From Baekduia alba (GTDB taxonomy: Bacteria > Actinomycetota > Thermoleophilia > Solirubrobacterales > Solirubrobacteraceae): 64,000 nt of DNA. The notes under the pieces are model-generated. The model did not search any database and was not told where the DNA came from. It was given only the letters and a program-made list of their open reading frames with translations. How positions within the stretch are numbered: the first letter of the stretch is position 1; every line of letters starts with the position of its first letter. The DNA lies in the NCBI RefSeq assembly GCF_028416635.1, contig NZ_CP114013.1, positions 2,976,001-3,040,000 of the forward strand. The letters run 5' to 3'. Below, piece by piece: positions 1 to 64,000 of the stretch. The position numbers were made by a program, and so were the translations under genes.

Positions 1-2
1 AG

Positions 3-92
3 CGCGTCGCCGGCCTCCCCGGCCACATCGACGACGTCCAGCCCTACCCGGTCAGCGCGCACCCGGGCGCGGGGCGCTCGATCTACGGGTAA
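3..92 (+). CDS. 3' end of an unidentified gene cut by the window start
   Basis: An open frame runs from the left edge and stops with TAA at 90-92, giving 29 residues (RVAGLPGHIDD... ending GRSIYG). Base composition at codon third positions is like the neighbouring genes, so this is probably the end of a real protein. Too little remains to name a family. The sigma factor gene starts 44 bases later on the same strand. Confidence 0.35.
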   Translation, partial: RVAGLPGHIDDVQPYPVSAHPGAGRSIYG

Positions 93-135
93 CGCCCTGG
101 ACTCGATCGTCGATGCCCGCGTACGATGGGCGGCG

Positions 136-1128
136 ATGCCTGTCGGAGCTGACGCAGGGGCGACGATCACGCGGGAGCTGGAGATGCATCGGCGCGCGCT
201 CACCGGCTACTGCTACCGCATGCTCGGCTCGGGGTCCGAGGCCGAGGACGCTGTGCAGGAGACGATGGTGCGCGCGTGGCGCAACGCCGAGACGCTCCAG
301 GAGCAGGCCGCGCTGAAGTCGTGGCTTTACCGGATCGCCTCGAACGTGTGCTTCGACATGCTCCAGACGCCGCAGCGGCGCGCGCAGCCGATGGACCTCG
401 GCCCCGCGTCGGCGGCCGACGCGGCGCTCGGCCCGGCGCTGGACTCCTGGGTGCAGCCGATCGCCGACGCGCGCGTGGTGCCCAACGAGGGCGACCCGGC
501 CGAGATCGCGGCGGGGCGCGAGACGCTCCGCCTCGCGTTCGTCGCCGCGCTGCAGCACCTGCCGGCGCGCCAGCGCGCGGTGCTGATCCTGCGCGAGGTG
601 CTGCGCTGGCAGGCGTCCGAGGTCGCCGAGCTGCTGGAGACGTCGGTCGCGTCGGTCAACAGCGCGCTGCAGCGGGCGCGGGCGACGCTGGGGTCGCTGG
701 ACCTCGACGCCACGTCCGCGCCGAGCGAGCTCGGCGACGACGCCGAGCAGCAGGACCTCCTGGCCCGCTATGTCGACGCGTTCGAGCGCTACGACATGAC
801 CGAGTTGGTGGCCTTGCTCCAGCGCGACGCGGCGTTCTCGATGCCGCCGTTCCCGCTGTGGGTCCAGGGGCCGGACGACATCGTGAGGTTCATGACGACG
901 ACCGGCGCCAAGTGCGAGGGGTCGAAGGTCGTGGTCACGGCGGCCAACGGCGGGCCGGCGATGGGGATCTACAACCGCGCGGCGGACGGGTCGGGCTACA
1001 CGCCGTGGGCGGTCGTGGTGATCGAGACCTCAGGGGGCAAGATCTCCGGGCTGCACCACTTCATCTACCCGGAGCTGTTCGCCCAGTTCGGGCTGCCCGA
1101 GCGGCTCGAGCACGACGACGCCGCCTAG
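136..1128 (+). CDS. RNA polymerase sigma-70 family factor with C-terminal SnoaL-like domain (TIGR02960/SigG type)
   Basis: A 330-residue extracytoplasmic-function sigma factor. Region 2 covers about residues 10-80 (YCYRMLGSGSEAEDAVQETM, then WLYRIASNVCFDML). Region 4 lies near 135-190 (LPARQRAVLILREVLRW ... ETSVASVNSALQRAR), giving the usual -10 and -35 readers. The last ~120 residues (RYVDAFERYDM ... MPPFPLWVQG) form a SnoaL-like domain, as in SigG/SigJ-type factors that carry their own regulatory domain instead of a classical anti-sigma partner. No adjacent anti-sigma gene is visible. The 3' end is overlapped on the opposite strand by a STAS-like gene. Family identity is secure; the promoters it serves are not known. 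Confidence 0.9.
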   Translation: MPVGADAGATITRELEMHRRALTGYCYRMLGSGSEAEDAVQETMVRAWRNAETLQEQAALKSWLYRIASNVCFDMLQTPQRRAQPMDLGPASAADAALGPALDSWVQPIADARVVPNEGDPAEIAAGRETLRLAFVAALQHLPARQRAVLILREVLRWQASEVAELLETSVASVNSALQRARATLGSLDLDATSAPSELGDDAEQQDLLARYVDAFERYDMTELVALLQRDAAFSMPPFPLWVQGPDDIVRFMTTTGAKCEGSKVVVTAANGGPAMGIYNRAADGSGYTPWAVVVIETSGGKISGLHHFIYPELFAQFGLPERLEHDDAA

Positions 1129-1341
1129 GCCGCAGAGCTCCAGCAGCCCGCCGAGCGTGGGATGCGGGTCGCGCACGACGAGCGACCAGCCGCACCGGCC
1201 CGCGGCGAGCTGGAGCCGCGCGAGCGCGTTGACGCAGCCGAGGTCGGGGCGATCGGCCATGTGGCCGACGACCAGCTCGGTCCCGTCGTCGACGACGACC
1301 ACGAGGGTCGCCGCCCGTTCGTGGCGGTGCACGGCGCACAT
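1030..1341 (-). CDS. Small STAS-like protein overlapping the sigma factor 3' end
   Basis: A frame of 103 residues starts at the ATG at 1341. The middle part (ADRPDLGCVNALARLQLAA, then SLVVRDPHPTLGGLLELCGL) resembles STAS/anti-sigma-antagonist proteins, with the pattern D-L-x-x-V-x-A-L-A-R followed by a helix ending in LLELxGL. The last ~33 residues are encoded antisense to the sigma factor's C-terminus and look less like folded protein, so the functional domain may end before the overlap. It probably takes part in partner switching or ligand sensing, but this is inferred from the fold only. A longer in-frame start at 1437 exists; I prefer 1341 because the STAS-like region begins there. Confidence 0.5.
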   Translation of the reverse strand: MCAVHRHERAATLVVVVDDGTELVVGHMADRPDLGCVNALARLQLAAGRCGWSLVVRDPHPTLGGLLELCGLGGVVVLEPLGQPELGEQLRVDEVVQPGDLAP

Positions 1342-1435
1342 GTCTGCCTGCTGAGACGGCGCAGGTGGCGGAAAGTGATCGGTGGGGTCAGGACGACCGC
1401 CGATGAGTTTCGCCGCCGCGGGTCGTCCGAGGCGC

Positions 1436-2131
1436 ATGACCCCTCCCTCCTCCCCGTTCGTCCTCGTTCCCGGCGCGGGCGGCGAAGGCTGGTACTGGTC
1501 GCGCGTCGCTCCCCTTCTGCGCGCGGCCGGTCATGACGCCATCGCCGTCGATCTCCCCGCCGGGGACGAGGACGCGGGCCTCGACGCGTACGCCGACGTC
1601 ATCCTCGAGGCGGTTGGCGGGCGGACCGGCGTCACGCTCGTCGCCCAGTCGATGGGCGCGTTCAGCGCGCCGCTGGCGGCCGAGCGGGCCGACGTCGCGG
1701 GGCTGCTCCTGGTCTGCCCGATGATCCCGGCGCCGGGTGAGTCGGCGAGCGGCTGGTGGGCGGGCAGCGGCCAGTTGGCGGCGCGGCGCGCCAACGAGGA
1801 GCGCGAGGGCCGCGACCCCGACGCGCCGTTCGACGAGCGCGAGGCGTTCTTCCACGACGTCGCGCCCGAGATCGTCGAGGAGGCCTACGCCGGCGACCCG
1901 CCGCAGCAGGCCGACAAGCCCTTCGAGGAGCCGTTCCCGCTCTCCGCCTGGCCGGACATCCCGACCCGCGTCCTGCTCGGCCGCCACGACCGCCTGTTCC
2001 CCTACGCCTTCATGCGGCAGCTGAGCCGCGACCGCCTCGGCGTGGAGGCCGACGCCGTCGACGCCGGCCACCTCGCCTGCCTCGCGCAGCCGGAAGCGAC
2101 CGCGCAGTGGCTGCTGCGTTCTGCGGCTTAG
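1436..2131 (+). CDS. Alpha/beta hydrolase (esterase-like)
   Basis: A 231-residue alpha/beta hydrolase. The N-terminus has the oxyanion-type segment FVLVPGAGGEGWYWS near residue 10. The nucleophile elbow is AQSMG (Ser about residue 80), a variant of GxSxG. The acid is likely in LLGRHDRLFP and the catalytic His in AGHLACLAQPE close to the C-terminus. Such proteins hydrolyse small esters or amides; the substrate cannot be told. I chose ATG 1436 because homology begins immediately after it; upstream GTG 1382 and ATG 1403 are in frame. Its stop codon overlaps that of the convergent sulfur-carrier gene. Confidence 0.85.
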   Translation: MTPPSSPFVLVPGAGGEGWYWSRVAPLLRAAGHDAIAVDLPAGDEDAGLDAYADVILEAVGGRTGVTLVAQSMGAFSAPLAAERADVAGLLLVCPMIPAPGESASGWWAGSGQLAARRANEEREGRDPDAPFDEREAFFHDVAPEIVEEAYAGDPPQQADKPFEEPFPLSAWPDIPTRVLLGRHDRLFPYAFMRQLSRDRLGVEADAVDAGHLACLAQPEATAQWLLRSAA

Positions 2132-2406
2132 CGGCCGCCGGCTACCGCGGGAAGGATCTGGACCTCTCCGCCGTCCTTGACCGTGGTCGCGAGGCCGTCG
2201 CCGAAGCGCACGTCCTCGCCGTCCACGTAGACGTTGACGAAGCGGCGCAGGCCGCCGTCGCCGTCGGAGAGCGAGTCCTTCAGCTCGGGGTGCTCGCCGT
2301 AGAGCGCCTCGAGCACGGCGCCGACGGTCTCGCCCTCGACCGCGATCTTCGCCGCGCCGCCGGCGGCGGCGCGCAGCTGCGTCGGCAGCTTGACCGTGAC
2401 GGCCAT
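2128..2406 (-). CDS. MoaD/ThiS-family sulfur carrier protein
   Basis: A 92-residue ubiquitin-fold sulfur carrier. It has the MoaD/ThiS/CysO pattern: an N-terminal strand MAVTVKLPTQLR, the central LEALYGEHPEL helix, FVNVYVDGEDVR, then DGGEVQILPAVAGG at the C-terminus. The Gly-Gly tail is the site of adenylation and thiocarboxylation in this family. Here one Arg follows Gly-Gly, so the tail may need trimming before activation, or the extra residue is tolerated. Its ATG shares one base with the stop of the upstream threonine synthase-like gene (TGATG), so the two are translationally coupled and under the same SAM riboswitch. That context suggests it donates sulfur to the PLP enzyme rather than to molybdopterin or thiazole. 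Confidence 0.85.
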   Translation of the reverse strand: MAVTVKLPTQLRAAAGGAAKIAVEGETVGAVLEALYGEHPELKDSLSDGDGGLRRFVNVYVDGEDVRFGDGLATTVKDGGEVQILPAVAGGR

Positions 2407-3671
2407 CAGGCCGACACCCCGGCCAGGACCTTGTCCTCGAACTCGGAGAACTTCGGCTCGATCTCGTGGGCCTCGAACGTGTCGCGGACCGCGTCCAGCG
2501 TCTTGAGGCCGTCGCCGGTGATGACGAGCACGACCTGCTCGTCGGGATCGATGTCGCCGCGGTCGGCGAGCTTGGCCAGCGTCGCGGTCGTGACGCCGCC
2601 GGCGGTCTCGGTGAAGATGCCCGTCGTCTCGGCGAGCAGGCGGATGCCGGCCTTGATCTCCTCGTCGGTGACGCTGTCGACGCCGCCGCCGGTCCGGTTG
2701 GCCAGCTCGACGGCGTAGGGGCCGTCGGCCGGGTTGCCGATGGCCAGGGACTTGGCGATCGTGTCCGGCTTGACCGGGCGGCAGACGTCGGTGCCCGCGG
2801 CGAACGCGGTCGCGACCGGCGAGCAGCCCAGCGCCTGGGCGCCGTTCATCGTCGGGGCCTCGCCCTCGATGAGCCCGAGCTCACGCCACTCGTCGAAGCC
2901 CTTGGCGATCTTGGTGTACAACGACCCGCTGGCGATCGGCGCGACGACGCGGTCCGGCGTGCGGAACCCGAGCTGCTCGGCGATCTCGTAGGCCAGGGTC
3001 TTGCTGCCCTCGGCGTAGTACGGGCGCATGTTGACGTTCACGAAGGCCCACGAGTCCTGCTCGCCGCTGACCTCGGTGCACAGCCGGTTGACGTCGTCGT
3101 AGTTGCCCCGGACCTTGATCAGGTTGGTGCCGTAGACGCCGGTCGCGAGGATCTTCTGCTCCTCGAGGTCGGACGGGATGAAGACGTAGGACGGCATCCC
3201 CAGCGCGGCGGCCGCGGCGGCCACGGCGTTGGCGAGGTTGCCGGTCGAGGCGCAGGCCAGCGTGTCGAAGCCCAGCTCGCGGGCGCGCGCCGCGGCGACC
3301 GAGACCACGCGGTCCTTGAACGAGTGCGTGGGGTTGTGCGCGTCGTTCTTGACCCAGACCTCCTTGAGGCCGAGGCGCTCGGCCAGGCGGTCGGCGCGCA
3401 CGAGCGGCGTGCACCCGGCCGGCAGGCCCACGCGCGAGAGGATCTTCGCGCTCGGCCCCGGCTGGCCGTCGACCAGCGGCAGGAAGTCCACGTAGCGCCA
3501 GATGTTCTGCGGGCCGGACGTGATCCGGCGCTTGAGCGACGCGACGTCGTCGGCGAGCGCGCTGTGGTCGTACTTGACCTCCAGCGGGCCGAAGCACTTC
3601 GAGCACACGTACTGCGCGGTGAGCTCGTACTCCGTGCCGCACTCGCGACAGGCCAGGTTGGTGACAGCCAT
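2406..3671 (-). CDS. thrC: Threonine synthase-family PLP enzyme (candidate O-phosphohomoserine-dependent homocysteine synthase)
   Basis: A 421-residue fold-type II PLP enzyme. It starts with a zinc-ribbon-like segment (CRECG at ~8-12 and CSKCF at ~25-29), as in archaeal/actinobacterial threonine synthases. The PLP lysine is in THSFKDR (~residue 115), the PLP-ring Asn in STGNLANA, and the phosphate-binding region in IASGSLYTK. By family the substrate is O-phosphohomoserine. A SAM riboswitch precedes it and a sulfur carrier follows. This fits sulfur insertion to give homocysteine (I recall a MetM/MetO route of this type in Streptomyces; unverified here) at least as well as threonine synthesis. 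Start ATG 3671 is chosen because homology begins there; the in-frame start at 3788 would translate the riboswitch. Confidence 0.88.
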   Translation of the reverse strand: MAVTNLACRECGTEYELTAQYVCSKCFGPLEVKYDHSALADDVASLKRRITSGPQNIWRYVDFLPLVDGQPGPSAKILSRVGLPAGCTPLVRADRLAERLGLKEVWVKNDAHNPTHSFKDRVVSVAAARARELGFDTLACASTGNLANAVAAAAAALGMPSYVFIPSDLEEQKILATGVYGTNLIKVRGNYDDVNRLCTEVSGEQDSWAFVNVNMRPYYAEGSKTLAYEIAEQLGFRTPDRVVAPIASGSLYTKIAKGFDEWRELGLIEGEAPTMNGAQALGCSPVATAFAAGTDVCRPVKPDTIAKSLAIGNPADGPYAVELANRTGGGVDSVTDEEIKAGIRLLAETTGIFTETAGGVTTATLAKLADRGDIDPDEQVVLVITGDGLKTLDAVRDTFEAHEIEPKFSEFEDKVLAGVSA

Positions 3672-3732
3672 TCGGGAACCCCAGTTCTTCGTCGTGATGG
3701 TGTTGTGTGACGAAGAAGTGGCTTCCTGCGCC

Positions 3733-3819
3733 ACACGTCTCCAGGAATTGGCACCTTCCCGCCTAAGCGGGGGTTGCCGGGGTTTCATCGGGCCAGTCCC
3801 TCCACCCCTCTGGACGTGT
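3733..3819 (-). promoter_or_regulatory. SAM-I riboswitch (S-box)
   Basis: Read on the minus strand, the region carries the conserved S-box core: GGTGGAGGGACTGGCCCGAT followed by GAAACCCCGGCAACC, a variable hairpin (CCCCGCTTAGGCGGG), then GGTGCCAATTCCTGGAGA. The P1 helix closes perfectly, with ACACGTC (plus positions 3813-3819) pairing with GACGTGT (3733-3739). The element ends about 60 bases before the ATG of the threonine synthase-like gene. Downstream of P1 a further hairpin (AAGTGGC/GCCACTT-like bases near 3715-3732) could be the switching element. S-boxes normally turn off methionine/SAM supply genes when SAM is plentiful. Confidence 0.95.
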
Positions 3820-3952
3820 ACAGCTATGTGGTCGGAAGATTAGCAAGCGCTCTTGAGCTCGCAACCCGCGCCGCAGCGGCCTGCCTCCGCCTTGTCGCCC
3901 GATAGACTCCCTGGCGTTGTGATCCCCACCGTCGACGAGCCCTTCAGTCGCC

Positions 3953-4951
3953 ATGCCGAGGCTGCCCCGCCCGCCTCTGCGTCGTGCTGCCCGCTCTCGT
4001 GCGGATGGGATCGCGCATGTCGTAGAGCCTGAGACGCCGAACGTCGACGTCGTCGAGTTCGAGGGCCTGCGCTGGATCAACATCGAGCGCCCGCGGCAGA
4101 TCGACCGCGCCTGGCTCGAGGAGCACTTCGACTTCCACCCGCTGGACTACGAGGACGTCTTCTCGCGCAACCAGCGCCCGAAGGTCGACGAGTACGAGGG
4201 CTACCTCTTCGTCGTCCTGCACTTCCCGGTCTACGACAAGCGCGTCAACCGCCTCAACGCGGCCGAGCTCGACATCTTCGTCGGGCCGGACTTCCTGATC
4301 ACGCTGCCCAACGAGTCGCTGGCGCCGCTGCAGTACGTCTTCGACCGCTGCCAGAACAACGAGGACGTCCGCGAGGACATGTTCAACAAGGGCGCCGGCT
4401 ACCTGTTGTACAAGGTGGTCGACGCGTGCGTGGACGCCTCGTTCCCGATGCTGCGCAAGATGGGGCTCAAGCTCGAGCGGCTCGAGCAGGCGATCTTCGA
4501 CGAGGAGGCCAACCGCGAGATCGTCCGCGACCTCTCCAACGCCAAGCAGGAGATCATCAACTTCCGCAAGATCGTCCGGCCGCAGCGCGCCGCGCTGAAG
4601 GACCTGGAGCGCACCAAGCGCTACGTGACGGGCGAGCTGGACATCTACTTCGACGACATCAACGACGCGTCCGAGCGCGTCTGGGACATGTTGGAGAACT
4701 ACCGCGAGGTCATCGAGGGGCTCGAGACGACCAACGAGTCCGTGCTCTCGCACCGCCTGAACGACTCGATCCGCGTCCTCACCGCGTTCAGCGTGATCAT
4801 GCTGCCGCTCACCCTGATCGCCTCGGTGCTGGGCATGAACGTCGGGGTGCCGGGCGAAGGGTCGATCCACGCGTTCTGGATCACGATCGCGGTGATGCTG
4901 TCGGTGCTGACCGGCATGGTCCTGTGGTTCCGCAAGCGCGGCTGGCTGTAG
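3953..4951 (+). CDS. corA: CorA-family magnesium/divalent cation transporter
   Basis: A 332-residue CorA channel protein. The N-terminal ~250 residues form the cytoplasmic alpha/beta and long-helix funnel (WLEEHFDFHPLDYEDVF, LDIFVGPDFLITLPNESL). Two membrane helices follow near 268-288 and 300-322. The first ends in the selectivity signature GMN (SVLGMNVGVPG), and the C-terminus is short and basic (FRKRGWL). It should carry Mg2+ (or Co2+/Ni2+) as a pentamer in the inner membrane. The start is uncertain: ATG 3953 gives a basic, low-complexity first ~20 residues, so a later start is possible. Its TAG stop forms the first bases of a palindromic repeat. Confidence 0.9.
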   Translation: MPRLPRPPLRRAARSRADGIAHVVEPETPNVDVVEFEGLRWINIERPRQIDRAWLEEHFDFHPLDYEDVFSRNQRPKVDEYEGYLFVVLHFPVYDKRVNRLNAAELDIFVGPDFLITLPNESLAPLQYVFDRCQNNEDVREDMFNKGAGYLLYKVVDACVDASFPMLRKMGLKLERLEQAIFDEEANREIVRDLSNAKQEIINFRKIVRPQRAALKDLERTKRYVTGELDIYFDDINDASERVWDMLENYREVIEGLETTNESVLSHRLNDSIRVLTAFSVIMLPLTLIASVLGMNVGVPGEGSIHAFWITIAVMLSVLTGMVLWFRKRGWL

Positions 4952-5070
4952 GGCGACCCTGCGGCCCGCCCGCCCGCGCCTGACGGTCGCCAACGCGCTT
5001 CACGTGCTGGCGCACGCTGCCGCTGCGCCGGCGACGCCAGCCACGACCGGTCGGGCCGCAGGATCGCCCT
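4950..5070 (+). repeat. Palindromic intergenic repeat, copy A
   Basis: An element of ~121 bp bounded by inverted arms, AGGGCGACCCTGCGGCCCG at 4950-4968 and its near-complement at 5052-5070 (18 of 19 positions). Inside lies a conserved core (CCTGACGGTCGC ... CACGTGCTGGCGCACGC ... TGCGCC.GCGACG) that folds on GGCGCA/TGCGCC. Three further copies occur at 9784, 21987 and 25541. It begins inside the corA stop codon and fills the gap to the next gene. Confidence 0.85.
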
Positions 5071-5082
5071 ACCATCGGCCCT

Positions 5083-5928
5083 ATGGACGCCGGCGTCGCC
5101 TACTTCCCCACCCACGATGGTCTCGGGCCCGCGGAGCTCGCGCGGCTCGTCGAGGAGCGAGGTCATCGGTGGCTGATGTGGGCCGAGCACACGCACATCC
5201 CGGCGTCGCGCGAGACGCCGTGGGGTGGCGTGGAGGGCGCGCCGCCGCTGCCGCGCAAGTACGTGCACACCTACGATCCGTTCGTGGCGAGCGCCTACGC
5301 GCTGGCCGCGACGTCGGCGCTGCGCGTCGGGACGGGGATCGCGCTCGTGCCGCAGCGCGACCCGATCACGACCGCCAAGGAGGTCGCGTCGCTCGACCAC
5401 CTCTCCGGCGGGCGCTTCGACCTCGGCATCGGCGCCGGCTGGAACCGCGAGGAGATGGCCAACCACGGCGTCGACCCGCGCACGCGGATGAAGCGCATGC
5501 GCGAGCACGTCCTGGCGATGAAGGCGATCTGGACGCAGCACGAGGCGTCGTTCCACGGCGACTTCGTCTCCTTCGACCGCATCTGGAGCGACCCCAAGCC
5601 GCTGCAGCGACCGCACCCGCCGATCCTGGTCGGCGGCAGCGGGCCGACGGTCCTGGATCGCGTGCTCGAATACGGCGACGCGTGGATGCCCAACCACGGC
5701 AGCGGGGTCGTCGAGCGGATCGCGGAGCTGCGCCGGCGGGCCGAGCGGCCGATCGACGTGGTGGTCATGGGCCCGCCGGCGGACGACCTCGAAGTCCTCG
5801 AGGCCTATGAGAACGCCGGCGTCGACCGCGTCCTGTTCTGGCTGCCGTCGGCTCGCCGCAGCGTCGTCGAGCTTGAGCTGGACCGCGTCGAGGCCGCCAT
5901 GGCGCGGCGGCACGACCGTCCGGCGTGA
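5083..5928 (+). CDS. LLM-class F420-dependent oxidoreductase (TIGR03619-like)
   Basis: A 281-residue luciferase-like TIM-barrel enzyme. Typical segments are WAEHTHIPASRETP near residue 28, LRVGTGIALVPQRDPITTAKE near 80, LDHLSGGRFDLGIGAGWNREE near 105, and PPILVGGSGPTVLDRVLEYGDAWMP near 180. The LGIGAGWN and HLSGGRF motifs are characteristic of the actinobacterial F420 branch, so hydride transfer from F420H2 to an unknown substrate is expected. It ends in a 4-base GTGA overlap with a PPOX-type flavoprotein gene, which suggests the two are co-translated. Confidence 0.88.
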   Translation: MDAGVAYFPTHDGLGPAELARLVEERGHRWLMWAEHTHIPASRETPWGGVEGAPPLPRKYVHTYDPFVASAYALAATSALRVGTGIALVPQRDPITTAKEVASLDHLSGGRFDLGIGAGWNREEMANHGVDPRTRMKRMREHVLAMKAIWTQHEASFHGDFVSFDRIWSDPKPLQRPHPPILVGGSGPTVLDRVLEYGDAWMPNHGSGVVERIAELRRRAERPIDVVVMGPPADDLEVLEAYENAGVDRVLFWLPSARRSVVELELDRVEAAMARRHDRPA

Positions 5929-6326
5929 GCGTCGACCCCTGGGCGCTGCTGGCCACCGCGCGCGTCGCGCGCTTCGCCTCGATCTCCGCCCGGACCGGAG
6001 CGCCCACCCTCATCCCCGTGACCTTCGCCATCGCGGGCGAGACGCTCGTCCACGCGGTCGACCACAAGCCCAAGCGCACCCGCGAGCTGGCGCGCCTTGC
6101 CAACGTCCGCGCCGACCCGCGCGCGTCGCTGCTGGCCGACGAGTACGACGACGAGGACTGGAACCAGCTCTGGTGGGTCCGGGCGGACGGCACGGCCCGC
6201 GTGCTCGACGACGCCCCGGACTACGTCGACCTGCTCGTCGCGCGCTACCCGCAGTACCGCGCGCAGCGCCCGTCGGGACCGGTCATCGCGCTCGACGTCG
6301 AGCACATCACGTCCTGGAGGGCGTAG
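5925..6326 (+). CDS. PPOX-class F420-dependent oxidoreductase (TIGR03668-like)
   Basis: A 133-residue split-barrel flavin/deazaflavin-binding protein. Diagnostic parts are VARFASISARTGAPTLIPVTFA at the N-terminus, DHKPKRTRELARLANVRADP around residues 46-66, and WWVRADGTARVLDD around 85. This pattern is that of actinobacterial F420-dependent PPOX-family proteins. It starts with GTG at 5925, overlapping the TGA of the upstream LLM oxidoreductase, so both probably belong to one operon of F420 chemistry. The substrate is not predictable from sequence. A hairpin follows at 6344. Confidence 0.85.
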   Translation: MSVDPWALLATARVARFASISARTGAPTLIPVTFAIAGETLVHAVDHKPKRTRELARLANVRADPRASLLADEYDDEDWNQLWWVRADGTARVLDDAPDYVDLLVARYPQYRAQRPSGPVIALDVEHITSWRA

Positions 6327-6343
6327 GGCGTCGTGCGCACCGA

Positions 6344-6382
6344 TCGCGCTCGCCCCGGCAGTTGCCTGAGGAGCGAGCGCGA
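6344..6382. terminator. Hairpin between convergent genes
   Basis: TCGCGCTCGC at 6344-6353 pairs perfectly with GCGAGCGCGA at 6373-6382 across a 19-base loop. It sits between the 3' ends of the PPOX gene (+) and a small minus-strand frame, so it may act in both directions. No T-run is visible, as is common in such GC-rich genomes. Confidence 0.5.
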
Positions 6383-6388
6383 CCGGCC

Positions 6389-6544
6389 CTAGGGCACGGA
6401 CTGGAAGCTGACGCCTGCCGCGCCGCTGGCAGGCGGCGATGTCGTTGTCACGGCGGCGTCGGCGGTCCCTGCGGCCACGAAGACGGAACCCGCAACGAGG
6501 AGGAGTGCCACGAGCTCTCGGTGGGAGATCCGCAGGGAGGTCAC
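6389..6544 (-). CDS. Small secreted or membrane-anchored peptide (51 aa)
   Basis: A short frame from GTG 6544 to TAG 6389 encodes a convincing signal-peptide layout. A basic start (VTSLRISHRE) is followed by a 17-residue hydrophobic stretch (LVALLLVAGSVFVAAG), then TADA-AV as a signal-peptidase-like AxA site. A short Thr/Ser/Pro/Gly tail ends in FQSVP. A stop codon lies four codons upstream, so the start is fixed to GTG 6544. The only ribosome-binding candidate is GGAG about 13 bases upstream, which is weak. The product has no recognisable family. The remaining 6545-6664 holds nothing I can name. Confidence 0.45.
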   Translation of the reverse strand: MTSLRISHRELVALLLVAGSVFVAAGTADAAVTTTSPPASGAAGVSFQSVP

Positions 6545-6664
6545 GAGAAGGATTCAACTCCGTGCGAGGGCGCCCAACAGTCGTGGTCGCCTGCGTCTGG
6601 CCGGTGCGGGTGACCGCACCGTCAGCTCGTGTGACCCGGAGGCCCTGTCGGTGTAGTCCGTCAC

Positions 6665-7654
6665 GTGCCCGCCGCCTCACTCTCGTCGCTCGAAGCGCTC
6701 GGCGACCAGTTCGCGCTGAACGCCCCCGTCGAGCGCAAGCGCATGCTCGTCATCGTCAACCCTTACGCGACAACGGTTTCCGACCGCCTGCGCAACCTCG
6801 TCGTGTACGCGTTGCAGGGCCGCTACGACGTCGACGCGGTCGACACCGAGGCCCGCGACCACGCCACCGCGCTGACGCGCGAGGCGGCCGGCGAGGGCTA
6901 CGACGTCGTCGTCGCGTTCGGCGGCGACGGCACCGTCAACGAGGCGGCCAACGGCCTGCGCGGCTCGCAGACGCCGCTGACCTGCCTGCCGGGCGGCTCG
7001 ACCAACGTGTACGCGCGGATGCTCGGGATCCCGAACGACATCGTCGACGCGACCGAGCACCTGCTGCGCATCGCCGACGACTGGCAGCCGCGCGAGGTCC
7101 GGATGGCGATGGTCAACGACCGGCGCTTCCTGTTCTCCTCCGGCCTGGGCCTGGACGCCAGCGTCGTCGCCCGGGTCGACGCCCACCCGCACCTCAAGGC
7201 GCGCTTCGGCCCCTACTACTTCGCCTGGTGCGGCTTCGGCGAGTTCCTGGGCAAGTACGTCGCCAAGCCGCCGCGGCTGGAGACGGTGACCGACGGCGGC
7301 GCGGCGATCCCGGGCGTCACGGTGCTGGTCCAGAAGGGCGAGCCCTACACCTACTTCCGCAAGCTGCCGATCCACGCAGCGCACGGCGCCCGGTTGACGG
7401 ATCCCACGCTGGCCGGCGTCGTCCTGCGCTCGACGCGCCCGACCGTGATGCCCGGCGTGATGTACCGGCTGTTCTCGGAGCGCGCGCAGCTCGCGCGCCA
7501 CCGCCAGGTCGACGGCTTCGCCGGCGTCGGCGACGTCGTGGTCCGCAGCGTCGACGGCCGTCCCGTGCCGCTGCACGTGGACGGCGACTACATCGGCGAT
7601 GTCACCGACGCCGCCTACTCGGTGGACGAGAAGCCGCTGTTCGTGGTGTCCTAG
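6665..7654 (+). CDS. Diacylglycerol/lipid kinase family protein (DagK/YegS type)
   Basis: A 329-residue lipid kinase. The nucleotide-binding core is clear: MLVIVNPYATTVSD at ~27, VVVAFGGDGTVNEAANGL at ~78 (GGDGT signature) and LPGGSTNVYARMLGIP at ~104 (GSTN variant of GTAN). The C-terminal lobe is a beta-sandwich ending LHVDGDYIGD. Enzymes of this family phosphorylate diacylglycerol, sphingoid bases or phosphatidylglycerol at the membrane; the lipid is not specified by the sequence. Translation starts at GTG 6665. A PPOX-type flavoprotein begins 5 bases downstream. Confidence 0.88.
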   Translation: MPAASLSSLEALGDQFALNAPVERKRMLVIVNPYATTVSDRLRNLVVYALQGRYDVDAVDTEARDHATALTREAAGEGYDVVVAFGGDGTVNEAANGLRGSQTPLTCLPGGSTNVYARMLGIPNDIVDATEHLLRIADDWQPREVRMAMVNDRRFLFSSGLGLDASVVARVDAHPHLKARFGPYYFAWCGFGEFLGKYVAKPPRLETVTDGGAAIPGVTVLVQKGEPYTYFRKLPIHAAHGARLTDPTLAGVVLRSTRPTVMPGVMYRLFSERAQLARHRQVDGFAGVGDVVVRSVDGRPVPLHVDGDYIGDVTDAAYSVDEKPLFVVS

Positions 7655-7659
7655 AGGGC

Positions 7660-8289
7660 ATGGATCCCTTCGCCGGCGCCCTCGAGTCGACCGATCAGCT
7701 CGCGGAGCTGTACCCGCCGGCGACGCGGCAGGCGTGGGAGAAGGACGTCGCGCGCCTCGACGACGTCGTCCGCCGGCTGATCGCCGCGTCGCCGCTGGTC
7801 ATCGTGTCCTCCGCGGATGCCGAGGGTCGCTGCGACGCCACGCCGCGCGGCGGACCGGCCGGGTTCGTCAGCGTGTTGGACGAGCAGCATCTGGCGATCC
7901 CCGACGCGACCGGCAACCGGCGCCTGGACACGCTGACCAACATCATCGACACCGGCCACGTCGGGCTGCTCTTCCTCATCCCGGGCCGCGAGCAGACGCT
8001 GCGCGTCAACGGCCGGGCGTGCGTGACGGCGGCGCCCGCGGTCCTGGAGCGGGCCGGCGCCGTCGGCAAGCCGCCGAAGACCGCGATCGTCGTCGCCGCC
8101 GACGAGGTCTACGCGCACTGCCCGAAGGCGCTCGTCCGCTCCGCCCTCTGGAAGCCCGAGTCCTGGCCCGCGCTGGACGACGTCCCGACCGCCGCCGAGG
8201 TCATGCACGCTCACCAGCGCGACACCGCGGCGACGCTCGCCGACGTCGAGGCCTACCTCGAGACGTCGCTGCGCGAGCGCCTGGCTTGA
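7660..8289 (+). CDS. Pyridoxamine 5'-phosphate oxidase-family FMN protein (MSMEG_1061-like)
   Basis: A 209-residue split-barrel flavoprotein. The conserved stretch runs from PLVIVSSADAEGRCDATPRG (~residue 46) through FVSVLDEQHLAIPDATGNRR and ETLTN-like DTLTNIIDTGHVGLLFLIPG to LRVNGRACVT, as in FMN-binding PPOX proteins of actinobacteria. VYAHCPKALVRSALWKPE is the hallmark of the MSMEG_1061-type subfamily. It likely binds FMN and reduces a small molecule; a role in B6 metabolism is not implied by the family name. It follows the lipid kinase by 5 bases. Confidence 0.85.
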   Translation: MDPFAGALESTDQLAELYPPATRQAWEKDVARLDDVVRRLIAASPLVIVSSADAEGRCDATPRGGPAGFVSVLDEQHLAIPDATGNRRLDTLTNIIDTGHVGLLFLIPGREQTLRVNGRACVTAAPAVLERAGAVGKPPKTAIVVAADEVYAHCPKALVRSALWKPESWPALDDVPTAAEVMHAHQRDTAATLADVEAYLETSLRERLA

Positions 8290-8323
8290 CCTAGAGCGCG
8301 CTCGAAGGGCTAGCGTCCGGCCG

Positions 8324-8629
8324 ATGAACGGCACGACGTCAAAGGCGTACATCATCTCCGAGGTCGAGATCGCGGACCGCGAGGCGGCCGAGCGCTACAA
8401 GGAGCTCGCGGCCGCGTCGATCGCGGCGCACGGCGGGCGCTACGTGGTGCGTGGCGCGGCGCCCGAGGTCCTGGAGGGCGAGCGCGGCGACGAGCGCCTG
8501 GTCGTCGTGGAGTTCGACGACGTCGCGTCGGCGCAGACGTGGTACGCGTCGCCGGAGTACGCGCCCGCCCTGACGATCGCGCGGCGCGGCGCGCTGCGGC
8601 GCCGGCTCACGCTGGTCGACGGCGTCTAG
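8324..8629 (+). CDS. DUF1330 domain protein
   Basis: A 101-residue protein with the full DUF1330 dimeric alpha/beta-barrel pattern. It opens with KAYIISEVEIADREAAERYKELA. VAAHGGRYVVRG-type residues follow near 34, then LVVVEFDDVASAQTWYASPEY and a closing RRRLTLVDG. These proteins resemble small monooxygenase-like ferredoxin-fold dimers of unknown function. Its TAG stop overlaps the TAG of the convergent M24 peptidase gene in the four bases CTAG (8626-8629). Confidence 0.85.
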   Translation: MNGTTSKAYIISEVEIADREAAERYKELAAASIAAHGGRYVVRGAAPEVLEGERGDERLVVVEFDDVASAQTWYASPEYAPALTIARRGALRRRLTLVDGV

Positions 8630-9762
8630 GGCGTCAAGTCATAGGGGTAGTCGGTGAGGACCTCGCAGCCGTCGTCGGTGACGAGCAGCAGGTCCTCGTA
8701 GCGGACGCCGCCGATCTCGCGCTCCCACAGGCCGGGCTCGATCGCCAGGACGTCGCCGGGCACGAGCGGGGAGCGGCCGCTCTGGCCCATGCCGGGATCC
8801 TCGTGGACCTCGAGCCCGATGCCGTGGCCGAGCGAGAACTGGAAGCCCTCGTTGGGGTCGTCGCCCGGGCCGGTGCGCTGCGTCTTGTGGCCGGCGGCCT
8901 CGAAGACGTCGCACGTCATCGCGTGCAGCTCGCGGCCGGTGATGCCGGGCCGGACCGCGTCGCGGACCTTGAAGAACGCCTCGGCGACGAGCGCCTCCTG
9001 AGCGCGCGTCGCGTCGTCGACCTCCCCCACCACGAACGTCCGCGTCATGTCGGCCCAGCAGCCCGACGCCTCGTCGCGCGGCCACAGGTCGATCTGGATC
9101 GGCAGGTTCGCCGGCAGCGGCCCGACGCCCGGGTCGTGGCCGAAGCCCTGCCAGACGCCGGCGACGATGACGTCGGCTGGCGCGGGCGCGCCGGCGGCGG
9201 CGCACGCGTCGCGCAGCGCGGCGCGGACCTGCTCGGCGGTGACGGGCTCGCCGTCGATCACGATCTTGTCGCCCTCGGGCACGGCCCGGCGCAGCACGGC
9301 GGCGGCCGCCGCCATCCCGGCCTCGGCCGCCTTCTGCGCGCGCCGGATGCCGGCGAGCTCGGCGGGCGACTTCGCGCGGCGGCGCTGCGCAAAGGTGTCG
9401 TGGTCGGGCGTGAGGACGATCCCGTCGGCGCGCAGGCGGTCGGCGACGGCGAGCGGGAAGTCGGGGTCGACGGTCGCGGCACGCAACCCCATCCGCGCAA
9501 CGGCGCGCGAGACGAGCTCCAACATCATCTGATCGCGCGGCAGCCCGCTCTCCAGCAGGTCGTAGAAGCCGATGTCGCCCCACTCGATCAGCTCGGCGTC
9601 GGGCCGCGCGGCGGCGATCCGATCCTGCTCCAGCGAGCTCGTCAGGACGATCGTCCGGCCGCCGACCTCGGCGTAGCCGAAGGGATCGCCGATCGCGATC
9701 GGGATCTCGTGGCGCAGCGCGGCGCTGCGCTCGGTGTCGCTGTAGAGGAAGACATCGGACAT
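8626..9762 (-). CDS. M24-family metallopeptidase (Xaa-Pro aminopeptidase-like)
   Basis: A 378-residue pita-bread-fold peptidase. The N-terminal ~150 residues form a creatinase-type domain. The catalytic domain carries the five metal ligands in order: Asp in IQIDLWPRD and Asp in CWADMTRTF (~240-250), His in SLGHGIGLEVHEDPG (~315), Glu in LAIEPGLW (~345) and Glu in RYEDLLLV (~360). It should remove N-terminal residues preceding proline or act as a dipeptidase in the cytoplasm. Start ATG 9762 begins MSDVFLYSDTERSAAL. A palindromic repeat lies just upstream. Confidence 0.88.
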   Translation of the reverse strand: MSDVFLYSDTERSAALRHEIPIAIGDPFGYAEVGGRTIVLTSSLEQDRIAAARPDAELIEWGDIGFYDLLESGLPRDQMMLELVSRAVARMGLRAATVDPDFPLAVADRLRADGIVLTPDHDTFAQRRRAKSPAELAGIRRAQKAAEAGMAAAAAVLRRAVPEGDKIVIDGEPVTAEQVRAALRDACAAAGAPAPADVIVAGVWQGFGHDPGVGPLPANLPIQIDLWPRDEASGCWADMTRTFVVGEVDDATRAQEALVAEAFFKVRDAVRPGITGRELHAMTCDVFEAAGHKTQRTGPGDDPNEGFQFSLGHGIGLEVHEDPGMGQSGRSPLVPGDVLAIEPGLWEREIGGVRYEDLLLVTDDGCEVLTDYPYDLTP

Positions 9763-9783
9763 GGCGTCCGACCATATCTCGCC

Positions 9784-9903
9784 AGGGCGAACCTGCGGCC
9801 CGCATCGTCGTGGCTGACGTCGCTGGCGCAGCGGCAGCGTGCGCCAGCACGTGAAGCGCGTCAGCGACCGTCAGGCGCGGCGAGGCGGCACGCAGAACCG
9901 CCC
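9784..9903 (-). repeat. Palindromic intergenic repeat, copy B
   Basis: This copy is inverted relative to copies A and C. One arm (AGGGCGAACCTGCGGCCCG, 9784-9802) is well kept, while the other (CGGCACGCAGAACCGCCC, to about 9903) has diverged. The core, read on the minus strand, is almost identical to copy A (CCTGACGGTCGCTGACGCG, CTTCACGTGCTGGCGCACGC). It lies immediately downstream of the rel stop codon at 9906-9908. Confidence 0.8.
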
Positions 9904-9905
9904 AG

Positions 9906-12269
9906 CTAGTTGGCGCCCGGGGTGATGCGGTAGGCGTCGAAGACGCCTTCGATGTTGCGCAGGCGCTGGACGGCCTGCTTGAGGCCCTGGGTGTCGGGGA
10001 CCTCGACGACGAAGCGGTTCTGGACCATCGGCGAGCTCACGATGCAGCGGGCCTCGACGATGTTGAAGCCGGCCTCCGCGAACGTGCGGGACAGGTCCTC
10101 CAGCAGCCGGTGACGGTCCCAGGCGTCGACCTGGAGCTCGACGCGGAAGGCCGTCTGGTGGTCGCCCTCCCAGTGGACGCGGACGAAGCGCTCCGGGTCC
10201 TTGCGCAGCGCGACCGTGTTGGGGCAGTCGTCGCGGTGGATCGTGATGCCGCGGCCGAGCGACACGTAGCCGACGATCGGATCGCCCGGCACCGGGCGAC
10301 AGCACTTGGCCAGGCGGACGAGCACGTCCTCCACCCCGTCGACGCGGATGCCGTAGGAGCCGGCCTTGCCGGTCGGCTGGCGGCGCGCGCGGCGGGTGCT
10401 GACCAGCTCCTGTGCGGGATCGTTGTCCTCCTCGGCGGCCTCGCCCTGCTTCAGGCGCTGCATCACCTTGTTGACGACGACCTTGGCGGAGATCTTCGCG
10501 CCGCCGAGCGCGATGTAGAAGTCGTCGGCCTTGCGGAAGCCCATCTCGCGGATGACGTCGGCCAGCAGCGGCGACGACACGATCTTCTGCGGCGGCAGGC
10601 CCTGCTTCTTCAGCGCCTCCTGCAGGATCTCGCGGCCGCTGTGCTCGGTGTCCTCGCGCGACTCGGCCTTGAAGAACTGCTTGATCTTGTTGCGGGCGCG
10701 CGTGGTCTTGACCAGCGCCAGCCAGTCGCGCGACGGGCCGCGGTCGCGCTTGGAGGTCAGGATCTCGACGATGTCGCCGCTGACCAGCGCGTAGTTGAGG
10801 GGGACGATCTTGCCGTTGACCTTCGCGCCGACGCAGCGGTGGCCGACCTCGGTGTGGACCTCGTAGGCGAAGTCCAGGGGCGTCGCGCCCTGCGCGAGCG
10901 ACTTGACCTCGCCCTTGGGCGTGAAGACGAAGACCTCCTCGTCGAACAGGTCGACCCGGAGCGTCTCCATGAACTCCTTGGGGTCATGGAGCTCCTGCTG
11001 CCAGTCGAGCATCGACCGCAGCCACTTGAGCTTGTCGTCGCCCTCGGGCCCGCCGTTGGCCTTCTTGCCCGGATCCTGCTTGTACATCCAGTGCGCAGCG
11101 ACCCCGAACTCGGCCATGTCGTGCATGTCCTTGGTCCGGATCTGGATCTCCAACGGCAGGCCCTCGGGCCCGATGACCGTCGTGTGCAGCGACTGGTACA
11201 TGTTGAACTTCGGCATCGCGACGAAGTCCTTGAAGCGGCCGGGCAGCGGCTTCCAGAGCGAGTGGATGACGCCGACGGCGCCGTAACAGTCCTTGACCGA
11301 GTCGACGACGACGCGCATCGCGGTCAGGTCGTAGATCTCGTTGAACTCGCGGCCCTTCTTGGTCATCTTGGAGTAGATGGAGTAGAAGTGCTTCGCGCGC
11401 CCCGAGATGCGGGCGGTGATGCCGAGGGCCTCGAGCTCGCGCGACAGCTCGTCGCCGGCGGACTTGACGTAGTCCTCGCGCTCCTCGCGCTGCTGGTTGA
11501 CCAGGCCCTTGATCTCCTGGTACTTGCGCGGGTGCAGCGCGGCGAAGGCGAGATCCTCCAGCTCCCACTTGATGGCGTGGATGCCCAGGCGGTGCGCGAT
11601 CGGCGCGTAGATCTCGAGGGTCTCCTTGGCCTTCTCGATCTGCTTCTGCTTGGGCATCGCGTCGATCGTCCGCATGTTGTGCAGGCGGTCGGCGAGCTTG
11701 ATGAGGATGACCCGGATGTCCGAGGCCATCGCGACCATCATCTTGCGGTAGTTCTCGGCCTGGGCCTCGTCGCGCGAGGTGAAGGTGATGCCGGTGAGCT
11801 TGGTGACGCCATCGACGAGCGCGGAGACCTCCTCACCGAAGAGCTCCTTGACCTCCTCGAGCGACGCGGACGTGTCCTCGACGGTGTCGTGCAGCAGCGC
11901 CGCGACGAGCGTGTCGGTGTCCAGCCGCATGCCGGCGCAGATCTTCGCGACGCCGACCGGGTGGAAGATGAACTCCTCGCCGGACTTGCGGCGCTGGTCG
12001 GCGTGGTGCTCGCACGCGAACACGAACGCCTCTTCGACGCGGCCGCGGTCGATCGGGAGCGCGGCCTCCTCGGCGTGCTCCTCGACGATCGCGAAGAGGT
12101 CGGAGAGCAGGCGGCGCTCGGTGGCGGTGAGGTCGGCGCGCGCGACCGCGCTGTGCTCGGCGGGATGGGCGATGACGTCGACGGGCGTGCGGTCGCCGTT
12201 GTCGACGGCCGCCCCGTCTCCTTCTACGCCGCCTGCCGTGGTGCGGTCGCGCTCGCGCTGGTCAGCCAT
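9906..12269 (-). CDS. rel: Bifunctional (p)ppGpp synthetase/hydrolase
   Basis: A 787-residue long RelA/SpoT protein. The order is: an acidic disordered N-terminus (~1-60); the HD hydrolase domain with EHHADQRRKSG and the intact LLHDTVEDT motif (~residues 90-140), so ppGpp hydrolysis is expected; and the synthetase domain (~260-420) with RISGRAKHFYSIYSKM, YDLTAMRVVV and LEIQIRTKDMHDMAEFG. Then come a TGS domain (VFVFTPKGEVKSLAQGATPLD), a zinc/helical region with KCCRPVPGDPIVGY, and an ACT domain at the C-terminus. Start ATG 12269 lies inside the 3' end of recJ (46-base overlap), so translation is coupled. Confidence 0.95.
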   Translation of the reverse strand: MADQRERDRTTAGGVEGDGAAVDNGDRTPVDVIAHPAEHSAVARADLTATERRLLSDLFAIVEEHAEEAALPIDRGRVEEAFVFACEHHADQRRKSGEEFIFHPVGVAKICAGMRLDTDTLVAALLHDTVEDTSASLEEVKELFGEEVSALVDGVTKLTGITFTSRDEAQAENYRKMMVAMASDIRVILIKLADRLHNMRTIDAMPKQKQIEKAKETLEIYAPIAHRLGIHAIKWELEDLAFAALHPRKYQEIKGLVNQQREEREDYVKSAGDELSRELEALGITARISGRAKHFYSIYSKMTKKGREFNEIYDLTAMRVVVDSVKDCYGAVGVIHSLWKPLPGRFKDFVAMPKFNMYQSLHTTVIGPEGLPLEIQIRTKDMHDMAEFGVAAHWMYKQDPGKKANGGPEGDDKLKWLRSMLDWQQELHDPKEFMETLRVDLFDEEVFVFTPKGEVKSLAQGATPLDFAYEVHTEVGHRCVGAKVNGKIVPLNYALVSGDIVEILTSKRDRGPSRDWLALVKTTRARNKIKQFFKAESREDTEHSGREILQEALKKQGLPPQKIVSSPLLADVIREMGFRKADDFYIALGGAKISAKVVVNKVMQRLKQGEAAEEDNDPAQELVSTRRARRQPTGKAGSYGIRVDGVEDVLVRLAKCCRPVPGDPIVGYVSLGRGITIHRDDCPNTVALRKDPERFVRVHWEGDHQTAFRVELQVDAWDRHRLLEDLSRTFAEAGFNIVEARCIVSSPMVQNRFVVEVPDTQGLKQAVQRLRNIEGVFDAYRITPGAN

Positions 12270-14782
12270 GCCGTCCCCTCCGCGTGGCGGCGCTGGGCGG
12301 CGACGAAGGCCGGCGAGCGCTCCAGGTCCGTGTGTTGGGCCGCCGGGACCGTGACGGACCCGTCGGCCGGATCGACCTCGACCAACCCCAGCTCGACGAG
12401 GACGGCGAGGAGCCGACCCGCGGCGTGGGCGGGACGCTGGGCGAGCGCGGCGTCCAGCGCCGAGCCGTCGCGCAGGGCGCGATAGGCACCGACGAGGGCG
12501 GGGCGCAGCGCCGTATCTCGATCCAGGACATCCCGGGAATAGCGTAGCTCAGGCTCCCCCCAGGCCAGATGGGCCATCCGGGTGGGATCGCCGGCCGTGA
12601 GCACAGCCTCCTGGTCGGGGTGCATGGGCGGATCGAGGGCCACGAGATGGTGGTACCCGTCGACCAGGCCCGGCTCCCGCTCCAGCACGTCCCAGCTGGT
12701 GATCGCGAAGCCGCCGAGGCGGCCGGTGAGCTGGCGGACGCGCGCGGGGCCGTCGGCGGCGACGACGAGGACCGGCTCGCCGGTATGGACGAGCGCGGCG
12801 ATCGTGCCGGCGAGGCCGGTGCCGCGACGGTCGCGGACCGTGCGCTGCGCGGGGCCGGGCCCGGCGGACGGGCCGGAGACGGCGCGCGAGGCGGCGGAGG
12901 CGAGCGTGCGGGCGGACGCCGCCGCGTCGCGCGGCGCGGCGGCAGAGGATCCGGGGGCCGCGGCCAGCGAGCGCTCCGCGGCGGCGACGACGCCCGCGAG
13001 CTGCGGCGCGCGGCTCGTCGCGGCGGCCAGCACGGCCTCGCGCCATTCCGCGGACCCGGGCGCGGCCTCGCCCACGAGCTCCGGGGCCTCTTCGACGGCC
13101 GGCAGCAGCTTGCGCAGCAGCAGGCGCGGCTCGACCGCGCCCTGGTACTCGTTGAGCTCGAGCGTGAACGTCGCGTGGAGGCGGCCTTCGGCGGCGCCTT
13201 CCGGCAGCCCGCCCATCCCGAAGGCGACGGCCTTGGCCCGGATGCCGCCGGCCTCGACGGTGAAGCGGACGTGCTTGCCCTCGGACATCGGGTACGGGTT
13301 CACCAGGCGCGCGGCCGGGACCAGCAGCGAGATCGACGGGTTGCCGATGCCGAACGGCGCCAGCCGGCCCAGCTCCTCGGCCAGGCCCTGGCCCAGCTCG
13401 TCGCCGGACACGACCGCGTCGACGCGCTCCACCGGCACGAGATCCTCCGGCGCCAGCACGCGCTCGGCGTGCGCGCAGAACGCCGCGCGAAACGCGTCGA
13501 GCGAGGTGCGCGCGATCGTGCAGCCCGCGGCGGCGCGGTGGCCGCCGTGGCGGATCAGCGACTCCGCGCACGCGTCCAGGCCGCCGAGGAGGTCGAACGC
13601 CGGGATCGAGCGGCCCGACCCGGTCCCCTCGGCCTCCCCCTCGCGCAGCGCGATCATCACGACCGGCCGGTGGTGGCGCTCCGCGATCCGCGACGCGACG
13701 ATGCCGATCACGCCCGCGTGCCAGCCGTCGGCCCAGAGGACGTAGGCCGGCTGGTCGCCGAGCTCGGCGACCTGGGCCTCGGCCTCGAAGGTGATCCGCT
13801 GCTCGACGAAGCGCCGGTCGGCGTTCGCGCGGTCGAGCTCCTCGGCGATCTCGGTCGCGTGGGCCTCGTCGTGCGAGAGCAGCAGCTCCAGCGCGGCGTC
13901 GGCCCGGTGCAGGCGCCCGGCCGCGTTGATCCGCGGCGCCAGGCCGAAGCCGAGCGCGCGGGCGTCGACCCGCGTCGGATCGACGCGCGCCACCCGCATC
14001 AGCGCGCGCAGACCGGGCTTCTCGGTCCGCCCGAGCGCGACCAGCCCCTGCCGCACCAGCCGCCGGTTCTCCCCACGCAGCGGCACGCAGTCGGCGACGG
14101 TGGCCAGGGCCACCAGGTCGAGGTCGGCCAGCGCGATCGCCGCGTCGTGGCCGGCGGCCTCCAGCAGCGCGCCCGCCACCTTGTGGGCGACGCCGCCGGC
14201 GCACAGGTCAGGGCACGGGTAGCCGCACACGGCCGGATGGACGATCGGCGCGTCGGGCAGGCGGCCGTCGGCCCGCGGCGAGTGGTGGTCGGTGACGACG
14301 ACGTCCAGGCCGAGCGACTTCGCCAGCGCGACCTCGTCGACCGCCGTGATCCCGCAGTCGGTCGTCACCAGCAGCTTCGTGCCGCGCGCCGCCAGCTTCT
14401 CGACGGTCGCGGCGCTCAGCCCGTAGCCGTCCTCAGCACGCGACGGCAGGTACCAGTCGACGACCGCGCCCACCCCGCGCAGCGCGCGCACGAGGATCGC
14501 CGTGGACGTCACGCCGTCGACGTCGTAGTCGCCGTGGACCGTGATCCGCGTCCCGGCCTGGGCGTGGCGCAGCAGGACCGCGATCGCCTCGTCGATGCCC
14601 CGGAAGGCCGACGCCGGATGCTCGTCGACGCCCGCCAGCCACGCGCGCGCGTCGTCGAGCGAGGTGATCCCACGCCGCACCAGCGCCTGGCCGACCGGGA
14701 AGCTCATCCCGAGATCGCGCGCCAGCGCCAGCGCCGCGGCGCTGTCGCACGGCGGGACGTCGAGTCGCGGTGTGAGCATCAC
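12224..14782 (-). CDS. recJ: Single-stranded-DNA-specific exonuclease RecJ
   Basis: An 852-residue RecJ. DHH phosphoesterase motifs are present: HGDYDVDGVTST (motif I, ~80), TTDCG (~120) and VVTDHHSPRAD (DHH, ~150). The DHHA1 domain contains GGHRAAAGC (~405), then an OB-fold-like part (KHVRFTVEAGGIRAKAVAFG). After an Ala-rich linker (~590-650) there is an extra C-terminal region of about 190 residues (VLVVAADGPARVRQL ... YSRDVLDRDTALRPAL), larger than the core enzyme. It digests 5' ssDNA ends during recombination and repair. It lies downstream of secDF and overlaps rel by 46 bases. Confidence 0.93.
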   Translation of the reverse strand: MMLTPRLDVPPCDSAAALALARDLGMSFPVGQALVRRGITSLDDARAWLAGVDEHPASAFRGIDEAIAVLLRHAQAGTRITVHGDYDVDGVTSTAILVRALRGVGAVVDWYLPSRAEDGYGLSAATVEKLAARGTKLLVTTDCGITAVDEVALAKSLGLDVVVTDHHSPRADGRLPDAPIVHPAVCGYPCPDLCAGGVAHKVAGALLEAAGHDAAIALADLDLVALATVADCVPLRGENRRLVRQGLVALGRTEKPGLRALMRVARVDPTRVDARALGFGLAPRINAAGRLHRADAALELLLSHDEAHATEIAEELDRANADRRFVEQRITFEAEAQVAELGDQPAYVLWADGWHAGVIGIVASRIAERHHRPVVMIALREGEAEGTGSGRSIPAFDLLGGLDACAESLIRHGGHRAAAGCTIARTSLDAFRAAFCAHAERVLAPEDLVPVERVDAVVSGDELGQGLAEELGRLAPFGIGNPSISLLVPAARLVNPYPMSEGKHVRFTVEAGGIRAKAVAFGMGGLPEGAAEGRLHATFTLELNEYQGAVEPRLLLRKLLPAVEEAPELVGEAAPGSAEWREAVLAAATSRAPQLAGVVAAAERSLAAAPGSSAAAPRDAAASARTLASAASRAVSGPSAGPGPAQRTVRDRRGTGLAGTIAALVHTGEPVLVVAADGPARVRQLTGRLGGFAITSWDVLEREPGLVDGYHHLVALDPPMHPDQEAVLTAGDPTRMAHLAWGEPELRYSRDVLDRDTALRPALVGAYRALRDGSALDAALAQRPAHAAGRLLAVLVELGLVEVDPADGSVTVPAAQHTDLERSPAFVAAQRRHAEGTAWLTSASATAPRQAA

Positions 14783-14867
14783 CCCGCAAGATGCCAGCGC
14801 GATCGGACGCCACGCCGGCGTCGTTCCCGCACCCTCCGACGATTTCGCGCCGGAGCGACTCCTACAA

Positions 14868-15140
14868 CTAAAGTTCCAGCGCGGGGATCTTCCTGCGGAC
14901 GCCCTCGTAGTACACGAGCGCGATGCCGATGATGGCCCCTGGTGCGGCCTCGATCGCCTGCAGGACGTGCGTCTCGTTCTGGCCCGGGATCGTGAAGCCG
15001 TTGACGATCAGGCCGAACAGCGCCGCGCCGAAGAGCGCGCCGAGGAAGGCGCCGACGATCCCGCCCCAGAAGCGGTCCGGGAGGAAGATCGTGAAGTGCC
15101 AGAGGGCGAGGCCCATCATGACCCAAGCGAACATCGCCAT
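14868..15140 (-). CDS. Small membrane protein (GlsB/YeaQ/transglycosylase-associated-like)
   Basis: A 90-residue protein with three hydrophobic segments: MFAWVMMGLALWHFTIFL (~3-20), WGGIVGAFLGALFGAALFGLIV (~25-47) and APGAIIGIALVYYEGV (~66-81). Gly spacing such as GGIVGAFLGALFG resembles small GlsB/YeaQ-type membrane proteins, but the match is loose. It begins 2 bases after the secDF stop and so belongs to the secDF-recJ-rel transcription unit. By position it could assist the translocase, where yajC would normally sit, but it lacks a YajC-like cytoplasmic domain. Confidence 0.65.
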   Translation of the reverse strand: MAMFAWVMMGLALWHFTIFLPDRFWGGIVGAFLGALFGAALFGLIVNGFTIPGQNETHVLQAIEAAPGAIIGIALVYYEGVRRKIPALEL

Positions 15141-15142
15141 GG

Positions 15143-18097
15143 CTAACGCGGTCTCCCGTGACGCTTGTTGCGCGAGCGCCGAGGCTTGTCGCGCTTGTTG
15201 TCCTTGAGCACCAGGTCCTCGGGCTGGGCGTCGGCCGAGAGGTCCTCGGGCTCGGGCGCGGGCTCCGGCTCGGGCGGCGCGGGCTCGGCCTCGCGCTCCT
15301 TGGTCTTGGACGCGACCCGGCTCGGGGCCGTCTCGTGCGAGATGTCCTCGACCATCTGCTGGAACTCGGTCTGCGACACGCCGCGCTCGGGATCCTCCGG
15401 GGAGGTGATCCGGCGCGACGGGCGCTGCGGGCCCTTCGGGTCGACCGTGATGCCGTGCGACGCGGTCGCGTAGGCGGGCACCACGCCGCCGTTCTCGGCC
15501 GCGATGCGCGCCCGGCGGCGGCGGTACAGCTCGTCGCGCTCCTTCCAGTGCGAGAGCACCGGGGAGGCGATGAAGATCGACGAGTACGCGCCCGAGACGA
15601 CGCCGACCAGCAGCGCGAAGGCGAAGTCCTTGAGCGTGTCGCCGCCGAAGAACAGCAGCGCCAGGATCGGCAGCAGGGTGCAGAACGACGTGGCCAGGGA
15701 TCGCGTCAGCACCTCGCTCATGGAGCGGTTGACGATCTGCGTGAACGCGGCGCGCGGCATGCGCGGCACGTTCTCGCGGATGCGGTCGAACACGATGATC
15801 GTGTCGTACAGCGAGTAACCGAGGATGGTCAGCAGCGCCGCGACCGTCGACGTCGTCACCTCCCGGCCGGTGAGCGAGTACACGCCTGCCGTGATCAGCA
15901 GGTCGTGCATCAGCGCGATCAGCACCGGGACGGCGAACTTCCACTCGAATCTCAGCGCGATGTAGGCGCTGATCACCAGCAGCGACGCGATGATCGCGAC
16001 GATCGCGGACTTCGCGACCGTCTGGCCGAAGGTCGGGCCGATCGAGTCCGACGAGTACGCGCGCGTCTCGCCGAAGGCCTTGTTCAGCGCGGGCTCGATC
16101 TTGGCGACCTGGGCCGGCTTGCTCTCGCCCAAGGAGATCTGGATGCCGTTGCCGTCGCCCTTCAGCTCCTTCTTGTCGCCCTTGATCTTCTGGACCTCGG
16201 GGTTCTTGAAGCCCGCGTTGCGCAGGACGTCGCCGACCTGGTTCTCGCTCGGCGTGTTCTCGACGAACGCCGCCTTGACGCGCGTGCCGGACTGGAAGTC
16301 GATGCCGAAGTTGAGGCCCTTGCCACCGATCGCCAGGGCGCCGATCAGCAGGATCACGCCGGAGAAGGAGAAGAACCACTTCGACGCGCCCATGAAGTCC
16401 TGCGTCCAGCGACGCTTGGACTCGCCGGCGCCGAGCGCGCTCGGGTGCGTGATGAAGCGCGAGCGCTGCATCTGGCCGAGGGCCGCCTGGGTGGCCAGGA
16501 CGGCGGTGAACAGCGACGTCAGCGTGCCGATGCCCAGGGTGAACGCGAAGCCCTTCACGCCCGCCGTGGCGAGGATGAAGAGGATGAAGGCCACCATGAA
16601 CGTGACGACGTTCGCGTCGACGATCGCGGCGATGCCCTTCTTGTAGCCCTGCGCGATGCCCGCGGCGACCGACCTGCCCCCGCGGATCTCCTCTTTGACG
16701 CGTTCGAAGATGACGATGTTCGCGTCGGCCGCGACGCCGATCGTCAGGATCAGCCCCGCGATGCCCGGCAGGGTCATCGTGATCGGGATCAGCTTGATCA
16801 GCGCGAACAGGTAGATCGCGTAGACGACCAGCGCGGCGACGGCGATGACGCCAAGGACGCGGTAGAAGACCAGCAGGAACAGCGCGACGATGACGAAGCC
16901 GACGATGCCGGCGATCAGGCCCTGGTGCAGCGCCTGCTGGCCGAGCGTCGCGGAGACCTGCGACTGCGAGATCAGCTCGAGGTCGATCGGCAGCGCGCCG
17001 GTCTTGAGCAGGTTCGCCAGGCGCTGGGCCGACTTGATGGTGAAGCCGCCCGAGATCTCCGACCCGTTGGACCCGTCGATGCCGTCCGGGTTCTGCTGGG
17101 GGTCGATGTACGGGACCGAGATGAGCTTGTTGTCGAGGACGATCGCGAAGTGGTCGGCGACCGCCTGCGGGTTGACGCCCGGCAGCAGCTTGGCCGAGCC
17201 GCGCTGCGCGATCGCGCGGGTCGTGGTCTGCCACTTCTTGCGCCCCGAGTCGGTGAAGTCGAACGTGACGTTGGGCTGGCCGGTCCCGCCGGCGCCGCTG
17301 TCGGTGTTCTGCTCGGGGTTCTTGATGTCCGTGCCGCGGAGGGCCGGGTCGTCCTTGAGGACGTAGAAGGAGTCAGACGCGGCGGCGACCGCGTTCTTGT
17401 CGCTGTCGTCGGCCTCGGACTGGACGACGATGTAGCCCTCGGGGACCTTGACGAAGGACGTCGGCTTCTTGCCGAGGTTGTTGCACGCCTCGCGGGCGGC
17501 GGCCTCGGTGTTCTGCGGGCCGCAGAGGACGGTCTTGGCCTTGTCGTCGACGCCGTAGTACAGCCCGGAGTGCGTGTCGTCGGGCTCGCTGGTCGGCTTC
17601 AGCTTCGAGGCCTGCATGACGGCCTCGAACTGCGTCTGGGCCGCGCCGCTGCCGGGCTGGCCGGCGGTCGAGCCGCCCGTGACGCCGTCGTCGCCCGGGC
17701 TCGGCTTGCCGTTCGGCCCGACGACCGACTTCTCCCAGTCGTAGAACGCCAGCTGGGCGGTCGTGCCGACCTGCTGCTGGGCCTGGTCGGCGTTCTTGAC
17801 GTCCGGGAGCGAGACGTCGATCTGGTTGGAGCCGGACTGCTGGATCTCCGGCTCGGCGACGCCGAGGTTGTCGACGCGCTCCCGCATGATGTCCATCGTC
17901 CGGTTGATGGAGTCGGACGTGACCTTCGAGAACTTGGTCGGCTGGGCCTCGTAGACCAGCGAGACGCCGCCCTTGAGGTCGAGGCCCTGGCGCGTCGTCT
18001 TGGACAGCGGCGACCCGGGGACGATGACCGCCAGCGCGAGCACCAGGAGGGTGGCCACGATGGCGAGGACGAGGATGTTTCGGCGGCGATCGGTCAT
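15143..18097 (-). CDS. secDF: Fused protein-export membrane protein SecDF
   Basis: A 984-residue single polypeptide containing both halves. SecD comes first: one N-terminal TM helix, a large periplasmic domain with GLDLKGGVSLVYEA and MDIMRERVDNLGVAEPEIQQ at its start and SGGFTIKSAQRLANLLKTGALP near its end, then a five-TM bundle. A second block begins near residue 570 (WFFSFSGVILLIGAL, GLNFGIDFQSGT) and ends with the SecF TM bundle (YSLYDTIIVFDRIREN). The tail after ~880 is charged and disordered. The complex uses the proton-motive force to pull secreted proteins through SecYEG. Most actinobacteria keep secD and secF as separate genes, and no yajC is seen next to it. Confidence 0.93.
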   Translation of the reverse strand: MTDRRRNILVLAIVATLLVLALAVIVPGSPLSKTTRQGLDLKGGVSLVYEAQPTKFSKVTSDSINRTMDIMRERVDNLGVAEPEIQQSGSNQIDVSLPDVKNADQAQQQVGTTAQLAFYDWEKSVVGPNGKPSPGDDGVTGGSTAGQPGSGAAQTQFEAVMQASKLKPTSEPDDTHSGLYYGVDDKAKTVLCGPQNTEAAAREACNNLGKKPTSFVKVPEGYIVVQSEADDSDKNAVAAASDSFYVLKDDPALRGTDIKNPEQNTDSGAGGTGQPNVTFDFTDSGRKKWQTTTRAIAQRGSAKLLPGVNPQAVADHFAIVLDNKLISVPYIDPQQNPDGIDGSNGSEISGGFTIKSAQRLANLLKTGALPIDLELISQSQVSATLGQQALHQGLIAGIVGFVIVALFLLVFYRVLGVIAVAALVVYAIYLFALIKLIPITMTLPGIAGLILTIGVAADANIVIFERVKEEIRGGRSVAAGIAQGYKKGIAAIVDANVVTFMVAFILFILATAGVKGFAFTLGIGTLTSLFTAVLATQAALGQMQRSRFITHPSALGAGESKRRWTQDFMGASKWFFSFSGVILLIGALAIGGKGLNFGIDFQSGTRVKAAFVENTPSENQVGDVLRNAGFKNPEVQKIKGDKKELKGDGNGIQISLGESKPAQVAKIEPALNKAFGETRAYSSDSIGPTFGQTVAKSAIVAIIASLLVISAYIALRFEWKFAVPVLIALMHDLLITAGVYSLTGREVTTSTVAALLTILGYSLYDTIIVFDRIRENVPRMPRAAFTQIVNRSMSEVLTRSLATSFCTLLPILALLFFGGDTLKDFAFALLVGVVSGAYSSIFIASPVLSHWKERDELYRRRRARIAAENGGVVPAYATASHGITVDPKGPQRPSRRITSPEDPERGVSQTEFQQMVEDISHETAPSRVASKTKEREAEPAPPEPEPAPEPEDLSADAQPEDLVLKDNKRDKPRRSRNKRHGRPR

Positions 18098-18170
18098 GCG
18101 AAGCGGACGGCAGAGTACTGCTCAGGGACAGGGGGACGACAGACGGGACCTAGCCGGACTGTCAGCCGGG

Positions 18171-18620
18171 TCACTTGTCCGGCGTCAGGACGAGCAGCAT
18201 GCCTCCGTCGTCATCGTACGCAGGGAACAGGTCAGCGGTCGCCTGGGCGGGCAGGTCACCCTCGGCGTTGACCTCGACGGGCTGCTTGAGCTTGCGGACA
18301 CCCCACTCGAGGACCGTGCCGACCGGATCGTCGCCACCGGCGAAGCTCAGGCCGAGCACGTCGCGCACCGGACGCCCGATGACCTTCTCGTCGTCCAGGC
18401 CGGTCAGCTCGAACGACCCGCGGCCACAGGCGATCACGTTGCCTTGGGCGTCGCAGGCGAAGAAGGCGGCGTCGGGCGCCGGGTAGTAGTCGTCCAGCAG
18501 CTCGAACAGGAAGCCGAAGCCGCATTTGGAGCAGCCGCGGGCCTCACGACGGAAGCCGGCGTTGCGTTCGGTCTCGGTGCTGCGGTTGCCGCAGTTGGGG
18601 CAGATGAAGAGATGGGCCAT
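18171..18620 (-). CDS. Zinc-ribbon plus PAS-like domain protein
   Basis: A 149-residue soluble protein. It opens with a four-Cys ribbon (CPNCG at ~7-11 and CSKCG at ~30-34) and continues with a PAS-like domain. This runs from ...YPAPDAAFFACDAQGNVIACG through SFELTGLDDEKVIGRPVRDVLGL to DDPVGTVLEWGVRKLKQPVEV, closing FPAYDDDGGMLLVLTPD. A PAS core joined to a metal ribbon without any output domain suggests a sensory adaptor; the ligand and partner are unknown. It is encoded just upstream of secDF on the same strand with a 73-base gap. Start ATG 18620 directly precedes the ribbon. Confidence 0.6.
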   Translation of the reverse strand: MAHLFICPNCGNRSTETERNAGFRREARGCSKCGFGFLFELLDDYYPAPDAAFFACDAQGNVIACGRGSFELTGLDDEKVIGRPVRDVLGLSFAGGDDPVGTVLEWGVRKLKQPVEVNAEGDLPAQATADLFPAYDDDGGMLLVLTPDK

Positions 18621-18750
18621 CGTTTCGGTGAGCAAGGGTATCCGGGTCACCGGGCGAGGTCGGGGGAAGGCGGTTCGAGCCTTCATCTGCACACAACAAG
18701 GGGCCAGGCGTGCAGCCTCCCGCCGAAGGCTCTGGTAAACCGCCGGACCA

Positions 18751-19665
18751 ATGGAAGGCTCGGGCCCGCGCCCCAACGAACCCGAGGTGCCGCTGGGCGA
18801 CGCCGCCATCGCGACCGAGATCGCGCAGGCGGCCGCCCGCGGCCGCGGCGCCGACCGGGCGCCGACGCTCGAGCAGCTGCTCGCCGCGTTCGGCGAGCAC
18901 GCGCCCACCGACGCCGCGCGCCGACGCGTGGCGGCGGCGCTGCGCGTGGCGGGCATGGGCGTCCGCCCGGACCTGCTGACCGCCGAGCCGGGGCAGCGGT
19001 TGCTGCTGCTCCCGCCGGGCGCGAGCGGCGGCCGGTCGCGCGGCCGCGCGGTGCTGGGCCTGGTCGGCGTGGGCGTCGTGCTCGCGGTGGCCGCGGCGGG
19101 CGCGTCGCTGCTGGGCAGCGACGGCAGCGGCAACGACCGCGCGTCGGACAGCCTGCCGCCCGGGACCACGACGACGCCGGCGCTGACGCAGGCGGAGACG
19201 ACGGCCACCACGGCGACCGACACGGCGCCCACGGACACGACGACGACGCCGACCGACACGACGACGACCCAGACCACGACCACGCCGTCGGCCGACGACC
19301 AGGCCGCGGCCGACGCCGCCGAGCGGCGCCGCAAGCGCGCGGCCCGGCTCAAACGCCAGCGCGCGGCGGCGGCGGCGCGCAAGCGCGCGACGGCGAGCAA
19401 GGCCGTCACCGTCCGCGTCGACGCGACCAACCGCCCGACGTTCCTCTGCGTCGAAGACGGCAAGGGCAACCAGCTGTTCGGCGGCACGCTGTCGGCCAAG
19501 AAGGTCTTCAAGGGCCGCCGCATCCGGATCAACGTCGGCCTGGCCTCGACCCGGATCACCGTCAACGGCAACCCGGTCCGGCTCAACGGCTCGCCGGACG
19601 GGCTCGACATCACGCGGGCCGGCGGGGCGAAGACGCTGCCGCTCGGCAAGCGCCCCTGCAGCTGA
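18751..19665 (+). CDS. Single-pass membrane protein with RodZ-like C-terminal domain
   Basis: A 304-residue protein of unknown role. The first ~90 residues are helical and include EQLLAAFGEHAPTDAARRRVAAALRVAGMG. One TM helix follows (AVLGLVGVGVVLAVAAAGASLL, ~103-124), then a Thr-rich low-complexity linker (~140-185, repeated TTTT/DTTTT), an Arg/Lys/Ala-rich helix, and a final ~80-residue beta domain (VTVRVDATNRPTFLCVEDGK ... RIRINVGLASTRITVNG). The last part resembles the RodZ C-terminal domain (DUF4115-like). That layout suggests an extracytoplasmic scaffold or cell-shape role, but the N-terminal helix-turn-helix of RodZ is not evident. Confidence 0.55.
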   Translation: MEGSGPRPNEPEVPLGDAAIATEIAQAAARGRGADRAPTLEQLLAAFGEHAPTDAARRRVAAALRVAGMGVRPDLLTAEPGQRLLLLPPGASGGRSRGRAVLGLVGVGVVLAVAAAGASLLGSDGSGNDRASDSLPPGTTTTPALTQAETTATTATDTAPTDTTTTPTDTTTTQTTTTPSADDQAAADAAERRRKRAARLKRQRAAAAARKRATASKAVTVRVDATNRPTFLCVEDGKGNQLFGGTLSAKKVFKGRRIRINVGLASTRITVNGNPVRLNGSPDGLDITRAGGAKTLPLGKRPCS

Positions 19666-19675
19666 TCGGGCGCGG

Positions 19676-20020
19676 TCATCGCGTCGCGGGCCGGGCGCCG
19701 AAGCGGGTCGCTGGCGCCGCGCACGGCGCGGGCGTCGCCCGGGTGGCCGCGGCCGCGAGGACGACGGCGCCCGCGGTGCAGGCACCCGCGGCCGTCGCGA
19801 AGTCATAGGCATGGCCTTGGTCGGGCAGCGGTGCGCTCGGAGCCGAGGCGGTGTGGAGCGCCAGGCCGGACGGGACCAGCAAGGCCACCAGGGTGGTCAG
19901 CAGCCCGAAGCGGCGGCGCGTGCGCGAGGCGTGGCGGCGGTGCTCGCGCTGCTCGGCGACGTGCATGGCCGCGACGACGTCTTCGGTCAGCTGCGTGAGT
20001 GCCGGCAGGTCAGCGGGCAT
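19676..20020 (-). CDS. Small membrane protein paired with an ECF sigma factor
   Basis: A 114-residue protein with an N-terminal helical part (LTQLTEDVVAAMHVAEQREHR), a basic patch (RTRRRFG), one clear TM helix (LLTTLVALLVPSGLAL, ~40-55) and a second hydrophobic Ala-rich segment (~72-92). It overlaps the 3' end of the ECF sigma gene by 11 bases, the usual arrangement for a membrane anti-sigma factor. It lacks the HxxxCxxC zinc motif, so assignment as the cognate anti-sigma factor rests on context only. The adjacent plus-strand gene converges 10 bases away. Confidence 0.55.
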   Translation of the reverse strand: MPADLPALTQLTEDVVAAMHVAEQREHRRHASRTRRRFGLLTTLVALLVPSGLALHTASAPSAPLPDQGHAYDFATAAGACTAGAVVLAAAATRATPAPCAAPATRFGARPATR

Positions 20021-20552
20021 CGGGCACCTCCTCCATCACCTTGACGGCCTCGCCGAGCGCGCGCAGGCCGCGGGACACGCGGGCGCGCGCCGTCTGCTGC
20101 GTGATGCCCAGGCGGTCGGCCAGCTCGTCGTAGCCAAGTTCGTCGACGACGCGCAGCCGGACGGCCTCGCGCTGGTCGGCGGGCAGCCGCTCGAGCTCGG
20201 AGGCCACGACCGCCCGCAGCTCGGCCAGGCCGGCGAGCTCCTCGACGCGGCGCCGCTCGTCCTCCCCCATCACCGGCCGGTCGACGCCGAGGCGCCCGAG
20301 CGCCCGGCGCTCCGCCCCGCGCCGGCGGAACTGGTGGTTGAGCTGCGTGCGGCAGATCCAGTACAGCCACGCGACGGCCTCCTCGCGGGTGGCGCCGCGG
20401 AACTTCGCCCGGCGCTCGAAGGCGACCGCGAAGACCTCGCCGACGACGTCGAGCGCCTGGTCGGCGTCGAACGTCGACCGCGTGACGAACGCGAGGAGCC
20501 GCGGCCCTTCGGCCTCGAACAGGTCCCCCAGCGATGTCGCGTCGAGCTTCAT
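20010..20552 (-). CDS. ECF-type RNA polymerase sigma factor
   Basis: A 180-residue sigma-70 family factor. Region 2 spans ~10-75 (RLLAFVTRSTFDADQALDVV, EEAVAWLYWICRTQLNHQFRR). Region 4 spans ~120-170 (LERLPADQREAVRLRVVDEL, YDELADRLGITQQTARARVS). The last part of region 4 is a textbook helix-turn-helix. The gene overlaps a downstream small membrane protein that may act as its anti-sigma factor. Start ATG 20552 precedes MKLDATSLGDLF. Its promoters and stimulus are unknown. Confidence 0.9.
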   Translation of the reverse strand: MKLDATSLGDLFEAEGPRLLAFVTRSTFDADQALDVVGEVFAVAFERRAKFRGATREEAVAWLYWICRTQLNHQFRRRGAERRALGRLGVDRPVMGEDERRRVEELAGLAELRAVVASELERLPADQREAVRLRVVDELGYDELADRLGITQQTARARVSRGLRALGEAVKVMEEVPDAR

Positions 20553-20608
20553 CTGACCCCTAGGACGCACTCCCCACGCGGCCTGTGACGAGCGCGGTCG
20601 CCGCGAGG

Positions 20609-21052
20609 TTACGCCGGCCCTGGGTCCGGGGCGTCCAGCAGCTCGGCCGCGGTGTGCTGGACCTTGGCCAGCGCGCTCAGCAGGTGGCGGCGCTCGGTCG
20701 CGGACAGGTCCCGCATGACCGCCTCCTCCAGCCGCGCCCGATCGCGCTCCACCGGCGCCTGAAGGCGACGGCCGGCGGCGGTGAGCCAGAGTCGGACCAG
20801 GCGCTGGTCGTGGTCGTCGCGCCGGCGCGTCACGAGGCCCGTGGCCGCCATGCGCGTGGCCATCTTCACGACGGTCGGCGTCGTGACGCCCACCGCGGCG
20901 GCGATGTCCCCAGGCGTGCGCCCGTCGCGCTCCCACAGCGCGGCGAGCAGCAGGTTCTGCCCGAGATGGAGGCCGTGGCGGCGCATGTCGGCGTCGGCGA
21001 GCGCGCGGAGCGCCTTGGTGGTCCTGCCGTGGAGGTCGAGGAACTCGGGCAT
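20609..21052 (-). CDS. MarR-family transcriptional regulator
   Basis: A 147-residue winged-helix repressor. The DNA-binding part is GRTPGDIAAAVGVTTPTVVK (~44-63), followed by the wing TGLVTRRRDDHDQRLVRLWLT (~71-91); DxRxxxxxLT is the MarR signature. Flanking helices form the dimer. It is divergent from an NmrA-like NAD(P)-binding gene with only 72 bases between, and a 17-bp palindrome lies in that gap. It therefore probably represses both its own gene and the neighbour, relieved by a small molecule. Confidence 0.88.
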   Translation of the reverse strand: MPEFLDLHGRTTKALRALADADMRRHGLHLGQNLLLAALWERDGRTPGDIAAAVGVTTPTVVKMATRMAATGLVTRRRDDHDQRLVRLWLTAAGRRLQAPVERDRARLEEAVMRDLSATERRHLLSALAKVQHTAAELLDAPDPGPA

Positions 21053-21072
21053 GGAGATCGCACTTCGATTGA

Positions 21073-21089
21073 CGGCTAATCATTAGCCG
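21073..21089. promoter_or_regulatory. Perfect palindrome, likely MarR operator
   Basis: CGGCTAAT (21073-21080), one centre base, then ATTAGCCG (21082-21089): an 8+1+8 perfect inverted repeat. It is AT-rich in an otherwise GC-rich window and lies between the divergent MarR and NmrA-like genes. MarR dimers typically bind sites of this size and symmetry. A degenerate half-site (CGTTAGACGGC) follows at about 21112. Confidence 0.7.
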
Positions 21090-21124
21090 GCTATCGTCCT
21101 GCGCCGTCACTCGTTAGACGGCAA

Positions 21125-21988
21125 ATGAATGGAGTTGGAATGCTACTGGTCACCGGAGCGACGGGGAACATCGGGCGCGAGCTCGTGCGGGACCTGGACG
21201 CACGCGATGCCGAGGTTCGCGTCCTCGTCCGCGACCGGGCGCGGGCAGCGGCGCTGCCGCCGCGCGTCGAGCGCGTCGTCGGCGATCTCGACGAGCCCGC
21301 CAGCCTCTCCCCCGCCTTCGCCGGCGTGGACCGGCTGTTCCTCCTGACGCCGGGCATCGGGGTCGCGCAGGCCGCCAACGCGCTCGCCGCCGCCGTCGAG
21401 GCCGGTGTACGGCACGTCGTCATGGTGTCGTCGATCTACGCCGCGGGCGACCCCGTGCCGCCGATGGGCGTCTGGCACCGCGAGCGCGAGTTGCTCGTCG
21501 AGGCGTCCGGGCTCGCGTGGACGATCCTGCGGCCCGGCGGCTTCATGTCCAACGCGCTGGACTGGACGGACACGATCCGCGAGCAGGGCTTCGTGCTCGA
21601 CGCCCTCGGGCCCGGGCGCCTGGCGCCGATCGACGTCGCCGACATCGCGGCGGTCGCCGCGCTCGTGCTGACCGGGGACGGCCACGCGGGCAAGACCTAC
21701 ACGTTGACCGGCGACGAGGCGCTCACCGTCGCCGAGGAGGTCGCGCTGCTCGCCACCGCCACCGGCCGGGACATCGAGGTCCGCGCCGTGACGTCGCCGG
21801 AGGACGTCGTGCGCTCCCGTTACCCCGACGGCGCGCCGCCGGCGCTGGCGGCCGCCATCGTCGAGGCGGCCGAGCTGGTGCGCGCCGACACCACGGGCCT
21901 GCGCACCGACGTGGTGCGGCAGTTGCTCGGCCGCCCGCCACGGACGTTCGCGGACTGGTGCGACCGCAACGCCGACGCCTTCCGGTAG
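21125..21988 (+). CDS. NmrA-like NAD(P)-binding protein (atypical SDR)
   Basis: A 287-residue Rossmann-fold protein. It starts with MLLVTGATGNIGRELVRDL, i.e. TGxTGxxG for NAD(P). VERVVGDLDEPASL and VVMVSSIYAAGD follow in the SDR order, and then the NmrA/quinone-oxidoreductase-2-like region WTILRPGGFMSNALDW. The YxxxK catalytic pair of classical SDRs is absent, as is usual for this family of redox sensors and quinone reductases. It is divergent from a MarR gene that probably controls it. ATG 21125 lies 15 bases before the alternative ATG 21140. The stop TAG opens repeat copy C. Confidence 0.85.
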   Translation: MNGVGMLLVTGATGNIGRELVRDLDARDAEVRVLVRDRARAAALPPRVERVVGDLDEPASLSPAFAGVDRLFLLTPGIGVAQAANALAAAVEAGVRHVVMVSSIYAAGDPVPPMGVWHRERELLVEASGLAWTILRPGGFMSNALDWTDTIREQGFVLDALGPGRLAPIDVADIAAVAALVLTGDGHAGKTYTLTGDEALTVAEEVALLATATGRDIEVRAVTSPEDVVRSRYPDGAPPALAAAIVEAAELVRADTTGLRTDVVRQLLGRPPRTFADWCDRNADAFR

Positions 21989-22110
21989 GGCGATCCTGCG
22001 GGGCTGCCCGCCCGCGCCTGACGGGTCGCCGGCGCGTTTCACGTGCGGGCGCACGCTGGCCGCTGCGCCGGCGACGTCAGCCACGGCCGTGCGGGCCGCA
22101 GGCTCGGCCT
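21987..22110 (+). repeat. Palindromic intergenic repeat, copy C
   Basis: Same orientation as copy A. The left arm begins in the TAG stop codon (AGGGCGATCCTGCGG, from 21987) and the right arm is CGGGCCGCAGGCTCGGCCT (22092-22110). The core (CCTGACGGGTCGC ... CACGTGCGGGCGCACGC ... TGCGCCGGCGACGTCAGCC) differs from copy A at a few positions. It separates the convergent NmrA-like and ruvB genes and ends 11 bases before the ruvB stop. Confidence 0.85.
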
Positions 22111-22120
22111 AGGACAACGC

Positions 22121-23140
22121 CTAGAACAAGCCCGCTTCGCGCTCGGCCGGCGGCTCCAGCCCCAGGTGCTGGAAGGCGCGGGCCGTCGCGACGCGGCCGC
22201 GCGGTGTGCGCTTGAGGAAGCCGCACTGCAAGAGGTAGGGCTCGTAGACGTCCTCGATCGTGTCCTGCTCCTCGCTGACGGTGACCGCCAGCGTGGACAG
22301 GCCGACCGGGCCGCCCGCGAACTTGACGCAGATCGCGTCGAGGATCTCGCGGTCCAGGCGGTCCAGGCCGAGGTCGTCGATCTCCAGCAGCTCGAGGGCG
22401 GCGTCGGCGGCGGCCGAGTCGACGACGCCCGACCCGCGGACGTCGGCGTAGTCGCGGACGCGCTTGAGCAGGCGGTTGGCGACGCGCGGCGTGCCGCGGG
22501 AGCGGCGGGCGATGGCGGCCGCGCCGCCCTCGTCGATCGAGCAGCCGAGGATGTGGGCGCTGCGGTGGATGATCGCCGCCAGCTCCGGCCCCGCATAGGG
22601 CTCGAGCCGGTGCTGGATGCCGAAGCGGTCGCGCAGCGGCGTCGTCAGCAGCCCCGCACGCGTCGTCGCGCCGATCAGCGTGAACGGCGGCAGCGGCACG
22701 TCCATGACCCGCGCACCGGCGCCCTGGCCGACGGTGATCGGCAGCTTGCGGTCCTCCATCGCGGGATAGAACGTCTCCTCCAGCGCGCGCGACAGCCGGT
22801 GGATCTCGTCCACGAAGAAGATCGAGCGCGGCTCCAGCGCGCCGAGGAACGCGGCGATGTCGGCCTTGCGCTCCAGCGCCGGGCCGGCGGTCTGGACGAA
22901 CGGGACCTCCAGCTCGGCGGCGAGGATCTGCGCCAGCGACGTCTTGCCCAGGCCGGGCGGCCCGGCGAGCAGGACGTGGTCCAGCGCCTCGCCGCGCAGC
23001 CGCGCGGCCTCCAGCGACACCGACAGCTGGTCCTTGAGCGCGTCCTGCCCGATGAAGTCCCCGAGCGTCTTGGGCCGCAGCGAGCGGTCGAGGTCGTCCT
23101 CGAACACCTCATCCGGCGTCTGGATCCGCAGCTCGCTCAT
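22121..23140 (-). CDS. ruvB: Holliday junction branch migration ATPase RuvB
   Basis: A 339-residue AAA+ motor. It has the RuvB N-terminal signature [21 protein letters not shown] (~20), Walker [12 protein letters not shown] (~60), Walker [12 protein letters not shown] (~112), sensor 1 LIGATTRAG (~155), the Arg-finger region PLRDRFGIQ and a C-terminal winged helix ([12 protein letters not shown]). It drives branch migration together with RuvA. The start overlaps the ruvA stop by 4 bases, the last step of a ruvC-ruvA-ruvB operon. Length is that of the family. Confidence 0.97.
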
Positions 23141-23733
23141 GCGCGCGCCGCCCGCAGCGCCTGCTGCAGCAGGTCCTCGGGCGTCTCACCCGACGTCCCG
23201 CTCAGCAGCCGTTCGGCCTCTTCGAGCGAGAACCCCAACTCGACCAGGCCGTCGCGCGCCAGCGAGCGCGGGTCGTCGGCGCGCGTCACCGAGATCTCCC
23301 CGCCGCCGCCGGCGACGACGTCCTCGACCGCGCCGACCTTCTCGCGCAGCTCGACGATGATCCGCTCGGCCGTGCGCTTGCCGATGCCCGGCACCGCGGT
23401 CAGCCGCTTGACGTCGCCGGCCGCGACCGACGCGATCAGCTCCCGCGGCGAGCCGCCCGACAGCACGGCCTGCGCCATCTTCGGCCCCACGCCCTGGACG
23501 CCGATCAGCAGCAGGAACAGGTCGCGCTCCTCCTCGGTGGCGAAGCCGAAGAGCGACAGCGCGTCCTCGCGCACGACCAGGTGCGTCAGCAACGACACCG
23601 ACTCGCCCGCGGCCGGCACCTGGCGCAGCGTCTCGGCCGACACCGCCAGCCGGTACCCGACGCCCGACGCCGTCTCCAGGACGACGTGATCGGGCCGGCG
23701 GACCGACACCTCGCCGGCGACCAAGGCAATCAT
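23137..23733 (-). CDS. ruvA: Holliday junction branch migration protein RuvA
   Basis: A 198-residue RuvA. Domain I is the OB fold ([20 protein letters not shown] ... GVGYRLAVS). Domain II has paired helix-hairpin-helix motifs ([20 protein letters not shown], ~76-95; [19 protein letters not shown], ~111-129). A Gly-rich linker (~140) leads to domain III ([21 protein letters not shown]), which contacts RuvB. It binds four-way junctions as a tetramer. It overlaps ruvC and ruvB by 4 bases on either side, so the three are translationally coupled. Confidence 0.96.
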
Positions 23734-24248
23734 GAACGCGCTCCCGCGGAGGACATCACGGCCGCGAGCGGCGCGTGGTTGACATGGCAGACCCCGACGG
23801 CCAGGGCGTCGGTGGCGTGGTCGGGCAGCGGCTCGTCCGGCAGCCGCAGCAGCGTGCACACCATCCGCGCCACCTGGTCCTTGGCCGCGCGACCCGTGCC
23901 GCACACCGCCTGCTTGACCTGCTGCGGCGTGTAGGACGCGCACGGGATCCCGCGCCGGCCCGCGGCGAGCATCACGACCCCGCGCGCCTGGCCGACCGCG
24001 AACGCGCTCCGGGCGTTCGCGCCGAAGAACAGGTCCTCCAGCGCCACCGCCTCGGGCTGATGGCGCTCGATCAGCGCGTCGACCTCGGCGAAGATCGTCG
24101 CCAGCCGCTGCTCCAACGCCACCCCGGCGCGCGTCGTGACGACGCCGCCGTCGAGCGCGGCGAAACGCATGCCGCGCCGCTCCACCACGCCGTAGCCGGT
24201 GTTCGCGAGGCCGGGATCGATGCCGAGGACAGACACTGAGGACGGCAT
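23730..24248 (-). CDS. ruvC: Crossover junction endodeoxyribonuclease RuvC
   Basis: A 172-residue RNase H-fold resolvase. Catalytic acidic residues sit where expected: Asp in VLGIDPGLANTGYG (~11), Glu in VALEDLFFGANARSA (~71), and the C-terminal pair in DHATDALAVGVCH (~143-146). QVKQAVCGTGRAAKDQV is the DNA-contacting segment. It nicks Holliday junctions symmetrically. ATG 24248 is the first gene of the ruvCAB operon. yebC, often adjacent upstream in related bacteria, lies 4.4 kb away here with unrelated genes between. Confidence 0.95.
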   Translation of the reverse strand: MPSSVSVLGIDPGLANTGYGVVERRGMRFAALDGGVVTTRAGVALEQRLATIFAEVDALIERHQPEAVALEDLFFGANARSAFAVGQARGVVMLAAGRRGIPCASYTPQQVKQAVCGTGRAAKDQVARMVCTLLRLPDEPLPDHATDALAVGVCHVNHAPLAAVMSSAGARS

Positions 24249-24380
24249 TCTGCGGGTCAGGTCGGATGTCCTCCGTGCGAACCCATGTTCGGTGGACGCA
24301 CGTCGTCGCGATGAGCGATGTGTCCACGCAAGCGGCACACCGCACAACCCGCCCGCCGTTCGCGTCGATCCGGACCCACG

Positions 24381-25541
24381 ATGTTCACCGAGTCCCGCCG
24401 CCTTCGCGATGAGCTGCGCACCACACACGCGCGCATCGCGACGCTCGAAGCCGAGCGCAACGAGTACCTGCGCAAGGACCGTCGCGCCGGCGTCCTGACG
24501 CTCGACGCCTTCCGGGAGGCCGCCGCCGCGGCGCTGCGTGGATCCCAGCGCCGCGGCGAGTCGGCCGCCCTCGTGCTCGTCGACATCGACGGCTTCCGCG
24601 CGCTCAACGGGCGCCGCGGCGCCGCCGCGGGCGACGAGGCCCTGGCGCTCGTCGCCCAGCGCCTGCGCGAGCTGGTCCGCGGCGGCGACGTCGTCGGCCG
24701 CACCGGCGCCGACGAGCTCGCCGTCGTCATGCCCGGCGCCAACCTCGCCGGCGCGCGCGGCGTCGCCGAGCGCCTCGTCGCGATCCTGGAGCAGTCCGGG
24801 CCCGTCACGGTCTCGGCCGGCATCGCCGTGGACGGCGGCACCGGCCAGCTGGACGGCCTGATGGCCGACGCCTCCGCGATCCTGGAGCGCGCGCGCATCG
24901 CCGGCGGCGGCCGCGTCGGGGCGCCCGGCCGCCTGCCGACGCCCGAGCCGTCGCGCGGCGCGATCGGCGCCCTGGCCCTCGCGCTGAGCGAGCGCGACCG
25001 CGGCACCGGCGAGCACGCCGAGCAGGTCGTCGCGCTGGCGGGCGCCGTCGCGCGCCGCCTCAACCTCGACGCCGAGGAGGTCGAGCGCATCGCGGCCGCC
25101 GCGCTGCTGCACGACATCGGCAAGGTCGCGATCCCGGACTCGATCCTGTCCAAGCCCGGCCTGCTCAACGACGAGGAGTGGCAGGTCATGCGCGGCCACA
25201 GCGTCGTCGGCGAGCGCATCCTGCGCGCGGTCCCCGGCCTCGGCCCGGTCGCCCGCATGGTCCGCCACGGCCACGAGCGCTTCGACGGGACCGGCTACCC
25301 GGACAACCTGCGCGGCGACGAGATCCCGCTGGGCAGCCGGATCGTCCTGGCCTGCGACGCCTACAACGCGATGACCTCGTCGCGCCCCTACCGCGACGCG
25401 ATGAGCCACGACGAGGCCGTCGCGGAGCTGACCGCCCACGCGGGGACCCAGTTCGACCCGCGCGTCGTCGACGCGCTGCTCGGCTACCTCGTCGACCGCA
25501 CGCCGGTCGACTACGCCGCCCGCCGCCGCACCGCCGCGTAG
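24381..25541 (+). CDS. Degenerate GGDEF plus HD-GYP domain protein
   Basis: A 386-residue cytoplasmic protein. An N-terminal coiled coil (RRLRDELRTTHARIATLEAER) leads into a GGDEF-fold domain (~40-175) with VLVDIDGFRALNG. The active-site motif reads GADEL instead of GG(D/E)EF, so cyclase activity is doubtful. From ~195 an HD-GYP phosphodiesterase domain follows with LLHDIGKVAIPD, MRGHSVVGERIL, HGHERFDGTGYP (the HD-GYP signature) and DAYNAMTSSRPYR, all intact. It most likely degrades c-di-GMP, with the GGDEF part as a GTP/c-di-GMP sensing module. It is divergent from ruvC; repeat copy D begins in its stop codon. Confidence 0.9.
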   Translation: MFTESRRLRDELRTTHARIATLEAERNEYLRKDRRAGVLTLDAFREAAAAALRGSQRRGESAALVLVDIDGFRALNGRRGAAAGDEALALVAQRLRELVRGGDVVGRTGADELAVVMPGANLAGARGVAERLVAILEQSGPVTVSAGIAVDGGTGQLDGLMADASAILERARIAGGGRVGAPGRLPTPEPSRGAIGALALALSERDRGTGEHAEQVVALAGAVARRLNLDAEEVERIAAAALLHDIGKVAIPDSILSKPGLLNDEEWQVMRGHSVVGERILRAVPGLGPVARMVRHGHERFDGTGYPDNLRGDEIPLGSRIVLACDAYNAMTSSRPYRDAMSHDEAVAELTAHAGTQFDPRVVDALLGYLVDRTPVDYAARRRTAA

Positions 25542-25661
25542 CCTCGATCCTGCGGCCCGCACGGTCGTGGCTGACGTCGCTGGCGCAGCGCCAGCGTGCG
25601 CCAGGACGTCAAGCGCGTCAGCGACCGTCAGGCGCGGGCGGGCGGCCCGCAGGATCGAGGC
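25541..25661 (-). repeat. Palindromic intergenic repeat, copy D
   Basis: The best-preserved termini of the family: GCCTCGATCCTGCGGCCCGC (25541-25560) and its complement at 25642-25661, 19 of 20 positions pairing. The orientation of the core is like copy B (GTCGTGGCTGACGTCGCTGG ... GCGACCGTCAGGCGCGG). It starts in the TAG of the HD-GYP gene and extends into the 3' end of the TetR gene, whose stop (25618) lies inside the element. Confidence 0.85.
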
Positions 25662-26250
25662 TGCTCATGCCGTCCCAGACCACTTCCATCACGCGATCGA
25701 CCAGCACCCCGCGGGACACCTCGGTGTGGTCGGCCCACCAGTTGGCCAGCGCCTGGCAGGCGCCGGAGGTGAGCTGGGCGTACATCTCGATCTGCTGCTC
25801 GTCGACGCCCTCGCCGCCGGCCGGCACGAGCGCGACGATCGCGCGCGTCGCCTGCGCCTGGAGGCGGTCGATCAGCGGCGCGAGCTCCGGGTCGGCCGCG
25901 TCGCGGAACAGCGCCTGCCACGCCTCGCGGCGCTCCTGCACCCAGCCGAAGAAGACGTCGACGCCCGCGCGCAGGCGCTCCTCGCCGACCATGCCGGTCG
26001 CTGCGTTGGCCGCGAAGCGGCGCGCCAGCTCGGACGCGTGCCCGGTGACCAGCGTCTCGTGCAGCTCGCGCTTGGACTCGAAGTGCTCGTAGATCAGCGC
26101 CTTCGACGTGCCCGACGCCTTGGCGATGTCGTCCAGCGACGAGCCGTGGTAGCCGCGCTGGGCGAACACCTCCTGCGCGGCGCCGAGGATGCGCTCGCGG
26201 CGCTGCGCGGCGCTCAGGCGGCGGCGGGGCGGTGGACGGTCGGAGGACAC
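25618..26250 (-). CDS. TetR-family transcriptional regulator
   Basis: A 210-residue repressor. The N-terminal helix-turn-helix is canonical (RERILGAAQEVFAQRGYHGS, then LDDIAKASGTSKALIYEHFE, ~17-60), followed by a helical ligand/dimer domain (WVQERREAWQALFRDAADPE, WWADHTEVSRGVLVDRVMEV). The last ~14 residues (LDPAGRPPAPDGR) are encoded by the palindromic repeat. GTG 26250 fits the family start. It is divergent from a class III cyclase gene, and a long inverted repeat fills the shared gap, so mutual control is likely. Confidence 0.88.
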   Translation of the reverse strand: MSSDRPPPRRRLSAAQRRERILGAAQEVFAQRGYHGSSLDDIAKASGTSKALIYEHFESKRELHETLVTGHASELARRFAANAATGMVGEERLRAGVDVFFGWVQERREAWQALFRDAADPELAPLIDRLQAQATRAIVALVPAGGEGVDEQQIEMYAQLTSGACQALANWWADHTEVSRGVLVDRVMEVVWDGMSSLDPAGRPPAPDGR

Positions 26251-26261
26251 GGGAGCAGAGA

Positions 26262-26341
26262 CTAGATGGGTCGTTCTGCGAGACGGTCCGGGCGATCGGG
26301 CGGTCGAACGGCCGCACCGGACCGCGGAACGACTCATCTAG
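26262..26341. promoter_or_regulatory. Long inverted repeat between TetR and cyclase genes
   Basis: Outer arms CTAGATGGGTCGTTC (26262-26276) and GAACGACTCATCTAG (26327-26341) are complementary at 14 of 15 positions. Inner arms CGGTCCGG (26284-26291) and CCGGACCG (26317-26324) pair perfectly. The symmetrical layout, AT-rich outer arms and position between divergent genes suggest paired operator sites for the TetR protein. Confidence 0.6.
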
Positions 26342-26351
26342 GCTCCGCGCC

Positions 26352-27476
26352 GTGGACTTCGCGGCGGAGGGCTTCTACGAGGGTCTGGAGGGCGGAGCGC
26401 TCGACGAGCGCCGGGCGCTGTTGGAGTGGCTCGTGGCCGAGGGCTTCGGCGACGACGAGCTGCGCCGGGCGCACCGCCGCGGCCTGCTGGTCTTCCTCGC
26501 CGCCGAGCGCGAGGTCGGCGGCGAGCCGAAGTACACGACCGCCGAGGTCGCCCAGATCGCGGGCGCCGACCCGGAGCTGCTCAAGCGCCTGCGGCGGGCG
26601 CACGGCCTGCCGCTGCCCGAGGTCGACGCGACCGAGTTCACCGACGTCGACCTCGCCAGCGCGCGCACGGCCCGCGCGTTCACCGACCTCGGCCTCACCG
26701 AGGACCAGATGGTCGCGACCACCCGCGTCCTGGGCCGCTCGCTCTCCACCGCGTCGGAGGCGATGCGCGCGCTGATGCTCGAGACGGTGCTGGAGCCCGG
26801 GACCACCGAGCTGGAGCTGGCCCAGCGCTACGCGGCCCAGGTCCACGCCGTCATGCCGCTCGTCGGCCCGATGATCGTGCAGATGCTCAGCCAGCACCTG
26901 CGCAACATGGTGCAGAGCGAGATGGTCGGCCAGGCCGAGCGGATCTCCGGCCAGCTGCCCGGCGCACGCGACCAGGCGGTGGCCTTCGCCGACCTGGTCG
27001 GGTTCACCCGCCTGGGCGAGGAGATCGCGCCCGAGGACCTCGGCTCGGTCGCCGAGCGCCTGTTCTCGATCACCCGCGAGGTCGTCGACCCGCCGGTCCG
27101 CCTGGTCAAGACGATCGGCGACGCCGTGATGCTGACCGCGGCCGCGCCGGACGACCTCGTCCGCGCCGCGCTCCAGCTCGTCGCCGCCTCCGACGCCGAG
27201 AGCGCCGGCACCGACGCCGCGTTCCCGCAGGTCCGCGTCGGCCTGGCCTACGGCCCGACGGTCGCCCGCGGCGGCGACGTGTTCGGCCGCGCCGTCAACC
27301 TCGCCAGCCGCGTCACGTCGATCGCCCGGGCCGGCAGCGTCCTGGCCACGCGCGAGGTGCGCGACGCCGCGGCCCGCGACTTCCTCTGGTCCTCGGCGCA
27401 CGCGCGCCGGATCAAGGGGCTGCCGGAGCCGGTGCCGCTGTATCGCGCGCGGCCGCTGCCCGCGGCAGGTCTCTGA
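26352..27476 (+). CDS. Class III adenylate/guanylate cyclase with N-terminal regulatory domain
   Basis: A 374-residue protein resembling the mycobacterial pH-sensing cyclase Rv1264. Residues ~1-195 are all-helical (EGLEGGALDERRALLEWLVA, YTTAEVAQIAGADPELLKRL, LAQRYAAQVHAVMPLVGPMI) and correspond to the autoinhibitory region. The catalytic domain (~200-374) has metal-binding Asp in VAFADLVGFTRLGEE and in KTIGDAVML, and the closing GRAVNLASRVTSIARAG. Product cAMP is likely but not proven. GTG 26352 is used; earlier in-frame starts would run through the operator. Its 3' end overlaps the convergent MFS gene by 65 bases. Confidence 0.88.
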   Translation: MDFAAEGFYEGLEGGALDERRALLEWLVAEGFGDDELRRAHRRGLLVFLAAEREVGGEPKYTTAEVAQIAGADPELLKRLRRAHGLPLPEVDATEFTDVDLASARTARAFTDLGLTEDQMVATTRVLGRSLSTASEAMRALMLETVLEPGTTELELAQRYAAQVHAVMPLVGPMIVQMLSQHLRNMVQSEMVGQAERISGQLPGARDQAVAFADLVGFTRLGEEIAPEDLGSVAERLFSITREVVDPPVRLVKTIGDAVMLTAAAPDDLVRAALQLVAASDAESAGTDAAFPQVRVGLAYGPTVARGGDVFGRAVNLASRVTSIARAGSVLATREVRDAAARDFLWSSAHARRIKGLPEPVPLYRARPLPAAGL

Positions 27477-28659
27477 CCGCGCGCACGCTCAGGCAGCCGA
27501 TCGCCGCCAGGACGCCGATCGCGCTCATCCCCGCCAAGGTGGTGTGGATGCCCAGCGCGCTGGCCACCGGCCCGGCGACGACCATCCCGACCGGCATCAT
27601 CCCCGCGCTCGCCGCGTAGTCATAGGACGACACGCGGGAGATCGACTGCTCCGGGATGTGCTCCTGCAGCGACGTCTCCCACAGCGTGAAGAACGCCGAG
27701 ACGCCGATCGCCGCGAAGAACTCCACCGCGGCGATGGCGAGGATCGGCAGGCCGCTGCCGATGATCACCGCCTGGCAGGACGCGAAGCCGAGCGCGATCG
27801 CCGCGGCCCGCAGCGCGTAGCGCGGGTGCCAGCGCAGCAGCAGGACGTCGGCCACGACCGAGCCCAGGCCGAAGGCCACCGTGATGATCGCCCACGACGT
27901 CGCGCCGTTCAGCTCGTCCTCCATCAGCACCGGGCCGAGCACGTAGATCGAGGGCAGGACGACCACGTGGTAGACGACCATCGCCAGCAGGAACGACCAG
28001 ACCCAGGAGCGCGAGCGCACCTCGCGCCAGCCGCCGCGGAGGTCGGCCGCGAACGGCTCGGGGTCGCCGCGCTCCACGACGCGCGGGCGCAGCGCCAGCA
28101 GGCAGAGGACCGAGACGCCGAACGTGCCGGCGTCCACCAGCAGCGCCCCGCCCTCGCCCAGCGCCGCGACGAGGACGCCGCCCAGCGCCGGCCCGACGAT
28201 CGACCCGGTGGAGAACGACAGGCCGCGCAGCGCGTTGGCCGGCTGCAGGAAGTGCGGCTCGCTGATCGTCTGCGGCATCAGCCCGCTGAACGCCGGTGAG
28301 AAGAACGAGTCAGCGGCCCCGAAGACCGCGGTCAGCAGCGCGAGGTGCCACACCTCCGCGTGGCCGGAGACGAGCAGCACGCCCGCGACCGCCTGGCTGC
28401 CGAGCCGCACGACGTCGGACGCGATCAGGATCCGCTTGCGCTCGATCCGGTCGGCGACCACGCCGCCGATGAGCCCCAGCACGATGAACGGGAAGAAGCC
28501 CGCCGCCGCGACGATCCCGACGTCGGCGACCGACCCGCCGATCGACAGCACCGCGAACGGCAGGACGACCTGCGTCATGCGGTCGCCGACGACCGACAGC
28601 GCCTGGCCCAGGAACAGCAGCCGGAACTGGCGCTCCTCGCGCAGCACCGCCGGGAGCAT
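27412..28659 (-). CDS. MFS transporter (EntS-like exporter)
   Basis: A 415-residue major facilitator with 12 predicted TM helices. It starts RLLFLGQALSVVGDRMTQVV and carries the loop 2-3 motif GGVVADRIERKRILI (~65-79), typical of drug/siderophore exporters of the EntS type. The central loop after ~190 is short (ERGDPEPFAADLRGGWREVR). The Ala/Pro tail is encoded antisense to the 3' end of the cyclase gene. yebC lies 12 bases upstream, on the same strand. The substrate is unknown. Confidence 0.88.
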   Translation of the reverse strand: MLPAVLREERQFRLLFLGQALSVVGDRMTQVVLPFAVLSIGGSVADVGIVAAAGFFPFIVLGLIGGVVADRIERKRILIASDVVRLGSQAVAGVLLVSGHAEVWHLALLTAVFGAADSFFSPAFSGLMPQTISEPHFLQPANALRGLSFSTGSIVGPALGGVLVAALGEGGALLVDAGTFGVSVLCLLALRPRVVERGDPEPFAADLRGGWREVRSRSWVWSFLLAMVVYHVVVLPSIYVLGPVLMEDELNGATSWAIITVAFGLGSVVADVLLLRWHPRYALRAAAIALGFASCQAVIIGSGLPILAIAAVEFFAAIGVSAFFTLWETSLQEHIPEQSISRVSSYDYAASAGMMPVGMVVAGPVASALGIHTTLAGMSAIGVLAAIGCLSVRAVRDLPRAAAARDTAAPAPAAP

Positions 28660-28671
28660 GATGGTCGGGTA

Positions 28672-29427
28672 CTACGTCGCCGCCATGAGGCGCTCCAGCA
28701 CCTCGGCGTCGACGTCGAAGTTCGCGTGCACCGCGTCGACGTCGTCGTTGTCCTCGAGGTTGTCGATGAGGCGCAGCAGCTTGGCCGCCGTCTCCTCGTC
28801 GACCGGGACGAGCACCTTGGGGCGCTGGATGACCTCGGCGTTCTGGAGCTCGATGCCGGCCTCGTCGAGCGCGGCGCGCACGGCGGTCAGGTCCGACGGC
28901 TCGGTGACGATCTCGTAGACGTCGTCTTCGAGCGAGATGTCCTCGGCGCCCGCGTCGATCGCGATCATCAGGTCGTCCTCGGTGTAGCGCCCGGCGTCGA
29001 CCGCGATGACGCCCTTCTTGTCGAAGTTGTAGGCCACCGAGCCGGGCTCGCCGAGCGAGCCGTTGCCCTTGGACAGGGCGTGGCGGACGTCCGCGCCGGT
29101 GCGGTTGCGGTTGTCGGTGACGGCCTCGATCAGCAGCGCCACGCCGCCCGGGCCGTAGCCCTCGTACATGATGCTCTCGAGCGCCGCCGCGTCGGCGCCG
29201 GCGCCCGTCCCCTTGGCGATCGCGCGCTCGATGTTGTCCTTGGGCATCGAGGCGTCGCGGGCCTTCTGGACCGCGAGCGCCAGCGACGGGTTGCCGTCGA
29301 TGTCGCCCCCGCCCTCCTTGGCCGCGACCGTCACCGCGCGGGCCAGCTTGGTGAAGAGCTTGCCGCGCTTGGAGTCGACGATCGCCTTCTTGTGCTTGAT
29401 CGAGGCCCACTTGGAATGTCCGGACAT
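28672..29427 (-). CDS. yebC: YebC/PmpR/TACO1-family protein
   Basis: A 251-residue YebC protein. It opens with the invariant MSGHSKWASIKHKKAIVDSK and continues with NPSLALAVQKARDASMPKDN, YEGYGPGGVALLIEAVTDN, and DLMIAIDAGAEDISLEDDVY. Family members have been described as transcriptional regulators and as translation factors that help ribosomes on difficult motifs. In many bacteria yebC directly precedes ruvC; here HD-GYP, TetR, cyclase and MFS genes intervene. ATG 29427 is unambiguous. Confidence 0.95.
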   Translation of the reverse strand: MSGHSKWASIKHKKAIVDSKRGKLFTKLARAVTVAAKEGGGDIDGNPSLALAVQKARDASMPKDNIERAIAKGTGAGADAAALESIMYEGYGPGGVALLIEAVTDNRNRTGADVRHALSKGNGSLGEPGSVAYNFDKKGVIAVDAGRYTEDDLMIAIDAGAEDISLEDDVYEIVTEPSDLTAVRAALDEAGIELQNAEVIQRPKVLVPVDEETAAKLLRLIDNLEDNDDVDAVHANFDVDAEVLERLMAAT

Positions 29428-29545
29428 ACGGCCTGCATTCTACGGAGGTGTCCGTCCTGGCACGTCCGCAGTTGAAGAGCGACGCTCACCAGCCGACTAC
29501 CGGAGTGGGGACCGGACCAGGGTTCGCGCCCCCGGGACGAGATCC

Positions 29546-31864
29546 ATGGCCAGTGCTTCGCGCGCATCGCTGCCGTCAGCGCGCCTTTCGGGGCGCTGCG
29601 CCCGCCTGCTCACCTTCCTGTGCGGCGCCGGCATCGCGCTCGGGCTGGCCGACCTGCTCGTCCTGGGCGGCGTCCGCTTCGCCTCCCCCGCCGTCGGCAC
29701 GATCGTGCTGCCGCTGGCGACGGCGCTGATCGCCGCCGGCCTCGCCGCGGTGCGTCTGATCGCCTCCACCGGCGACCGGCGCCTGTGGATCCTGCTGTTC
29801 GCGGGCCTGGGCGCCACGCTGATCGGCGGGATCGTCTCGGCGATCAGCGGCAACCACGTCGACCACGCCGGCCTCGCCGACGTGTTCTGGCTCGCGGCCT
29901 ACCCGCCCTGGTACGCCGCGCTGATCGTCATCAGCCGCCACTACCTCGGCGGCGCGCATCGCTCGTTCTGGCTCGACGGCCTGCTGATCGGCCTCGCCTC
30001 GGCGACCTACGTCGCCGCCCTCTTCCTCGGCGACCTCGCCGGCCTGAGCCAGGGCACGCTGATCGTCAACGTCGCCTACCCGGCCGCCGACCTGGCGCTG
30101 CTCGGGATCCTCTTCGGCACGCTGCTGATGATCGGGCGCCCGTCGCCCCAGGGCGTCGTCCTGGCGGTCGGCCTGCTCTTCACCCTGGCGTCCGACACGC
30201 AGCGCACGGTCCACCTGGCCGAGGGCCACACGACGATGTCGCCGGCGATGGCGGTGAGCTGGAGCCTCGGCCTGCTGTTCCTCGCCACGGCCTCGTGGGC
30301 GCGCCCCGCGCCGGGCCGCGTCCTGCCGGTCGGCGGCTGGTGGGAGCTGACGTCGCCGGCGTGCATCGCGTCGCTGGCCGTCGGGATCCTCGTCGCCGAC
30401 CACTGGGCGAACCTCCCGACCGCCGCGATCGTGCTCGCCGCCGCCTCGTTCGCCTGCGCGCTGGCGCGCCTGGTCTGGACGCTGCGCGAGGTCCGCTCGC
30501 TGGCGCTGCACCGCCGCGAGGCGCTGACCGACGACCTCACCGGCCTGCCCAACCGGCGCGCGCTGTTCCGCGAGCTCGAGGTCCTGACGGCCGCGGGAGA
30601 GAGCTCGGCGCGTCGCTTCGCGCTGCTGCAACTCGACCTCGACGGCTTCAAGGAGCTCAACGACACGCTCGGCCACCACGCCGGCGACGACCTGCTGATC
30701 GCGGTCTCGCGACGCCTGGAGGCCGTCGTCCCCGGCACGCTGGCCCGGCTCGGCGGCGACGAGTTCGCCGCGATCGTGCCCGACGGCCACGACGCCCGCG
30801 CGGTCGCCGCGGCGGTCGGCGAGGCGCTGCACGCGCCGCTGGCGATCGAGGGCGTCGGCGTCGCGGTCAACGCCTCGGTCGGGATCGCCCACTTCCCGCA
30901 GGACGCCCCCGACTCGCGCGAGCTCGCGCGCCGCGCCGACGTCGCCATGTACGACGCCAAGCGCCTGGGCACGGTCGTCGCCGGCTACACCGCCGAGCAC
31001 GACGAGCACTCGCTGGACCGCCTCGCGCTCGCGGCCGACCTGCGCAGCGCCTTCGACCGGGACGAGCTGTGGCTGGCCTTCCAGCCCCAGGTCGACATCG
31101 CGACCGGCCGGATCTCCGGCGCCGAGGCCCTGATCCGCTGGAAGCACCCGACGCGCGGAGAGATCCCGCCCGGCGTGCTGCTGCCGATCGCCGAGCGCAC
31201 CGGGCTGATGCCGCAGCTGACGCTGTGGGTCCTGGAGCGCGCGGTCGACCAGGCGGCGCAGTGGCGCCGCAACGGCCTCGACATCCGCGTCGGCGTCAAC
31301 GTGTCGGCGATCGTCCTGGTCGACGCGACCCTGCCCGACCGGATCGCCGAGACGCTCGCCGTCCACGCGCTGACCCCGGACAACCTGTGCGTCGAGGTCA
31401 CCGAGGACGCGGTCATGCGCGACACCTCGCGCGCGATCGCGATCCTGGAGCGCATCAAGGCGTCGGGCGTCGAGATCTCGGTCGACGACTTCGGCACCGG
31501 CCAGTCGTCGCTGGAGCAGCTCAAGAACGTCCCGGCCGACGAGCTCAAGCTCGACCGCTCGTTCGTCCTGGGCATGGTCGACGACCCGCAGGACGCGGCG
31601 ATCGTCGGCTCGGTCGTCGGCCTGGGCCGCGCGCTCGGGCTGCGCGTCGTGGCCGAGGGCGTGGAGACGCCGCAGGCCTGGCAGCGCCTCGCCGACCTCG
31701 GCTGCGACGTCGCCCAGGGCTTCGGCCTCGCGCGGCCGATGCCGGCGGCGCAGTTCGAGCGCTGGGCGCGCGAGCCCAGCGATCGCGCCCGCCTGCTGGT
31801 CCCCCAGCTGCACACGTCGCGCTCGGCCTGGCGGCCGCGCCCGCGCAGCCGGGTCGCGTCCTAG
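29546..31864 (+). CDS. Membrane-bound GGDEF-EAL protein (c-di-GMP turnover)
   Basis: About 772 residues. The first ~320 form an integral-membrane sensor of eight or so TM helices (LLTFLCGAGIALGLADLLVL, LWILLFAGLGATLIGGIVSA, DVFWLAAYPPWYAALIVIS). A GGDEF domain follows, with intact active site (LARLGGDEFAAIVP) and DLDGFKELNDTLGHHAGD. The EAL domain has all key residues: GAEALIRWKHP, NLCVEVTEDA, VDDFGTGQSS, ELKLDRSFV and AEGVETPQAW. Both synthesis and hydrolysis look possible. ATG 29546 is chosen because the first TM helix starts soon after; the frame is open further upstream across the yebC gene. Confidence 0.9.
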   Translation: MASASRASLPSARLSGRCARLLTFLCGAGIALGLADLLVLGGVRFASPAVGTIVLPLATALIAAGLAAVRLIASTGDRRLWILLFAGLGATLIGGIVSAISGNHVDHAGLADVFWLAAYPPWYAALIVISRHYLGGAHRSFWLDGLLIGLASATYVAALFLGDLAGLSQGTLIVNVAYPAADLALLGILFGTLLMIGRPSPQGVVLAVGLLFTLASDTQRTVHLAEGHTTMSPAMAVSWSLGLLFLATASWARPAPGRVLPVGGWWELTSPACIASLAVGILVADHWANLPTAAIVLAAASFACALARLVWTLREVRSLALHRREALTDDLTGLPNRRALFRELEVLTAAGESSARRFALLQLDLDGFKELNDTLGHHAGDDLLIAVSRRLEAVVPGTLARLGGDEFAAIVPDGHDARAVAAAVGEALHAPLAIEGVGVAVNASVGIAHFPQDAPDSRELARRADVAMYDAKRLGTVVAGYTAEHDEHSLDRLALAADLRSAFDRDELWLAFQPQVDIATGRISGAEALIRWKHPTRGEIPPGVLLPIAERTGLMPQLTLWVLERAVDQAAQWRRNGLDIRVGVNVSAIVLVDATLPDRIAETLAVHALTPDNLCVEVTEDAVMRDTSRAIAILERIKASGVEISVDDFGTGQSSLEQLKNVPADELKLDRSFVLGMVDDPQDAAIVGSVVGLGRALGLRVVAEGVETPQAWQRLADLGCDVAQGFGLARPMPAAQFERWAREPSDRARLLVPQLHTSRSAWRPRPRSRVAS

Positions 31865-31869
31865 GACGT

Positions 31870-32814
31870 CTAGGCCGCTGCCCGCTCGCGTTCGCGCTCG
31901 TGCCAGGCGACGGTGCGGCGCAGGCCCTCGTCGAGGTCGACGCGCGGCGCCCAGCCGGTGACGCGGGTGAGCTTGGCGTGGGAGACGTGCTGGCGCGACG
32001 GTGGTGCCGGCGCCGGGTCGTAGCGGGCGTGCAGCGGGCGGGCGAGGACGCGCTCCAGCGTCTCGACGACCGCCCGGACGGACACGGGCCGGCCGGAGCC
32101 GGCGTTGAACGCCTCGCCGCGTGCGCCGGCCTGCGCGTCGTCGAGGGCGTCAGCGAGCGCCAGGGCGGCGCCGACGGCGTCGTCGACGTGCAGGAAGTCG
32201 CGCTCCGGCGTCCCGTCGGAGCGGATCTCGGGCGCGCGGCCGTCGAGCGCGGCGCCGATCAGCTCGGGCACGAGCCGCGACGTGTTGCGGTCGCCGCCGC
32301 CGTAGACGTTGGTCCAGCGCGCGGTCGCGACCGGCAGGCCGTGGTTCGGCCAGTAGGACCGCGCGACGAGATCCAGCGCCGCCTTGGAGATGTCATAGGG
32401 GTCGACCGGCGCCAGGAGCATGTCCTCCGTGTACGGCGGCACCGCCGACGGGCCGTAGGCCGTGACCGAGGAGGCGACGACCGCCCGCCGGACGCCCCGG
32501 CGCCGGGCGGCCTCGAGCACCGTGGTCGTCCCGATGATGTTGGTCGCGTACGTCGCGGCCGGGTCCTCGCGCGCGGCGCCCGCGATCGTCTGCGCGGCGA
32601 GGTGGAAGACCGTCGTCGCGCCGTGGGCGGCGATCGCGCGCTCCAGCAGCGGCTGGTCGCCGACGTCGCCGACCACGACCGCGCAGCGCGCGTCGATCGC
32701 GGCGGCGGCGGGATCGCGCGTCAGCGCGACGACGGGCTCGCCGCGCGCCAGCAGCACGTCGACGAGCCGCGAGCCGAGCAGGCCGGAGGCGCCGGTGACC
32801 AGGGTCGGGCTCAT
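31870..32814 (-). CDS. NAD-dependent epimerase/dehydratase (extended SDR)
   Basis: A 314-residue nucleotide-sugar-type SDR. TLVTGASGLLGSRLVDVLL (~3) is the NAD motif TGxxGxxG. VFHLAAQTI (~70) and ATYATNIIGTTTVLEAARRR follow. The catalytic residues are Ser in VASSVTAYG (~116) and YDISK (Tyr/Lys, ~140). RWTNVYGGGDRNTSRLVPEL and RDFLHVDDAVGA are typical of UDP-glucose 4-epimerases and GDP-mannose/dTDP-sugar dehydratases. Exact sugar unknown. It is divergent from phosphomannomutase with a 63-base gap, consistent with supply of activated sugars. Confidence 0.88.
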   Translation of the reverse strand: MSPTLVTGASGLLGSRLVDVLLARGEPVVALTRDPAAAAIDARCAVVVGDVGDQPLLERAIAAHGATTVFHLAAQTIAGAAREDPAATYATNIIGTTTVLEAARRRGVRRAVVASSVTAYGPSAVPPYTEDMLLAPVDPYDISKAALDLVARSYWPNHGLPVATARWTNVYGGGDRNTSRLVPELIGAALDGRAPEIRSDGTPERDFLHVDDAVGAALALADALDDAQAGARGEAFNAGSGRPVSVRAVVETLERVLARPLHARYDPAPAPPSRQHVSHAKLTRVTGWAPRVDLDEGLRRTVAWHERERERAAA

Positions 32815-32877
32815 GCGGGCGCGAAGGATGTCAGGTGGCACGCCGCTGCGGTGGGGACCGTGAGAGGATCTGACGCG

Positions 32878-34266
32878 ATGAACGTCCCTGCCGAGATCTT
32901 CAAGGCCTACGACATCCGCGGCATCCACGGCGACCAGCTGGGGCCCGACGCGGCCGAGCAGATCGGCCGCGCCTTCGCGCGGGTGATCGCCGAGCTGGAG
33001 GGCAAGCCGGTCTCCGAGCTGCGGCTCGGGCTGGGTCGCGACATGCGGCTCACGGCGCCCGAGATGGCCGCGCGCTACCGCGACGGGATGGTGGCCGAAG
33101 GGGCGTCGGTGGTCGACGCCGGCCAGGTCGGGACCGAGATGTTGTACTTCCTGGTCGGCTCACGCGGGCTCGACGGCGGCCTGATGTGCACCGCCTCGCA
33201 CAACCCCAAGGCCTACACCGGCGCCAAGCTCGTCAAGCGCGGCTCGATCGCGCTGAGCGGCGACGAGGGCATCCAGGACATCCGCCGGATGATCGAGCAC
33301 GGCCTGGGCGATCCGGCCAGCGGGCGGCCGGGCTCGGTCGAGGAGGTCGACGTCTACGCGGCGTTCCAGGCCGCCGCGCTCGAGACGATCGACGCGTCCA
33401 ACGTCAAGCCGCTCAAGGTCGTCGTCGACGGCGGCAACGGCATGGCCGGCCCGATGGCCGGGCCGATCCTCCGCGGCCTCGGGCTCGACCTCGTCGAGAC
33501 GTATTTCACCCCCGACGGCAACTTCCCCGACCACGAGCCCAACCCGTTGTTGGAGGAGAACCGGAAGTTCATCGTGGACAAGGTCGTGGCCGAGGGCGCC
33601 GACCTCGGCATCGCCTGGGACGGCGACGCCGACCGCTGCTTCTTCATCGACGACACCGGGCGGTTCGTCGACGGCGACTTCCTGACCGCGATCCTGGCCG
33701 AGCACCTGCTGGCCAAGCCGGGCAACGAGGGCGCCGACATCCTCTACGACGCACGCGCGTCCCGGGCCGTCGCCGACACCGTCGGCGCCGCCGGCGGCAT
33801 CGCGCACATCAACCGCGTCGGGCACGCGTTCTTCAAGACCCGGATGCGCGACGAGGGCGCGATCTTCGGCGGCGAGGTCTCCGGCCACTACTACTTCCAC
33901 GACTTCTACAACGCGGACTCGGGCACGCTGCCGGCGCTGCTGGTGCTGGAGAAGCTGAGCGTGGAGGGCAAGAAGCTGTCCGCGCTGCTGGAGCCCTACA
34001 AGAGCAAGTACTTCATCTCGGGGGAGATCAACTCCGAGGTCACCAACGGGCCGACCAAGATGGAGGAGCTCCAGGAGCACTACGGGTCGCTGCCGGGCGC
34101 GAAGGTCACGCACGTCGACGGCGTGTCGATCGACTTCGACGACTGGCACTTCAACGTCCGCCCGTCCAACACCGAGCCGCTGCTGCGCCTCACGCTGGAG
34201 TCGCTCGTCAGCGAGGCCGACATGGAGGCCAAGCGCGACGAGGTGCTGGGCCGGATCCGGGCGTGA
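32878..34266 (+). CDS. manB: Phosphomannomutase/phosphoglucomutase
   Basis: A 462-residue alpha-D-phosphohexomutase. Its four domains show the expected motifs: FKAYDIRGIHGDQLG (start), the phosphoserine loop CTASHNPKAYTGAK (~103), the metal loop WDGDADRCFFID (~245), the sugar loop GGEVSGHYYF (~333), and the phosphate-binding loop VRPSNTEPLLRLTLE (~425). It interconverts hexose 1- and 6-phosphates, feeding GDP-mannose or UDP-glucose. It ends in a GTGA overlap with the MBL-fold gene. Confidence 0.94.
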   Translation: MNVPAEIFKAYDIRGIHGDQLGPDAAEQIGRAFARVIAELEGKPVSELRLGLGRDMRLTAPEMAARYRDGMVAEGASVVDAGQVGTEMLYFLVGSRGLDGGLMCTASHNPKAYTGAKLVKRGSIALSGDEGIQDIRRMIEHGLGDPASGRPGSVEEVDVYAAFQAAALETIDASNVKPLKVVVDGGNGMAGPMAGPILRGLGLDLVETYFTPDGNFPDHEPNPLLEENRKFIVDKVVAEGADLGIAWDGDADRCFFIDDTGRFVDGDFLTAILAEHLLAKPGNEGADILYDARASRAVADTVGAAGGIAHINRVGHAFFKTRMRDEGAIFGGEVSGHYYFHDFYNADSGTLPALLVLEKLSVEGKKLSALLEPYKSKYFISGEINSEVTNGPTKMEELQEHYGSLPGAKVTHVDGVSIDFDDWHFNVRPSNTEPLLRLTLESLVSEADMEAKRDEVLGRIRA

Positions 34267-35261
34267 GCGCGGTGGGCGGCCCCTCGTCCGGCATCCACGT
34301 GCTGCCGGTCCCGACACCCTTTGCGGTCGGGCGCGTCAACTGCTACCTGATCGACGACGACCCGCTGACGCTGGTCGACACCGGGCCGAACTCCGGCACG
34401 TCGCTGACGGTGCTGGAGGCCGCGCTGGCCGAGCAGGGCCGCAGGATCGAGGACCTCGAGCGGATCGTGCTGACCCATCAGCACATCGACCACATCGGGC
34501 TCGCCAAGATCCTGGCCGACCGGTCCGGCGCCGAGGTCGTCGCGCTCGACGTCCTCGCGCCCTGGCTGGCCAACTACGGCACGGAGATCGAGGCCGACGA
34601 CGCGTTCGCCGAGCGGCTGATGGTGCGCAACGGGATCCCGCGCGAGATCGGCATCGCGCTGCGCGTGGTCACGGCGTCGTTCCGGGGCTGGGGCTCGGCG
34701 GTCCAGGTCACGCGCACGGTCGCCGAGGGCGACGTCCTGGAGTTCGCGTCGCGGTGCTGGCGCGTCCACCGCCGGCCGGGGCACTCGCCGTCGGACACCG
34801 TGTTCCACGACGAGGCCACCGGCGAGCTGATGGCCGGCGACCACCTCATCAAGCACATCTCGTCCAACCCGCTGATCTCGCGCCCGCTGGACGGCACCGC
34901 CGATCCGGACGAGCGCCCGCACGCGCTGCGCGACTACCTCGCGTCCCTGGCCCAGACGCGCGCGATGGACCTGGCGGTGGTCTACGCCGGGCACGGCGAC
35001 GTCGTCGAGGACCACCGCACGCTGATCGACGAGCGCTTCGCCGGCCACGAGCGGCGCGTGCGGAAGATCGCCGGGATCGTCGCCGAAGGGCCGAAGTCCG
35101 GCTTCGAGATCGCGCAGCAGATGTGGGGCAACGTCGCGGTGACCCAGGCGTTCCTGACGCTGTCGGAGGTGCTCGGCCACGTCGACCTGCTGCTGGAGCG
35201 CGGCGAGGTCGCCGAGGTCGAGGACGACGGCGTGGTGCGGTTTGCTGCGACCGGCGCGTGA
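34263..35261 (+). CDS. MBL-fold metallo-hydrolase
   Basis: A 332-residue metallo-beta-lactamase-fold protein. Zinc ligands: THQHIDHIG (HxHxDH, ~75), His in RRPGHSPSD (~170), Asp in LMAGDHLI (~190) and His in VYAGHGDVV (~240). After ~250 a C-terminal winged-helix-like region follows (SGFEIAQQMWGNVAVTQAFL, TLSEVLGHVDLLLERGEV), as in LACTB2/RNase-type hydrolases. It likely cleaves thioesters or phosphodiesters. GTG 34263 overlaps the manB stop. The next frame, a broken acetyltransferase, starts inside its 3' end. Confidence 0.9.
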   Translation: MSAVGGPSSGIHVLPVPTPFAVGRVNCYLIDDDPLTLVDTGPNSGTSLTVLEAALAEQGRRIEDLERIVLTHQHIDHIGLAKILADRSGAEVVALDVLAPWLANYGTEIEADDAFAERLMVRNGIPREIGIALRVVTASFRGWGSAVQVTRTVAEGDVLEFASRCWRVHRRPGHSPSDTVFHDEATGELMAGDHLIKHISSNPLISRPLDGTADPDERPHALRDYLASLAQTRAMDLAVVYAGHGDVVEDHRTLIDERFAGHERRVRKIAGIVAEGPKSGFEIAQQMWGNVAVTQAFLTLSEVLGHVDLLLERGEVAEVEDDGVVRFAATGA

Positions 35262-35683
35262 GGACGAGGCCGCGGCGGTCGCCGCGCTGGTCGAGGCGGC
35301 GTTCGCGCGGCACGTCGAGGCCGTCGGGCGCCGGCCGGCGCCGATGGGACGACGACCACGCGGCGCGGATCGCCGCCGGCCAGCAGTGGGTGCGCGACGG
35401 CGACGGCGGGCTGGTCTCCTCGATCGTCCTGGTCGACGCCGGCGACCACCTGATCGTCAACAACGTGGCGGTCGCGCCTTCCGCGCAGGGCCGCGGCCTG
35501 GGCCGGGACCTGCTCGCCTACGCCGAGGACGAGGCGCGCCGCCGTCACCTGCCCGAGATCCGGCTGCACACCAACGCGGCCATGGCCGACAACTTGCTGC
35601 TGTACCCCAAGTTGGGCTACGCGGAGGTCGGGCGCGAGACGCGCCACGGCTTCCACCGCGTGCTGTTCGTCAAGGCCCTCTGA
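35242..35683 (+). pseudogene. GNAT N-acetyltransferase interrupted by a +1 frameshift
   Basis: Two consecutive frames together give one complete GNAT protein of ~146 residues. From TTG 35242 the frame reads LLRPAREDEAAAVAALVEAA ... VGRRPAPM. After one extra G in GGG (35346-35348) the protein resumes in the next frame with DDDHAARIAAGQQWV, VAVAPSAQGRGLGRDLLAY (the acetyl-CoA loop Q/R-x-x-G-x-G/A), LHTNAAMADNLLLYPKLGY and ends at TGA 35683. Removing one G restores the whole domain, so this is either a recent frameshift or a sequencing error. It would be co-translated with the MBL gene (20-base overlap). Confidence 0.8.
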
Positions 35684-35725
35684 GGCCCCTCGCAAGGGCT
35701 GAGCGCGCCCAATAGCGAAGAGGCC

Positions 35726-35752
35726 TTGATGATAATACGCCGCGTTTATAGA
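35726..35752 (+). promoter_or_regulatory. Likely promoter of the secreted-protein gene
   Basis: An unusually AT-rich stretch holds TTGATG (35726-35731) and TATAGA (35747-35752) with a 15-base spacer, close to sigma-A consensus though the spacing is short. It lies ~40 bases upstream of ATG 35791. A strong ribosome-binding site, AAGGAG, sits at about 35775-35780 before that ATG. Confidence 0.45.
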
Positions 35753-35790
35753 GTGCGTGAACACCCCTCTCCAAAGGAGTAACCGTTCCT

Positions 35791-36402
35791 ATGCGCCTGT
35801 TCACCAGGAGCCTCGGCCTGCTCGCCGTCACGGCCGCGCTCGCCCTCGCCGCATCCGCGACCGCCTCGGCCACCACGGCGAGCATCTCGTCGCCCGGAGC
35901 CAAGGCCGGCACCACGACCGCTGCATGGAAGCTCGCCGTCCAGGGCTCCAGCAGCTCGGCGACCGTCACCTGCACCACCGCCAAGATCTACGCCACGCTG
36001 GGCAACGCCTCGGGCGCGCTGCCGCTGACGCTGTCCAACACCTACAAGCAGACCCTCAGCGGCTGCACCACCGCCGGCACCGCCACCACCGTCGGCTGCA
36101 CGAGCACCGCCGTGCTCAAGGCCACCGGGCTCTCGACGAACGGCGTCACCGCGCTGAGCCTGTCGTCGCTGAGCTGCACGGCCACGGTCAGCGGGTGCGG
36201 CAGCGCCAAGCTCACCGGGTCGCAGCCAGGCACGTACACCAACGGCCAGAGCCAGCTGACCCTCCCCGTCACGGGCCAGTCGCTCGCGGTGAGCGGCAGC
36301 ACGTGCTCGCTGATCCCCAACGGGACCGCGACGTCCTCGACCTCGACCGGCGCCGCGCTCTCCTACCTGATCGTGCCGCTGGTCGCCATCAGCGTGTATT
36401 GA
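35791..36402 (+). CDS. Secreted Ser/Thr-rich protein of unknown function
   Basis: A 203-residue protein with a clear Sec signal peptide (MRLFTRSLGLLAVTAALALA ... ASATASA, cleavage near residue 29). The mature part is rich in Thr, Ser, Ala and Gly, with six or more Cys (VTCTTAKIYATLG, LSGCTTAG, VGCTST, LSCTATVSGCGS, STCSLIPNG). It is probably a beta-rich extracellular protein with disulfides, and ends in a hydrophobic SYLIVPLVAISVY. I do not recognise a family. A consensus AAGGAG site precedes ATG. A hairpin follows the stop, and 160 bases beyond lies a degraded copy of part of this gene. Confidence 0.8.
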   Translation: MRLFTRSLGLLAVTAALALAASATASATTASISSPGAKAGTTTAAWKLAVQGSSSSATVTCTTAKIYATLGNASGALPLTLSNTYKQTLSGCTTAGTATTVGCTSTAVLKATGLSTNGVTALSLSSLSCTATVSGCGSAKLTGSQPGTYTNGQSQLTLPVTGQSLAVSGSTCSLIPNGTATSSTSTGAALSYLIVPLVAISVY

Positions 36403-36414
36403 TCCCCACCGCGC

Positions 36415-36446
36415 CGAGCGTCTCCGCCCTCCGCGGGCGGAGGCGC
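36415..36446 (+). terminator. Terminator-like hairpin, copy 1
   Basis: GCGTCTCCGCCC, loop TCCGC, GGGCGGAGGCGC: a 12-bp stem with one T-G pair, 16 bases after the stop of the secreted-protein gene. The 32-bp sequence recurs without change at 36656-36687 after the gene remnant. No T-run follows. Confidence 0.7.
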
Positions 36447-36560
36447 GAGGCGCCGGATCTCCTGGGCCGGTTGGCTTTGGTCTCCGGGCGTAGTCTGCTT
36501 ACAAATCCTGAGCGCTAACGGATTGCACGCACGTTCCCATCCCATCCAAGGAGACCTCGG

Positions 36561-36660
36561 CTGTCGGCGCTGAACTGCACGGCGTCGATCGGGGGCTGCG
36601 GCAGCGCCAGGATCACCGGCTCGCTGCCGGAGACGTTGAACAACGCGACCATCAACGAGC
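36561..36660 (+). pseudogene. Remnant of a duplicated secreted-protein gene
   Basis: Translation from 36561 gives LSALNCTASIGGCGSARITG followed by SLPETLNNATINE. This aligns with LSSLSCTATVSGCGSAKLTG SQPGTYTNGQSQL of the intact gene at 35791. Only ~33 codons of the middle/C-terminal part survive, with no signal peptide. AAGGAG, as in the intact gene's ribosome-binding site, stands at about 36548-36553 just before the remnant, so the 5' part of the duplicate appears deleted. The same hairpin follows both copies. The bases 36447-36547 hold nothing else I can name. Confidence 0.65.
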
Positions 36661-36687
36661 GTCTCCGCCCTCCGCGGGCGGAGGCGC
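36656..36687 (+). terminator. Terminator-like hairpin, copy 2
   Basis: Identical over 32 bases to the hairpin at 36415-36446. It is located at the end of the gene remnant and 14 bases before the stop of the convergent MOSC gene, so it may now terminate transcription from both sides. Confidence 0.7.
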
Positions 36688-36700
36688 TCCGAGGCACCGC

Positions 36701-37390
36701 TCAGGCATCCCCCACGGGATCGGTCAGCGGGAGCATGTTGAGCTCCACCAGCTTGGCCAGCGAGGCGCGCCACTGCTCGGCGAGCGCGCCGACGGCGACG
36801 ACGCGCTGCAGCGCCGGCGGGTCGTGGCGGTCGCGGTAGGTGACGCGCAGGACCTCGGCGACGGTGACGTCGCTGACGCGCTCGACCAGGTCGAGCGTGT
36901 CGCCGGCTCCGACCGTCCCGGGCTCCAGGACGCGGAGGTAGAAGCCGGCGATCATGTCGTAGGCCATCGTCCGGGTCACCGCCTTGCGCCCCCACCGCGC
37001 CGCGATCTTGAAGCACGGACCGCGCGGCTGGGAGACCTGGACGACGGCGCCGCCTTCGCCGCCCAAGGTGTAGGTGTCGCCGATGCAGACGTCGGTCTCC
37101 AGCGCGCCGGCCAGCGTCAGGTTCTCGCCGAAGGCGCCGAACGGCATGGCATCGCGCTCCAGCAGCGCCGCCCAGCGCGGGAAGTGCTCGGACGGGTAGC
37201 AGCAGACGGCCTTGTCGGGGCCGCCGTGGACGCGCAGGTCGGCCTGCTCGTCGCCGGCGAAGCCCAGCGGCGCGAGCGCGATCCGGCCGTCGACCGGCCG
37301 CTTGTCGATCGCGCTGGGCACGGCCCGGCCGCGCCACGGCAGCGCGGCCGCGCGGCCGACCTGGAGCGAGAGGACCCGCGCGCTGGTCAT
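36701..37390 (-). CDS. MOSC-domain protein (YiiM-like)
   Basis: A 229-residue MOSC protein. Family marks: LGFAGDEQADLRVHGGPDKAV (~43-63), YPSEHFPRW, FGENLTLAG (~88), VCIGDTYTLG, and the conserved Cys in VSQPRGPCFKIAAR (~125). A C-terminal helical part ends LNMLPLTDP. MOSC proteins bind molybdenum cofactor through the conserved Cys; YiiM relatives reduce N-hydroxylated compounds. It overlaps the upstream glycosyltransferase gene by 4 bases (ATGA), an unexpected operon partner. Confidence 0.88.
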   Translation of the reverse strand: MTSARVLSLQVGRAAALPWRGRAVPSAIDKRPVDGRIALAPLGFAGDEQADLRVHGGPDKAVCCYPSEHFPRWAALLERDAMPFGAFGENLTLAGALETDVCIGDTYTLGGEGGAVVQVSQPRGPCFKIAARWGRKAVTRTMAYDMIAGFYLRVLEPGTVGAGDTLDLVERVSDVTVAEVLRVTYRDRHDPPALQRVVAVGALAEQWRASLAKLVELNMLPLTDPVGDA

Positions 37391-38481
37391 CCGAGCACCG
37401 CGCTCATCGTCGCATCAACGCCGCGGGCCGTCGCGTCCCAGGTCAGCGGCGCGGCGCGCCGCGGGCCGGCGGCGCGGTAGGGGTCGGGGTCGTCGAGGGC
37501 GTGCTCCAGCGCGTCGGCGATCGCGCCGGCGTCGGTCGGGTCGACGAGCTGGGCGGCGGCGCCGCAGACCTCCGGCAGCGCGCCGCGGTCGGCGGCCACG
37601 ACCGGCACGCCGGCGGCCAGGGCCTCCAGCGCGGTGAGCCCGAAGCCCTCGTAGAGCGACGGGAGCACGAACGCGGCGGCGCCCGCGTACAGGCCGGGCA
37701 GCAGCGCGTCGTCGACGTGGCCGAGCGGCCGGACGCCGGCGGTGTCGGTCTCGCTGCGGAACTGCGGGCGGTCGCCGCCCGCGGCGACGAGGTCCACCCC
37801 GCGCGCGGCGAGCCGGCGGGCGGCGAGGTCGAGGACCGCGAGGTTCTTGCGCGCGGTGCGGCTGGCGACGGTCAGGACGTAGGGCCGCTCGGCCAGGCCG
37901 TGCGCGGCGCGGGCCGGGCCCGGGTCGGCGGCCGGCGTGAAGCGCGCGTCGACGCCGCCGGGCACGACGGCCACGCGCGCCGGGTCGACGCCGAGCAGGT
38001 CGACGACCTCGTCTCGGCTGAACGCCGACGGCGTCACGATCCGCGCCGCGTGGCGGGCGATGCGCGGCAGGACCATGCGCTGCCAGCGGACGTACAGCTC
38101 CGAGTACCAGCCGGGCTCGCGCAGCGGCGCGACGTCGTGCAGGACGACCACGGTCTTGCGCGAGGCCAGCGGCGCGAGGTTCGCCGGGCACAGGATCGCG
38201 CCGGCGCGCGCGGCCTGGACCGGCAGGACGAGCTGCTCCCAGGCATGCCCGGCCCGGTGCGCGAGCGCCGCCGGCGGCCGCGCGACCACGTACCGCGCCG
38301 GGTCGAGCGCCGGCAGCCGGGCGCTCAGCTCCCGCGCCCACCGCTCGACCCCGCCCAGCTCGGGCCGCGCCGCGGCCCGGGCGTCGATGACGACGCGCCC
38401 GCTCAGCGCTGCGCGCCCCCGCTCGGCCTGCCGTGCGCCGCGATCCGCATGCGTGCGAGTATGACGGGACCGGCGCCGCAA
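37387..38481 (-). CDS. Glycosyltransferase family 4 protein (GT-B)
   Basis: A 364-residue GT-B glycosyltransferase counted from TTG 38481. The donor half has the classical features: YVLTVASRTARKNLAVLDLA (~205), YAGAAAFVLPSLYEGFGLTA (E-x7-E like motif, ~285) and LEALAAGVPVVAADRGALPE. The acceptor half begins VVIDARAAARPELGGVERWA. The basic first ~28 residues (MRRRSRHTRTHADRG) look non-native, so the true start may be a CTG near 38400. It probably transfers a hexose from a nucleotide sugar to a glycan or lipid. Head-to-head with a secreted-protein gene, 32 bases apart. Confidence 0.85.
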   Translation of the reverse strand: MRRRSRHTRTHADRGARQAERGRAALSGRVVIDARAAARPELGGVERWARELSARLPALDPARYVVARPPAALAHRAGHAWEQLVLPVQAARAGAILCPANLAPLASRKTVVVLHDVAPLREPGWYSELYVRWQRMVLPRIARHAARIVTPSAFSRDEVVDLLGVDPARVAVVPGGVDARFTPAADPGPARAAHGLAERPYVLTVASRTARKNLAVLDLAARRLAARGVDLVAAGGDRPQFRSETDTAGVRPLGHVDDALLPGLYAGAAAFVLPSLYEGFGLTALEALAAGVPVVAADRGALPEVCGAAAQLVDPTDAGAIADALEHALDDPDPYRAAGPRRAAPLTWDATARGVDATMSAVLG

Positions 38482-38513
38482 CCTTCGCGTCGCCCGGCGC
38501 GTTGTTGTTGAAC

Positions 38514-39845
38514 ATGCGTCGCCTCCTCGCCCTCACCGTCGCCCTGCTCGCCGCCGCCTCCGGCTCGGCCTCCGCCGCGACGTGGACGGCGCCGCAGACG
38601 GTCTCCGCGCCGCACACGTTCGCCGGCCCGCTGCTGACGGCCACGACCTTCGACGGCTCGATGCTCGCCGCGTGGCCGTGGCAGGACAACATCGGCAACG
38701 ACGCGCTCGGCGGCGAGGGCACGGCGTCGCGCCCGTCGAGCCTCACCCCCGCGAGCTTCGGGCCCGAGCACGCGGCGCCGGACGGCGTCACCGCCATCGC
38801 GTCCTTCGCCCGCACCCAGGCGCTCGCGCTCGCCGCCCAGGGCCTGCCGAGCCGCTCGCCCGCGACCGGCGTGTTCCTCTCCCGCCTCAACGTCGCGTTC
38901 GGCCCGGCCGGCGGCGGCTTCGGCGCGACGCGCACGCTGGCGACCGTGCCGCTGGTCTCGACGCCGCGGCTCGCCACGTCGGGCTCGACCGCGCTCGTCA
39001 CCTGGATCGAGGTCACCAAGACCTCGACCGGGGCGATCCGCCGCGTCGTGCGGGCCATCGACCGCCGCGGCGGCGCCTGGGGCAAGCCCTACACCTTGTC
39101 CGGCCGGGGCCGCGCCGACGTCGTCTCCGCCGCGGCCGGCACCAACGGCGACCAGGTCGTGGCGTTCGTCCGCCAGGGCAAGGTGCTCGTCCGCGTCCGC
39201 CGGCCCGGCCACGGCTGGGGCGCGATCCGGACGCTCGCCACCGCCACCGGGCCGACGCAGTGGCTGCTCGGCACCGGCGTCAACGCTCGCGGCCAGGTCC
39301 GGGTCGTCTGGCGGCGCCACGAGCTGCGCGTGCGCACGGCGCTCGAGTCCTCCGCCCTGCTCGTCGGCCGCTCCACGTTCACCAAGGCGCAGACGCTCGT
39401 CGCCGACGGCGCGTCGTCGTTCCGCCTGGCCGAGACGCCGGAGGGCTGGGCGGTCGCCGACGTCGAGGGCTCCCGGCCGGTGCTGCACCGCACGACCGGC
39501 GGCAGCCAGTTCGCCGCCGGCCAGCCCGCCGCGCCGGCGCAGGGCGGGACCCGCGGCGCCGACGTCGTCTTCTCCCCTGCCGGCGGCCTCACGGTCGCGT
39601 GGGTCCAGCCGCTGGCCAACCAGGACAGCGACGGCGTCGCGCGCGCCGCGAGCTTCGCGAACGGCGCGTGGAGCGCGGTCGAGGACGTCTCTCCGCCCGA
39701 GGCCGTCCACGAGGTGCGCCTCGTAGCCGACGGGCGCGCCGGCCAGCCGGTCGCGCTCTGGACCGCGCGCCCGGACGGCACCGGCCCGGCGATCCCGACC
39801 GCGCAGATCCGAACCGTCGTGCGCAGCGCGCTGCGCCGGCCGTGA
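38514..39845 (+). CDS. Secreted protein with beta-propeller-like repeats
   Basis: A 443-residue exported protein. Signal peptide MRRLLALTVALLAAASGSAS-AAT at the N-terminus. The mature region has recurrent units of ~50 residues with ALVTWIEV, VVAFVRQGKV, VRVVWRRHEL, GLTVAWVQPL and PVALWTARP strands, each followed by a Gly/Asp turn. This resembles a six- or seven-bladed BNR-type propeller without the exact Asp-box. The function is unknown and I see no catalytic motif. ATG 38514 directly precedes the signal peptide; the frame is open upstream to 38433 but adds non-signal sequence. Confidence 0.75.
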   Translation: MRRLLALTVALLAAASGSASAATWTAPQTVSAPHTFAGPLLTATTFDGSMLAAWPWQDNIGNDALGGEGTASRPSSLTPASFGPEHAAPDGVTAIASFARTQALALAAQGLPSRSPATGVFLSRLNVAFGPAGGGFGATRTLATVPLVSTPRLATSGSTALVTWIEVTKTSTGAIRRVVRAIDRRGGAWGKPYTLSGRGRADVVSAAAGTNGDQVVAFVRQGKVLVRVRRPGHGWGAIRTLATATGPTQWLLGTGVNARGQVRVVWRRHELRVRTALESSALLVGRSTFTKAQTLVADGASSFRLAETPEGWAVADVEGSRPVLHRTTGGSQFAAGQPAAPAQGGTRGADVVFSPAGGLTVAWVQPLANQDSDGVARAASFANGAWSAVEDVSPPEAVHEVRLVADGRAGQPVALWTARPDGTGPAIPTAQIRTVVRSALRRP

Positions 39846-39913
39846 CGTTTGTCACGGGCAAACGCGTACTCGCACCACTTCCGCTCGTCCGGCCTTAAGG
39901 GGACCATCCGTCC

Positions 39914-41098
39914 ATGCCGTCTCCCGCGACCAGGCAGAATTTCGGTGTGAGCGCACAGCCCTGCCCACCGGAGGAGGGACTTCTCGTCCTCCCGCGCCGT
40001 GGCCAGTGGGCGATGATGATCTCGCTGATCTTCTTCGTCGGCCCCGTGGTCGACGCCGCCGGGTCGCTCGACGGCCTCGAGCTGGCGCCCGCGCTCGCGC
40101 TCGCCGTCGCGTTCGCCGGGCTCTACTGGCGCACGATGGTCGGTGGCTGGATCCCCGCCGACCATGCGACCCAGACCCAGGAGCGCTACGCGGCGCCGCG
40201 CATCGCCGGGCTGGCCGCGATCGCGATCGCCCTGGCCGCGATCGGCGGCGGCGACTGGTCGGGCACCTGGTGCTTCGTGGCCGCCGCGGCGGGCCTGCGC
40301 ATCGAGCGCCGCTTCGCGCTTCCGCTGCTGTTCGTCCTCGCGGGCGCCGCGGCCGCGACCGAGGTCGTCTCCAACGCCGGCACCGACGCGGCGATCTCGC
40401 TGTTCGTCGTCACGATCGGCGTGGGCCTGCTCACCGGCGGCTTCCGCCGCCTGCGCGTCGTCAACCGCCAGCTCAACGCCGCGCGCGACGAGATCGGCCG
40501 CCTCGCGGTCGCCGACGAGCGCCTGCGCTTCGCCCGCGACCTCCACGACCTCCTCGGCCACTCGCTGAGCGTCATCGCGCTGAAGTCCGAGCTGGCCAAC
40601 CGGCTGATCCAGGACCGCCCGGACCAGGCGGCCGAGCACATGCGCGACATCGAGACCGTCACCCGCCGCGCGCTGTCGGAGGTCCGCGAGGCCGTCGCCG
40701 GCTACCGCCGTCCGCTGCTGGACGCCGAGCTGGCGGGCGCGCGCTCGACGCTGACGGCGGCCGGCATCGAGGTCGACGCGGCGCCCGCGCCCGCGATCGA
40801 GCTGCCGCCCGACGCCGAGGCCGTCCTGGCCTGGGCGGTGCGCGAGGGCGCGACGAACGTCCTGCGCCACGCCGACGCGCGCCACGTGAGGATCAGCGTC
40901 GCGGTCAACCGGACCGACGCCGAGCTGGAGCTGATCGACGACGGCTGCGGCGAGCGCGACGGCGAGTCCGACGGCACGGGCCTCGCCGGCCTGGCCGAGC
41001 GCGTCGCCCGCGTCCGCGGCCAGCTCGACGCCGCGCCGCGCCCGGACGGCACCGGCTTCCGCCTGGCGGTCACCGTCCCGCTGGAGGCGCTCTCGTGA
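39914..41098 (+). CDS. Membrane histidine kinase (HisKA_3, NarL/DesK class)
   Basis: A 394-residue sensor kinase. Four to five TM helices lie in ~33-170 (MMISLIFFVGPVVDAAG, LALAVAFAGLYW, IAGLAAIAIALAAIG, ISLFVVTIGVGLLTGG), without a large extracytoplasmic loop. The dimerisation/phosphoacceptor helix is LRFARDLHDLLGHSLSVIAL (His ~208). The ATPase domain has REGATNVLRHADARHVRI (N box) and DGTGLAGLAERVARVRGQL (G box). Absence of a large sensor domain suggests sensing within the membrane, as in DesK. GTGA overlap with its response regulator. Confidence 0.9.
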   Translation: MPSPATRQNFGVSAQPCPPEEGLLVLPRRGQWAMMISLIFFVGPVVDAAGSLDGLELAPALALAVAFAGLYWRTMVGGWIPADHATQTQERYAAPRIAGLAAIAIALAAIGGGDWSGTWCFVAAAAGLRIERRFALPLLFVLAGAAAATEVVSNAGTDAAISLFVVTIGVGLLTGGFRRLRVVNRQLNAARDEIGRLAVADERLRFARDLHDLLGHSLSVIALKSELANRLIQDRPDQAAEHMRDIETVTRRALSEVREAVAGYRRPLLDAELAGARSTLTAAGIEVDAAPAPAIELPPDAEAVLAWAVREGATNVLRHADARHVRISVAVNRTDAELELIDDGCGERDGESDGTGLAGLAERVARVRGQLDAAPRPDGTGFRLAVTVPLEALS

Positions 41099-41700
41099 TC
41101 CGCGTGCTGATCGCCGAGGACCAGGCGATGGTGCGCGGCGCGCTCGCGAGCCTGCTGACGCTGGAGGGCGACCTCGAGGTCGTCGCCCAGGTGTCGCGCG
41201 GCGACGAGGTCGTCGCCGCGACCCGCGAGACGACGCCCGACGTCGCGCTGCTGGACATCGAGATGCCCGGCGGCGACGGGCTGAGCGCGGCGGCGGACCT
41301 GTCCGACGCCCTCCCCGACGTCCGCGTGGTCATCCTCACGACCTTCGGCCGCCCGGGCTACCTGCGCCGGGCGATGGAGAGCGGCGCCCGCGGCTTCGTC
41401 CTCAAGGACGCGCCCGCGTCCGAGCTGGCGACCGCGATCCGGCGCGTCATGGCCGGCGAGCGCGTGCTGGACCCGGCGCTGGCCGCGGCGGCGCTGGCCG
41501 AGGGCGAGAGCCCGCTGACGCCGCGCGAGACCGAGGTGCTGGGCGCGGCCCGCGGCGGCGAGCCCGTCTCGGACCTCGCCGGGCGCCTGCACCTGTCCGC
41601 GGGAACGGTGCGCAACTACCTGTCGAGTGCGATGCAGAAGCTAGGGGCCCACTCACGGGCCGAGGCCGTGCGAGTGGCGGAGGACAAGGGATGGCTGTGA
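41095..41700 (+). CDS. LuxR/NarL-family response regulator
   Basis: A 201-residue regulator. The receiver domain has acidic pocket VLIAEDQAMVRGAL (~3-16), phospho-acceptor Asp in VALLDIEMPGGDG (~55), Thr in VILTTFG and Lys in GFVLKDAPA (~104). The DNA-binding domain is SPLTPRETEVLGAARGG, then SAGTVRNYLSSAMQKLGAHS. It is cognate to the upstream kinase (4-base overlap), and the following gene starts inside its 3' end (10-base overlap), so all three are one operon. It probably controls membrane or envelope genes, by analogy with DesR. Confidence 0.93.
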   Translation: MIRVLIAEDQAMVRGALASLLTLEGDLEVVAQVSRGDEVVAATRETTPDVALLDIEMPGGDGLSAAADLSDALPDVRVVILTTFGRPGYLRRAMESGARGFVLKDAPASELATAIRRVMAGERVLDPALAAAALAEGESPLTPRETEVLGAARGGEPVSDLAGRLHLSAGTVRNYLSSAMQKLGAHSRAEAVRVAEDKGWL

Positions 41701-42905
41701 CCGAGGGACTGGAGTACATGCCGCTGGACGGCCGTCTAGGCTCCGCGGCGATGGAGGGCAGTTCGGACAAGGGCGTCACGCCCCAGGGCGTGCGCGCGGG
41801 TGACCGCGTCGCGCTGCAGGCGCTGGTGGACCGTCGCGGCCCGGCGGTGATCGCGTTCTGCACGCAGGTCTGCGGGCCGCAGAACGCCGATCGCGCGGCC
41901 GCCGAGGCGTTCGCCCGCTTCCGCGCCGCCGTCCGCGACGCGCCGGACCTGACCGGCCTGGATCCGGAGGCGCTGCTGCGCGGCGCGACGAGGCACGCCG
42001 CCGCGTCGATGGCGCGCCAGCCGTCCGGCCCGCCGCCGCACGGGCGCCTGCGCTCGCGCGGGACGCAGACGTGCGAGCACGTCCCGACGATGCTCGCCGC
42101 GCGCGCCAACGGCGCGTTGGGCAACGCGGACCTGGAGCGGTTGGCCCGCCACCTGGAGCGCTGCGAGCGCTGCGACGCGCTCGGCGAGATCTTCCGCCGC
42201 GCCGAGCTGGCCTACCAGGATCCGGTCGTCGACACGTTGGGCACCGACACGTCGTCGGTGCTGCTGGACGCCTTGGAGGCCGTCCCCGAGCACGGCCACG
42301 CGATCGCCCCGGCGCCCGCGTCTGACGCCGTGGTCGGCGAAGCGCTGACGGGGGCGTTCCCGACGCTGCCCGAGCTGGACGACGAGGTGCCGATCGCGAT
42401 CGAGGTCGCGCACGTCGAGGAGCCGGCGACCGAGCTGCACGCCGCCGACCTGACTGCCGAGCCGCTGCCGGACGCCGAGCCCGAGGCGCTCGCTCCGGGC
42501 GACGAGGACCTCGGCCTGACCGTGGAGTGGGACAACGAGCTGCCGGCCGTCGTGGCGGCGGCCGAGGCCGAGGACGACGCGCCCGCGCCGGTCCTGACCG
42601 GCGGGCACACCCGCCGCTCCGGCATCCGACCCCTGGCGATCCTCCTGCCGTTGTTGTTGGTGATCGCGTTGGCCGCCGGCGCCGCCGCCCTGGCCGGCGT
42701 CTTCAACGGCGACGACGGCTCGCCCGCCGTCGACAAGCCGCCTGCGCCCCACGTCCAGGCCCCGGTGACGACACCGCTGCCGATCAAGATCAAGCAGAAG
42801 CCGGCACCGGCCGCCTCCGCGTCGACCGCGACCCCGTCCGACACCACCGCACCCGACGGCACCGCCGCGACGGGCCCGACCGACGCGACCGGCACGACGC
42901 CGTAG
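41691..42905 (+). CDS. Sigma-region-2-like / zinc anti-sigma fusion membrane protein
   Basis: A 404-residue protein of unusual layout. Residues ~35-105 (VALQALVDRRGPAVIAFCTQ, AAAEAFARFRAAVRD, LLRGATRHAAASMAR) resemble a degenerate sigma-70 region 2. Residues ~120-165 form a ZAS-type zinc anti-sigma domain with CEHV...LARHLERCERCDALGE (the H-x3-C-x2-C motif). A long acidic linker follows, then one TM helix (LAILLPLLLVIALAAGAAAL, ~308-327) and a Pro/Thr-rich extracytoplasmic tail. No separate sigma gene adjoins. It may sequester a sigma factor, or be an inactive sigma/anti-sigma relic used as a membrane signal relay. GGAGG precedes ATG 41691. Confidence 0.65.
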   Translation: MAVTEGLEYMPLDGRLGSAAMEGSSDKGVTPQGVRAGDRVALQALVDRRGPAVIAFCTQVCGPQNADRAAAEAFARFRAAVRDAPDLTGLDPEALLRGATRHAAASMARQPSGPPPHGRLRSRGTQTCEHVPTMLAARANGALGNADLERLARHLERCERCDALGEIFRRAELAYQDPVVDTLGTDTSSVLLDALEAVPEHGHAIAPAPASDAVVGEALTGAFPTLPELDDEVPIAIEVAHVEEPATELHAADLTAEPLPDAEPEALAPGDEDLGLTVEWDNELPAVVAAAEAEDDAPAPVLTGGHTRRSGIRPLAILLPLLLVIALAAGAAALAGVFNGDDGSPAVDKPPAPHVQAPVTTPLPIKIKQKPAPAASASTATPSDTTAPDGTAATGPTDATGTTP

Positions 42906-42929
42906 CGCCCGCCGCGCCACCAACCCTCT

Positions 42930-42958
42930 CCGCGGGCCGCCCTCTGGGCGGCCCGCGG
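42930..42958. terminator. Strong perfect hairpin terminator
   Basis: CCGCGGGCCGCCC (42930-42942), loop TCT, GGGCGGCCCGCGG (42946-42958): a 13-bp perfect stem 24 bases after the stop of the sigma-like/anti-sigma fusion gene. It probably ends the kinase-regulator operon. The rest of the gap to 43276 shows no gene I can support. Confidence 0.75.
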
Positions 42959-43276
42959 CCGTTCCGGGGCGGGCGCGGAGGACCGGAGGCGGTGGCGAGG
43001 CGGCGGCAGTGACGAGCGATGGTGTGGCGGTCGCGGCGCCGAGGCGGCCGATCGGCGCGGTGGCAGGCGCGGCGAGATCGGCGGTCGGGCACGTCACTCG
43101 ATGCGGCGCCGAGCGGCCGGATTGCGGCGGAGGCAGACGCGGCGAGCCCGGCGGCCGGCGGCCGATGCCGCGCCACGAAGCGGACTCAGGAGTCCGGTTC
43201 GCGATAGTGTTCCGGACCCCAAGGTCCACTTCCCCTCCCCTTCGCTCTCATCTTGCCCGACGTTCGCCCGCACCCG

Positions 43277-44707
43277 ATGCGCAGCCTGCTCATCCTGAGC
43301 ATCGCCGCCCTCGCCTTCGCCCTCGCCCAGACGACGCTCATCCCGGCCCTCGGGGAGCTGAAGTCGGCGCTCCACACCGACAGCTCCGGCGTCGCGTGGA
43401 CGCTGACGGGCTACCTGCTCGCCGCCGCGGTCTTCACGCCGCTGTTCGGCCGCCTCGGCGACATGTTCGGCAAGCGCCGGCTGCTGGTGATCTCGCTGAT
43501 GTTCTTCACGGCCGGCTCGGTCGTCGCGGCGCTTGGCAGCTCGCTCGGCGTGATCGTGGCGGGCCGGGTCCTTCAGGGCGTCGGCGGCGGCATCTTCCCG
43601 CTGTGCTTCGGGATCATCCGCGACGAGTTCCCGCGCGAGCGCGTGGGCCAGTCGATCGGCCTGATCTCGGCGACGCTCGGCATCGGCGGCGGCCTCGGCC
43701 TGGTCATCGGCGGCGTGCTCGTCGACAACGCGAGCTACCACGACATCTTCTGGCTCAGCGCGGTGATGTCGGCCGTCGCCGCGGTCGCCGTGCAGCTGTT
43801 CATCCACGAGTCGCCGGTCCGCCAGCCCGGCAAGGTCGACCTGCGCGGCGCCGCGGTGCTGGGCGTCGGGCTCGTCCTGCCGATGGTCGCGATCGCCCGC
43901 GCCAACGTGTGGGGGTGGACGTCGCCCAAGACCATCGTGTTGGTCCTCGTCGGCCTCGCGATCCTCGCGCTCTGGGTCGGCCTCGAGCGCCGGACCCCCG
44001 AGCCGATGGCCGACATCGAGACGCTGCGCCGCCCGCCGGTCCTCGTGACCAACGTGGCCACGGTCCTCGTCGGCTTCGGGATGTTCGGCACCTACATCTT
44101 GATCCCGCAGCTGGCGGAGGCGTCGAAGTCCACCGGCTACGGCTTCGGGCTCAGCGCCACCGCGGCCGGCGTCCTGATGCTCCCCAGCGCGCTGGCCATG
44201 CTCGTCGTCGGCCCGATCTCCGGCATCCTCGGCGCCCGGATGGGCAACAAGGTCCCGCTGACCCTCGGCGCGTTCGCCACGGCGCTCGGCCTGATCCTCA
44301 TGGGCTTCATGCACGGGTCCGAGCTCGAGATCCTGCTGTTCAACACCATCGCCTCGATCGGCATCGGGCTGGCCTACGCGGCGATGCCCAACCTCATCGT
44401 CGACGCGGTCCCGCCGGCGCGCACCGGCGAGGCCACGGGCTTCAACGCGGTCGTCCGGTCGGTCGGCTCCTCGCTGGGCTCGCAGGTCACGGCGGCGATC
44501 CTGGCCGGCAGCGTGATCGCGTCGACCGGGCTGCCCAGCGACGACGGGTACAAGGTCGCGTTCCTGATCAGCGGCGCGAGCGCGCTCGTCGCCGGGGTCG
44601 CCGCGTTCCTGATCCCGACCGACGGCGGCCACGAGCACCTGTCGGTCGCCGCCGAGATCGGCGCCGCGGGACTGTTGCCCGACCCCGCGTTCGCGACGGA
44701 GCGCTAG
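43277..44707 (+). CDS. MFS drug:H+ antiporter-2 (DHA2) family exporter
   Basis: About 476 residues with 14 predicted TM helices. Conserved motif A is GRLGDMFGKRRLLVISL (~60-76). The motif C-like GGIFPLCFGIIRDEFPRERV and GLGLVIGGVLVDNASYHDIF follow. The order of the later helices (MLPSALAMLVVGPISGILGA, GEATGFNAVVRSVGSSLGSQ) fits DHA2/EmrB-type multidrug exporters. The next gene, a TetR regulator 6 bases downstream, probably controls this exporter. ATG 43277 is preferred; TTG 43253 would add eight residues. Confidence 0.9.
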   Translation: MRSLLILSIAALAFALAQTTLIPALGELKSALHTDSSGVAWTLTGYLLAAAVFTPLFGRLGDMFGKRRLLVISLMFFTAGSVVAALGSSLGVIVAGRVLQGVGGGIFPLCFGIIRDEFPRERVGQSIGLISATLGIGGGLGLVIGGVLVDNASYHDIFWLSAVMSAVAAVAVQLFIHESPVRQPGKVDLRGAAVLGVGLVLPMVAIARANVWGWTSPKTIVLVLVGLAILALWVGLERRTPEPMADIETLRRPPVLVTNVATVLVGFGMFGTYILIPQLAEASKSTGYGFGLSATAAGVLMLPSALAMLVVGPISGILGARMGNKVPLTLGAFATALGLILMGFMHGSELEILLFNTIASIGIGLAYAAMPNLIVDAVPPARTGEATGFNAVVRSVGSSLGSQVTAAILAGSVIASTGLPSDDGYKVAFLISGASALVAGVAAFLIPTDGGHEHLSVAAEIGAAGLLPDPAFATER

Positions 44708-44713
44708 CGCGTC

Positions 44714-45301
44714 ATGGCCTCCGTCGTCGTCCCTTCGCCCGCCCTCCCGCGCCGCGCCGACGCGCTGCGCAACCGCCAGCGCGTGATCACCGCGGCCGCC
44801 GAGGTCTTCGCCGTCAAGGGCATGGACGCCGGCGTGCCCGAGATCGCGGCCCGCGCCGGCGTCGGCAAGGCCACCGTCTACCGCAGCTTCCCGTCCAAGG
44901 AGCACCTCGTCGCCGCGGTCGCCTGCGAGCGCCTCGCCTGGATCACCGGCGTGACGACCGAGGCGCTGCTGCGCGACGACCCGGGCGCCGCGTTCCTCGA
45001 CGTCGTCACCGCGATCGCCGAGCAGCAGGCCACCGACTGCGCGGTCGCCGGCAGCCTCGCGGCCGACATCCACCTGCCCGAGCTCGAGTCCGCCCGCGCC
45101 ACCACCCACGCCGCGCTCGCGGCGCTGGTGGACCGCGGCCGCGAAGCCGGCGCGCTGCGCGCCGACGCGACGGCCGAGGAGCTGCGCGTCCTCATCACCG
45201 GCGTCGCGCAGGTGCTGCGCGCCGGCGGCGAACGCGACCCGGCCGTCTGGCGGCGCTACGGCCGCCTGGTCGCCGACGCGTTCAGAGCTCCTCAGCGCTA
45301 G
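44714..45301 (+). CDS. TetR-family transcriptional regulator
   Basis: A 195-residue regulator. DNA-binding helices are RQRVITAAAEVFAVKGMDAG and VPEIAARAGVGKATVYRSFP (~22-62), followed by SKEHLVAAV. The C-terminal domain is helical (DVVTAIAEQQATDCAVAGSL; ALAALVDRGREAGALRADAT). It is encoded 6 bases after the DHA2 exporter on the same strand, so autoregulation of an exporter-repressor operon by the exported compound is likely. Stops in a CTAG shared with the convergent gene. Confidence 0.9.
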   Translation: MASVVVPSPALPRRADALRNRQRVITAAAEVFAVKGMDAGVPEIAARAGVGKATVYRSFPSKEHLVAAVACERLAWITGVTTEALLRDDPGAAFLDVVTAIAEQQATDCAVAGSLAADIHLPELESARATTHAALAALVDRGREAGALRADATAEELRVLITGVAQVLRAGGERDPAVWRRYGRLVADAFRAPQR

Positions 45302-45627
45302 CCGGGCCCCGCGCCCTGGCGCGCGAAGGCCAGCGCCTCGTCGGCCAGCCCGTCCCACTCGAACTCGCGGTCGGGCCCGACCGCGACCCATTCGCGCATG
45401 ATCCGCTGGCCGATCCGGAACGGCTTGGCCGCGCCGTCGGAGTCCAGCGCCTCGCACCGGCCCGGCGGCAGCTTGACGACGAGGTCGCCGCGGACGTGCA
45501 TCGCGAAGATCCGGTCCTTGTAGCGCAGGCCCGGCGAGCTGAACGCGTGCTTGAGCGCGATGTCGGGATCGACGGCGAGCAGCCGCTCGCTGATCTCGCG
45601 GAAGGTGTCCTCGTCCCCGGCGCCCAT
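45298..45627 (-). CDS. TfoX N-terminal/MmcQ-like small protein
   Basis: A 109-residue protein with the layout of the TfoX-N/YjbR superfamily: helix (EDTFREISERLLAVDPDIAL), strand-turn-strand around LRYKDRIFAMHVRGDLVVKL, PPGRCEALDSDGAAKPF, and a final REWVAVGPD helix (GLADEALAFARQG). These domains are small double-wing folds with unclear biochemical roles. It lies 14 bases downstream of pdxT on the same strand and could be the last gene of that operon. Stop overlaps the TetR stop in CTAG (45298-45301). Confidence 0.7.
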   Translation of the reverse strand: MGAGDEDTFREISERLLAVDPDIALKHAFSSPGLRYKDRIFAMHVRGDLVVKLPPGRCEALDSDGAAKPFRIGQRIMREWVAVGPDREFEWDGLADEALAFARQGAGPG

Positions 45628-45641
45628 GGCTGGGCGCGAGC

Positions 45642-46220
45642 CTACCGGGCCGCGACGTGCGCGCGGACGCGATCCAGGAACTGCGCGTGCAGGCGGCGCT
45701 CGCCGCTCAGCTCGGGGTGGAACGCGACCACGGTGACATCGCCCTCGCGGGCCGCCACGCCGTGGCCGTCGACGGCCGCCAGGATCTCCACGTCCGGGCC
45801 GTGCTCGGCGATCCACGGCGCGCGGATGAACACCGCGTGCACCGGCTCGTCGAGGTCGGGGAACGCCAGGTCGGCCTCGAACGAGCGGATCTGCCGGCCG
45901 AACGCGTTGCGCTTGGCGACGATGTCCATCAGCCCGAGGTGGTCGCGGTCGAGCATGATCAGCCCGGCGCACGTGCCGAGGACCGGGACGCCGCGGTCGC
46001 GGACGAGCGCGACCAGCGGCTCGGCCAGCCCCTCGCGCGCGATGCCGAGGGTCATCGTCGTCGACTCGCCGCCGGGCAGGACGAGGCCGTCGAGGCCGTC
46101 CAGGTCGGCCACCGTGCGGACCTCGCGCACGTCGGCGCCGAGGTCGCGCAGCATCTTCAGGTGCGCGTCGAAGCCGCCCTGGAGCGCCAGGACGCCGACG
46201 AGCGGGACGGCCGGAGCCAA
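45642..46220 (-). CDS. pdxT: Pyridoxal 5'-phosphate synthase glutaminase subunit PdxT
   Basis: A 192-residue class I glutaminase. Typical parts: VGVLALQGGFDAHLKMLRDLG, VREVRTVADLDGLDGLVLPGGEST, nucleophile Cys in VLGTCAGLIML (~80), and the His-x-Glu pair in VAFHPELSGE (~170). It supplies ammonia to PdxS for PLP synthesis. It starts with TTG 46220, three bases after the pdxS stop. A longer plus-strand frame through this region is spurious. Confidence 0.95.
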   Translation of the reverse strand: MAPAVPLVGVLALQGGFDAHLKMLRDLGADVREVRTVADLDGLDGLVLPGGESTTMTLGIAREGLAEPLVALVRDRGVPVLGTCAGLIMLDRDHLGLMDIVAKRNAFGRQIRSFEADLAFPDLDEPVHAVFIRAPWIAEHGPDVEILAAVDGHGVAAREGDVTVVAFHPELSGERRLHAQFLDRVRAHVAAR

Positions 46221-46223
46221 GGA

Positions 46224-47120
46224 CTACCAGCCGCGGTTGGCGAGCACTTGCGACTCGTCGAGCTTGCGGGCCTCGAGCGAGGCCATCGCGGCGCCCAGGC
46301 CGGTGGACGCGGCCGCGACGCGCTCGGCGTCGGCGAAGTGCGTGGTGGCCTCGACGACGGCGCGGGCCATCTTCTCGGGGTTGGACGACTTGAAGATCCC
46401 CGACCCGACGAACACCGACTCGGCGCCCAGCTGCATCATCAGCGAGGCGTCGGCGGGCGTCGCGATGCCGCCCGCGCTGAACAGCGGGACCGGCAGCTTG
46501 CCGTTCTGGGCGACGTCGCGGACGATGTCGTAGGGCGCCTGCAGCTCCTTGGCCGCGACGAACAGCTCGGTCTCGTCCAGCGTCCCGAGCCGGCGGATCT
46601 CGCCGCGGATCGAACGCATGTGGCGCACGGCCTCGACGACGTCGCCGGTGCCCGCCTCGCCCTTGGAGCGGATCATCGCCGCGCCCTCGCCGACGCGCCG
46701 CAGCGCCTCGCCGAGGTTGGTGGCACCGCAGACAAACGGGATCCGAAACGCCCACTTGTCGATGTGGTGGGCCTCGTCGGCCGGCGTCAGGACCTCGGAC
46801 TCGTCGATGTAGTCGACCTCCAAAGCCTCCAGCACCTGGGCCTCGGCGAAATGGCCGATGCGCGCCTTGGCCATGACCGGGATCGTCACGGCCTCCTGGA
46901 TGCCCTTGATCATCGACGGATCGCTCATGCGCGCCACGCCGCCGTCACGGCGGATGTCGGACGGCACGCGCTCCAGCGCCATCACGGCCGCCGCGCCCGC
47001 ATCCTCGGCGACCTTCGCCTGCTCGGCGTCGACGACGTCCATGATGACGCCGCCCTTGAGCATCTCGGCCAGACCGGCCTTGACCCGGAACGTTGCTTCG
47101 TCTCGCATCTGAAGCCCCAT
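46224..47120 (-). CDS. pdxS: Pyridoxal 5'-phosphate synthase lyase subunit PdxS
   Basis: A 298-residue PdxS TIM barrel. Very conserved segments: [20 protein letters not shown] (~11), [90 protein letters not shown] and [20 protein letters not shown]. It makes PLP from ribose 5-phosphate, glyceraldehyde 3-phosphate and ammonia with PdxT. An RpiR-type regulator gene lies 23 bases upstream on the same strand. Confidence 0.97.
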
Positions 47121-47143
47121 GATAGGGCCCCAATCGCCGCGAC

Positions 47144-48010
47144 CTACTTCAGGCGGAAGGCTTTGATCCGATCGGCGTACTGGTCGGCATCGCGGCTGTA
47201 CACCCCGTATGCCAGCGCCTGGATCGTGGAGAGCAGCGCGGTGTGCGAGCGGACGTAGGCCGGCGAGTTGCTCGAGTAGTACAGCTTGATCTGCGCGAGC
47301 TTGGCGACGTCGGACAGCGTCGCGTCCACGACGGCCAGCGTGCGCGCCTTGCGGTGGCGGGCGAGCTTCATCGCGCGGACCACGAGCGGATGCGGGCGAC
47401 CGGCGCTCAGGCCGATGACCAGGGTCCCCTCGTCGATGCGGCCCAGCCGCGACAGCGCCTCCTGCGACGGCGACGCCACGATCTCGGCGCGCAGGTCCAG
47501 CAGCATCAGCAGGTGGCGGAAGTAGGAGGCGAAGAACGCCATCTGGTCGGTGCCGCAGACGAGGACGCGGTCGGCGGAGGCGATCGCGTCGATCGCGGCC
47601 TCGACGTCGGAGCGCGACACGCGCCGCGCGGTCTCCTCGACGTTCTGGAAGTCGGCGGCGATCGCGGTCTCGAACTCGTTCTGGTCGAGCGAGAACAACG
47701 GCTCGGTCGACGCGGCGCCCGTGCCGCCGACCTGGCCGGCGGCGACCTTGCGGCGGTACTCCTCCCGGGCGGAGTGCTGCAGCTCCGGGAAGCCCTCGAA
47801 GCCCAGGGCCTGCGAGAAGCGCACGACGGTCGACGACGAGGTGTTCGCGCGCCGTGCCAGCTCCTCCGCGGTCTGGAAGGCCACCTCGTCCAGATGGTCG
47901 ACGATGTACTGCGCCACATCCTTCTGGGAGCGCGAGAACTCGTCGAAGCGCGCCTGGATGTAGGCGGAGAGAGTCTGGTGTCCCCGCGCCTCGTGCGGCG
48001 GGGCGGTCAT
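47144..48010 (-). CDS. MurR/RpiR-family regulator (HTH plus SIS domain)
   Basis: A 288-residue regulator. The N-terminal HTH_6 domain is [40 protein letters not shown] and [11 protein letters not shown] (~28-77). The SIS sugar-phosphate-binding domain (~130-280) has [37 protein letters not shown] and ARTLAVVDA. It is the first gene before pdxS-pdxT on the same strand, suggesting that a pentose or other sugar phosphate tunes PLP synthesis. The start is ambiguous: ATG 48010, ATG 48031 and GTG 48052 are in frame. The best Shine-Dalgarno (GGAGGAG, ~48065-48071) is 12 bases before GTG 48052. Confidence 0.88.
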
Positions 48011-48080
48011 GGTCGCGGACGTCCTCTTCATGGGCGACCGTCTTTTCGACACCCGCTCTGCGGACTCCTCCAAATACGAG

Positions 48081-48153
48081 ACGCGCCCGGTCGATTCGGA
48101 CCGGGCGCGTGTCGCGTGGCGGGCCCTCGTCGTTTCCGCCTTGGAGGGCCCGC
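48081..48153. promoter_or_regulatory. Two tandem hairpins in the divergent rpiR/FUSC region
   Basis: Hairpin 1: ACGCGCCCGGTC (48081-48092) and GACCGGGCGCGT (48099-48110), a perfect 12-bp stem with a 6-base loop. Hairpin 2: GCGGGCCCTC (48119-48128) and GAGGGCCCGC (48144-48153), a perfect 10-bp stem. They lie in the 300-base gap between divergent genes, so they are not simple 3' terminators. On the minus strand hairpin 1 sits just before the GGAGGAG of the RpiR gene. An additional pairing (AAGACGA/TCGTCTT) lies at about 48159-48199. A leader or attenuator is possible; no known riboswitch class is recognised. Confidence 0.45.
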
Positions 48154-48310
48154 GGAGGAAGACGAATGGCGGGGGGTATGGCGCCGAAGGCTCGTCTTCC
48201 AAGGTGTGGTGCTGCTCAAGAGGCTCCCCTGGTGAAGTGCCTGGAGAAACCGGGTCTTCTCCCCAGGTGTCCGCGTTGGGACCGGGCGTCTGGTTGGGTA
48301 GGAGCCCAAG

Positions 48311-49456
48311 GTGAGCTCGCGTGCCGTGATGGAAGCCGCTGCTGAGCGCTCGCGGGTCACGTTCCGGGCGCGCGTGGACCGCCTGCGCCGTCTCGCCCCC
48401 ACCCTGCTGCTCGGCGCGGTCGGCGCGGGCGTGGCCTGGCTGATCGCCAAGTCGATCTTCGGGACGACCGGCGCCTTCTTCGCGCCGGTCGCGGCGATCA
48501 TCACGCTGGGGCTGACGGTCGGGCAGCGGCTGAACCGGGCGATCGAGCTGTCGGTCGGCGTCCCGCTGGGGATCGCGCTGGCCGACGTCCTGGTCCTCGA
48601 GCTCGGCGCCGGCCCGCTGCAGCTGGTCGGGATCGTGTTCCTGGCGACGTCGGTCGCGGTCTTCGTCGGCGGCGGCGCGCTGCTGGTGACGCAGGCGGCG
48701 GTCTCGGCGATCCTGGTGGTGACGCTGCAGCCGCCGACCAACGGCCTGTCGTTCACGCGAGCGGCCGACGCGCTGATCGGGTGCGGCGTCGCGCTGGTCC
48801 TGAACTTCGTGGTCGCGCCGATCGACCCGATGGCCCTGGTCCGGCGCGAGGCCGCGCCCGTCCTGCGCGAGCTGGCCGCGGTGCTCGACGACATCGCCGG
48901 CGCGCTGGCGTCCCGCGACCGCGACGCCGCGACCTCCGCCCTGCGCCGGGCGCGCGACATCGACGTCTACACGCAGCGGTTCCTGGAGGCCCTGACGATC
49001 GGGCGCGAGACCGCGGCCGCGGCGCCGGCGCGCCGGACCCAGCGCGGGTCGCTGGCGATCTACAGCGACGCGGGCGGCCAGCTGGACCTGGCGGTGCGCA
49101 ACGTGCGCGTGCTGGCGCGCGGCGTCGTGCGCGCGATCGAGACCGGCGACCGCGTCCCGCCCCAGGTCGTCGACGCGCTGCGCGAGCTGCGCCAGTCCGT
49201 CCTCGCGCTCACAGCGTGGATGGACGACGCCGACCGCGTCGACGGGGTCGTCGAGCCGGCGATCGCGGCGGCGCGCCACGCCAGCGAGGTGCTGGAGATG
49301 ACGACCAACCTGTCCGTGTCGGTCATCGTCGGCCAGGTGCGCTCGACGGCGGTCGACCTGCTGCGCACGACCGGGATGGCGCCGGAGGAGGCGCGGGCGC
49401 GGATCCGGGGCGGCGGCGTCGCGCCGAGCCTCGGGTCGGTGGGCGACGAGGCCTAG
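48311..49456 (+). CDS. FUSC-family / aromatic acid exporter-like membrane protein
   Basis: A 381-residue protein. Residues ~28-175 contain about six TM helices (LAPTLLLGAVGAGVAWLIAK, FFAPVAAIITLGLTVGQRL, IGIALADVLVLELGAG, VAVFVGGGALLVTQAAVSAI, ALIGCGVALVLNFVVAPIDP). The remaining ~200 residues are a helical cytoplasmic domain (VRREAAPVLRELAAVLDDIA, LRELRQSVLALTAWMDDA). This half-length FUSC arrangement is found in YqjA/ArAE-type exporters. GTG 48311 is preceded by AGGAG-like bases. Convergent with the GGDEF gene through a shared CTAG stop. Confidence 0.85.
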   Translation: MSSRAVMEAAAERSRVTFRARVDRLRRLAPTLLLGAVGAGVAWLIAKSIFGTTGAFFAPVAAIITLGLTVGQRLNRAIELSVGVPLGIALADVLVLELGAGPLQLVGIVFLATSVAVFVGGGALLVTQAAVSAILVVTLQPPTNGLSFTRAADALIGCGVALVLNFVVAPIDPMALVRREAAPVLRELAAVLDDIAGALASRDRDAATSALRRARDIDVYTQRFLEALTIGRETAAAAPARRTQRGSLAIYSDAGGQLDLAVRNVRVLARGVVRAIETGDRVPPQVVDALRELRQSVLALTAWMDDADRVDGVVEPAIAAARHASEVLEMTTNLSVSVIVGQVRSTAVDLLRTTGMAPEEARARIRGGGVAPSLGSVGDEA

Positions 49457-50493
49457 GCCTCGTCGCGCAGGACCACGCGGTCCTTGCCCTGCGCCTTGGC
49501 CGCGAGCAGGCACTCGTCGGCGGCCTTGAAGAGCGTCGCGACGGTCGCGGCGTCGCCGGGCGCGACGGCCACCCCGGCCGAGGCGGTGATCGGGCCGGGC
49601 TCGGCCCACGTCGCGGCGCGGATGGCGCTGACGAGGCGCTCGGCGGCCTGCGCGGCCTCGGACTCGTCGGCGTTGGGGAGGATCACGGCGAACTCCTCGC
49701 CGCCGGTGCGGCACACGACGTCGCCGGCGCGCACGTGGCCTTCCAGCACCTGGCCGAAGCCCACGAGGACCTGGTCGCCGACCGGATGGCCGTGGACGTC
49801 GTTGACGCGCTTGAAGTCGTCGACGTCGAGCAGCACCAACCCGACGGGCGCGTCGTCGCGCTGGGCGCGGGCCAGCTCAGCGGCGAGCCGCTCGTGGAAG
49901 TGGCGGCGGTTGAAGAGGCCGGTGAGCTCGTCGGTGCGCGCCTGCTCGGAGAGCAGCTCGCGGCGGCGCGCGTTGTCGTAGGCCAGCGCGGCGAGGCTGG
50001 CGAAGCGCTTGATGAGCTGCGCCTCCTCGGGCGAGAAGGTCGGGATCGTGCCCTCGAAGCCGGGCGCGCAGTCCTCACGCCAGACGTTGAGCGTGCCGAT
50101 GACGCGGTCGCCCACGATCAGCGGGCAGAAGACGATCGCCTCGAGGTCCTGCGGCGTGCCGTCGATGATGTAGCGGCCGAACCACGGATGTCCGGGCTCG
50201 AGGTGGACGATCTGGCGGGACTTGACGACCTTGCCGGTGATCGAGTTGTCGCTCTTGGGCGCGTCGGCCAGCGTCTCCTCGACCCACAGGCCCTCGGCGA
50301 AGGCGGGGATGAGCACGTTGCGCTCGGCGTCGACCTCGTAGATGGCGAGGCTCGAGAACGGCACGATGCCGCGCAGCGCGCGGGCCATCGACTGCAGGGT
50401 GGCGTCCAGCGACTGCTCGGCGAGGACGCCGGCGACCGCGTCGATGATCGACTCGAGCCCGCGGACGACGCGGGTGGCGGAGACGGTCTGCAT
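49453..50493 (-). CDS. GAF-GGDEF diguanylate cyclase
   Basis: A 346-residue cytoplasmic protein. A GAF domain covers ~10-165 (SIIDAVAGVLAEQSLDATLQ, FSSLAIYEVD, FCPLIVGDRVIGTLNVWRED). An intact GGDEF domain follows: TDELTGLFNRRHFHERLAAE, VLLDVDDFKRVNDVHGHPVG, and active-site CRTGGEEFAVILPNAD. No EAL partner is present and I see no RxxD inhibitory site five residues before GGEEF. It should make c-di-GMP in response to a small ligand or redox signal on GAF. ATG 50493 follows a GGGGAG ribosome-binding site; the frame upstream is open but lacks family similarity. Confidence 0.9.
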   Translation of the reverse strand: MQTVSATRVVRGLESIIDAVAGVLAEQSLDATLQSMARALRGIVPFSSLAIYEVDAERNVLIPAFAEGLWVEETLADAPKSDNSITGKVVKSRQIVHLEPGHPWFGRYIIDGTPQDLEAIVFCPLIVGDRVIGTLNVWREDCAPGFEGTIPTFSPEEAQLIKRFASLAALAYDNARRRELLSEQARTDELTGLFNRRHFHERLAAELARAQRDDAPVGLVLLDVDDFKRVNDVHGHPVGDQVLVGFGQVLEGHVRAGDVVCRTGGEEFAVILPNADESEAAQAAERLVSAIRAATWAEPGPITASAGVAVAPGDAATVATLFKAADECLLAAKAQGKDRVVLRDEA

Positions 50494-50631
50494 GTGCTCC
50501 CCAGATACGTCGGCCGGCAGGGCCTCGACATTGAGCGTTCCCGTTGGTCTGCGAACGTTCTTAACGCGTTGTGCAGCTTTTGGCGGCGCGGATTGACCGT
50601 CGTTGCCCACACAACTATTGTGTGTGCAAGC

Positions 50632-51735
50632 GTGCCCGACACCCTCGCTCCCCGCCACCTCGCGCAGCGCCTCGCCCAGATCGCCGTCCTCCTCGGCGTC
50701 GGCGTGCTACTGCTCGTCACCCTGCCGGGCCTCGGCGAGGTCCGCGAGCGCTTCGCCGACGCGCGGCCCGGCTGGGTCGCCGCCGCCCTGGTGCTGGAGC
50801 TCGGCTCGGTCGTCTCGTTCGTCGTGGTCTTCCGCGGCGTGTTCTGCGTCCGGATGCCCTGGGGCTTCAGCGCGCAGGTCGGGCTGTCCGAGCAGGCGGC
50901 CAACGTCCTGCTGCCGGCTGGTGGCGCGGGCGGCTTGGCGCTCGGCGCGTGGGCGCTGAGCCGGGCCGGGATGTCGCCGGGCCACATCGCGCGCCGCACG
51001 GTCGCGTTCTTCCTCATCACCAGCTCGGCGAACTTCGTCGTCGCCGTCCTGGCCGGGATCGGGCTGCTGACCGGCGTGCTGGCGGGCGACGCGAGCTTCG
51101 CGCTCGCCGCGGTCCCGGCCGCGCTGGCGCTGCTGGTGATCGGCAGCGTCTTCGCGCTGCCACGCGTCCTGCCCGAGCGCCCGGCGCCGGTCGCGACCGA
51201 CGGCCACGCGCTCGTCGGGCCGTCGAAGCTCGCCAAGCTGCGCCGGACCGTGGCGCGTGCCGGCGCGACGATCTCCGAGGGCCTGGGCGACGCCGGCGCG
51301 CTGCTGCGCTCCGGCCGGCCGTCGGTGATCGGCGGCGGCCTCGGCTACCTGCTCTTCGACATGGCGGCGCTGGCCGCCGCGTTCCACGCCTTCGGCCACG
51401 CGCCGGCGCCCGGCGACTTCCTGATGGCCTACGTCTTGGGCCAGCTCGGCGGCCTGGTACCGCTGCCGGGCGGCGTCGGCGGGACCGACGGCGGCCTGGT
51501 CGCGGCGCTCGCGCTCTACGGCACGCCGCTGGCCTCGGCGACCGCCGCGGTCCTGGCCTACCGCGCGTTCCAGCTCGGCCTCCCCGCGCTGGCCGGCACC
51601 GTCGCCTTCGGGCGCCTGCGCCAGACGCTCCAGAGCGACACCCGCGCCGCCGCGGGCTGCGAGCCGATGGCCGCGCCCGTGCGGGTCGCGGTCGCGGCGG
51701 TGCCGGACTCGGCGCCGCACGAGATCGCCGCCTAG
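50632..51735 (+). CDS. UPF0104/lysylphosphatidylglycerol synthase-like membrane protein (flippase domain)
   Basis: A 367-residue integral-membrane protein with about eight TM helices (IAVLLGVGVLLLVTLPG, WVAAALVLELGSVVSFVVVF, FFLITSSANFVVAVLAGIGL, LGYLLFDMAALAAAF). Family signatures are LSEQAANVLLPAGGAGGLAL (~83) and FLMAYVLGQLGGLVPLPGGVGGTDGGLVAAL (~265; written here as consecutive segments FLMAYVLGQLGG and LVPLPGGVGGTDGG). These match the MprF-like flippase half (lysylphosphatidylglycerol synthase TM region) without the aminoacyl-transferase domain. GTG 50620 is an alternative start. Divergent from the GAF-GGDEF gene. Confidence 0.85.
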   Translation: MPDTLAPRHLAQRLAQIAVLLGVGVLLLVTLPGLGEVRERFADARPGWVAAALVLELGSVVSFVVVFRGVFCVRMPWGFSAQVGLSEQAANVLLPAGGAGGLALGAWALSRAGMSPGHIARRTVAFFLITSSANFVVAVLAGIGLLTGVLAGDASFALAAVPAALALLVIGSVFALPRVLPERPAPVATDGHALVGPSKLAKLRRTVARAGATISEGLGDAGALLRSGRPSVIGGGLGYLLFDMAALAAAFHAFGHAPAPGDFLMAYVLGQLGGLVPLPGGVGGTDGGLVAALALYGTPLASATAAVLAYRAFQLGLPALAGTVAFGRLRQTLQSDTRAAAGCEPMAAPVRVAVAAVPDSAPHEIAA

Positions 51736-51866
51736 CGCCGCCCGCGGAGTTGGCGCGTTCGGAGTGATCCGGACGCGTCCCCGCCGCGCAGCAGCCCTCG
51801 TGGATCGACGTGGGCGCGGCGGATTCTTCCACGGCACGAACGCCTGACGGGCGTGGACATGGCTGA

Positions 51867-51900
51867 GGGCCGACCCCGTCCCGCCGCGTCCCGTCGGCCC
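51867..51900. terminator. Hairpin between convergent genes
   Basis: GGGCCGAC (51867-51874) pairs with GTCGGCCC (51893-51900) around an 18-base GC-rich loop that can itself fold. It lies between the 3' ends of the flippase-like gene (+) and the GAF-GGDEF-EAL gene (-), so it can serve both. Confidence 0.5.
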
Positions 51901-51903
51901 GCG

Positions 51904-54261
51904 CTAGATGCGCTGCGCGGTCATCAGCCAGGTGCGCAGCTCGTCGAAGGGCAGCGGCCGGCTGAGCAGGTAGCCCTGCGCGAGGTCGCAGCCCAGCGCC
52001 TTGAGGAAGGCGAGCTGCTCGGAGGTCTCGATGCCCTCGGCGGTCACGCTGCGGCCGAGCGCGTGGGCCATGCCGACGACCGCGGCGACGATCGCGCCCG
52101 AGGACGCGTCGCCCGGCAGGCCGGCGACGAACGAGCGGTCGATCTTGATGCCGTCGATCGGCTGCTCCTTGAGCATCGACAGCGACGAGAAGCCCGTCCC
52201 GAAGTCGTCGAGCACGAGGCGGACGCCGAGGTCGCCGAGCGCGGCGATCGCGTGCCCGGTCGCCAGATCGGAGCCCAGCAGCGCGGTCTCGGTGATCTCG
52301 ACCACGAGCTGCTCGGCCGGCAGGCCGCTGTCGGCCAGCGCGCCCTCGATCGCCGACAGGAACGCCGGGTGGCGCAGCTGGCGCGGGGAGACGTTGACGG
52401 CGAGCGCGACGTCGCGGCCGGTGGCCTCGCGCAGCGCGACGGTCGCCGCGCAGGACTCGCGCAGCACCCAGGCGCCGAGCGCGTCGATCAGGCCGGTCTC
52501 CTCGGCGATCGGGATGAACTCGTCCGGCCCCACCACGCCGAATGTCGGGTGCGTCCAGCGCAGCAGCGCCTCGATCCCCGTGACCTCGCCGGACGCGAAC
52601 GCCGCGACCGGCTGGGCCACGAGGTGCAGCTCGCCGCGGTCCAGGGCGCCGCGCAGCGCGGCCTCGACCTCCAGCCGGCGCCCCGCCCCGTCGCCGTGCG
52701 CGTGGCCGTGCCGGTGGCGGTTGCCGCCCTCGTCCTTGGCGGCGTACATCGCCTCGTCGGCGCGGCGGACGGCCTCGTGGGCGTCGACCTCGCCGCCCGG
52801 GATGACGACGACGCCGACGCTGACGGTCGGCGCCAGCCCGTCGGCGCCCGCGCTCGTGGAGCGCGCGACGGCCTCGACGACGCGCTCGGCGATCGCCGCG
52901 GCGGTGTCGGCGTCGATGTCCTCGGCCACGACGAGGAGCTCGTCGCCGCCGAAGCGCGCGACCGTGTCCCCCGGGCGCACGCAGCCGGCGACGCGCTCGG
53001 CGACGTCGCGCAGGACCCGGTCGCCGACGTCGTGGCCCAGCGTGTCGTTGACCAGCTTGAGCCGGTCGAGGTCGATGAACAGGACCGCCAGCGCCGTGCC
53101 GCTGCGGCGGGCGCGGGCCAGCGCGTGCGTGAGGCGGTCGAACAGCAGGGTGCGGTTCGGCAGGCCGGTGAGCGGGTCGTGCGTGGCGCGGTGGACGAGC
53201 TCCTCGGTCGCGCGCTGGCGCTCGATCGCGATCCCGGCCAGCTGCGCGGCGTCGCGCAGGAACTGGCGATGCTGCTCGGTGGGCGCGCGCGGGACCCGGT
53301 CGTAGACGCCGAAGGTCCCGAGCACGTCGCCGGCGGCGCCGAGGATCGGGAAGGACCAGCACGACCGCAGGCCGTGCTCGCGCGTCAGCGCCAGGAACGG
53401 CTGCCACTTCGGATCGCTCTCGATGTCGGCGCTGACGATCTCGGTCGCGTGGTGGGCGGCCGCGCCGCAGGACCCGACCTCCGGCCCGATCACGAGGCCT
53501 TCGAGCTGAGCGACGTAGGACGCCGGGAGCGTCGGCGCAGCGCCGTGGTGGACGGTCCGCAGGATCGGGTCGAGCAGCAGGACCGACCCGCGCAGGCGCG
53601 GGTCGAAGCCCTCGATGCTCAGCACGACCTCGCGCAGGATGTCGCCCAGCGGCGCGTCGGCGGCGATCAGCTCGTGGATGCGGTTGTGGGCGGCGACGAC
53701 GCCGTTGGCGCGGCGCAGGTCCTCGGCGGCGACCCGCAGCGCGATCTCCGACGCGATCGCCTCGGCGACCGAGCCGAGCAGCGCGACGTCGTCCTGCGTC
53801 CACGTCCGCGGGTCGTGCTGGGACACGCACAGCGAACCCACCCGCTGACCGTGGACGACGATCGGCGTGCCCGCATAGGACACCAGGCCGTAGTGGCGCG
53901 GCCCGGCGATCGCCGCGAGCTCCGCATGCGCGCGGGTGTCGTCGACGGCCAGCGGCGCGCCGCCGGCGATGACGTACTGGCAGATGGCCAGCTCCGGCGG
54001 GGCGCTGATCCCGGCGACGTCGTCGATGCCGACGACGCTCTTGAGGTACTGGCGCGTGTCGTCGAAGAGCGTGACGAGCGCGACCGGCGTGCGCAGCGCG
54101 CGGGCGGCCAGCGCGGCCCAGCGGTCGAACGCCTCCTCGGGCGCCGAGTCCATCAGGCCGGTCCGGCGCAGGACGTCGAGCCGCGCCGGGTCGGTCAGGA
54201 CCGCGGCGAGCCGATCGGGGCGGAAGCGTTCGGGGTCGTAAAGCACCGCTCCCTGGATCAT
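51904..54261 (-). CDS. Double-GAF GGDEF-EAL protein (c-di-GMP turnover)
   Basis: A 785-residue soluble protein. GAF 1 (~20-175) contains LRRTGLMDSAPEEAFDRWAA, VALVTLFDDTRQYLKSVVG and ICQYVIAGGAPLAVDD. GAF 2 (~185-350) contains RLRGSVLLLDPILRTVHHGA, SCGAAAHHATEIVSADIESD and CWSFPILGAAGDVLGTFGVY. The GGDEF domain has ARFGGDELLVVAEDID (GGDEL, probably still competent). The EAL domain is intact: GIEALLRWTHP, LVVEITETAL, LDDFGTGFSS, IKIDRSFV and AEGIETSEQL. The sensed ligands are unknown. ATG 54261 starts MIQGAVLYDPERF. Confidence 0.92.
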   Translation of the reverse strand: MIQGAVLYDPERFRPDRLAAVLTDPARLDVLRRTGLMDSAPEEAFDRWAALAARALRTPVALVTLFDDTRQYLKSVVGIDDVAGISAPPELAICQYVIAGGAPLAVDDTRAHAELAAIAGPRHYGLVSYAGTPIVVHGQRVGSLCVSQHDPRTWTQDDVALLGSVAEAIASEIALRVAAEDLRRANGVVAAHNRIHELIAADAPLGDILREVVLSIEGFDPRLRGSVLLLDPILRTVHHGAAPTLPASYVAQLEGLVIGPEVGSCGAAAHHATEIVSADIESDPKWQPFLALTREHGLRSCWSFPILGAAGDVLGTFGVYDRVPRAPTEQHRQFLRDAAQLAGIAIERQRATEELVHRATHDPLTGLPNRTLLFDRLTHALARARRSGTALAVLFIDLDRLKLVNDTLGHDVGDRVLRDVAERVAGCVRPGDTVARFGGDELLVVAEDIDADTAAAIAERVVEAVARSTSAGADGLAPTVSVGVVVIPGGEVDAHEAVRRADEAMYAAKDEGGNRHRHGHAHGDGAGRRLEVEAALRGALDRGELHLVAQPVAAFASGEVTGIEALLRWTHPTFGVVGPDEFIPIAEETGLIDALGAWVLRESCAATVALREATGRDVALAVNVSPRQLRHPAFLSAIEGALADSGLPAEQLVVEITETALLGSDLATGHAIAALGDLGVRLVLDDFGTGFSSLSMLKEQPIDGIKIDRSFVAGLPGDASSGAIVAAVVGMAHALGRSVTAEGIETSEQLAFLKALGCDLAQGYLLSRPLPFDELRTWLMTAQRI

Positions 54262-54442
54262 CGGCCGGTGCTACCCGTCGGGCGATCCCGCGATCGGGGG
54301 ATCGTCGGAGTCCAGACCCGTGAGCGATGCTCCGTAGGTCATCCGTCCACCCGCACGGGCAGACGACGGGGGCCGGCTCGACACGTGGGCCAGCGAAGTC
54401 TCGCCATTCGGGCAGCAGACACGGGCGTTTCATGGTGAGACC

Positions 54443-54631
54443 ATGCCGGTCCAAGTGACACGGCCCCCGGCGTCGGACCAGGTTCCTTCCGTCTCCGCGC
54501 CAGTGCTCCTCGCGGGTGATGACGGCGTGCCGCTGCGCGTCTGCGAGGAGCTGTCCGGCGCCGGGGTGCCAACCGTGTCGCTGTGCTCCTCCGAGCGTGC
54601 GCTGGCCGCGCGGGGCGCGACATCGGCCTGA
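54443..54631 (+). CDS. Short Rossmann-like fragment or small protein (62 aa)
   Basis: A 62-residue frame with a good ribosome-binding site (GGTGAG, 3 bases before ATG). PVLLAGDDGVPLRVCEELSG AGVPTVSLCS forms a beta-alpha-beta unit like the start of a TrkA-N/RCK NAD-binding domain. The product stops just after the second strand, so it is either a truncated remnant of a potassium-channel regulatory protein or a genuine small protein. I favour a remnant. The surrounding 54262-54442 and 54632-54706 show nothing else I can name. Confidence 0.35.
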   Translation: MPVQVTRPPASDQVPSVSAPVLLAGDDGVPLRVCEELSGAGVPTVSLCSSERALAARGATSA

Positions 54632-54706
54632 TGGCGGTATCGGCTGTGCTGGCCGACCTTGCACGGCCGTTCCGAGCTGCGGGTGCTGGCGTAGGATCGG
54701 CCGACC

Positions 54707-55237
54707 ATGGCCGATCTCGTCAACGGCGTCCCGCGCGTCGACCCGTCGCGGCGACCGGCGGCCTGGCGCCGCGGGATGCTCAAGCTCGTCGGGACCAAGG
54801 CGGGAACGGCGATCCACCGCACGATCGCCGCGCCGATCGACGCGCGGCTCATGCGCCTGACGCGCGGCCGGGTCAACGCCGGCCTGGGCGCCGTCCCGCT
54901 CGTCGTGCTGCGCGCGACGGGCGCGAAGTCCGGCACCCGCCGCGACGTGCCGCTGGTCTACTTCAACGACGGCGACGACGTGATCCTCGTGGCCTCCAGC
55001 TACGGTCGCGAGCAGCACCCGAGCTGGTACTACAACCTGCTCGCGCACCCCGAGTGCGAGCTGCTCGCCGGCGGCGCCGCCGACCGCGGCGGCCGCTTCG
55101 TCGCCCGCCCCGCCGACGGTCCCGACCGCGACAGGTTGTACGCCTTGGCCGTCGGCTACTACTCGGGCTACGCGACCTACGCGACGAACACCGACGGCAT
55201 CCGGACGATCGCGGTCTTCCGGCTGACACCGGCGTAG
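54707..55237 (+). CDS. Deazaflavin-dependent nitroreductase family protein (Ddn-like)
   Basis: A 176-residue F420-binding split-barrel protein (TIGR00026/DUF385 type). Key parts: LMRLTRGRVNAGLGAVPLVVL, RATGAKSGTRRDVPLVYFND (~70-90), ILVASSYGREQHPSWYYNLLAHPE (core F420-binding motif, split here as ILVASSYGREQHP and SWYYNLLAHPE, ~97-120), and TIAVFRLTP at the C-terminus. It uses F420H2 to reduce quinones, nitro compounds or similar. It is one of five F420-linked enzymes in the window. ATG 54707 is unambiguous. Confidence 0.9.
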   Translation: MADLVNGVPRVDPSRRPAAWRRGMLKLVGTKAGTAIHRTIAAPIDARLMRLTRGRVNAGLGAVPLVVLRATGAKSGTRRDVPLVYFNDGDDVILVASSYGREQHPSWYYNLLAHPECELLAGGAADRGGRFVARPADGPDRDRLYALAVGYYSGYATYATNTDGIRTIAVFRLTPA

Positions 55238-55400
55238 CGGCCCTCAGCGGCGCGACGGCGGTGGACCGGCGCTCGGTGGGCGCGTCGGCTGCGGATGATG
55301 CGTCCAGGCATGACCGGCGCGGGTGATCTCGGTGACCTTGGGGGTGAGCATGTCCCTGAGACGAGCGCGACGCGCCGGACTCATCGTTCCTGGCAAGGTG

Positions 55401-55913
55401 ATGGTCATGACGGTCGACGGTGATTGGGAGGCGCGCAGCGCCGAGTTGTGGTCCTTGCTCGACGAGCTGGACGCCGAGGAGTTCCGGGCGCGGATCGACG
55501 CGCTCGCAGGCGAGCTGGACGCCGGCGACCCGGTCGGCCCGTTCGAGCGCGGGTGCGCGAACGACTCGACCGGCCGGCCGGCCGTCGCGGTCCCGCTCTA
55601 CGCCGCCGCGCTCGACGGCGGGCTGACCGGGATCCGGCGCCGGCGCGCCGTCATCCAGATGGCGTCGTCGATCCGCAACCTCGGCCGGCCCGAGGAGAGC
55701 GTGGCGCTCCTGCGCGCCGAGCGCGAGCGCGGCTCCGACGAGCTCGACGACGCGGTCGTCGCGACGCTCGCGCTGGCGCTCGCCGACACCGGCCGCCCGG
55801 TCGAGGCGACCGGCCTGGTGGTCGAGGCGCTGGCCAGGCACCTGCCGCGCTACAACCGCTCGATGACGGCCTACGGCCAGGCGCTGGCCGCCCGCCAGGA
55901 CGACGGCGGGTGA
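55401..55913 (+). CDS. Tetratricopeptide-repeat protein
   Basis: A 170-residue, mostly helical protein. The sequence LWSLLDELDAEEFRARIDAL, AVAVPLYAAALDGGLTGIRR, RAVIQMASSIRNLGRPEESV and ATLALALADTGRPVEATGLV forms helix pairs with TPR-like A/G/Y spacing, as in the TPR_5 family of actinobacteria. It probably mediates protein contacts. The start is uncertain between GTG 55398, ATG 55401 and ATG 55407. The DUF1707-FHA gene follows 44 bases downstream. Confidence 0.75.
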   Translation: MVMTVDGDWEARSAELWSLLDELDAEEFRARIDALAGELDAGDPVGPFERGCANDSTGRPAVAVPLYAAALDGGLTGIRRRRAVIQMASSIRNLGRPEESVALLRAERERGSDELDDAVVATLALALADTGRPVEATGLVVEALARHLPRYNRSMTAYGQALAARQDDGG

Positions 55914-55957
55914 CCGCGCGGCTTGCCGCCCGCGCCGGCGTCCGGCAAGCTCGCGTC

Positions 55958-56449
55958 ATGAAGCCGCTGCGCGCCTCCGACCGCCACCGCGACGGCGCGG
56001 TCGCGGCGCTGCGCCGCGGCTACCTCGACGGCCAGCTGAGCACGGAGACGTTCGAGGCGCGCCTGGCGATCGCGCACTCGGCGCGCCAGGCCTACGTGCT
56101 GCGCGCGCTGGTCGCCGACCTGCGCGCGCGGTGGCAGGCGCTGCACGCGGTGCTGGACGGCCCGCGCCCCGCCGTCGCGACGGCTCGGACGCCCCAGACG
56201 ACGCTCCTCCTCAGCCGCACCGACCGGTACGAGATCACCGTCGGGCGGGCCTCGACGTGCACGGTGGTGTTCGGCTCGACGGCCGTGTCGCGGCACCACG
56301 CGCGGTTCGAGCGGGTCGGCGGCCGGTGGTACGTGACCGACCTGGCGTCGACCAACGGGACGTGCGTGGACGGCGTGCGCGTGGAGCGCGCGCCGGTGGC
56401 GCCCGCCGCGGAGATCCGGCTCGGCGACGCGCTCGTCGTGGTCGGCTGA
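55958..56449 (+). CDS. DUF1707 plus FHA domain protein
   Basis: A 163-residue protein. The N-terminus is a DUF1707 (SHOCT-like) module: LRASDRHRDGAVAALRRGYL, DGQLSTETFEARLAIAHSAR. The C-terminal ~100 residues are an FHA domain with all phosphothreonine-binding elements: YEITVGRASTCTVVFG (GR), STAVSRHHARFE (SRxH), WYVTDLASTNGTCVDG (D-x-x-S-x-N-G-T) and IRLGDALVVV. It should dock phosphorylated partners of Ser/Thr kinases, although no such kinase gene is in the window. Many actinobacterial DUF1707 proteins carry membrane segments; this one does not. Confidence 0.85.
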   Translation: MKPLRASDRHRDGAVAALRRGYLDGQLSTETFEARLAIAHSARQAYVLRALVADLRARWQALHAVLDGPRPAVATARTPQTTLLLSRTDRYEITVGRASTCTVVFGSTAVSRHHARFERVGGRWYVTDLASTNGTCVDGVRVERAPVAPAAEIRLGDALVVVG

Positions 56450-56475
56450 GGGGTGCCCGGCATGGACGTCGGCAT

Positions 56476-56508
56476 GCGTAAGGGGTCCGCCTCAGCGCGT
56501 AAGGGGTC
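56476..56508. repeat. Tandem direct repeat spaced two helical turns
   Basis: GCGTAAGGGGTC occurs at 56476-56487 and again, identical, at 56497-56508, with starts 21 bases apart. Sequence following each copy differs. It lies in the 5' region of the small frame and LLM oxidoreductase gene and could be a pair of activator half-sites, although TAAGGGGTC-like words are frequent in bacterial intergenic DNA. Confidence 0.5.
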
Positions 56509-56563
56509 GGTGCCGGGAAGTCGGCCTGTCCTGCCGATGTGCGAGCGGCGCCTCAGGTCGAAC

Positions 56564-56665
56564 ATGAAGGACATGAACACGCTCCTCTCCCAGCCCTTCG
56601 CCACCGCCCACTCCAACGCCATCGTCCGCGCCGGCTTCCTCCGCCGCCTCCGCGCCGGGAAGTGA
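56564..56665 (+). CDS. Possible small peptide (33 aa) ahead of an LLM oxidoreductase
   Basis: ATG 56564 to TGA 56665 encodes MKDMNTLLSQPFATAHSNAI followed by VRAGFLRRLRAGK, with third-codon GC typical of real genes here. The next gene's GTG starts 3 bases after this stop, and GGGAAG in the end of this frame could be that gene's ribosome-binding site, suggesting coupling. The short amphipathic, basic sequence matches no family I know. It could be a leader peptide or chance. Confidence 0.35.
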   Translation: MKDMNTLLSQPFATAHSNAIVRAGFLRRLRAGK

Positions 56666-56668
56666 GGC

Positions 56669-57574
56669 GTGGCCGCCCCTTCGCGACGTCCGCTGCGCAT
56701 CGGCATCCAACTCCCCGAGGTCGAGCGGCAGGTCCGCTGGCCGGAAGTGATGGCGATGGCGCGGGCGGCGGAGGAGTGCGGCTTCGACTCCGTCTGGCTC
56801 GGCGACCACCTGCTCTACCGCGGCGACGGTCGCCCCGAGCGCGGCCCGTGGGAGGCGTGGACCACGTTGTCCGCCTTGGCCGCCTCGACCGAGCGCCTCG
56901 TGCTCGGGCCTCTCGTCGCCTGTGCCGCGTTCCACCCGCCCGGCGTGATCGCCAAGATGGCCGCGACGATCGGCGACATCAGCGGCGGCCGCTTCGTCCT
57001 CGGCCTGGGCGCCGGGTGGAACGCCCCCGAGTTCTCCGCCTTCGGGCTCCCGCAGGACCACCGCGTCTCGCGCTTCGAGGATTCCTTCGCGATCGTCCGC
57101 GGCCTCCTGCGCGGCGAGCGCGTGACTCTGGACGGGACCTACTGGCAGGCCGACGACGCCGTGCTGGTCCCCGCGCCGGCCGCCCCCGTCCCGCTGATGA
57201 TCGGCTCCAACGGCCCGCGGATGCTGAGCATCGCGTTGCCCCACGCCGACGCCTGGAACACCTGGTACGACGGCTACGGCAACACCGCCGAGGGCTTCGC
57301 GTCGCTCAACACGCGGATCTCCGAGGCCGCGGTCGCGGCCGGCCGCGTCCCGGCCGAGATCACCCGCAGCGCCTGCGCGTTCGTGCTCGTCGACCCGTCC
57401 TCGGACGAGCGCGAGATCAAGCCCGAGGCGCCGCCGATCACCGGCACGCCCGCGCAGATCGCGGCGCGCCTGCGCGAGCTCCACGACGCGGGCGCCGACG
57501 AGGTCGTCCTGGTCGTCTCGCCGATCACGGAGGCGTCGATCCGCGCGCTGGGCGAGGCCGTCGCCGCGGTCTAG
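56669..57574 (+). CDS. LLM-class F420-dependent oxidoreductase
   Basis: A 301-residue luciferase-like barrel. Segments: RIGIQLPEVERQVRWPEVMA, EECGFDSVWLGDHLLYRGDG, RLVLGPLVACAAFHPPGVIA, ISGGRFVLGLGAGWNAPEFS, DGTYWQADDAVLVPAPAAPV, PLMIGSNGPRMLSIALPHAD. LGLGAGWN marks the F420 branch. GTG 56669 is the likely start. It converges on the borosin methyltransferase gene with a shared CTAG stop, so it is not in that operon; a functional link is possible but unsupported. Confidence 0.88.
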   Translation: MAAPSRRPLRIGIQLPEVERQVRWPEVMAMARAAEECGFDSVWLGDHLLYRGDGRPERGPWEAWTTLSALAASTERLVLGPLVACAAFHPPGVIAKMAATIGDISGGRFVLGLGAGWNAPEFSAFGLPQDHRVSRFEDSFAIVRGLLRGERVTLDGTYWQADDAVLVPAPAAPVPLMIGSNGPRMLSIALPHADAWNTWYDGYGNTAEGFASLNTRISEAAVAAGRVPAEITRSACAFVLVDPSSDEREIKPEAPPITGTPAQIAARLRELHDAGADEVVLVVSPITEASIRALGEAVAAV

Positions 57575-58398
57575 GCGCGCGCGGTCTCCGGGATGGCGCG
57601 CTGCGCCTTGCGCAGCACGTAGGAGTCGCTAAGCCCGAGCTGCTCGACCATGGTGCGGTCGGCGAGCGCCGGCCGCGCGGGCAGCACGACCAGCGTCGAG
57701 ATCCCCGACACCGGCGCGCGCGGCAGGTCGGCGACGGCGACGCGCGCCATCAGCGGCGCGGTGATCGGGTAGCGCGCCGCCTCGTAGACGATCGCCTCGT
57801 GCTCGGCGCTGTAGGCCTGCGTGAGGTGCGCGGCGAGCAACTCGAGCCCGCGGATCGACGTCTCCGTCTCGTGCGTGAGCTGGCCGATGCAGGAGATCTG
57901 CCACAGCACGAGCGGGACGTGCTCGTCGAAGCGCCGGCGGTAGACCAGGAAGTCGGTCGCCTCGAAGGACTGGCAGCCGGTCGCGCCCGGGTCGATCCCG
58001 AGGTCGGCGAACAGGCAGTCCTCGGCCGAGACCCCGGGCAGCATCCCAGCCCGGTAGCCCTCCTCGCGCGCACGCCGCACGGCCTCGTGGCCGGGGTAGA
58101 CGAACACGCCCGGGTGGCCGTAGAACGCCGCGCAGACGTCCTCGCCCGCGCGGACGCACTCGAGGATCCGGTCGACCATCTGGTGGTAGGTCTCGATCCG
58201 CTGCTTGCCCTCGCCGTAGAGGTCGATCAGGTCCTCGGCCGACGGGTTGAGGTCGGCCAGCCAGCCCTTGGTGACCGGGTCGGTGACCACGTACAGGACC
58301 TTGGTCGCGTCGCGCAGCGCCGACTCGGTCTCCAACGTCACCTGACCCATCAGCTGGATGCCCGTGCCGACCACCCACAGGCTGCCCGGCCGCGCCAC
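57571..58398 (-). CDS. Split borosin alpha-N-methyltransferase (tetrapyrrole-methylase fold)
   Basis: A 275-residue SAM enzyme of the tetrapyrrole methylase superfamily, but its sequence follows the borosin (OphMA) branch rather than corrin enzymes. It has SLWVVGTGIQLMGQVTLETE (start), VLYVVTDPVTKGWL, FYGHPGVFVYPGHEAVRRAR, GMLPGVSAEDCLFADLGIDP and EATDFLVYRRRF. The residues reported as catalytic in OphMA (as I recall Tyr66, Arg72, Tyr76, Tyr98) align with Tyr61, Arg67, Tyr71 and Tyr93, a constant offset of five. The core peptide that follows this domain in fungal borosins is missing. Instead a separate precursor-like gene ends 6 bases upstream. GTG 58398 start. Expected reaction: iterative N-methylation of the precursor's backbone amides. 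Confidence 0.88.
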   Translation of the reverse strand: MARPGSLWVVGTGIQLMGQVTLETESALRDATKVLYVVTDPVTKGWLADLNPSAEDLIDLYGEGKQRIETYHQMVDRILECVRAGEDVCAAFYGHPGVFVYPGHEAVRRAREEGYRAGMLPGVSAEDCLFADLGIDPGATGCQSFEATDFLVYRRRFDEHVPLVLWQISCIGQLTHETETSIRGLELLAAHLTQAYSAEHEAIVYEAARYPITAPLMARVAVADLPRAPVSGISTLVVLPARPALADRTMVEQLGLSDSYVLRKAQRAIPETARA

Positions 58399-58404
58399 GG
58401 CCGC

Positions 58405-58641
58405 CTAGAAGTCCACGAGGATCGTGACGATGACGCGGATCCTGATCGCCGCGTCGGTCCCGCCGAGCTCGGTCTGGATGCGCCGCTCGTCCTGCGAGAG
58501 CAGCGCGAGCTTCTGGGTGTCCGACAGGCCCGCGCGGTCCATCGCCCCGACGGGATCCTCCAGGAACGAGTTGCGGGCGGACGGCTCCTTCGAGAGCCCG
58601 GTCAGGAACTCGTGGAAGGCCTTCGACGACGGTTCGGCCAT
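58405..58641 (-). CDS. Split borosin precursor peptide
   Basis: A 78-residue peptide. Residues ~6-60 form the helical recognition domain seen in bacterial borosin precursors and LigA-like small domains: KAFHEFLTGLSKEPSARNSF, LEDPVGAMDRAGLSDTQKLA, LLSQDERRIQTELGG. The tail, residues ~62-78, TDAAIRIRVIVTILVDF, is hydrophobic and beta-branched. It is the probable core, with VIVTILV the most likely N-methylated stretch. The start ATG 58641 has a consensus AGGAGG. The gene is followed after 6 bases by the methyltransferase. No protease or transporter gene for maturation is adjacent. Confidence 0.85.
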   Translation of the reverse strand: MAEPSSKAFHEFLTGLSKEPSARNSFLEDPVGAMDRAGLSDTQKLALLSQDERRIQTELGGTDAAIRIRVIVTILVDF

Positions 58642-58651
58642 GGTGGCGAAA

Positions 58652-58657
58652 CCTCCT
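58652..58657 (-). promoter_or_regulatory. Consensus Shine-Dalgarno of the borosin precursor
   Basis: AGGAGG on the minus strand, 10 bases before ATG 58641. It is a full match to the anti-Shine-Dalgarno complement, stronger than at most starts in the window. That fixes the precursor start and implies high translation of the substrate relative to its GTG-started methyltransferase. Confidence 0.8.
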
Positions 58658-58762
58658 GGGGTTGACGGGCGCGAGCCTCCCACGCGCATCCCGCCGCTGT
58701 CCAGTCCACTTCGTTAAGACCTGCGGAACGCTAAGCAACGATCAGCAACTATGGCCTGACAG

Positions 58763-58835
58763 TGGGCCGAGGAGGAGTCGAACCCCCATCGGACGGATTA
58801 TGAGTCCGCGGCTCTACCAGTTGAGCTACCGGCCC
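58763..58835 (-). tRNA. tRNA with CAU anticodon (Met elongator or Ile2)
   Basis: The minus strand folds as a full cloverleaf of 73 bases. Acceptor GGGCCGG/TCGGCCC (one G-T pair), D-arm GCTC...GAGC, anticodon stem CGGA/TCCG with loop CTCATAA (anticodon CAT), and T-arm GGGGG TTCGACT CCTCC. The discriminator is A and no CCA is encoded. CAU is read by elongator tRNA-Met or, after lysidine modification, tRNA-Ile2; I cannot decide between them. It lies upstream of the borosin operon on the same strand. Confidence 0.92.
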
Positions 58836-58896
58836 TGGAGGCCGAGAGCTTAGTGCGGCGCCGGCCCGTCCTCACCGCGTCCTAGCCTGCAGGGCC

Positions 58897-59304
58897 ATGG
58901 ATCCCGACGTCCGTACGCTGCTGACCACGACGAGGACCTGGGCCGTGGTCGGCTGCTCGCCCGACCCCAACCGCGACTCGCATCGCATCGCCGCCCTGCT
59001 CAAGCATCGCGGCTTCGCGGTCGTGCCGGTCAACCCGACCGCCGGGGAGATCCTCGGGGAGCGCTGCTACCCGACGGTCGCCGACATCCCGGGCGAGGTC
59101 GACGTGGACGTCGTCGACGTCTTCCGCCGCAGCGAGGCCGCCGGCGAGCACGTGGACGAGGCGATCGCGCGGGGCGCGCGCGGCGTCTGGCTCCAGCTCG
59201 GCGTCATCGACGAGGACGCCGCCCAACGGGCGCGGGACGCGGGCCTGCTCGCTGTAATGGACCGCTGCCCGGCGATCGAGCTGCCGCGGCTCGCGACCGG
59301 CTAG
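58897..59304 (+). CDS. CoA-binding domain protein (YccU-like)
   Basis: A 135-residue Rossmann-fold protein of the CoA_binding_2 family. Segments: TRTWAVVGCSPDPNRDSHRI (~12, the nucleotide loop), FAVVPVNPTAGEILGERCYP (~40), VDVVDVFRRSEAAGEHVDEA (~68) and GARGVWLQLGVIDEDAAQRA (~93), ending with MDRCPAIELPRL. The family binds CoA or related nucleotides; cellular role unclear. It converges with a redoxin lipoprotein gene 4 bases away. Confidence 0.9.
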   Translation: MDPDVRTLLTTTRTWAVVGCSPDPNRDSHRIAALLKHRGFAVVPVNPTAGEILGERCYPTVADIPGEVDVDVVDVFRRSEAAGEHVDEAIARGARGVWLQLGVIDEDAAQRARDAGLLAVMDRCPAIELPRLATG

Positions 59305-59308
59305 GGAC

Positions 59309-60322
59309 CTAGGCCCCGCCGGTCACCTTGGCCACGGCGCGCTCCAGCTCGCCGGGCGAGAACGCGCCTTCGAAGCGCGTCGAGATCACGCCGTCCTTGT
59401 CGATCACGAACGTCCAGGGCTCGGTCTGCAGCTTGTAGGTCTGCAGCTGCGGGCGCAGCCCCTTGTTGATCTCGTTGTCCTGGTAGACCTCCTGGTGGAT
59501 GAACGAGACCTTATCCCCCACCTTGGCCTGGACCTCGTCGACGACGTCCACCACCGGCCCGCACACGCGCGACTGACACAGCTGCGGCGTGGCGAACGTG
59601 ATCACCACGGGCTTCTTGCCGACCACGTCGGCGAAGTCGTCCTTCAGCAGCGACGGCGCCGCCGGGATCCGCGTGTCGATCTTCGCCACGTCGCCGGCGA
59701 CGTCGGCGGGCGTCAGCGTGTGGATGACGGGCGCCTTCTGCCCCACGCCCGGCGGCACGACCTTCTTGCCGCCGACCTGCACGCCGATCGGCTGCGTGGA
59801 GACGAGCCGGCCGTCGAGCTGCGCGATCGCGAGCATCGCGTACTTGCCGTCCTTCTTGAACGGCACGTCGGCGACGTAGACGCCGCGCGCGCTGTTGGGG
59901 TCGGTCGCGGTCTGCTTGCTCTCGAACTGCGGCGAGACCTTCAGCGACTCGGCGCGCGCCAGGAACGGCCCGCGCGCCGACGAGCCGTCGGTCGCGCCGA
60001 CGTACAGCGACACGCCCGCGCCCGACAGCTGCTTGCCCGCGCTGTCGAACAGCGCGAAGCCGACGCGGTTGGAGCCCTTCTCCAGCAGCGACACGCTCGG
60101 CGCGAGCTGCGGGCCGCGCGGCAGGTTCGCGATCAGGTCGGGCAGCGTCCGGCCCGTGGCGGGCGGGAAGTCCTCCGCCTTGGCCGTCGGCTGGGGCTGG
60201 GCGGGCGCGGTGTCGTTGCCGTCGTCGCTCGAGCCGGAGCCGCAGCCGACCGCCACCGCGATCGGGACGGCCAGCGCGAGCAGCAGCAGGAACAGGCGGG
60301 AGGACCGGGTGACGCGAGGCAT
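59309..60322 (-). CDS. Lipoprotein with thioredoxin-like domain
   Basis: A 337-residue exported lipoprotein. The signal sequence ends in a lipobox (VAVGC, Cys ~27), followed by a low-complexity spacer (DTAPAQPQPTAKAEDF). A beta-sandwich-like middle domain follows (RVGFALFDSAGKQLSGAGVS, YVADVPFKKDGKYAMLAIAQ). A thioredoxin-fold C-terminal domain covers ~215-337: KKPVVITFATPQLCQSRVCG, VSFIHQEVYQDNEINKGLRP and EPWTFVIDKDGVISTRFEGA. The active Cys are spaced C-x4-C (CQSRVC) instead of CxxC, as in SCO1-like proteins. It probably handles thiols or copper outside the membrane. Confidence 0.85.
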   Translation of the reverse strand: MPRVTRSSRLFLLLLALAVPIAVAVGCGSGSSDDGNDTAPAQPQPTAKAEDFPPATGRTLPDLIANLPRGPQLAPSVSLLEKGSNRVGFALFDSAGKQLSGAGVSLYVGATDGSSARGPFLARAESLKVSPQFESKQTATDPNSARGVYVADVPFKKDGKYAMLAIAQLDGRLVSTQPIGVQVGGKKVVPPGVGQKAPVIHTLTPADVAGDVAKIDTRIPAAPSLLKDDFADVVGKKPVVITFATPQLCQSRVCGPVVDVVDEVQAKVGDKVSFIHQEVYQDNEINKGLRPQLQTYKLQTEPWTFVIDKDGVISTRFEGAFSPGELERAVAKVTGGA

Positions 60323-60398
60323 GGGCAGCCGGGAAGGCTAGTGGCCTGATTGGATACGGCGCGCCGGTGTCGTGTTAAGCGGAGATGGAGGAGGCGGC

Positions 60399-61118
60399 GT
60401 GACGGACCAGCGTGCAGCGATCGTAACGGGCGCGTCCAGCGGGATCGGCCTGGCGATCGCCGATGTCCTGGGCCAGGAGGGCTACGGGCTGACCGTCGCC
60501 GCCCGCCGGCCGGAGAAGCTCCAGGAGGCGGCCGAGGGTCTGATGGCCAAGGGCTACGACGTCGAGGTCGTCGCCGGGCCGCTCGGCGACGAGGACGGCG
60601 TGAAGGCGGTCGTCGCGGCGCATCGCGAGCGCTTCGGGCGCCTCGACGTCCTGGTCAACAACGCCGGCGTCGGCATCGGCGCCGCCGTGGCCGAGATCGA
60701 CACCAAGAAGCTCGACATCCAGCTCGGCGTCAACCTGCGGTCGTTGATCCTGTTCTACCGCGAGGCCATCGACCTGCTGCGGGCGGCGGGCCAGGAGCAC
60801 CGCAAGGCGCTCGTCGTCAACACCGCGTCGATCGCGGGCAAGCGCGGCGAGGCGTGGCTGTCGGTCTACAGCGCGACCAAGGGCGCGGTCGTGTCGTTCA
60901 CCCAGGCGATGCACAAGGAGCTCGCGCAGGAGGGCATCAAGTCCACCGCCTTGTGCCCGGGCTTCGTCGACACGCCGATGACCGACTTCGTCAAGGGCTC
61001 GGTTCCGGCCGAGGACATGATCACCCCGGGCGACATCGCCGAGACCGTGCGGCTGTTGTTGAAGGTGTCGCCCGCGTGCATCATCCCCGAGGTGCAGTTC
61101 CTGCGTCCCGGGGACTGA
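60399..61118 (+). CDS. Short-chain dehydrogenase/reductase
   Basis: A 239-residue classical SDR. NAD(P) motif AAIVTGASSGIGLAIADVLG (TGxxxGIG, ~9), Arg pair in VAARRPEKLQ suggesting NADPH, DVLVNNAGVGIG (NNAG, ~85), catalytic Ser in NTASIAGKRG (~143) and YSATK (Tyr/Lys, ~155), then CPGFVDTPMTDF. Substrate unknown. GTG 60399 follows a GGAGG-rich ribosome-binding region; an upstream in-frame start at 60372 lacks family similarity. Confidence 0.92.
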   Translation: MTDQRAAIVTGASSGIGLAIADVLGQEGYGLTVAARRPEKLQEAAEGLMAKGYDVEVVAGPLGDEDGVKAVVAAHRERFGRLDVLVNNAGVGIGAAVAEIDTKKLDIQLGVNLRSLILFYREAIDLLRAAGQEHRKALVVNTASIAGKRGEAWLSVYSATKGAVVSFTQAMHKELAQEGIKSTALCPGFVDTPMTDFVKGSVPAEDMITPGDIAETVRLLLKVSPACIIPEVQFLRPGD

Positions 61119-61135
61119 CGAGCAGCGCGCCCAAG

Positions 61136-61161
61136 GGGCTCGCGTTCGTCGGCGCGAGCCC
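61136..61161. terminator. Bidirectional hairpin terminator
   Basis: GGGCTCGCG (61136-61144) and CGCGAGCCC (61153-61161): a perfect 9-bp stem with an 8-base loop between the convergent SDR gene (+) and a hypothetical gene (-). Confidence 0.65.
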
Positions 61162-61202
61162 GCCAGAGCTTCCCTCGCGCGGCCGTCTCGCGTCCGGCGA
61201 GG

Positions 61203-61673
61203 CTACTTCGGCAGCAGCGAGCGGCGGCGCTCGACTGCGGTGAGCGCGCGCTCGGCGTCGGCGTGCTCGCGCCGCTCGGCGAGCCAGCCGAACCCGGTGC
61301 GCCGCGCCTCGCGGGTGCGGCGGTCGCGGGCGATGGCCTGGTGGTCGCGGATCGCGGCGCCGAGGTCGGTCTCGGCCAGGATCGAGGCCTCCAGCTGCGC
61401 GGTCAGGACCCGCACCTCGCGCTCGGTCGCGCGCCGGGCGCGCTTGGCGCCGGCGAAGCGATCCCACGCGCGCGCGAACGAGATGAACGACGTCCGGCCC
61501 CCGTGGCGGTGGGCGGCGAGCATCGGGCACACGCCGCCGGAGCGGTCGCTGTAGGCGCCGACGATGATCTCGTTGGCGCGCACGCCGGCGAGCATCGCCT
61601 CGCGCGTCCGCAGCGGCAGGCAGTCGATCGTCAGGCGGAGGTCGTCGATCGGCGTGTGAGTGAGTGATCGCAT
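61203..61673 (-). CDS. Conserved-looking hypothetical protein, helical C-terminus
   Basis: A 156-residue protein that I do not recognise. The first ~60 residues are mixed (LRLTIDCLPLRTREAMLAGV, IIVGAYSDRSGGVCPMLAAH), followed by RTSFISFARAWDRFAGAKRA. The rest is a long, charged helix (EREVRVLTAQLEASILAETD, AERREHADAERALTAVERRR) likely to form a coiled coil. No TM or signal peptide. ATG 61673 is chosen because the predicted structured part begins there. Divergent from an LLM oxidoreductase gene. Confidence 0.65.
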   Translation of the reverse strand: MRSLTHTPIDDLRLTIDCLPLRTREAMLAGVRANEIIVGAYSDRSGGVCPMLAAHRHGGRTSFISFARAWDRFAGAKRARRATEREVRVLTAQLEASILAETDLGAAIRDHQAIARDRRTREARRTGFGWLAERREHADAERALTAVERRRSLLPK

Positions 61674-61765
61674 AGGGTTCCGGGCTCGCGGGCGAGCTGT
61701 GCGGAGCGTACGCCCCAGCACACGTCGCGCCAAGCCGGAGTCCTCCTGGTGAAAGGGAAGTTGCG

Positions 61766-62812
61766 ATGAAGCTGGGTGTCCACATCGGCTACTGGGGTCT
61801 GGGCCTGACGAGCGCCGATCAGCTCGCGATCGTCCAGGAGGCCGAGCGGCTCGGCTACGACAGCGTCTGGACCGCCGAGGCCTACGGGTCCGACGCCGCG
61901 ACGATCCTGGCGTGGCTGGCCGGGCAGACGTCGACGATCAAGCTCGGCTCGGGCATCTTCCAGATGCCGGGCCGCAGCGCGGCGATGACCGCGATGACGG
62001 CGGCGACGATCGACCAGCTCAGCGACGGGCGCATGCTGCTCGGGATCGGCTCCAGCGGCCCGCAGGTCTCCGAGGGCTGGCACGGCGTGCGGTTCGGCAA
62101 GCAGATCCAGCGCACGCGCGAGTACATCGAGGTGCTGCGGATCGCCCTGGCGCGCGAGCGGCTGGAGTACCACGGCGAGACGATCGACCTGCCATTGCCC
62201 GACGGTCCGGGCAAGGCGCTGAAGCTGACGATCGCGCCCGTGCAGGAGCGGATGCCGATCTACCTCGCGGCGATCGGGCCCAAGAACACCGCCTTGGCCG
62301 GCGAGGTCGCCGACGGGTGGATGCCGACGCTGCTGTCGCCCGAGCACCTGCCGATGCTGCGCGAGAACCTCGAGGAGGGCGCGGCGCGGGTCGGGCGCAC
62401 CCTGGACGGCTTCGACATCGCGCCGACCGTCAACGTGAACATCACCGAGGACGACCTCGACGGCGCGCGCGACGCGATGCGCCCGTTCATCGCGCTGTAC
62501 ATCGGCGGGATGGGCTCGCGCGAGAAGAACTTCTACAACACGCTCGTGCAGCGCTACGGCTTCGAGGACGAGGCGCGCGAGGTCCAGGACCTGTACCTCG
62601 CGGGCAAGAAGGAGGAGGCCGCGGCGGCGCTGCCGACCGAGCTGATCGACCTGGTGTCCTTGGTCGGCCCGGCCGACCGCGTGCGCGACCGGCTGCGCGC
62701 GTTCAAGGCCGCGGGCGTCGGGACGCTCGGCGTCTCCCCCATGGCCTGGACCAGGGAAGAGCGCATCAGGCAGCTGCGGCTGGTCGCCGAGCTGGCGGAG
62801 GACGTGGTCTGA
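61766..62812 (+). CDS. LLM-class F420-dependent oxidoreductase (TIGR03559-like)
   Basis: A 348-residue luciferase-like enzyme. Segments: KLGVHIGYWGLGLTSADQLA, ERLGYDSVWTAEAYGSDAAT, IKLGSGIFQMPGRSAAMTAM, TIDQLSDGRMLLGIGSSGPQ, VSEGWHGVRFGKQIQRTREY and MPIYLAAIGPKNTALAGEVA. The order and GIGSSGPQVSEGWHG motif match the mycobacterial-type F420-dependent subgroup. ATG 61766 has a good upstream GGAAG-type site. A glycosyltransferase frame follows directly. Confidence 0.92.
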   Translation: MKLGVHIGYWGLGLTSADQLAIVQEAERLGYDSVWTAEAYGSDAATILAWLAGQTSTIKLGSGIFQMPGRSAAMTAMTAATIDQLSDGRMLLGIGSSGPQVSEGWHGVRFGKQIQRTREYIEVLRIALARERLEYHGETIDLPLPDGPGKALKLTIAPVQERMPIYLAAIGPKNTALAGEVADGWMPTLLSPEHLPMLRENLEEGAARVGRTLDGFDIAPTVNVNITEDDLDGARDAMRPFIALYIGGMGSREKNFYNTLVQRYGFEDEAREVQDLYLAGKKEEAAAALPTELIDLVSLVGPADRVRDRLRAFKAAGVGTLGVSPMAWTREERIRQLRLVAELAEDVV

Positions 62813-64000
62813 CCGGCGCAGAGGCTCGACGTGCGCCGTCCCTGAAGGCGCTGCTGGGGGCCTTCGGCGACGCGGGCCACGCGTTCCCGATCATCGCCCT
62901 GGGCCGCGGGCTGCGCGCCCGGGGGCACGATGTCGTCGTCGAGACGTGGACGCGGTGGCAGGCAGACGTCGAGCGCGAGGGGATGCGCTTCGCGCCGGCG
63001 CCCGAGTACCACGTCTTCCCGACGCAGGAGCGGCCGCTGAAGCCCTACGAGGCGGTGCGGCGGGCGACGGGCGTGACGCGGGAGCTGGTGGTGGCCGAGC
63101 GTCCGGACGTCGTCGTGAGCGACATCCTCACCCTGGCGCCGGCGCTGGCCGCCGAGCTGGAGGGTGTGCCGTGGGCGACGCTGATCCCGCACGTCGACCC
63201 GCGCGGCGCGCCGGGGTTCCCACCGTACTCGGTGGGCGCGCGGCTGCCGCGGACGGCGCTGGGCCGGCGCGCGTGGAGCGCGTTCGACCCGCTGATCGCG
63301 CGCGGTCTGGAGCTGGGGCGCAGCGAGCTGAACGAGACGCGCTCGCGGTTGGGGCTGGGGCCGCTGGCCCACGTCCACGGCGGGATCTCGCGGCAGCTGG
63401 CGATGGTCGCGACGTTCCCGCAGCTCGAGTACCCGCGCCCTGAGCCGGAGCCCGCGACGCATGTCGTCGGTCCGCTGCAGTGGGAGCCGCCGTTCGGCGA
63501 CGTCGCGCTGCCGCCGGGCGACGCGCCGCTGGTGCTGGTCGCACCCTCGACCGCCCAGGACCGCGAGGGCCGCATGCTCGCCGCGGCGCTGGAGGCGATG
63601 GCCGACCTCCCGGTCCGGGTCCTGGCGTCGACCAACAAGCGCGGCGACGTCAGCGGCCACACCGTCCCGGCCAACGCTCGCCTGGTCGACTGGGTCTCGT
63701 ACTCACGGACCATGCCCCTCTGCGACCTCGTCGTCTGCCACGTCGGCCACGGAACGCTGATGCGCGCGCTCAGCGCCGGCGTCCCCGTCGTCGCCTGCCC
63801 CGCCGCCGGCGACATGAACGAGAACGCGGCCCGCGCCGCCTGGGCGGGCGTCGGCGTCCGCCTGCCCCGCCGCCTGGTCACCGCCCGCGGCCTGCGGCTA
63901 GCGGTCCAACGCGCGCTCGCGGACGGGTCTTTGCGCCGGCGCGCGCGGGAGCTGGCGACCTGGTCGGGCCAGCACGACCCGGTCGACCGCGCGGCCACGC
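62809..64000 (+). CDS. UGT/MGT-like glycosyltransferase (GT1), cut by the window end
   Basis: An open frame of ~397 residues runs to the right edge. It starts near LKALLGAFGDAGHAFPIIAL, the GT1 acceptor-loop pattern (GHxxP-like). WATLIPHVDPRGAPGFPPYS follows, and then a donor-binding region VDWVSYSRTMPLCDLVVCHV, GHGTLMRALSAGVPVVACPA. The HxGxGT motif and following GVPVVxxP are diagnostic of UGT/macrolide-type glycosyltransferases. No ATG, GTG or TTG precedes the homologous part in frame; CTG 62809, overlapping the upstream stop, is the nearest candidate, so the start is uncertain. It likely glycosylates a small molecule. Confidence 0.85.
   Translation, partial: MTGAEARRAPSLKALLGAFGDAGHAFPIIALGRGLRARGHDVVVETWTRWQADVEREGMRFAPAPEYHVFPTQERPLKPYEAVRRATGVTRELVVAERPDVVVSDILTLAPALAAELEGVPWATLIPHVDPRGAPGFPPYSVGARLPRTALGRRAWSAFDPLIARGLELGRSELNETRSRLGLGPLAHVHGGISRQLAMVATFPQLEYPRPEPEPATHVVGPLQWEPPFGDVALPPGDAPLVLVAPSTAQDREGRMLAAALEAMADLPVRVLASTNKRGDVSGHTVPANARLVDWVSYSRTMPLCDLVVCHVGHGTLMRALSAGVPVVACPAAGDMNENAARAAWAGVGVRLPRRLVTARGLRLAVQRALADGSLRRRARELATWSGQHDPVDRAAT

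What the first reader, a model, noticed from the sequence alone, without database searches (positions are those of the whole stretch)
57571..58641. Split borosin RiPP locus: precursor peptide plus backbone N-methyltransferase
Seen: a 78-aa peptide with consensus AGGAGG, then after 6 bases a tetrapyrrole-methylase-fold enzyme whose sequence tracks the fungal borosin enzymes (YGHPGVF, MLPGVSAED, LFADLGIDP, EATDFLV). Known: borosins are RiPPs with backbone alpha-N-methylation; in bacterial split forms the precursor is a separate peptide with a helical recognition domain. Inference: this operon makes an N-methylated peptide in a Solirubrobacterales-like host, with a core unlike any I can recall.
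Basis: partly seen in the sequence, partly recalled or inferred. Interest (0 to 1): 0.95.

Follow-up and report, generated by a model that had tools for sequence, protein, structure and literature searches.

The report
Bacterial split borosin precursor–methyltransferase pair
An actinobacterium carries a two-gene unit that almost certainly makes a small peptide and an enzyme that methylates the peptide's backbone, a new member of a peptide family (borosins) already known from fungi and many bacteria.

Summary
The observation and the interpretation both hold. On the minus strand, a 78-aa peptide (58405-58641, AGGAGG 10 bases before its ATG) is followed after 6 bases by a 275-aa methyltransferase (57571-58398, GTG). 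The enzyme's best solved relatives are the borosin enzymes SonM (E 2e-61) and OphMA (6.5e-59); cobalamin/siroheme methylases come far behind by sequence (0.0016) and by predicted fold (Z about 29 against 17). The SonM residues Y58, R67, Y71 and Y93 are all present. The peptide's first ~57 residues form a borosin-binding domain: a profile of it and eleven adjacent relatives finds SonA at E 1.6e-14. The unit recurs: 66 of 91 distinct related loci have such a peptide within 3 kb on the same strand, often just upstream, with a variable tail. The host slot, between an oxidoreductase gene and a tRNA-Met, holds other genes in a sister species, so the pair looks like accessory cargo. It is a split borosin of type IV-like architecture, a new member of a known kind. 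The Ile/Val-rich core (AIRIRVIVTILVDF) resembles tails of Bradyrhizobium, Rhizobium and Rhodoblastus borosins. Methylation, number of sites, product release and biological role were not tested.

The parts
58405..58641 (-). precursor peptide gene, 78 aa: borosin-binding domain (residues ~9-57) plus C-terminal core ~A64-F78 (AAIRIRVIVTILVDF)
   Evidence: family profile matches SonA at 1.6e-14; coding by G+C3 0.97
58652..58657 (-). Shine-Dalgarno AGGAGG of the precursor
   Evidence: sequence; one search prints the leader
57571..58398 (-). backbone N-methyltransferase, 275 aa, GTG start; Y61, R67, Y71, Y93 correspond to SonM Y58, R67, Y71, Y93
   Evidence: roles of the SonM residues from PMC8429565
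58399..58407 (-). junction TAG-GCGGCC-GTG: stop of the precursor six bases before the start of the enzyme, no Shine-Dalgarno of its own; suggests translational coupling (inference)
   Evidence: sequence; similarly short junctions in relatives
58762..58835 (-). tRNA-Met; flank of the slot that holds the borosin pair, not part of the pathway
   Evidence: syntenic flanks with other cargo in G006
56669..57574 (+). F420-dependent LLM-class oxidoreductase, convergent with the enzyme (4-bp overlap); other flank, judged not part of the pathway
   Evidence: Pfam Bac_luciferase 5.5e-55; present without borosin in a sister species; no homologue in the borosin loci fetched

Best explanation
A two-gene split borosin operon. 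The 78-aa peptide folds at its N-terminal two thirds into a borosin-binding domain that docks on the (presumably homodimeric) SAM-dependent methyltransferase; its Ile/Val-rich C-terminal tail then runs through the active site and is methylated on backbone amide nitrogens, one site after another from the N- to the C-terminal side. Shown here: both genes, their family membership by sequence and fold, the catalytic residues, and the recurring gene pairing. Inferred from SonM/SonA: docking, methylation, N-to-C order. My site prediction (inference; register uncertain): the even positions I66, I68, V70, V72, I74, V76, which are all beta-branched aliphatic, two residues apart like SonA L63/I65. Release and export of the product are unexplained: no protease or transporter lies beside the pair.
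For: Enzyme against solved structures: SonM E 2e-61, OphMA 6.5e-59, nearest non-borosin 0.0016. Predicted enzyme model pLDDT 92, best matches SonM/OphMA at Z about 29 over 252-261 residues. Y61, R67 and Y71 invariant in 17 homologues, Y93 nearly so; R67, Y71 and Y93 invariant in 41. Precursor family profile finds SonA at 1.6e-14. Adjacent precursor in 66 of 91 distinct methyltransferase loci (70 of 95 counting four contigs fetched twice), including Shewanella aestuarii, whose enzyme groups with SonM. SonM residues and mechanism from PMC8429565.
Against: No methylation was measured. The peptide alone matches SonA only at E 0.2 and Pfam LigA just below its cut-off; a family profile was needed. 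In the predicted precursor-enzyme fusion the core has low confidence (pLDDT about 54) and is drawn as a helix, so threading was not shown. The product has no visible maturation genes.
Confidence: 0.93

Rival explanations
1. The enzyme is a tetrapyrrole (cobalamin/siroheme) or diphthamide methylase and the peptide is unrelated.
For: Shared fold: Pfam TP_methylase 6.1e-17; siroheme synthase and SUMT match at Z 16-17.
Against: Borosin enzymes win by more than 50 orders of magnitude in E-value and about 12 Z units; borosin tyrosines and arginine are kept; the adjacent BBD peptide recurs.
Confidence: 0.02
2. The pair is a borosin by descent, but the methylated peptide is never released: the BBD peptide with its N-methylated tail is itself the functional protein.
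For: No protease, cyclase or transporter beside the pair; PMC8429565 says that no type IV pathway is yet tied to a final product.
Against: Other RiPP precursors are cut; maturation genes may lie elsewhere in the genome, which was not searched for them.
Confidence: 0.2
3. Readthrough of the single in-frame TAG makes a fused precursor-methyltransferase, like type 0 borosins.
For: The two ORFs are in one frame with one stop and six bases between.
Against: Frames of 43 related pairs are 15/11/17, as by chance; the enzyme has its own GTG.
Confidence: 0.03

Closest known systems
SonM/SonA, type IV split borosin of Shewanella oneidensis (PDB 7LTC and others; PMC8429565)
   Same: Separate precursor with BBD and C-terminal core; 43% identical enzyme of the same fold; same catalytic residues; adjacent genes
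   Different: Here the precursor gene lies before the enzyme gene (in the Shewanella aestuarii locus it lies after); core longer and different (AIRIRVIVTILVDF); Thermoleophilia host
Split borosin of Streptomyces sp. NRRL S-118 (PMC8429565)
   Same: Split architecture, actinobacterial host; methylation shown by LC-MS/MS in that paper
   Different: Sequences not compared here
OphMA, fungal type I borosin (omphalotin)
   Same: 42% identical methyltransferase domain, Z 29; hydrophobic core (from memory Val/Ile-rich)
   Different: Enzyme, clasp and core are one chain in OphMA; two genes here
Split borosin pairs of Bradyrhizobium sp. 155 plasmid (L036), Rhizobium wuzhouense (L044), Rhodoblastus (L039)
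   Same: Precursor then enzyme on one strand; tails with alternating Ile/Val/Arg or Val/Thr
   Different: Enzymes only 42-51% identical; two precursors in tandem in L039 and L044

Membership tests
Borosins (split, type IV-like; 'class 3' of PMC11395268) | Methyltransferase homologous to borosin alpha-N-methyltransferases | tested here: met
Borosins (split, type IV-like; 'class 3' of PMC11395268) | Core-contacting/catalytic residues Y58, R67, Y71, Y93 of SonM | tested here: met
   Y61, R67, Y71, Y93
Borosins (split, type IV-like; 'class 3' of PMC11395268) | Precursor encoded separately from the enzyme | tested here: met
Borosins (split, type IV-like; 'class 3' of PMC11395268) | Borosin-binding domain in the precursor | tested here: met
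   family profile E 1.6e-14 to SonA; LigA 3.6e-5, just under the cut-off; helical bundle predicted
Borosins (split, type IV-like; 'class 3' of PMC11395268) | Peptide tail enters the active site | tested here: inconclusive
   fusion model gives low confidence for the tail; coordinates not available
Borosins (split, type IV-like; 'class 3' of PMC11395268) | Backbone alpha-N-methylation of the core | not testable with these tools
   needs co-expression and MS/MS
Borosin types V-X (numbered subtypes) | Subtype-specific architectures | not tested
   the defining papers (PMC9019853, 10.1021/acs.biochem.1c00764) are not held
Tetrapyrrole/cobalamin methylases | Closest relatives by sequence and fold | tested here: not met
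   E 0.0016 and Z 16-17, far behind borosins

The most novel reading that the evidence does not exclude
The core's alternation (aliphatic beta-branched residues at even positions 66-76, Arg/Arg/Ile/Thr/Leu/Asp between) is methylated at every second residue, up to six times, giving a stiff amphipathic strand that acts on membranes or on a partner, a core class not described for borosins.
Probability: 0.2. Interest if true: 0.5.

Novelty: new member of a known kind. Interest (0 to 1): 0.32.

Why it matters
Backbone N-methylation makes peptides protease-resistant and membrane-permeable. This adds a compact enzyme-substrate pair with a long hydrophobic core from Thermoleophilia, a class for which the paper search showed no borosin report (ten best shown), and a survey of precursor tails that shows how freely the core varies on a conserved binding domain.

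Tried and rejected
Tetrapyrrole-methylase reading: rejected by sequence and fold. In-frame TAG as readthrough fusion: frames random in relatives. LLM oxidoreductase as tailoring enzyme: it stands in a sister species without the borosin pair and is absent from the other borosin loci. A single-protein scan of genome contigs found nothing; the alignment scan found 584 relatives. Promoter/terminator scan: nothing. Transfer between phyla: the enzyme groups weakly (SH-aLRT 82, open fork) with mostly proteobacterial enzymes including SonM and not with the Thermoleophilia ones, too weak to claim.

Full report
Observation. A 78-aa ORF starts at 58641, with AGGAGG ten bases upstream, ends with TAG at 58405, and after six bases a GTG opens a 275-aa ORF that ends at 57571. 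Codon-position G+C shows that both are coding. There is one copy in the 5.86-Mb genome.

Enzyme. Against all solved structures, the best matches are the split borosin enzyme SonM (E 2e-61) and the fungal OphMA, dbOphMA and MroMA (E 6.5e-59 to 7.6e-53); the first non-borosin, a uroporphyrinogen methylase, has E 0.0016. A model built from 41 related sequences (pLDDT 92) matches SonM and OphMA at Z about 29, and siroheme and cobalamin methylases at Z 16-17. Y58, R67, Y71 and Y93 of SonM, whose mutation lowers activity (PMC8429565), correspond to Y61, R67, Y71 and Y93 here; R67, Y71 and Y93 are invariant in 41 homologues.

Peptide. Alone it gives a near-cut-off LigA match and a weak SonA match (E 0.2). 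In PMC8429565 the borosin-binding domain of SonA is a five-helix bundle with structural homologues that cap dioxygenase active sites, which fits the LigA match. A profile of this peptide and eleven peptides found next to related enzymes finds SonA at E 1.6e-14, then gallate dioxygenase at 0.01 and protocatechuate dioxygenase alpha chain at 0.29. The tail AAIRIRVIVTILVDF follows.

Relatives. Among 399 genomes of the host's class, eleven others have an enzyme at E below 1e-20: ten in another family (44-55% identity) and one, distant (36%), in the host's own family; none of the six other genomes of the genus searched has a borosin-level match. A profile scan of named genomes gave at least 584 relatives; the best 80 come from Cyanobacteriota, Pseudomonadota, Acidobacteriota, Chloroflexota, Myxococcota, Actinomycetota, Thermoplasmatota and others. 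Of 95 loci examined (91 distinct, four contigs having been fetched twice), 70 (66) have a BBD peptide within 3 kb on the same strand; in several others the BBD lies in the same ORF as the enzyme or on the other strand. The binding domain is conserved and the tail varies widely. Similar tails: Bradyrhizobium AFRVIRIRNIRIRFGV, Rhodoblastus INVTIVVVVAP, Rhizobium VNVVVVVL, Sinorhizobium VSVNVTITLGISIP.

Setting. In the sister genome G006 the oxidoreductase on one side and the tRNA-Met and following genes on the other side are syntenic (77% and 81% DNA identity), but between them lie a 338-aa secreted-type protein and a 76-aa membrane-type protein (my reading of the ORFs) and no borosin. The pair is therefore probably accessory cargo in a variable slot, and the oxidoreductase is probably not a tailoring enzyme.

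Mechanism. By analogy with SonM/SonA, the binding domain docks the peptide, and the tail is methylated stepwise from the N-terminal side. The short junction without a second Shine-Dalgarno suggests that translation of the enzyme is coupled to that of the peptide. These are inferences. A fusion model obtained by reading the TAG as Gln gave confident domains (pTM 0.83) but a poorly defined tail (pLDDT about 54, helix), so threading remains untested; the unmethylated SonA core was also helical in one crystal structure (PMC8429565). Extending the SonA alignment without gaps puts SonA L63 and I65 at I68 and V70 here; the register is uncertain.

Verdict. A split borosin of type IV-like architecture; new member of a known kind. 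Which of the numbered types IV-X it fits best could not be settled because the defining papers are not held.

Noticed in passing
L021:10371-10396, L022:2325-2350, L023:3480-3493, L032:10892-10947, L027:8306-8347: Five Thermoleophilia borosin enzymes have no ATG/GTG/TTG in frame between the upstream stop and the first conserved motif. L021-L023 share a CTG five codons before it; in L032 a CTG overlaps the precursor's stop (CTGA). Suggests unusual starts with translational coupling, or assembly errors.
   Followed up: partly
L030:8729-9133, L027:8348-8749, L106:2938-3912, L110:2751-3911, L091:3015-3995, L095:3015-3995: Some precursors carry long repetitive tails (GEHTGDDD, EPPAD, PQVMPWQQMPAGAVA, VVYAAG repeats) behind the binding domain, which suggests multi-core or non-core extensions.
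   Followed up: no
window 57575-58761 and L126:3629-4940: Slot between the LLM oxidoreductase gene and tRNA-Met holds entirely different genes in two species of one genus with syntenic flanks: a variable cargo site beside a tRNA.
   Followed up: partly
L037, L038, L040, L043, L047, L052, L057, L060, L063: Cyanobacterial borosin loci have the precursor about 1-3 kb downstream of the enzyme, with tails rich in DP repeats such as DPGPDPLPDPDP.
   Followed up: no
window 49453-50658 and 51904-54261, minus strand: Two neighbouring proteins that read as GAF-GGDEF and GAF-GGDEF-EAL cyclic-di-GMP enzymes (from the sequence, not searched).
   Followed up: no

Follow-up and report, generated by a model that had tools for sequence, protein, structure and literature searches.

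A very probable split borosin locus, type IV-like, in Baekduia alba, and the diagnostic value of its active-site residues

The window, a 64,000-nucleotide stretch of the Baekduia alba genome analysed here, carries two adjoining genes on the minus strand. The larger (57571..58398) encodes a 275-aa protein with a tetrapyrrole-methylase fold, assigned by Pfam and PDB searches to the borosin-type alpha-N-methyltransferases; no start codon precedes its GTG at 58398 in the open frame, which spans 277 aa. Upstream on the same strand lies the gene for a 78-aa split-borosin precursor peptide (58405..58641), whose stop (TAG, 58405-58407) ends six bases before that GTG. The precursor frame is open for 94 codons, and the sensible start, ATG 58641, is preceded at a distance of 10 nt by AGGAGG (58652..58657, minus), which reads like a ribosome-binding site. 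Precursor residues 4-59 (58465..58632, minus) form the leader, a predicted five-helix borosin-binding domain matching that of SonA, and the C-terminus (58408..58446, minus) is the predicted core peptide IRIRVIVTILVDF, so assigned from the short hydrophobic C-termini of many related precursors; nine of its 13 residues are hydrophobic and two are arginines. A tRNA-Met gene (CAT anticodon; 58762..58835, minus; ARAGORN) flanks the pair. A scan of eight flanking genes, those for F420- and luciferase-type, FHA, CoA-binding, thioredoxin-like and SDR proteins among them, revealed no dedicated peptidase or transporter/exporter.

The methyltransferase falls into the Pfam family TP_methylase (62.7 bits) and, as expected of a borosin alpha-N-methyltransferase, is homologous to SonM and OphMA over the whole domain. 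In a PDB sequence search its best relative was SonM (2e-61, match over residues 3-257), with OphMA at about 8e-59 (residues 3-257), dbOphMA at about 1e-58 and fungal MroMA at 7.5e-53; the first match outside the borosin enzymes, with none between it and MroMA, was a uroporphyrin-III methyltransferase at 0.0016. Aligned identity to SonM is ~42-43%, and searching the PDB with methyltransferase residues 3-103 alone brought out the alignments to OphMA, in which 47 of 99 residues are identical over 99 gapless columns (query 4-102). An AlphaFold2 model of the enzyme built from 13 sequences (pLDDT 82.7, pTM 0.62) reproduced the fold without the correct placement of the domains, and superposed poorly on SonM as a whole (TM 0.48, rmsd 15 Å), so that pocket geometry was left out of the evidence. 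The borosin type claimed in the original prediction is borne out, the only strong PDB relatives being SonM/OphMA and the adjacent gene encoding a precursor with a borosin-binding domain; the assignment is more strongly supported by these matches and by the neighbouring precursor than by the four active-site residues on which the claim had been built. We regard the pair as very probably a split (type IV-like) borosin locus of precursor and methyltransferase.

The active-site stretch of the enzyme (58120..58218, minus) contains the codons of Tyr61 (58216-58218), Arg67 (58198-58200), Tyr71 (58186-58188) and Tyr93 (58120-58122), located by arithmetic from GTG 58398. Counted from this start the four residues are indeed Y, R, Y and Y, and their codons lie within 58080-58220, where the original prediction had placed four catalytic residues at a constant offset of five from Tyr66, Arg72, Tyr76 and Tyr98 of OphMA. 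These OphMA numbers agree with passages of Song et al. 2018 (PMC6108569), and the offset holds at all four sites in an alignment without gaps; the printed PDB chain index runs one below OphMA numbering, and the register was fixed by the Y63F change in entry 5N0N. The methyltransferase thus carries the complete OphMA set. A constant offset within a single gapless alignment is one fact, not four independent coincidences, and the match to OphMA is far beyond chance on account of the whole-protein score rather than the offset. According to the same passages of Song et al. (PMC6108569), the substrate-contacting residues of OphMA are Tyr63, Tyr66, Arg72, Tyr76 and Tyr98; four of these five are kept in the window enzyme, in which Ile58 corresponds to the fifth contact, Tyr63. 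Also present are Phe99, Glu146, Trp166 and Gln167, whose counterparts make up the locks of SonM according to passages of the SonM study (PMC8429565), and from Arg67 on SonM numbering is identical to that of the window enzyme (R67, Y71, Y93, F99, E146, W166 and Q167).

Calling all four residues catalytic was right insofar as the set is functionally meaningful and wrong insofar as it treats the members as equal, as mutants of SonM and OphMA described in passages of two studies (PMC8429565, PMC6108569) indicate. The OphMA variants R72A, R72K, Y76F, Y98F and Y98A were unmethylated when purified, Y98A giving a single methylation upon long incubation, and Y63F and Y66F retained reduced activity (passages of PMC6108569). 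Losses of efficiency in SonM were 1.6-fold for Y93F, 14-fold for Y58F, 97-fold for R67K and 98-fold for Y71F, with traces of activity only in R67A (passages of PMC8429565). Miller et al., in passages of the latter study (PMC8429565), report that bacterial homologues retain the core-stabilising residues of OphMA, and conservation of the four residues is therefore expected in any member of the family. The conserved active site is consistent with an active enzyme, which is less than the direct support for activity claimed in the original prediction.

How far the residues and the offset are diagnostic was assessed in 88 distinct related loci besides the window, of which 12 came from a whole-genome search and 80, the best of 576 relatives, from scanning with sequence patterns, minus four duplicates (L031, L034, L043 and L067, identical to L013, L010, L011 and L014, respectively). 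In this sample, which includes the best 80 of 576, the full set occurs in 72 of the 88 loci, with Arg67 in 86, Tyr71 in 88, Tyr61 in 74 and Tyr93 in 88, the last count being biased in the scan rows by one of the two scan patterns, which includes Tyr93; in the rows found without that pattern, Tyr93 is kept in 12 of 12. In the 14 relatives without Tyr61 (again among 88 that include the best 80 of 576), the preceding residue is a tyrosine, beside a one-residue deletion, and position 61 is Asn in 13 cases (12 cyanobacterial rows and one Thioploca) and Asp in one cyanobacterial row. These 14 rows, mostly cyanobacterial, are L022, L023, L025, L028, L032, L033, L036, L037, L040, L041, L044, L046, L047 and L091; in all of them the first tyrosine is shifted N-terminally by one residue, in a shortened side clamp. 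Two Chloroflexota loci, L030 and L065, have Cys at column 67 (OphMA Arg72) and Arg one residue earlier.

SonM itself departs from the constant offset, as three extra residues in its side clamp, between Tyr58 and Arg67, leave Tyr58 shifted relative to window Tyr61. The pairwise alignments proposed as a check therefore gave a divided result, gapless with OphMA and interrupted in SonM by the three-residue insertion between the first two residues. Because this insertion and the shifted relatives break it, the constant offset is not a valid test of membership and was rejected as such: it fails on SonM and on 14 of 88 relatives (including the best 80 of 576). The proposal that a gap breaking the offset would refute the borosin type was likewise discarded, as it would wrongly exclude SonM.

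An ordinary tetrapyrrole-fold methylase (RsmI, a diphthine synthase, a YabN-type domain or an enzyme of cobalamin synthesis) that had kept some of the tyrosines by chance would share the Pfam family, and the best NCBIfam model for the window enzyme is in fact YabN (2.5e-9), though at 36.7 bits against a cut-off of 525; the cut-off for precorrin-2 methylase is not reached either (16.9 of 163 bits). The earlier expectation that the set should be missing from corrin and diphthamide methylases was supported by the controls of the same fold, 14 of 14 of which lack it: seven TP_methylase-fold proteins of the same genome, four YabN-type domains and three diphthine synthases. The last were aligned from four loci, L170 having no match to the borosin profile, and the YabN methylase parts were those of L114-L117, with a fifth methylase-part match (9.5e-28) and weaker ones left out; in a second YabN search all 33 matches cover the MazG part only. 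None of the seven own-genome paralogues has Tyr at any of the three Tyr columns, and in five of them an Arg can be aligned at column 67, amid gaps; the three aligned diphthine synthases lack all three tyrosines. In YabN-type domains, Tyr61 and Tyr71 are present in four of four, which favours the ordinary reading to that extent, but column 67 holds Phe or Tyr and column 93 Pro. Since the two tyrosines are shared in this way, only Arg67 and Tyr93 discriminate, and it is these two together that separate borosin enzymes from YabN. YabN-type methyltransferase/pyrophosphohydrolases have the same fold but bear a fused MazG domain, unlike the window enzyme, whose 275 aa hold the methylase domain only, and we know of no precursor for them. 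YabN rows also split off in the gene tree at 100/100 support, SonM and OphMA are more than 50 orders of magnitude ahead of any PDB corrin methylase, and a precursor gene adjoins the enzyme; with these observations set beside the missing residues of YabN domains and paralogues, the probability left to an ordinary methylase is close to nil.

The precursor was recognised at 3.2e-17 by a profile of 30 other precursors from which the window peptide had been omitted, and the same profile gave 2.5 for the runner-up among 789 six-frame window segments and 0.14 for the best of 2000 composition shuffles. This leave-one-out search is an independent check on the first profile, among whose seeds were the window precursor and seven others chosen by eye; the alignment used (A2) comprises 31 of 43 short-tailed precursors, visual inspection having removed 12 whose ends were long, truncated or otherwise odd. 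Searched against the PDB, the profile including the window precursor matched SonA at 6.2e-18, with a Shewanella precursor among the sequences of A2, and the clasp region of OphMA/dbOphMA (about residues 323-384) at 3e-4 to 7e-4. The precursor by itself reached SonA at E = 0.2 only, and the link thus depends on the profile. TAL-effector and other repeat proteins that appeared among the profile matches (PDB, 1.8e-9 and weaker) were set aside as repeat artefacts, no single stretch passing alone.

An AlphaFold2 model of the precursor from 31 sequences (mean pLDDT 76) has five helices (4-18, 20-28, 30-37, 41-49 and 52-59) followed by a low-confidence tail. Among PDB folds it is closest to SonA (TM 0.68 normalised by query and 0.80 by target), the leader of which is a five-helix bundle according to passages of the SonM study (PMC8429565); LigAB comes next, along with numerous further chains of SonA and of fungal borosins. 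The protein is short, and Foldseek found no match to the model better than 0.001, that to SonA standing at E 0.096. The window thus holds a separate adjoining precursor gene with a borosin-binding-domain leader, the arrangement of split (type IV-like) borosins. The fold match to LigAB, together with a Pfam LigA score just below its cut-off (23.7 of 25.3 bits; SonA itself is labelled LigA in the PDB), would also suit a small protein that serves as a regulatory cap, as LigA does on dioxygenases, on an enzyme acting mainly on another substrate, and that is no product precursor. The hydrophobic tail, however, resembles the cores of related precursors, and genes of the leader-plus-tail kind accompany the methyltransferase across phyla, and we hold a regulatory cap to be very unlikely. 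The precursor (58408-58641, minus) also resembles the NCBIfam IniB N-terminal domain (1.3e-6, 28.2 bits, cut-off 40), hinting that IniB proteins may share the borosin leader fold.

Pairing of a leader-type precursor with the methyltransferase is general and extends across phyla. Among 10,181 stop-to-stop segments from 93 loci, the precursor profile matches 77, of which 62 lie on the same strand within 1.5 kb of the methyltransferase and 15 within ~3 kb or on the other strand. With duplicates removed and the window included, 56 of 89 distinct loci have a leader-type ORF on the same strand no more than 1.5 kb away (upstream in 41); allowing ~3 kb and both strands brings the count to 71 of the 89. 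Among loci without a match, L014 and L017 hold a plausible precursor below the profile threshold. The leader shares an open frame with the methyltransferase in L074, L093 and possibly L056, L085 and L089, and in the first two it precedes the methyltransferase, the order seen in fusions that carry the substrate at the N-terminus. Precursor-like genes with long, repetitive tails (such as PPADE, GEHTGDD and TEHPP repeats) occur in L016, L019, L077, L081, L094 and L097 and upstream of the methyltransferase in L020; such genes are unlike the window precursor with its short, hydrophobic core. Five archaea-labelled loci (L048, L052, L055, L069 and L045) likewise combine a methyltransferase with a nearby leader-type ORF, on the other strand in L045.

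Among known systems the window most resembles SonM-SonA of Shewanella oneidensis (type IV split; passages of PMC8429565; PDB 7LTC-7LTS), in which methyltransferase and precursor are likewise separate. SonA has, and the window precursor is predicted to have, a five-helix leader joined to a short hydrophobic C-terminal core, although the cores differ in sequence and that of the window has two arginines; the precursor gene lies upstream in the window and downstream in a related Shewanella aestuarii locus (L090). In OphMA/dbOphMA (passages of PMC6108569; PDB 5N0N, 6MJF), of which the active-site half aligns so closely, clasp and core form one chain with the enzyme, in contrast to the two genes of the window. 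Beyond the genes, homology, residues and adjacency observed here and the leader fold as predicted, we infer leader binding, chemistry, iteration, direction and number of methyl groups by homology to SonM-SonA and OphMA. The 78-aa precursor would dock through its five-helix leader on a dimer of the 275-aa methyltransferase and thread the C-terminal core into the catalytic pocket. There SAM would donate methyl groups to the backbone amide nitrogens of hydrophobic residues in the core, probably in an iterative process running from the N- to the C-terminus. The amide would be held by Tyr61 and Tyr71, which would also stabilise it as an imidate, Arg67 would position Tyr71, core and clamp, and Tyr93 would have a role in SAM binding.

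The pair is a new member of a family already found in other bacteria and in fungi and nothing new in kind, split borosins having been described before (passages of PMC8429565) and being widespread in bacteria according to passages of a review (PMC11285071). Borosins have been sorted into types 0 to XI, and the window locus is type IV-like, the definitions of types IV to X in the relevant passages (PMC11395268) being too loose for one exact type here. No paper bringing together borosins and Thermoleophilia was found in the literature searched, which covers few subscription journals, and an earlier report is possible. Ribosomal peptides with N-methylated backbones are both rare and useful, the modification aiding protease resistance and membrane crossing, and the window pair offers a small enzyme-substrate system, open to experiment, whose core is new. 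Borosin loci are better recognised by Arg67, Tyr93 and an adjoining leader-type precursor than by the tyrosines or the offset alone.

The methyltransferase was found in none of the 100 nearest relatives, including six congeners. With at most six candidates scored per genome, 11 of 398 other members of the class had a match, ten of these belonging to a single other family, and none of 395 others in a phylum sample did. The highest identity of the window enzyme is 57%, to L010 of the same class; in the gene tree no well-supported set includes it, and the nearest by path is a cyanobacterial row. Transfer of the methyltransferase is suggested by its patchy distribution only. The same patchiness, with 0 of 100 relatives, and the small size of a locus of two genes only would fit a borosin locus intact in sequence yet silent or inactive in its host. 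This we consider unlikely, as both frames are intact with third-position GC usual for the region, a ribosome-binding-site-like sequence is present and the active-site columns are retained. An unusual base composition of the pair was looked for and not seen, third-position GC being 0.986 and 0.975 for the two genes and 0.944-0.988 in five neighbours.

Congener G006 keeps the flanks of the pair, namely a luciferase-like gene (75% identical), the tRNA-Met and a CoA-binding gene (73%), with a CHAP-domain gene in the slot instead of the borosin pair, and in congener G004 a glycosyltransferase lies near the tRNA-Met; the gene content of this slot varies within the genus. Integration at the tRNA-Met in the window itself was considered and dropped, as no att-like repeat backs it there, and no repeat of the tRNA 3' end of at least 14 bases was found elsewhere in the window. 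Tentatively, and with some doubt, the locus may be seen as a self-contained borosin cassette of Thermoleophilia in a variable tRNA-Met slot, yielding a new backbone-methylated peptide with a core of alternating beta-branched residues and arginines (IRIRVIV...) that is possibly membrane-active and matured by host proteases instead of dedicated ones. In congener G001 (L131 2850-4220) a phage-type integrase lies ~500 bases from the tRNA-Met, suggesting that this site is an integration hot spot in the genus.
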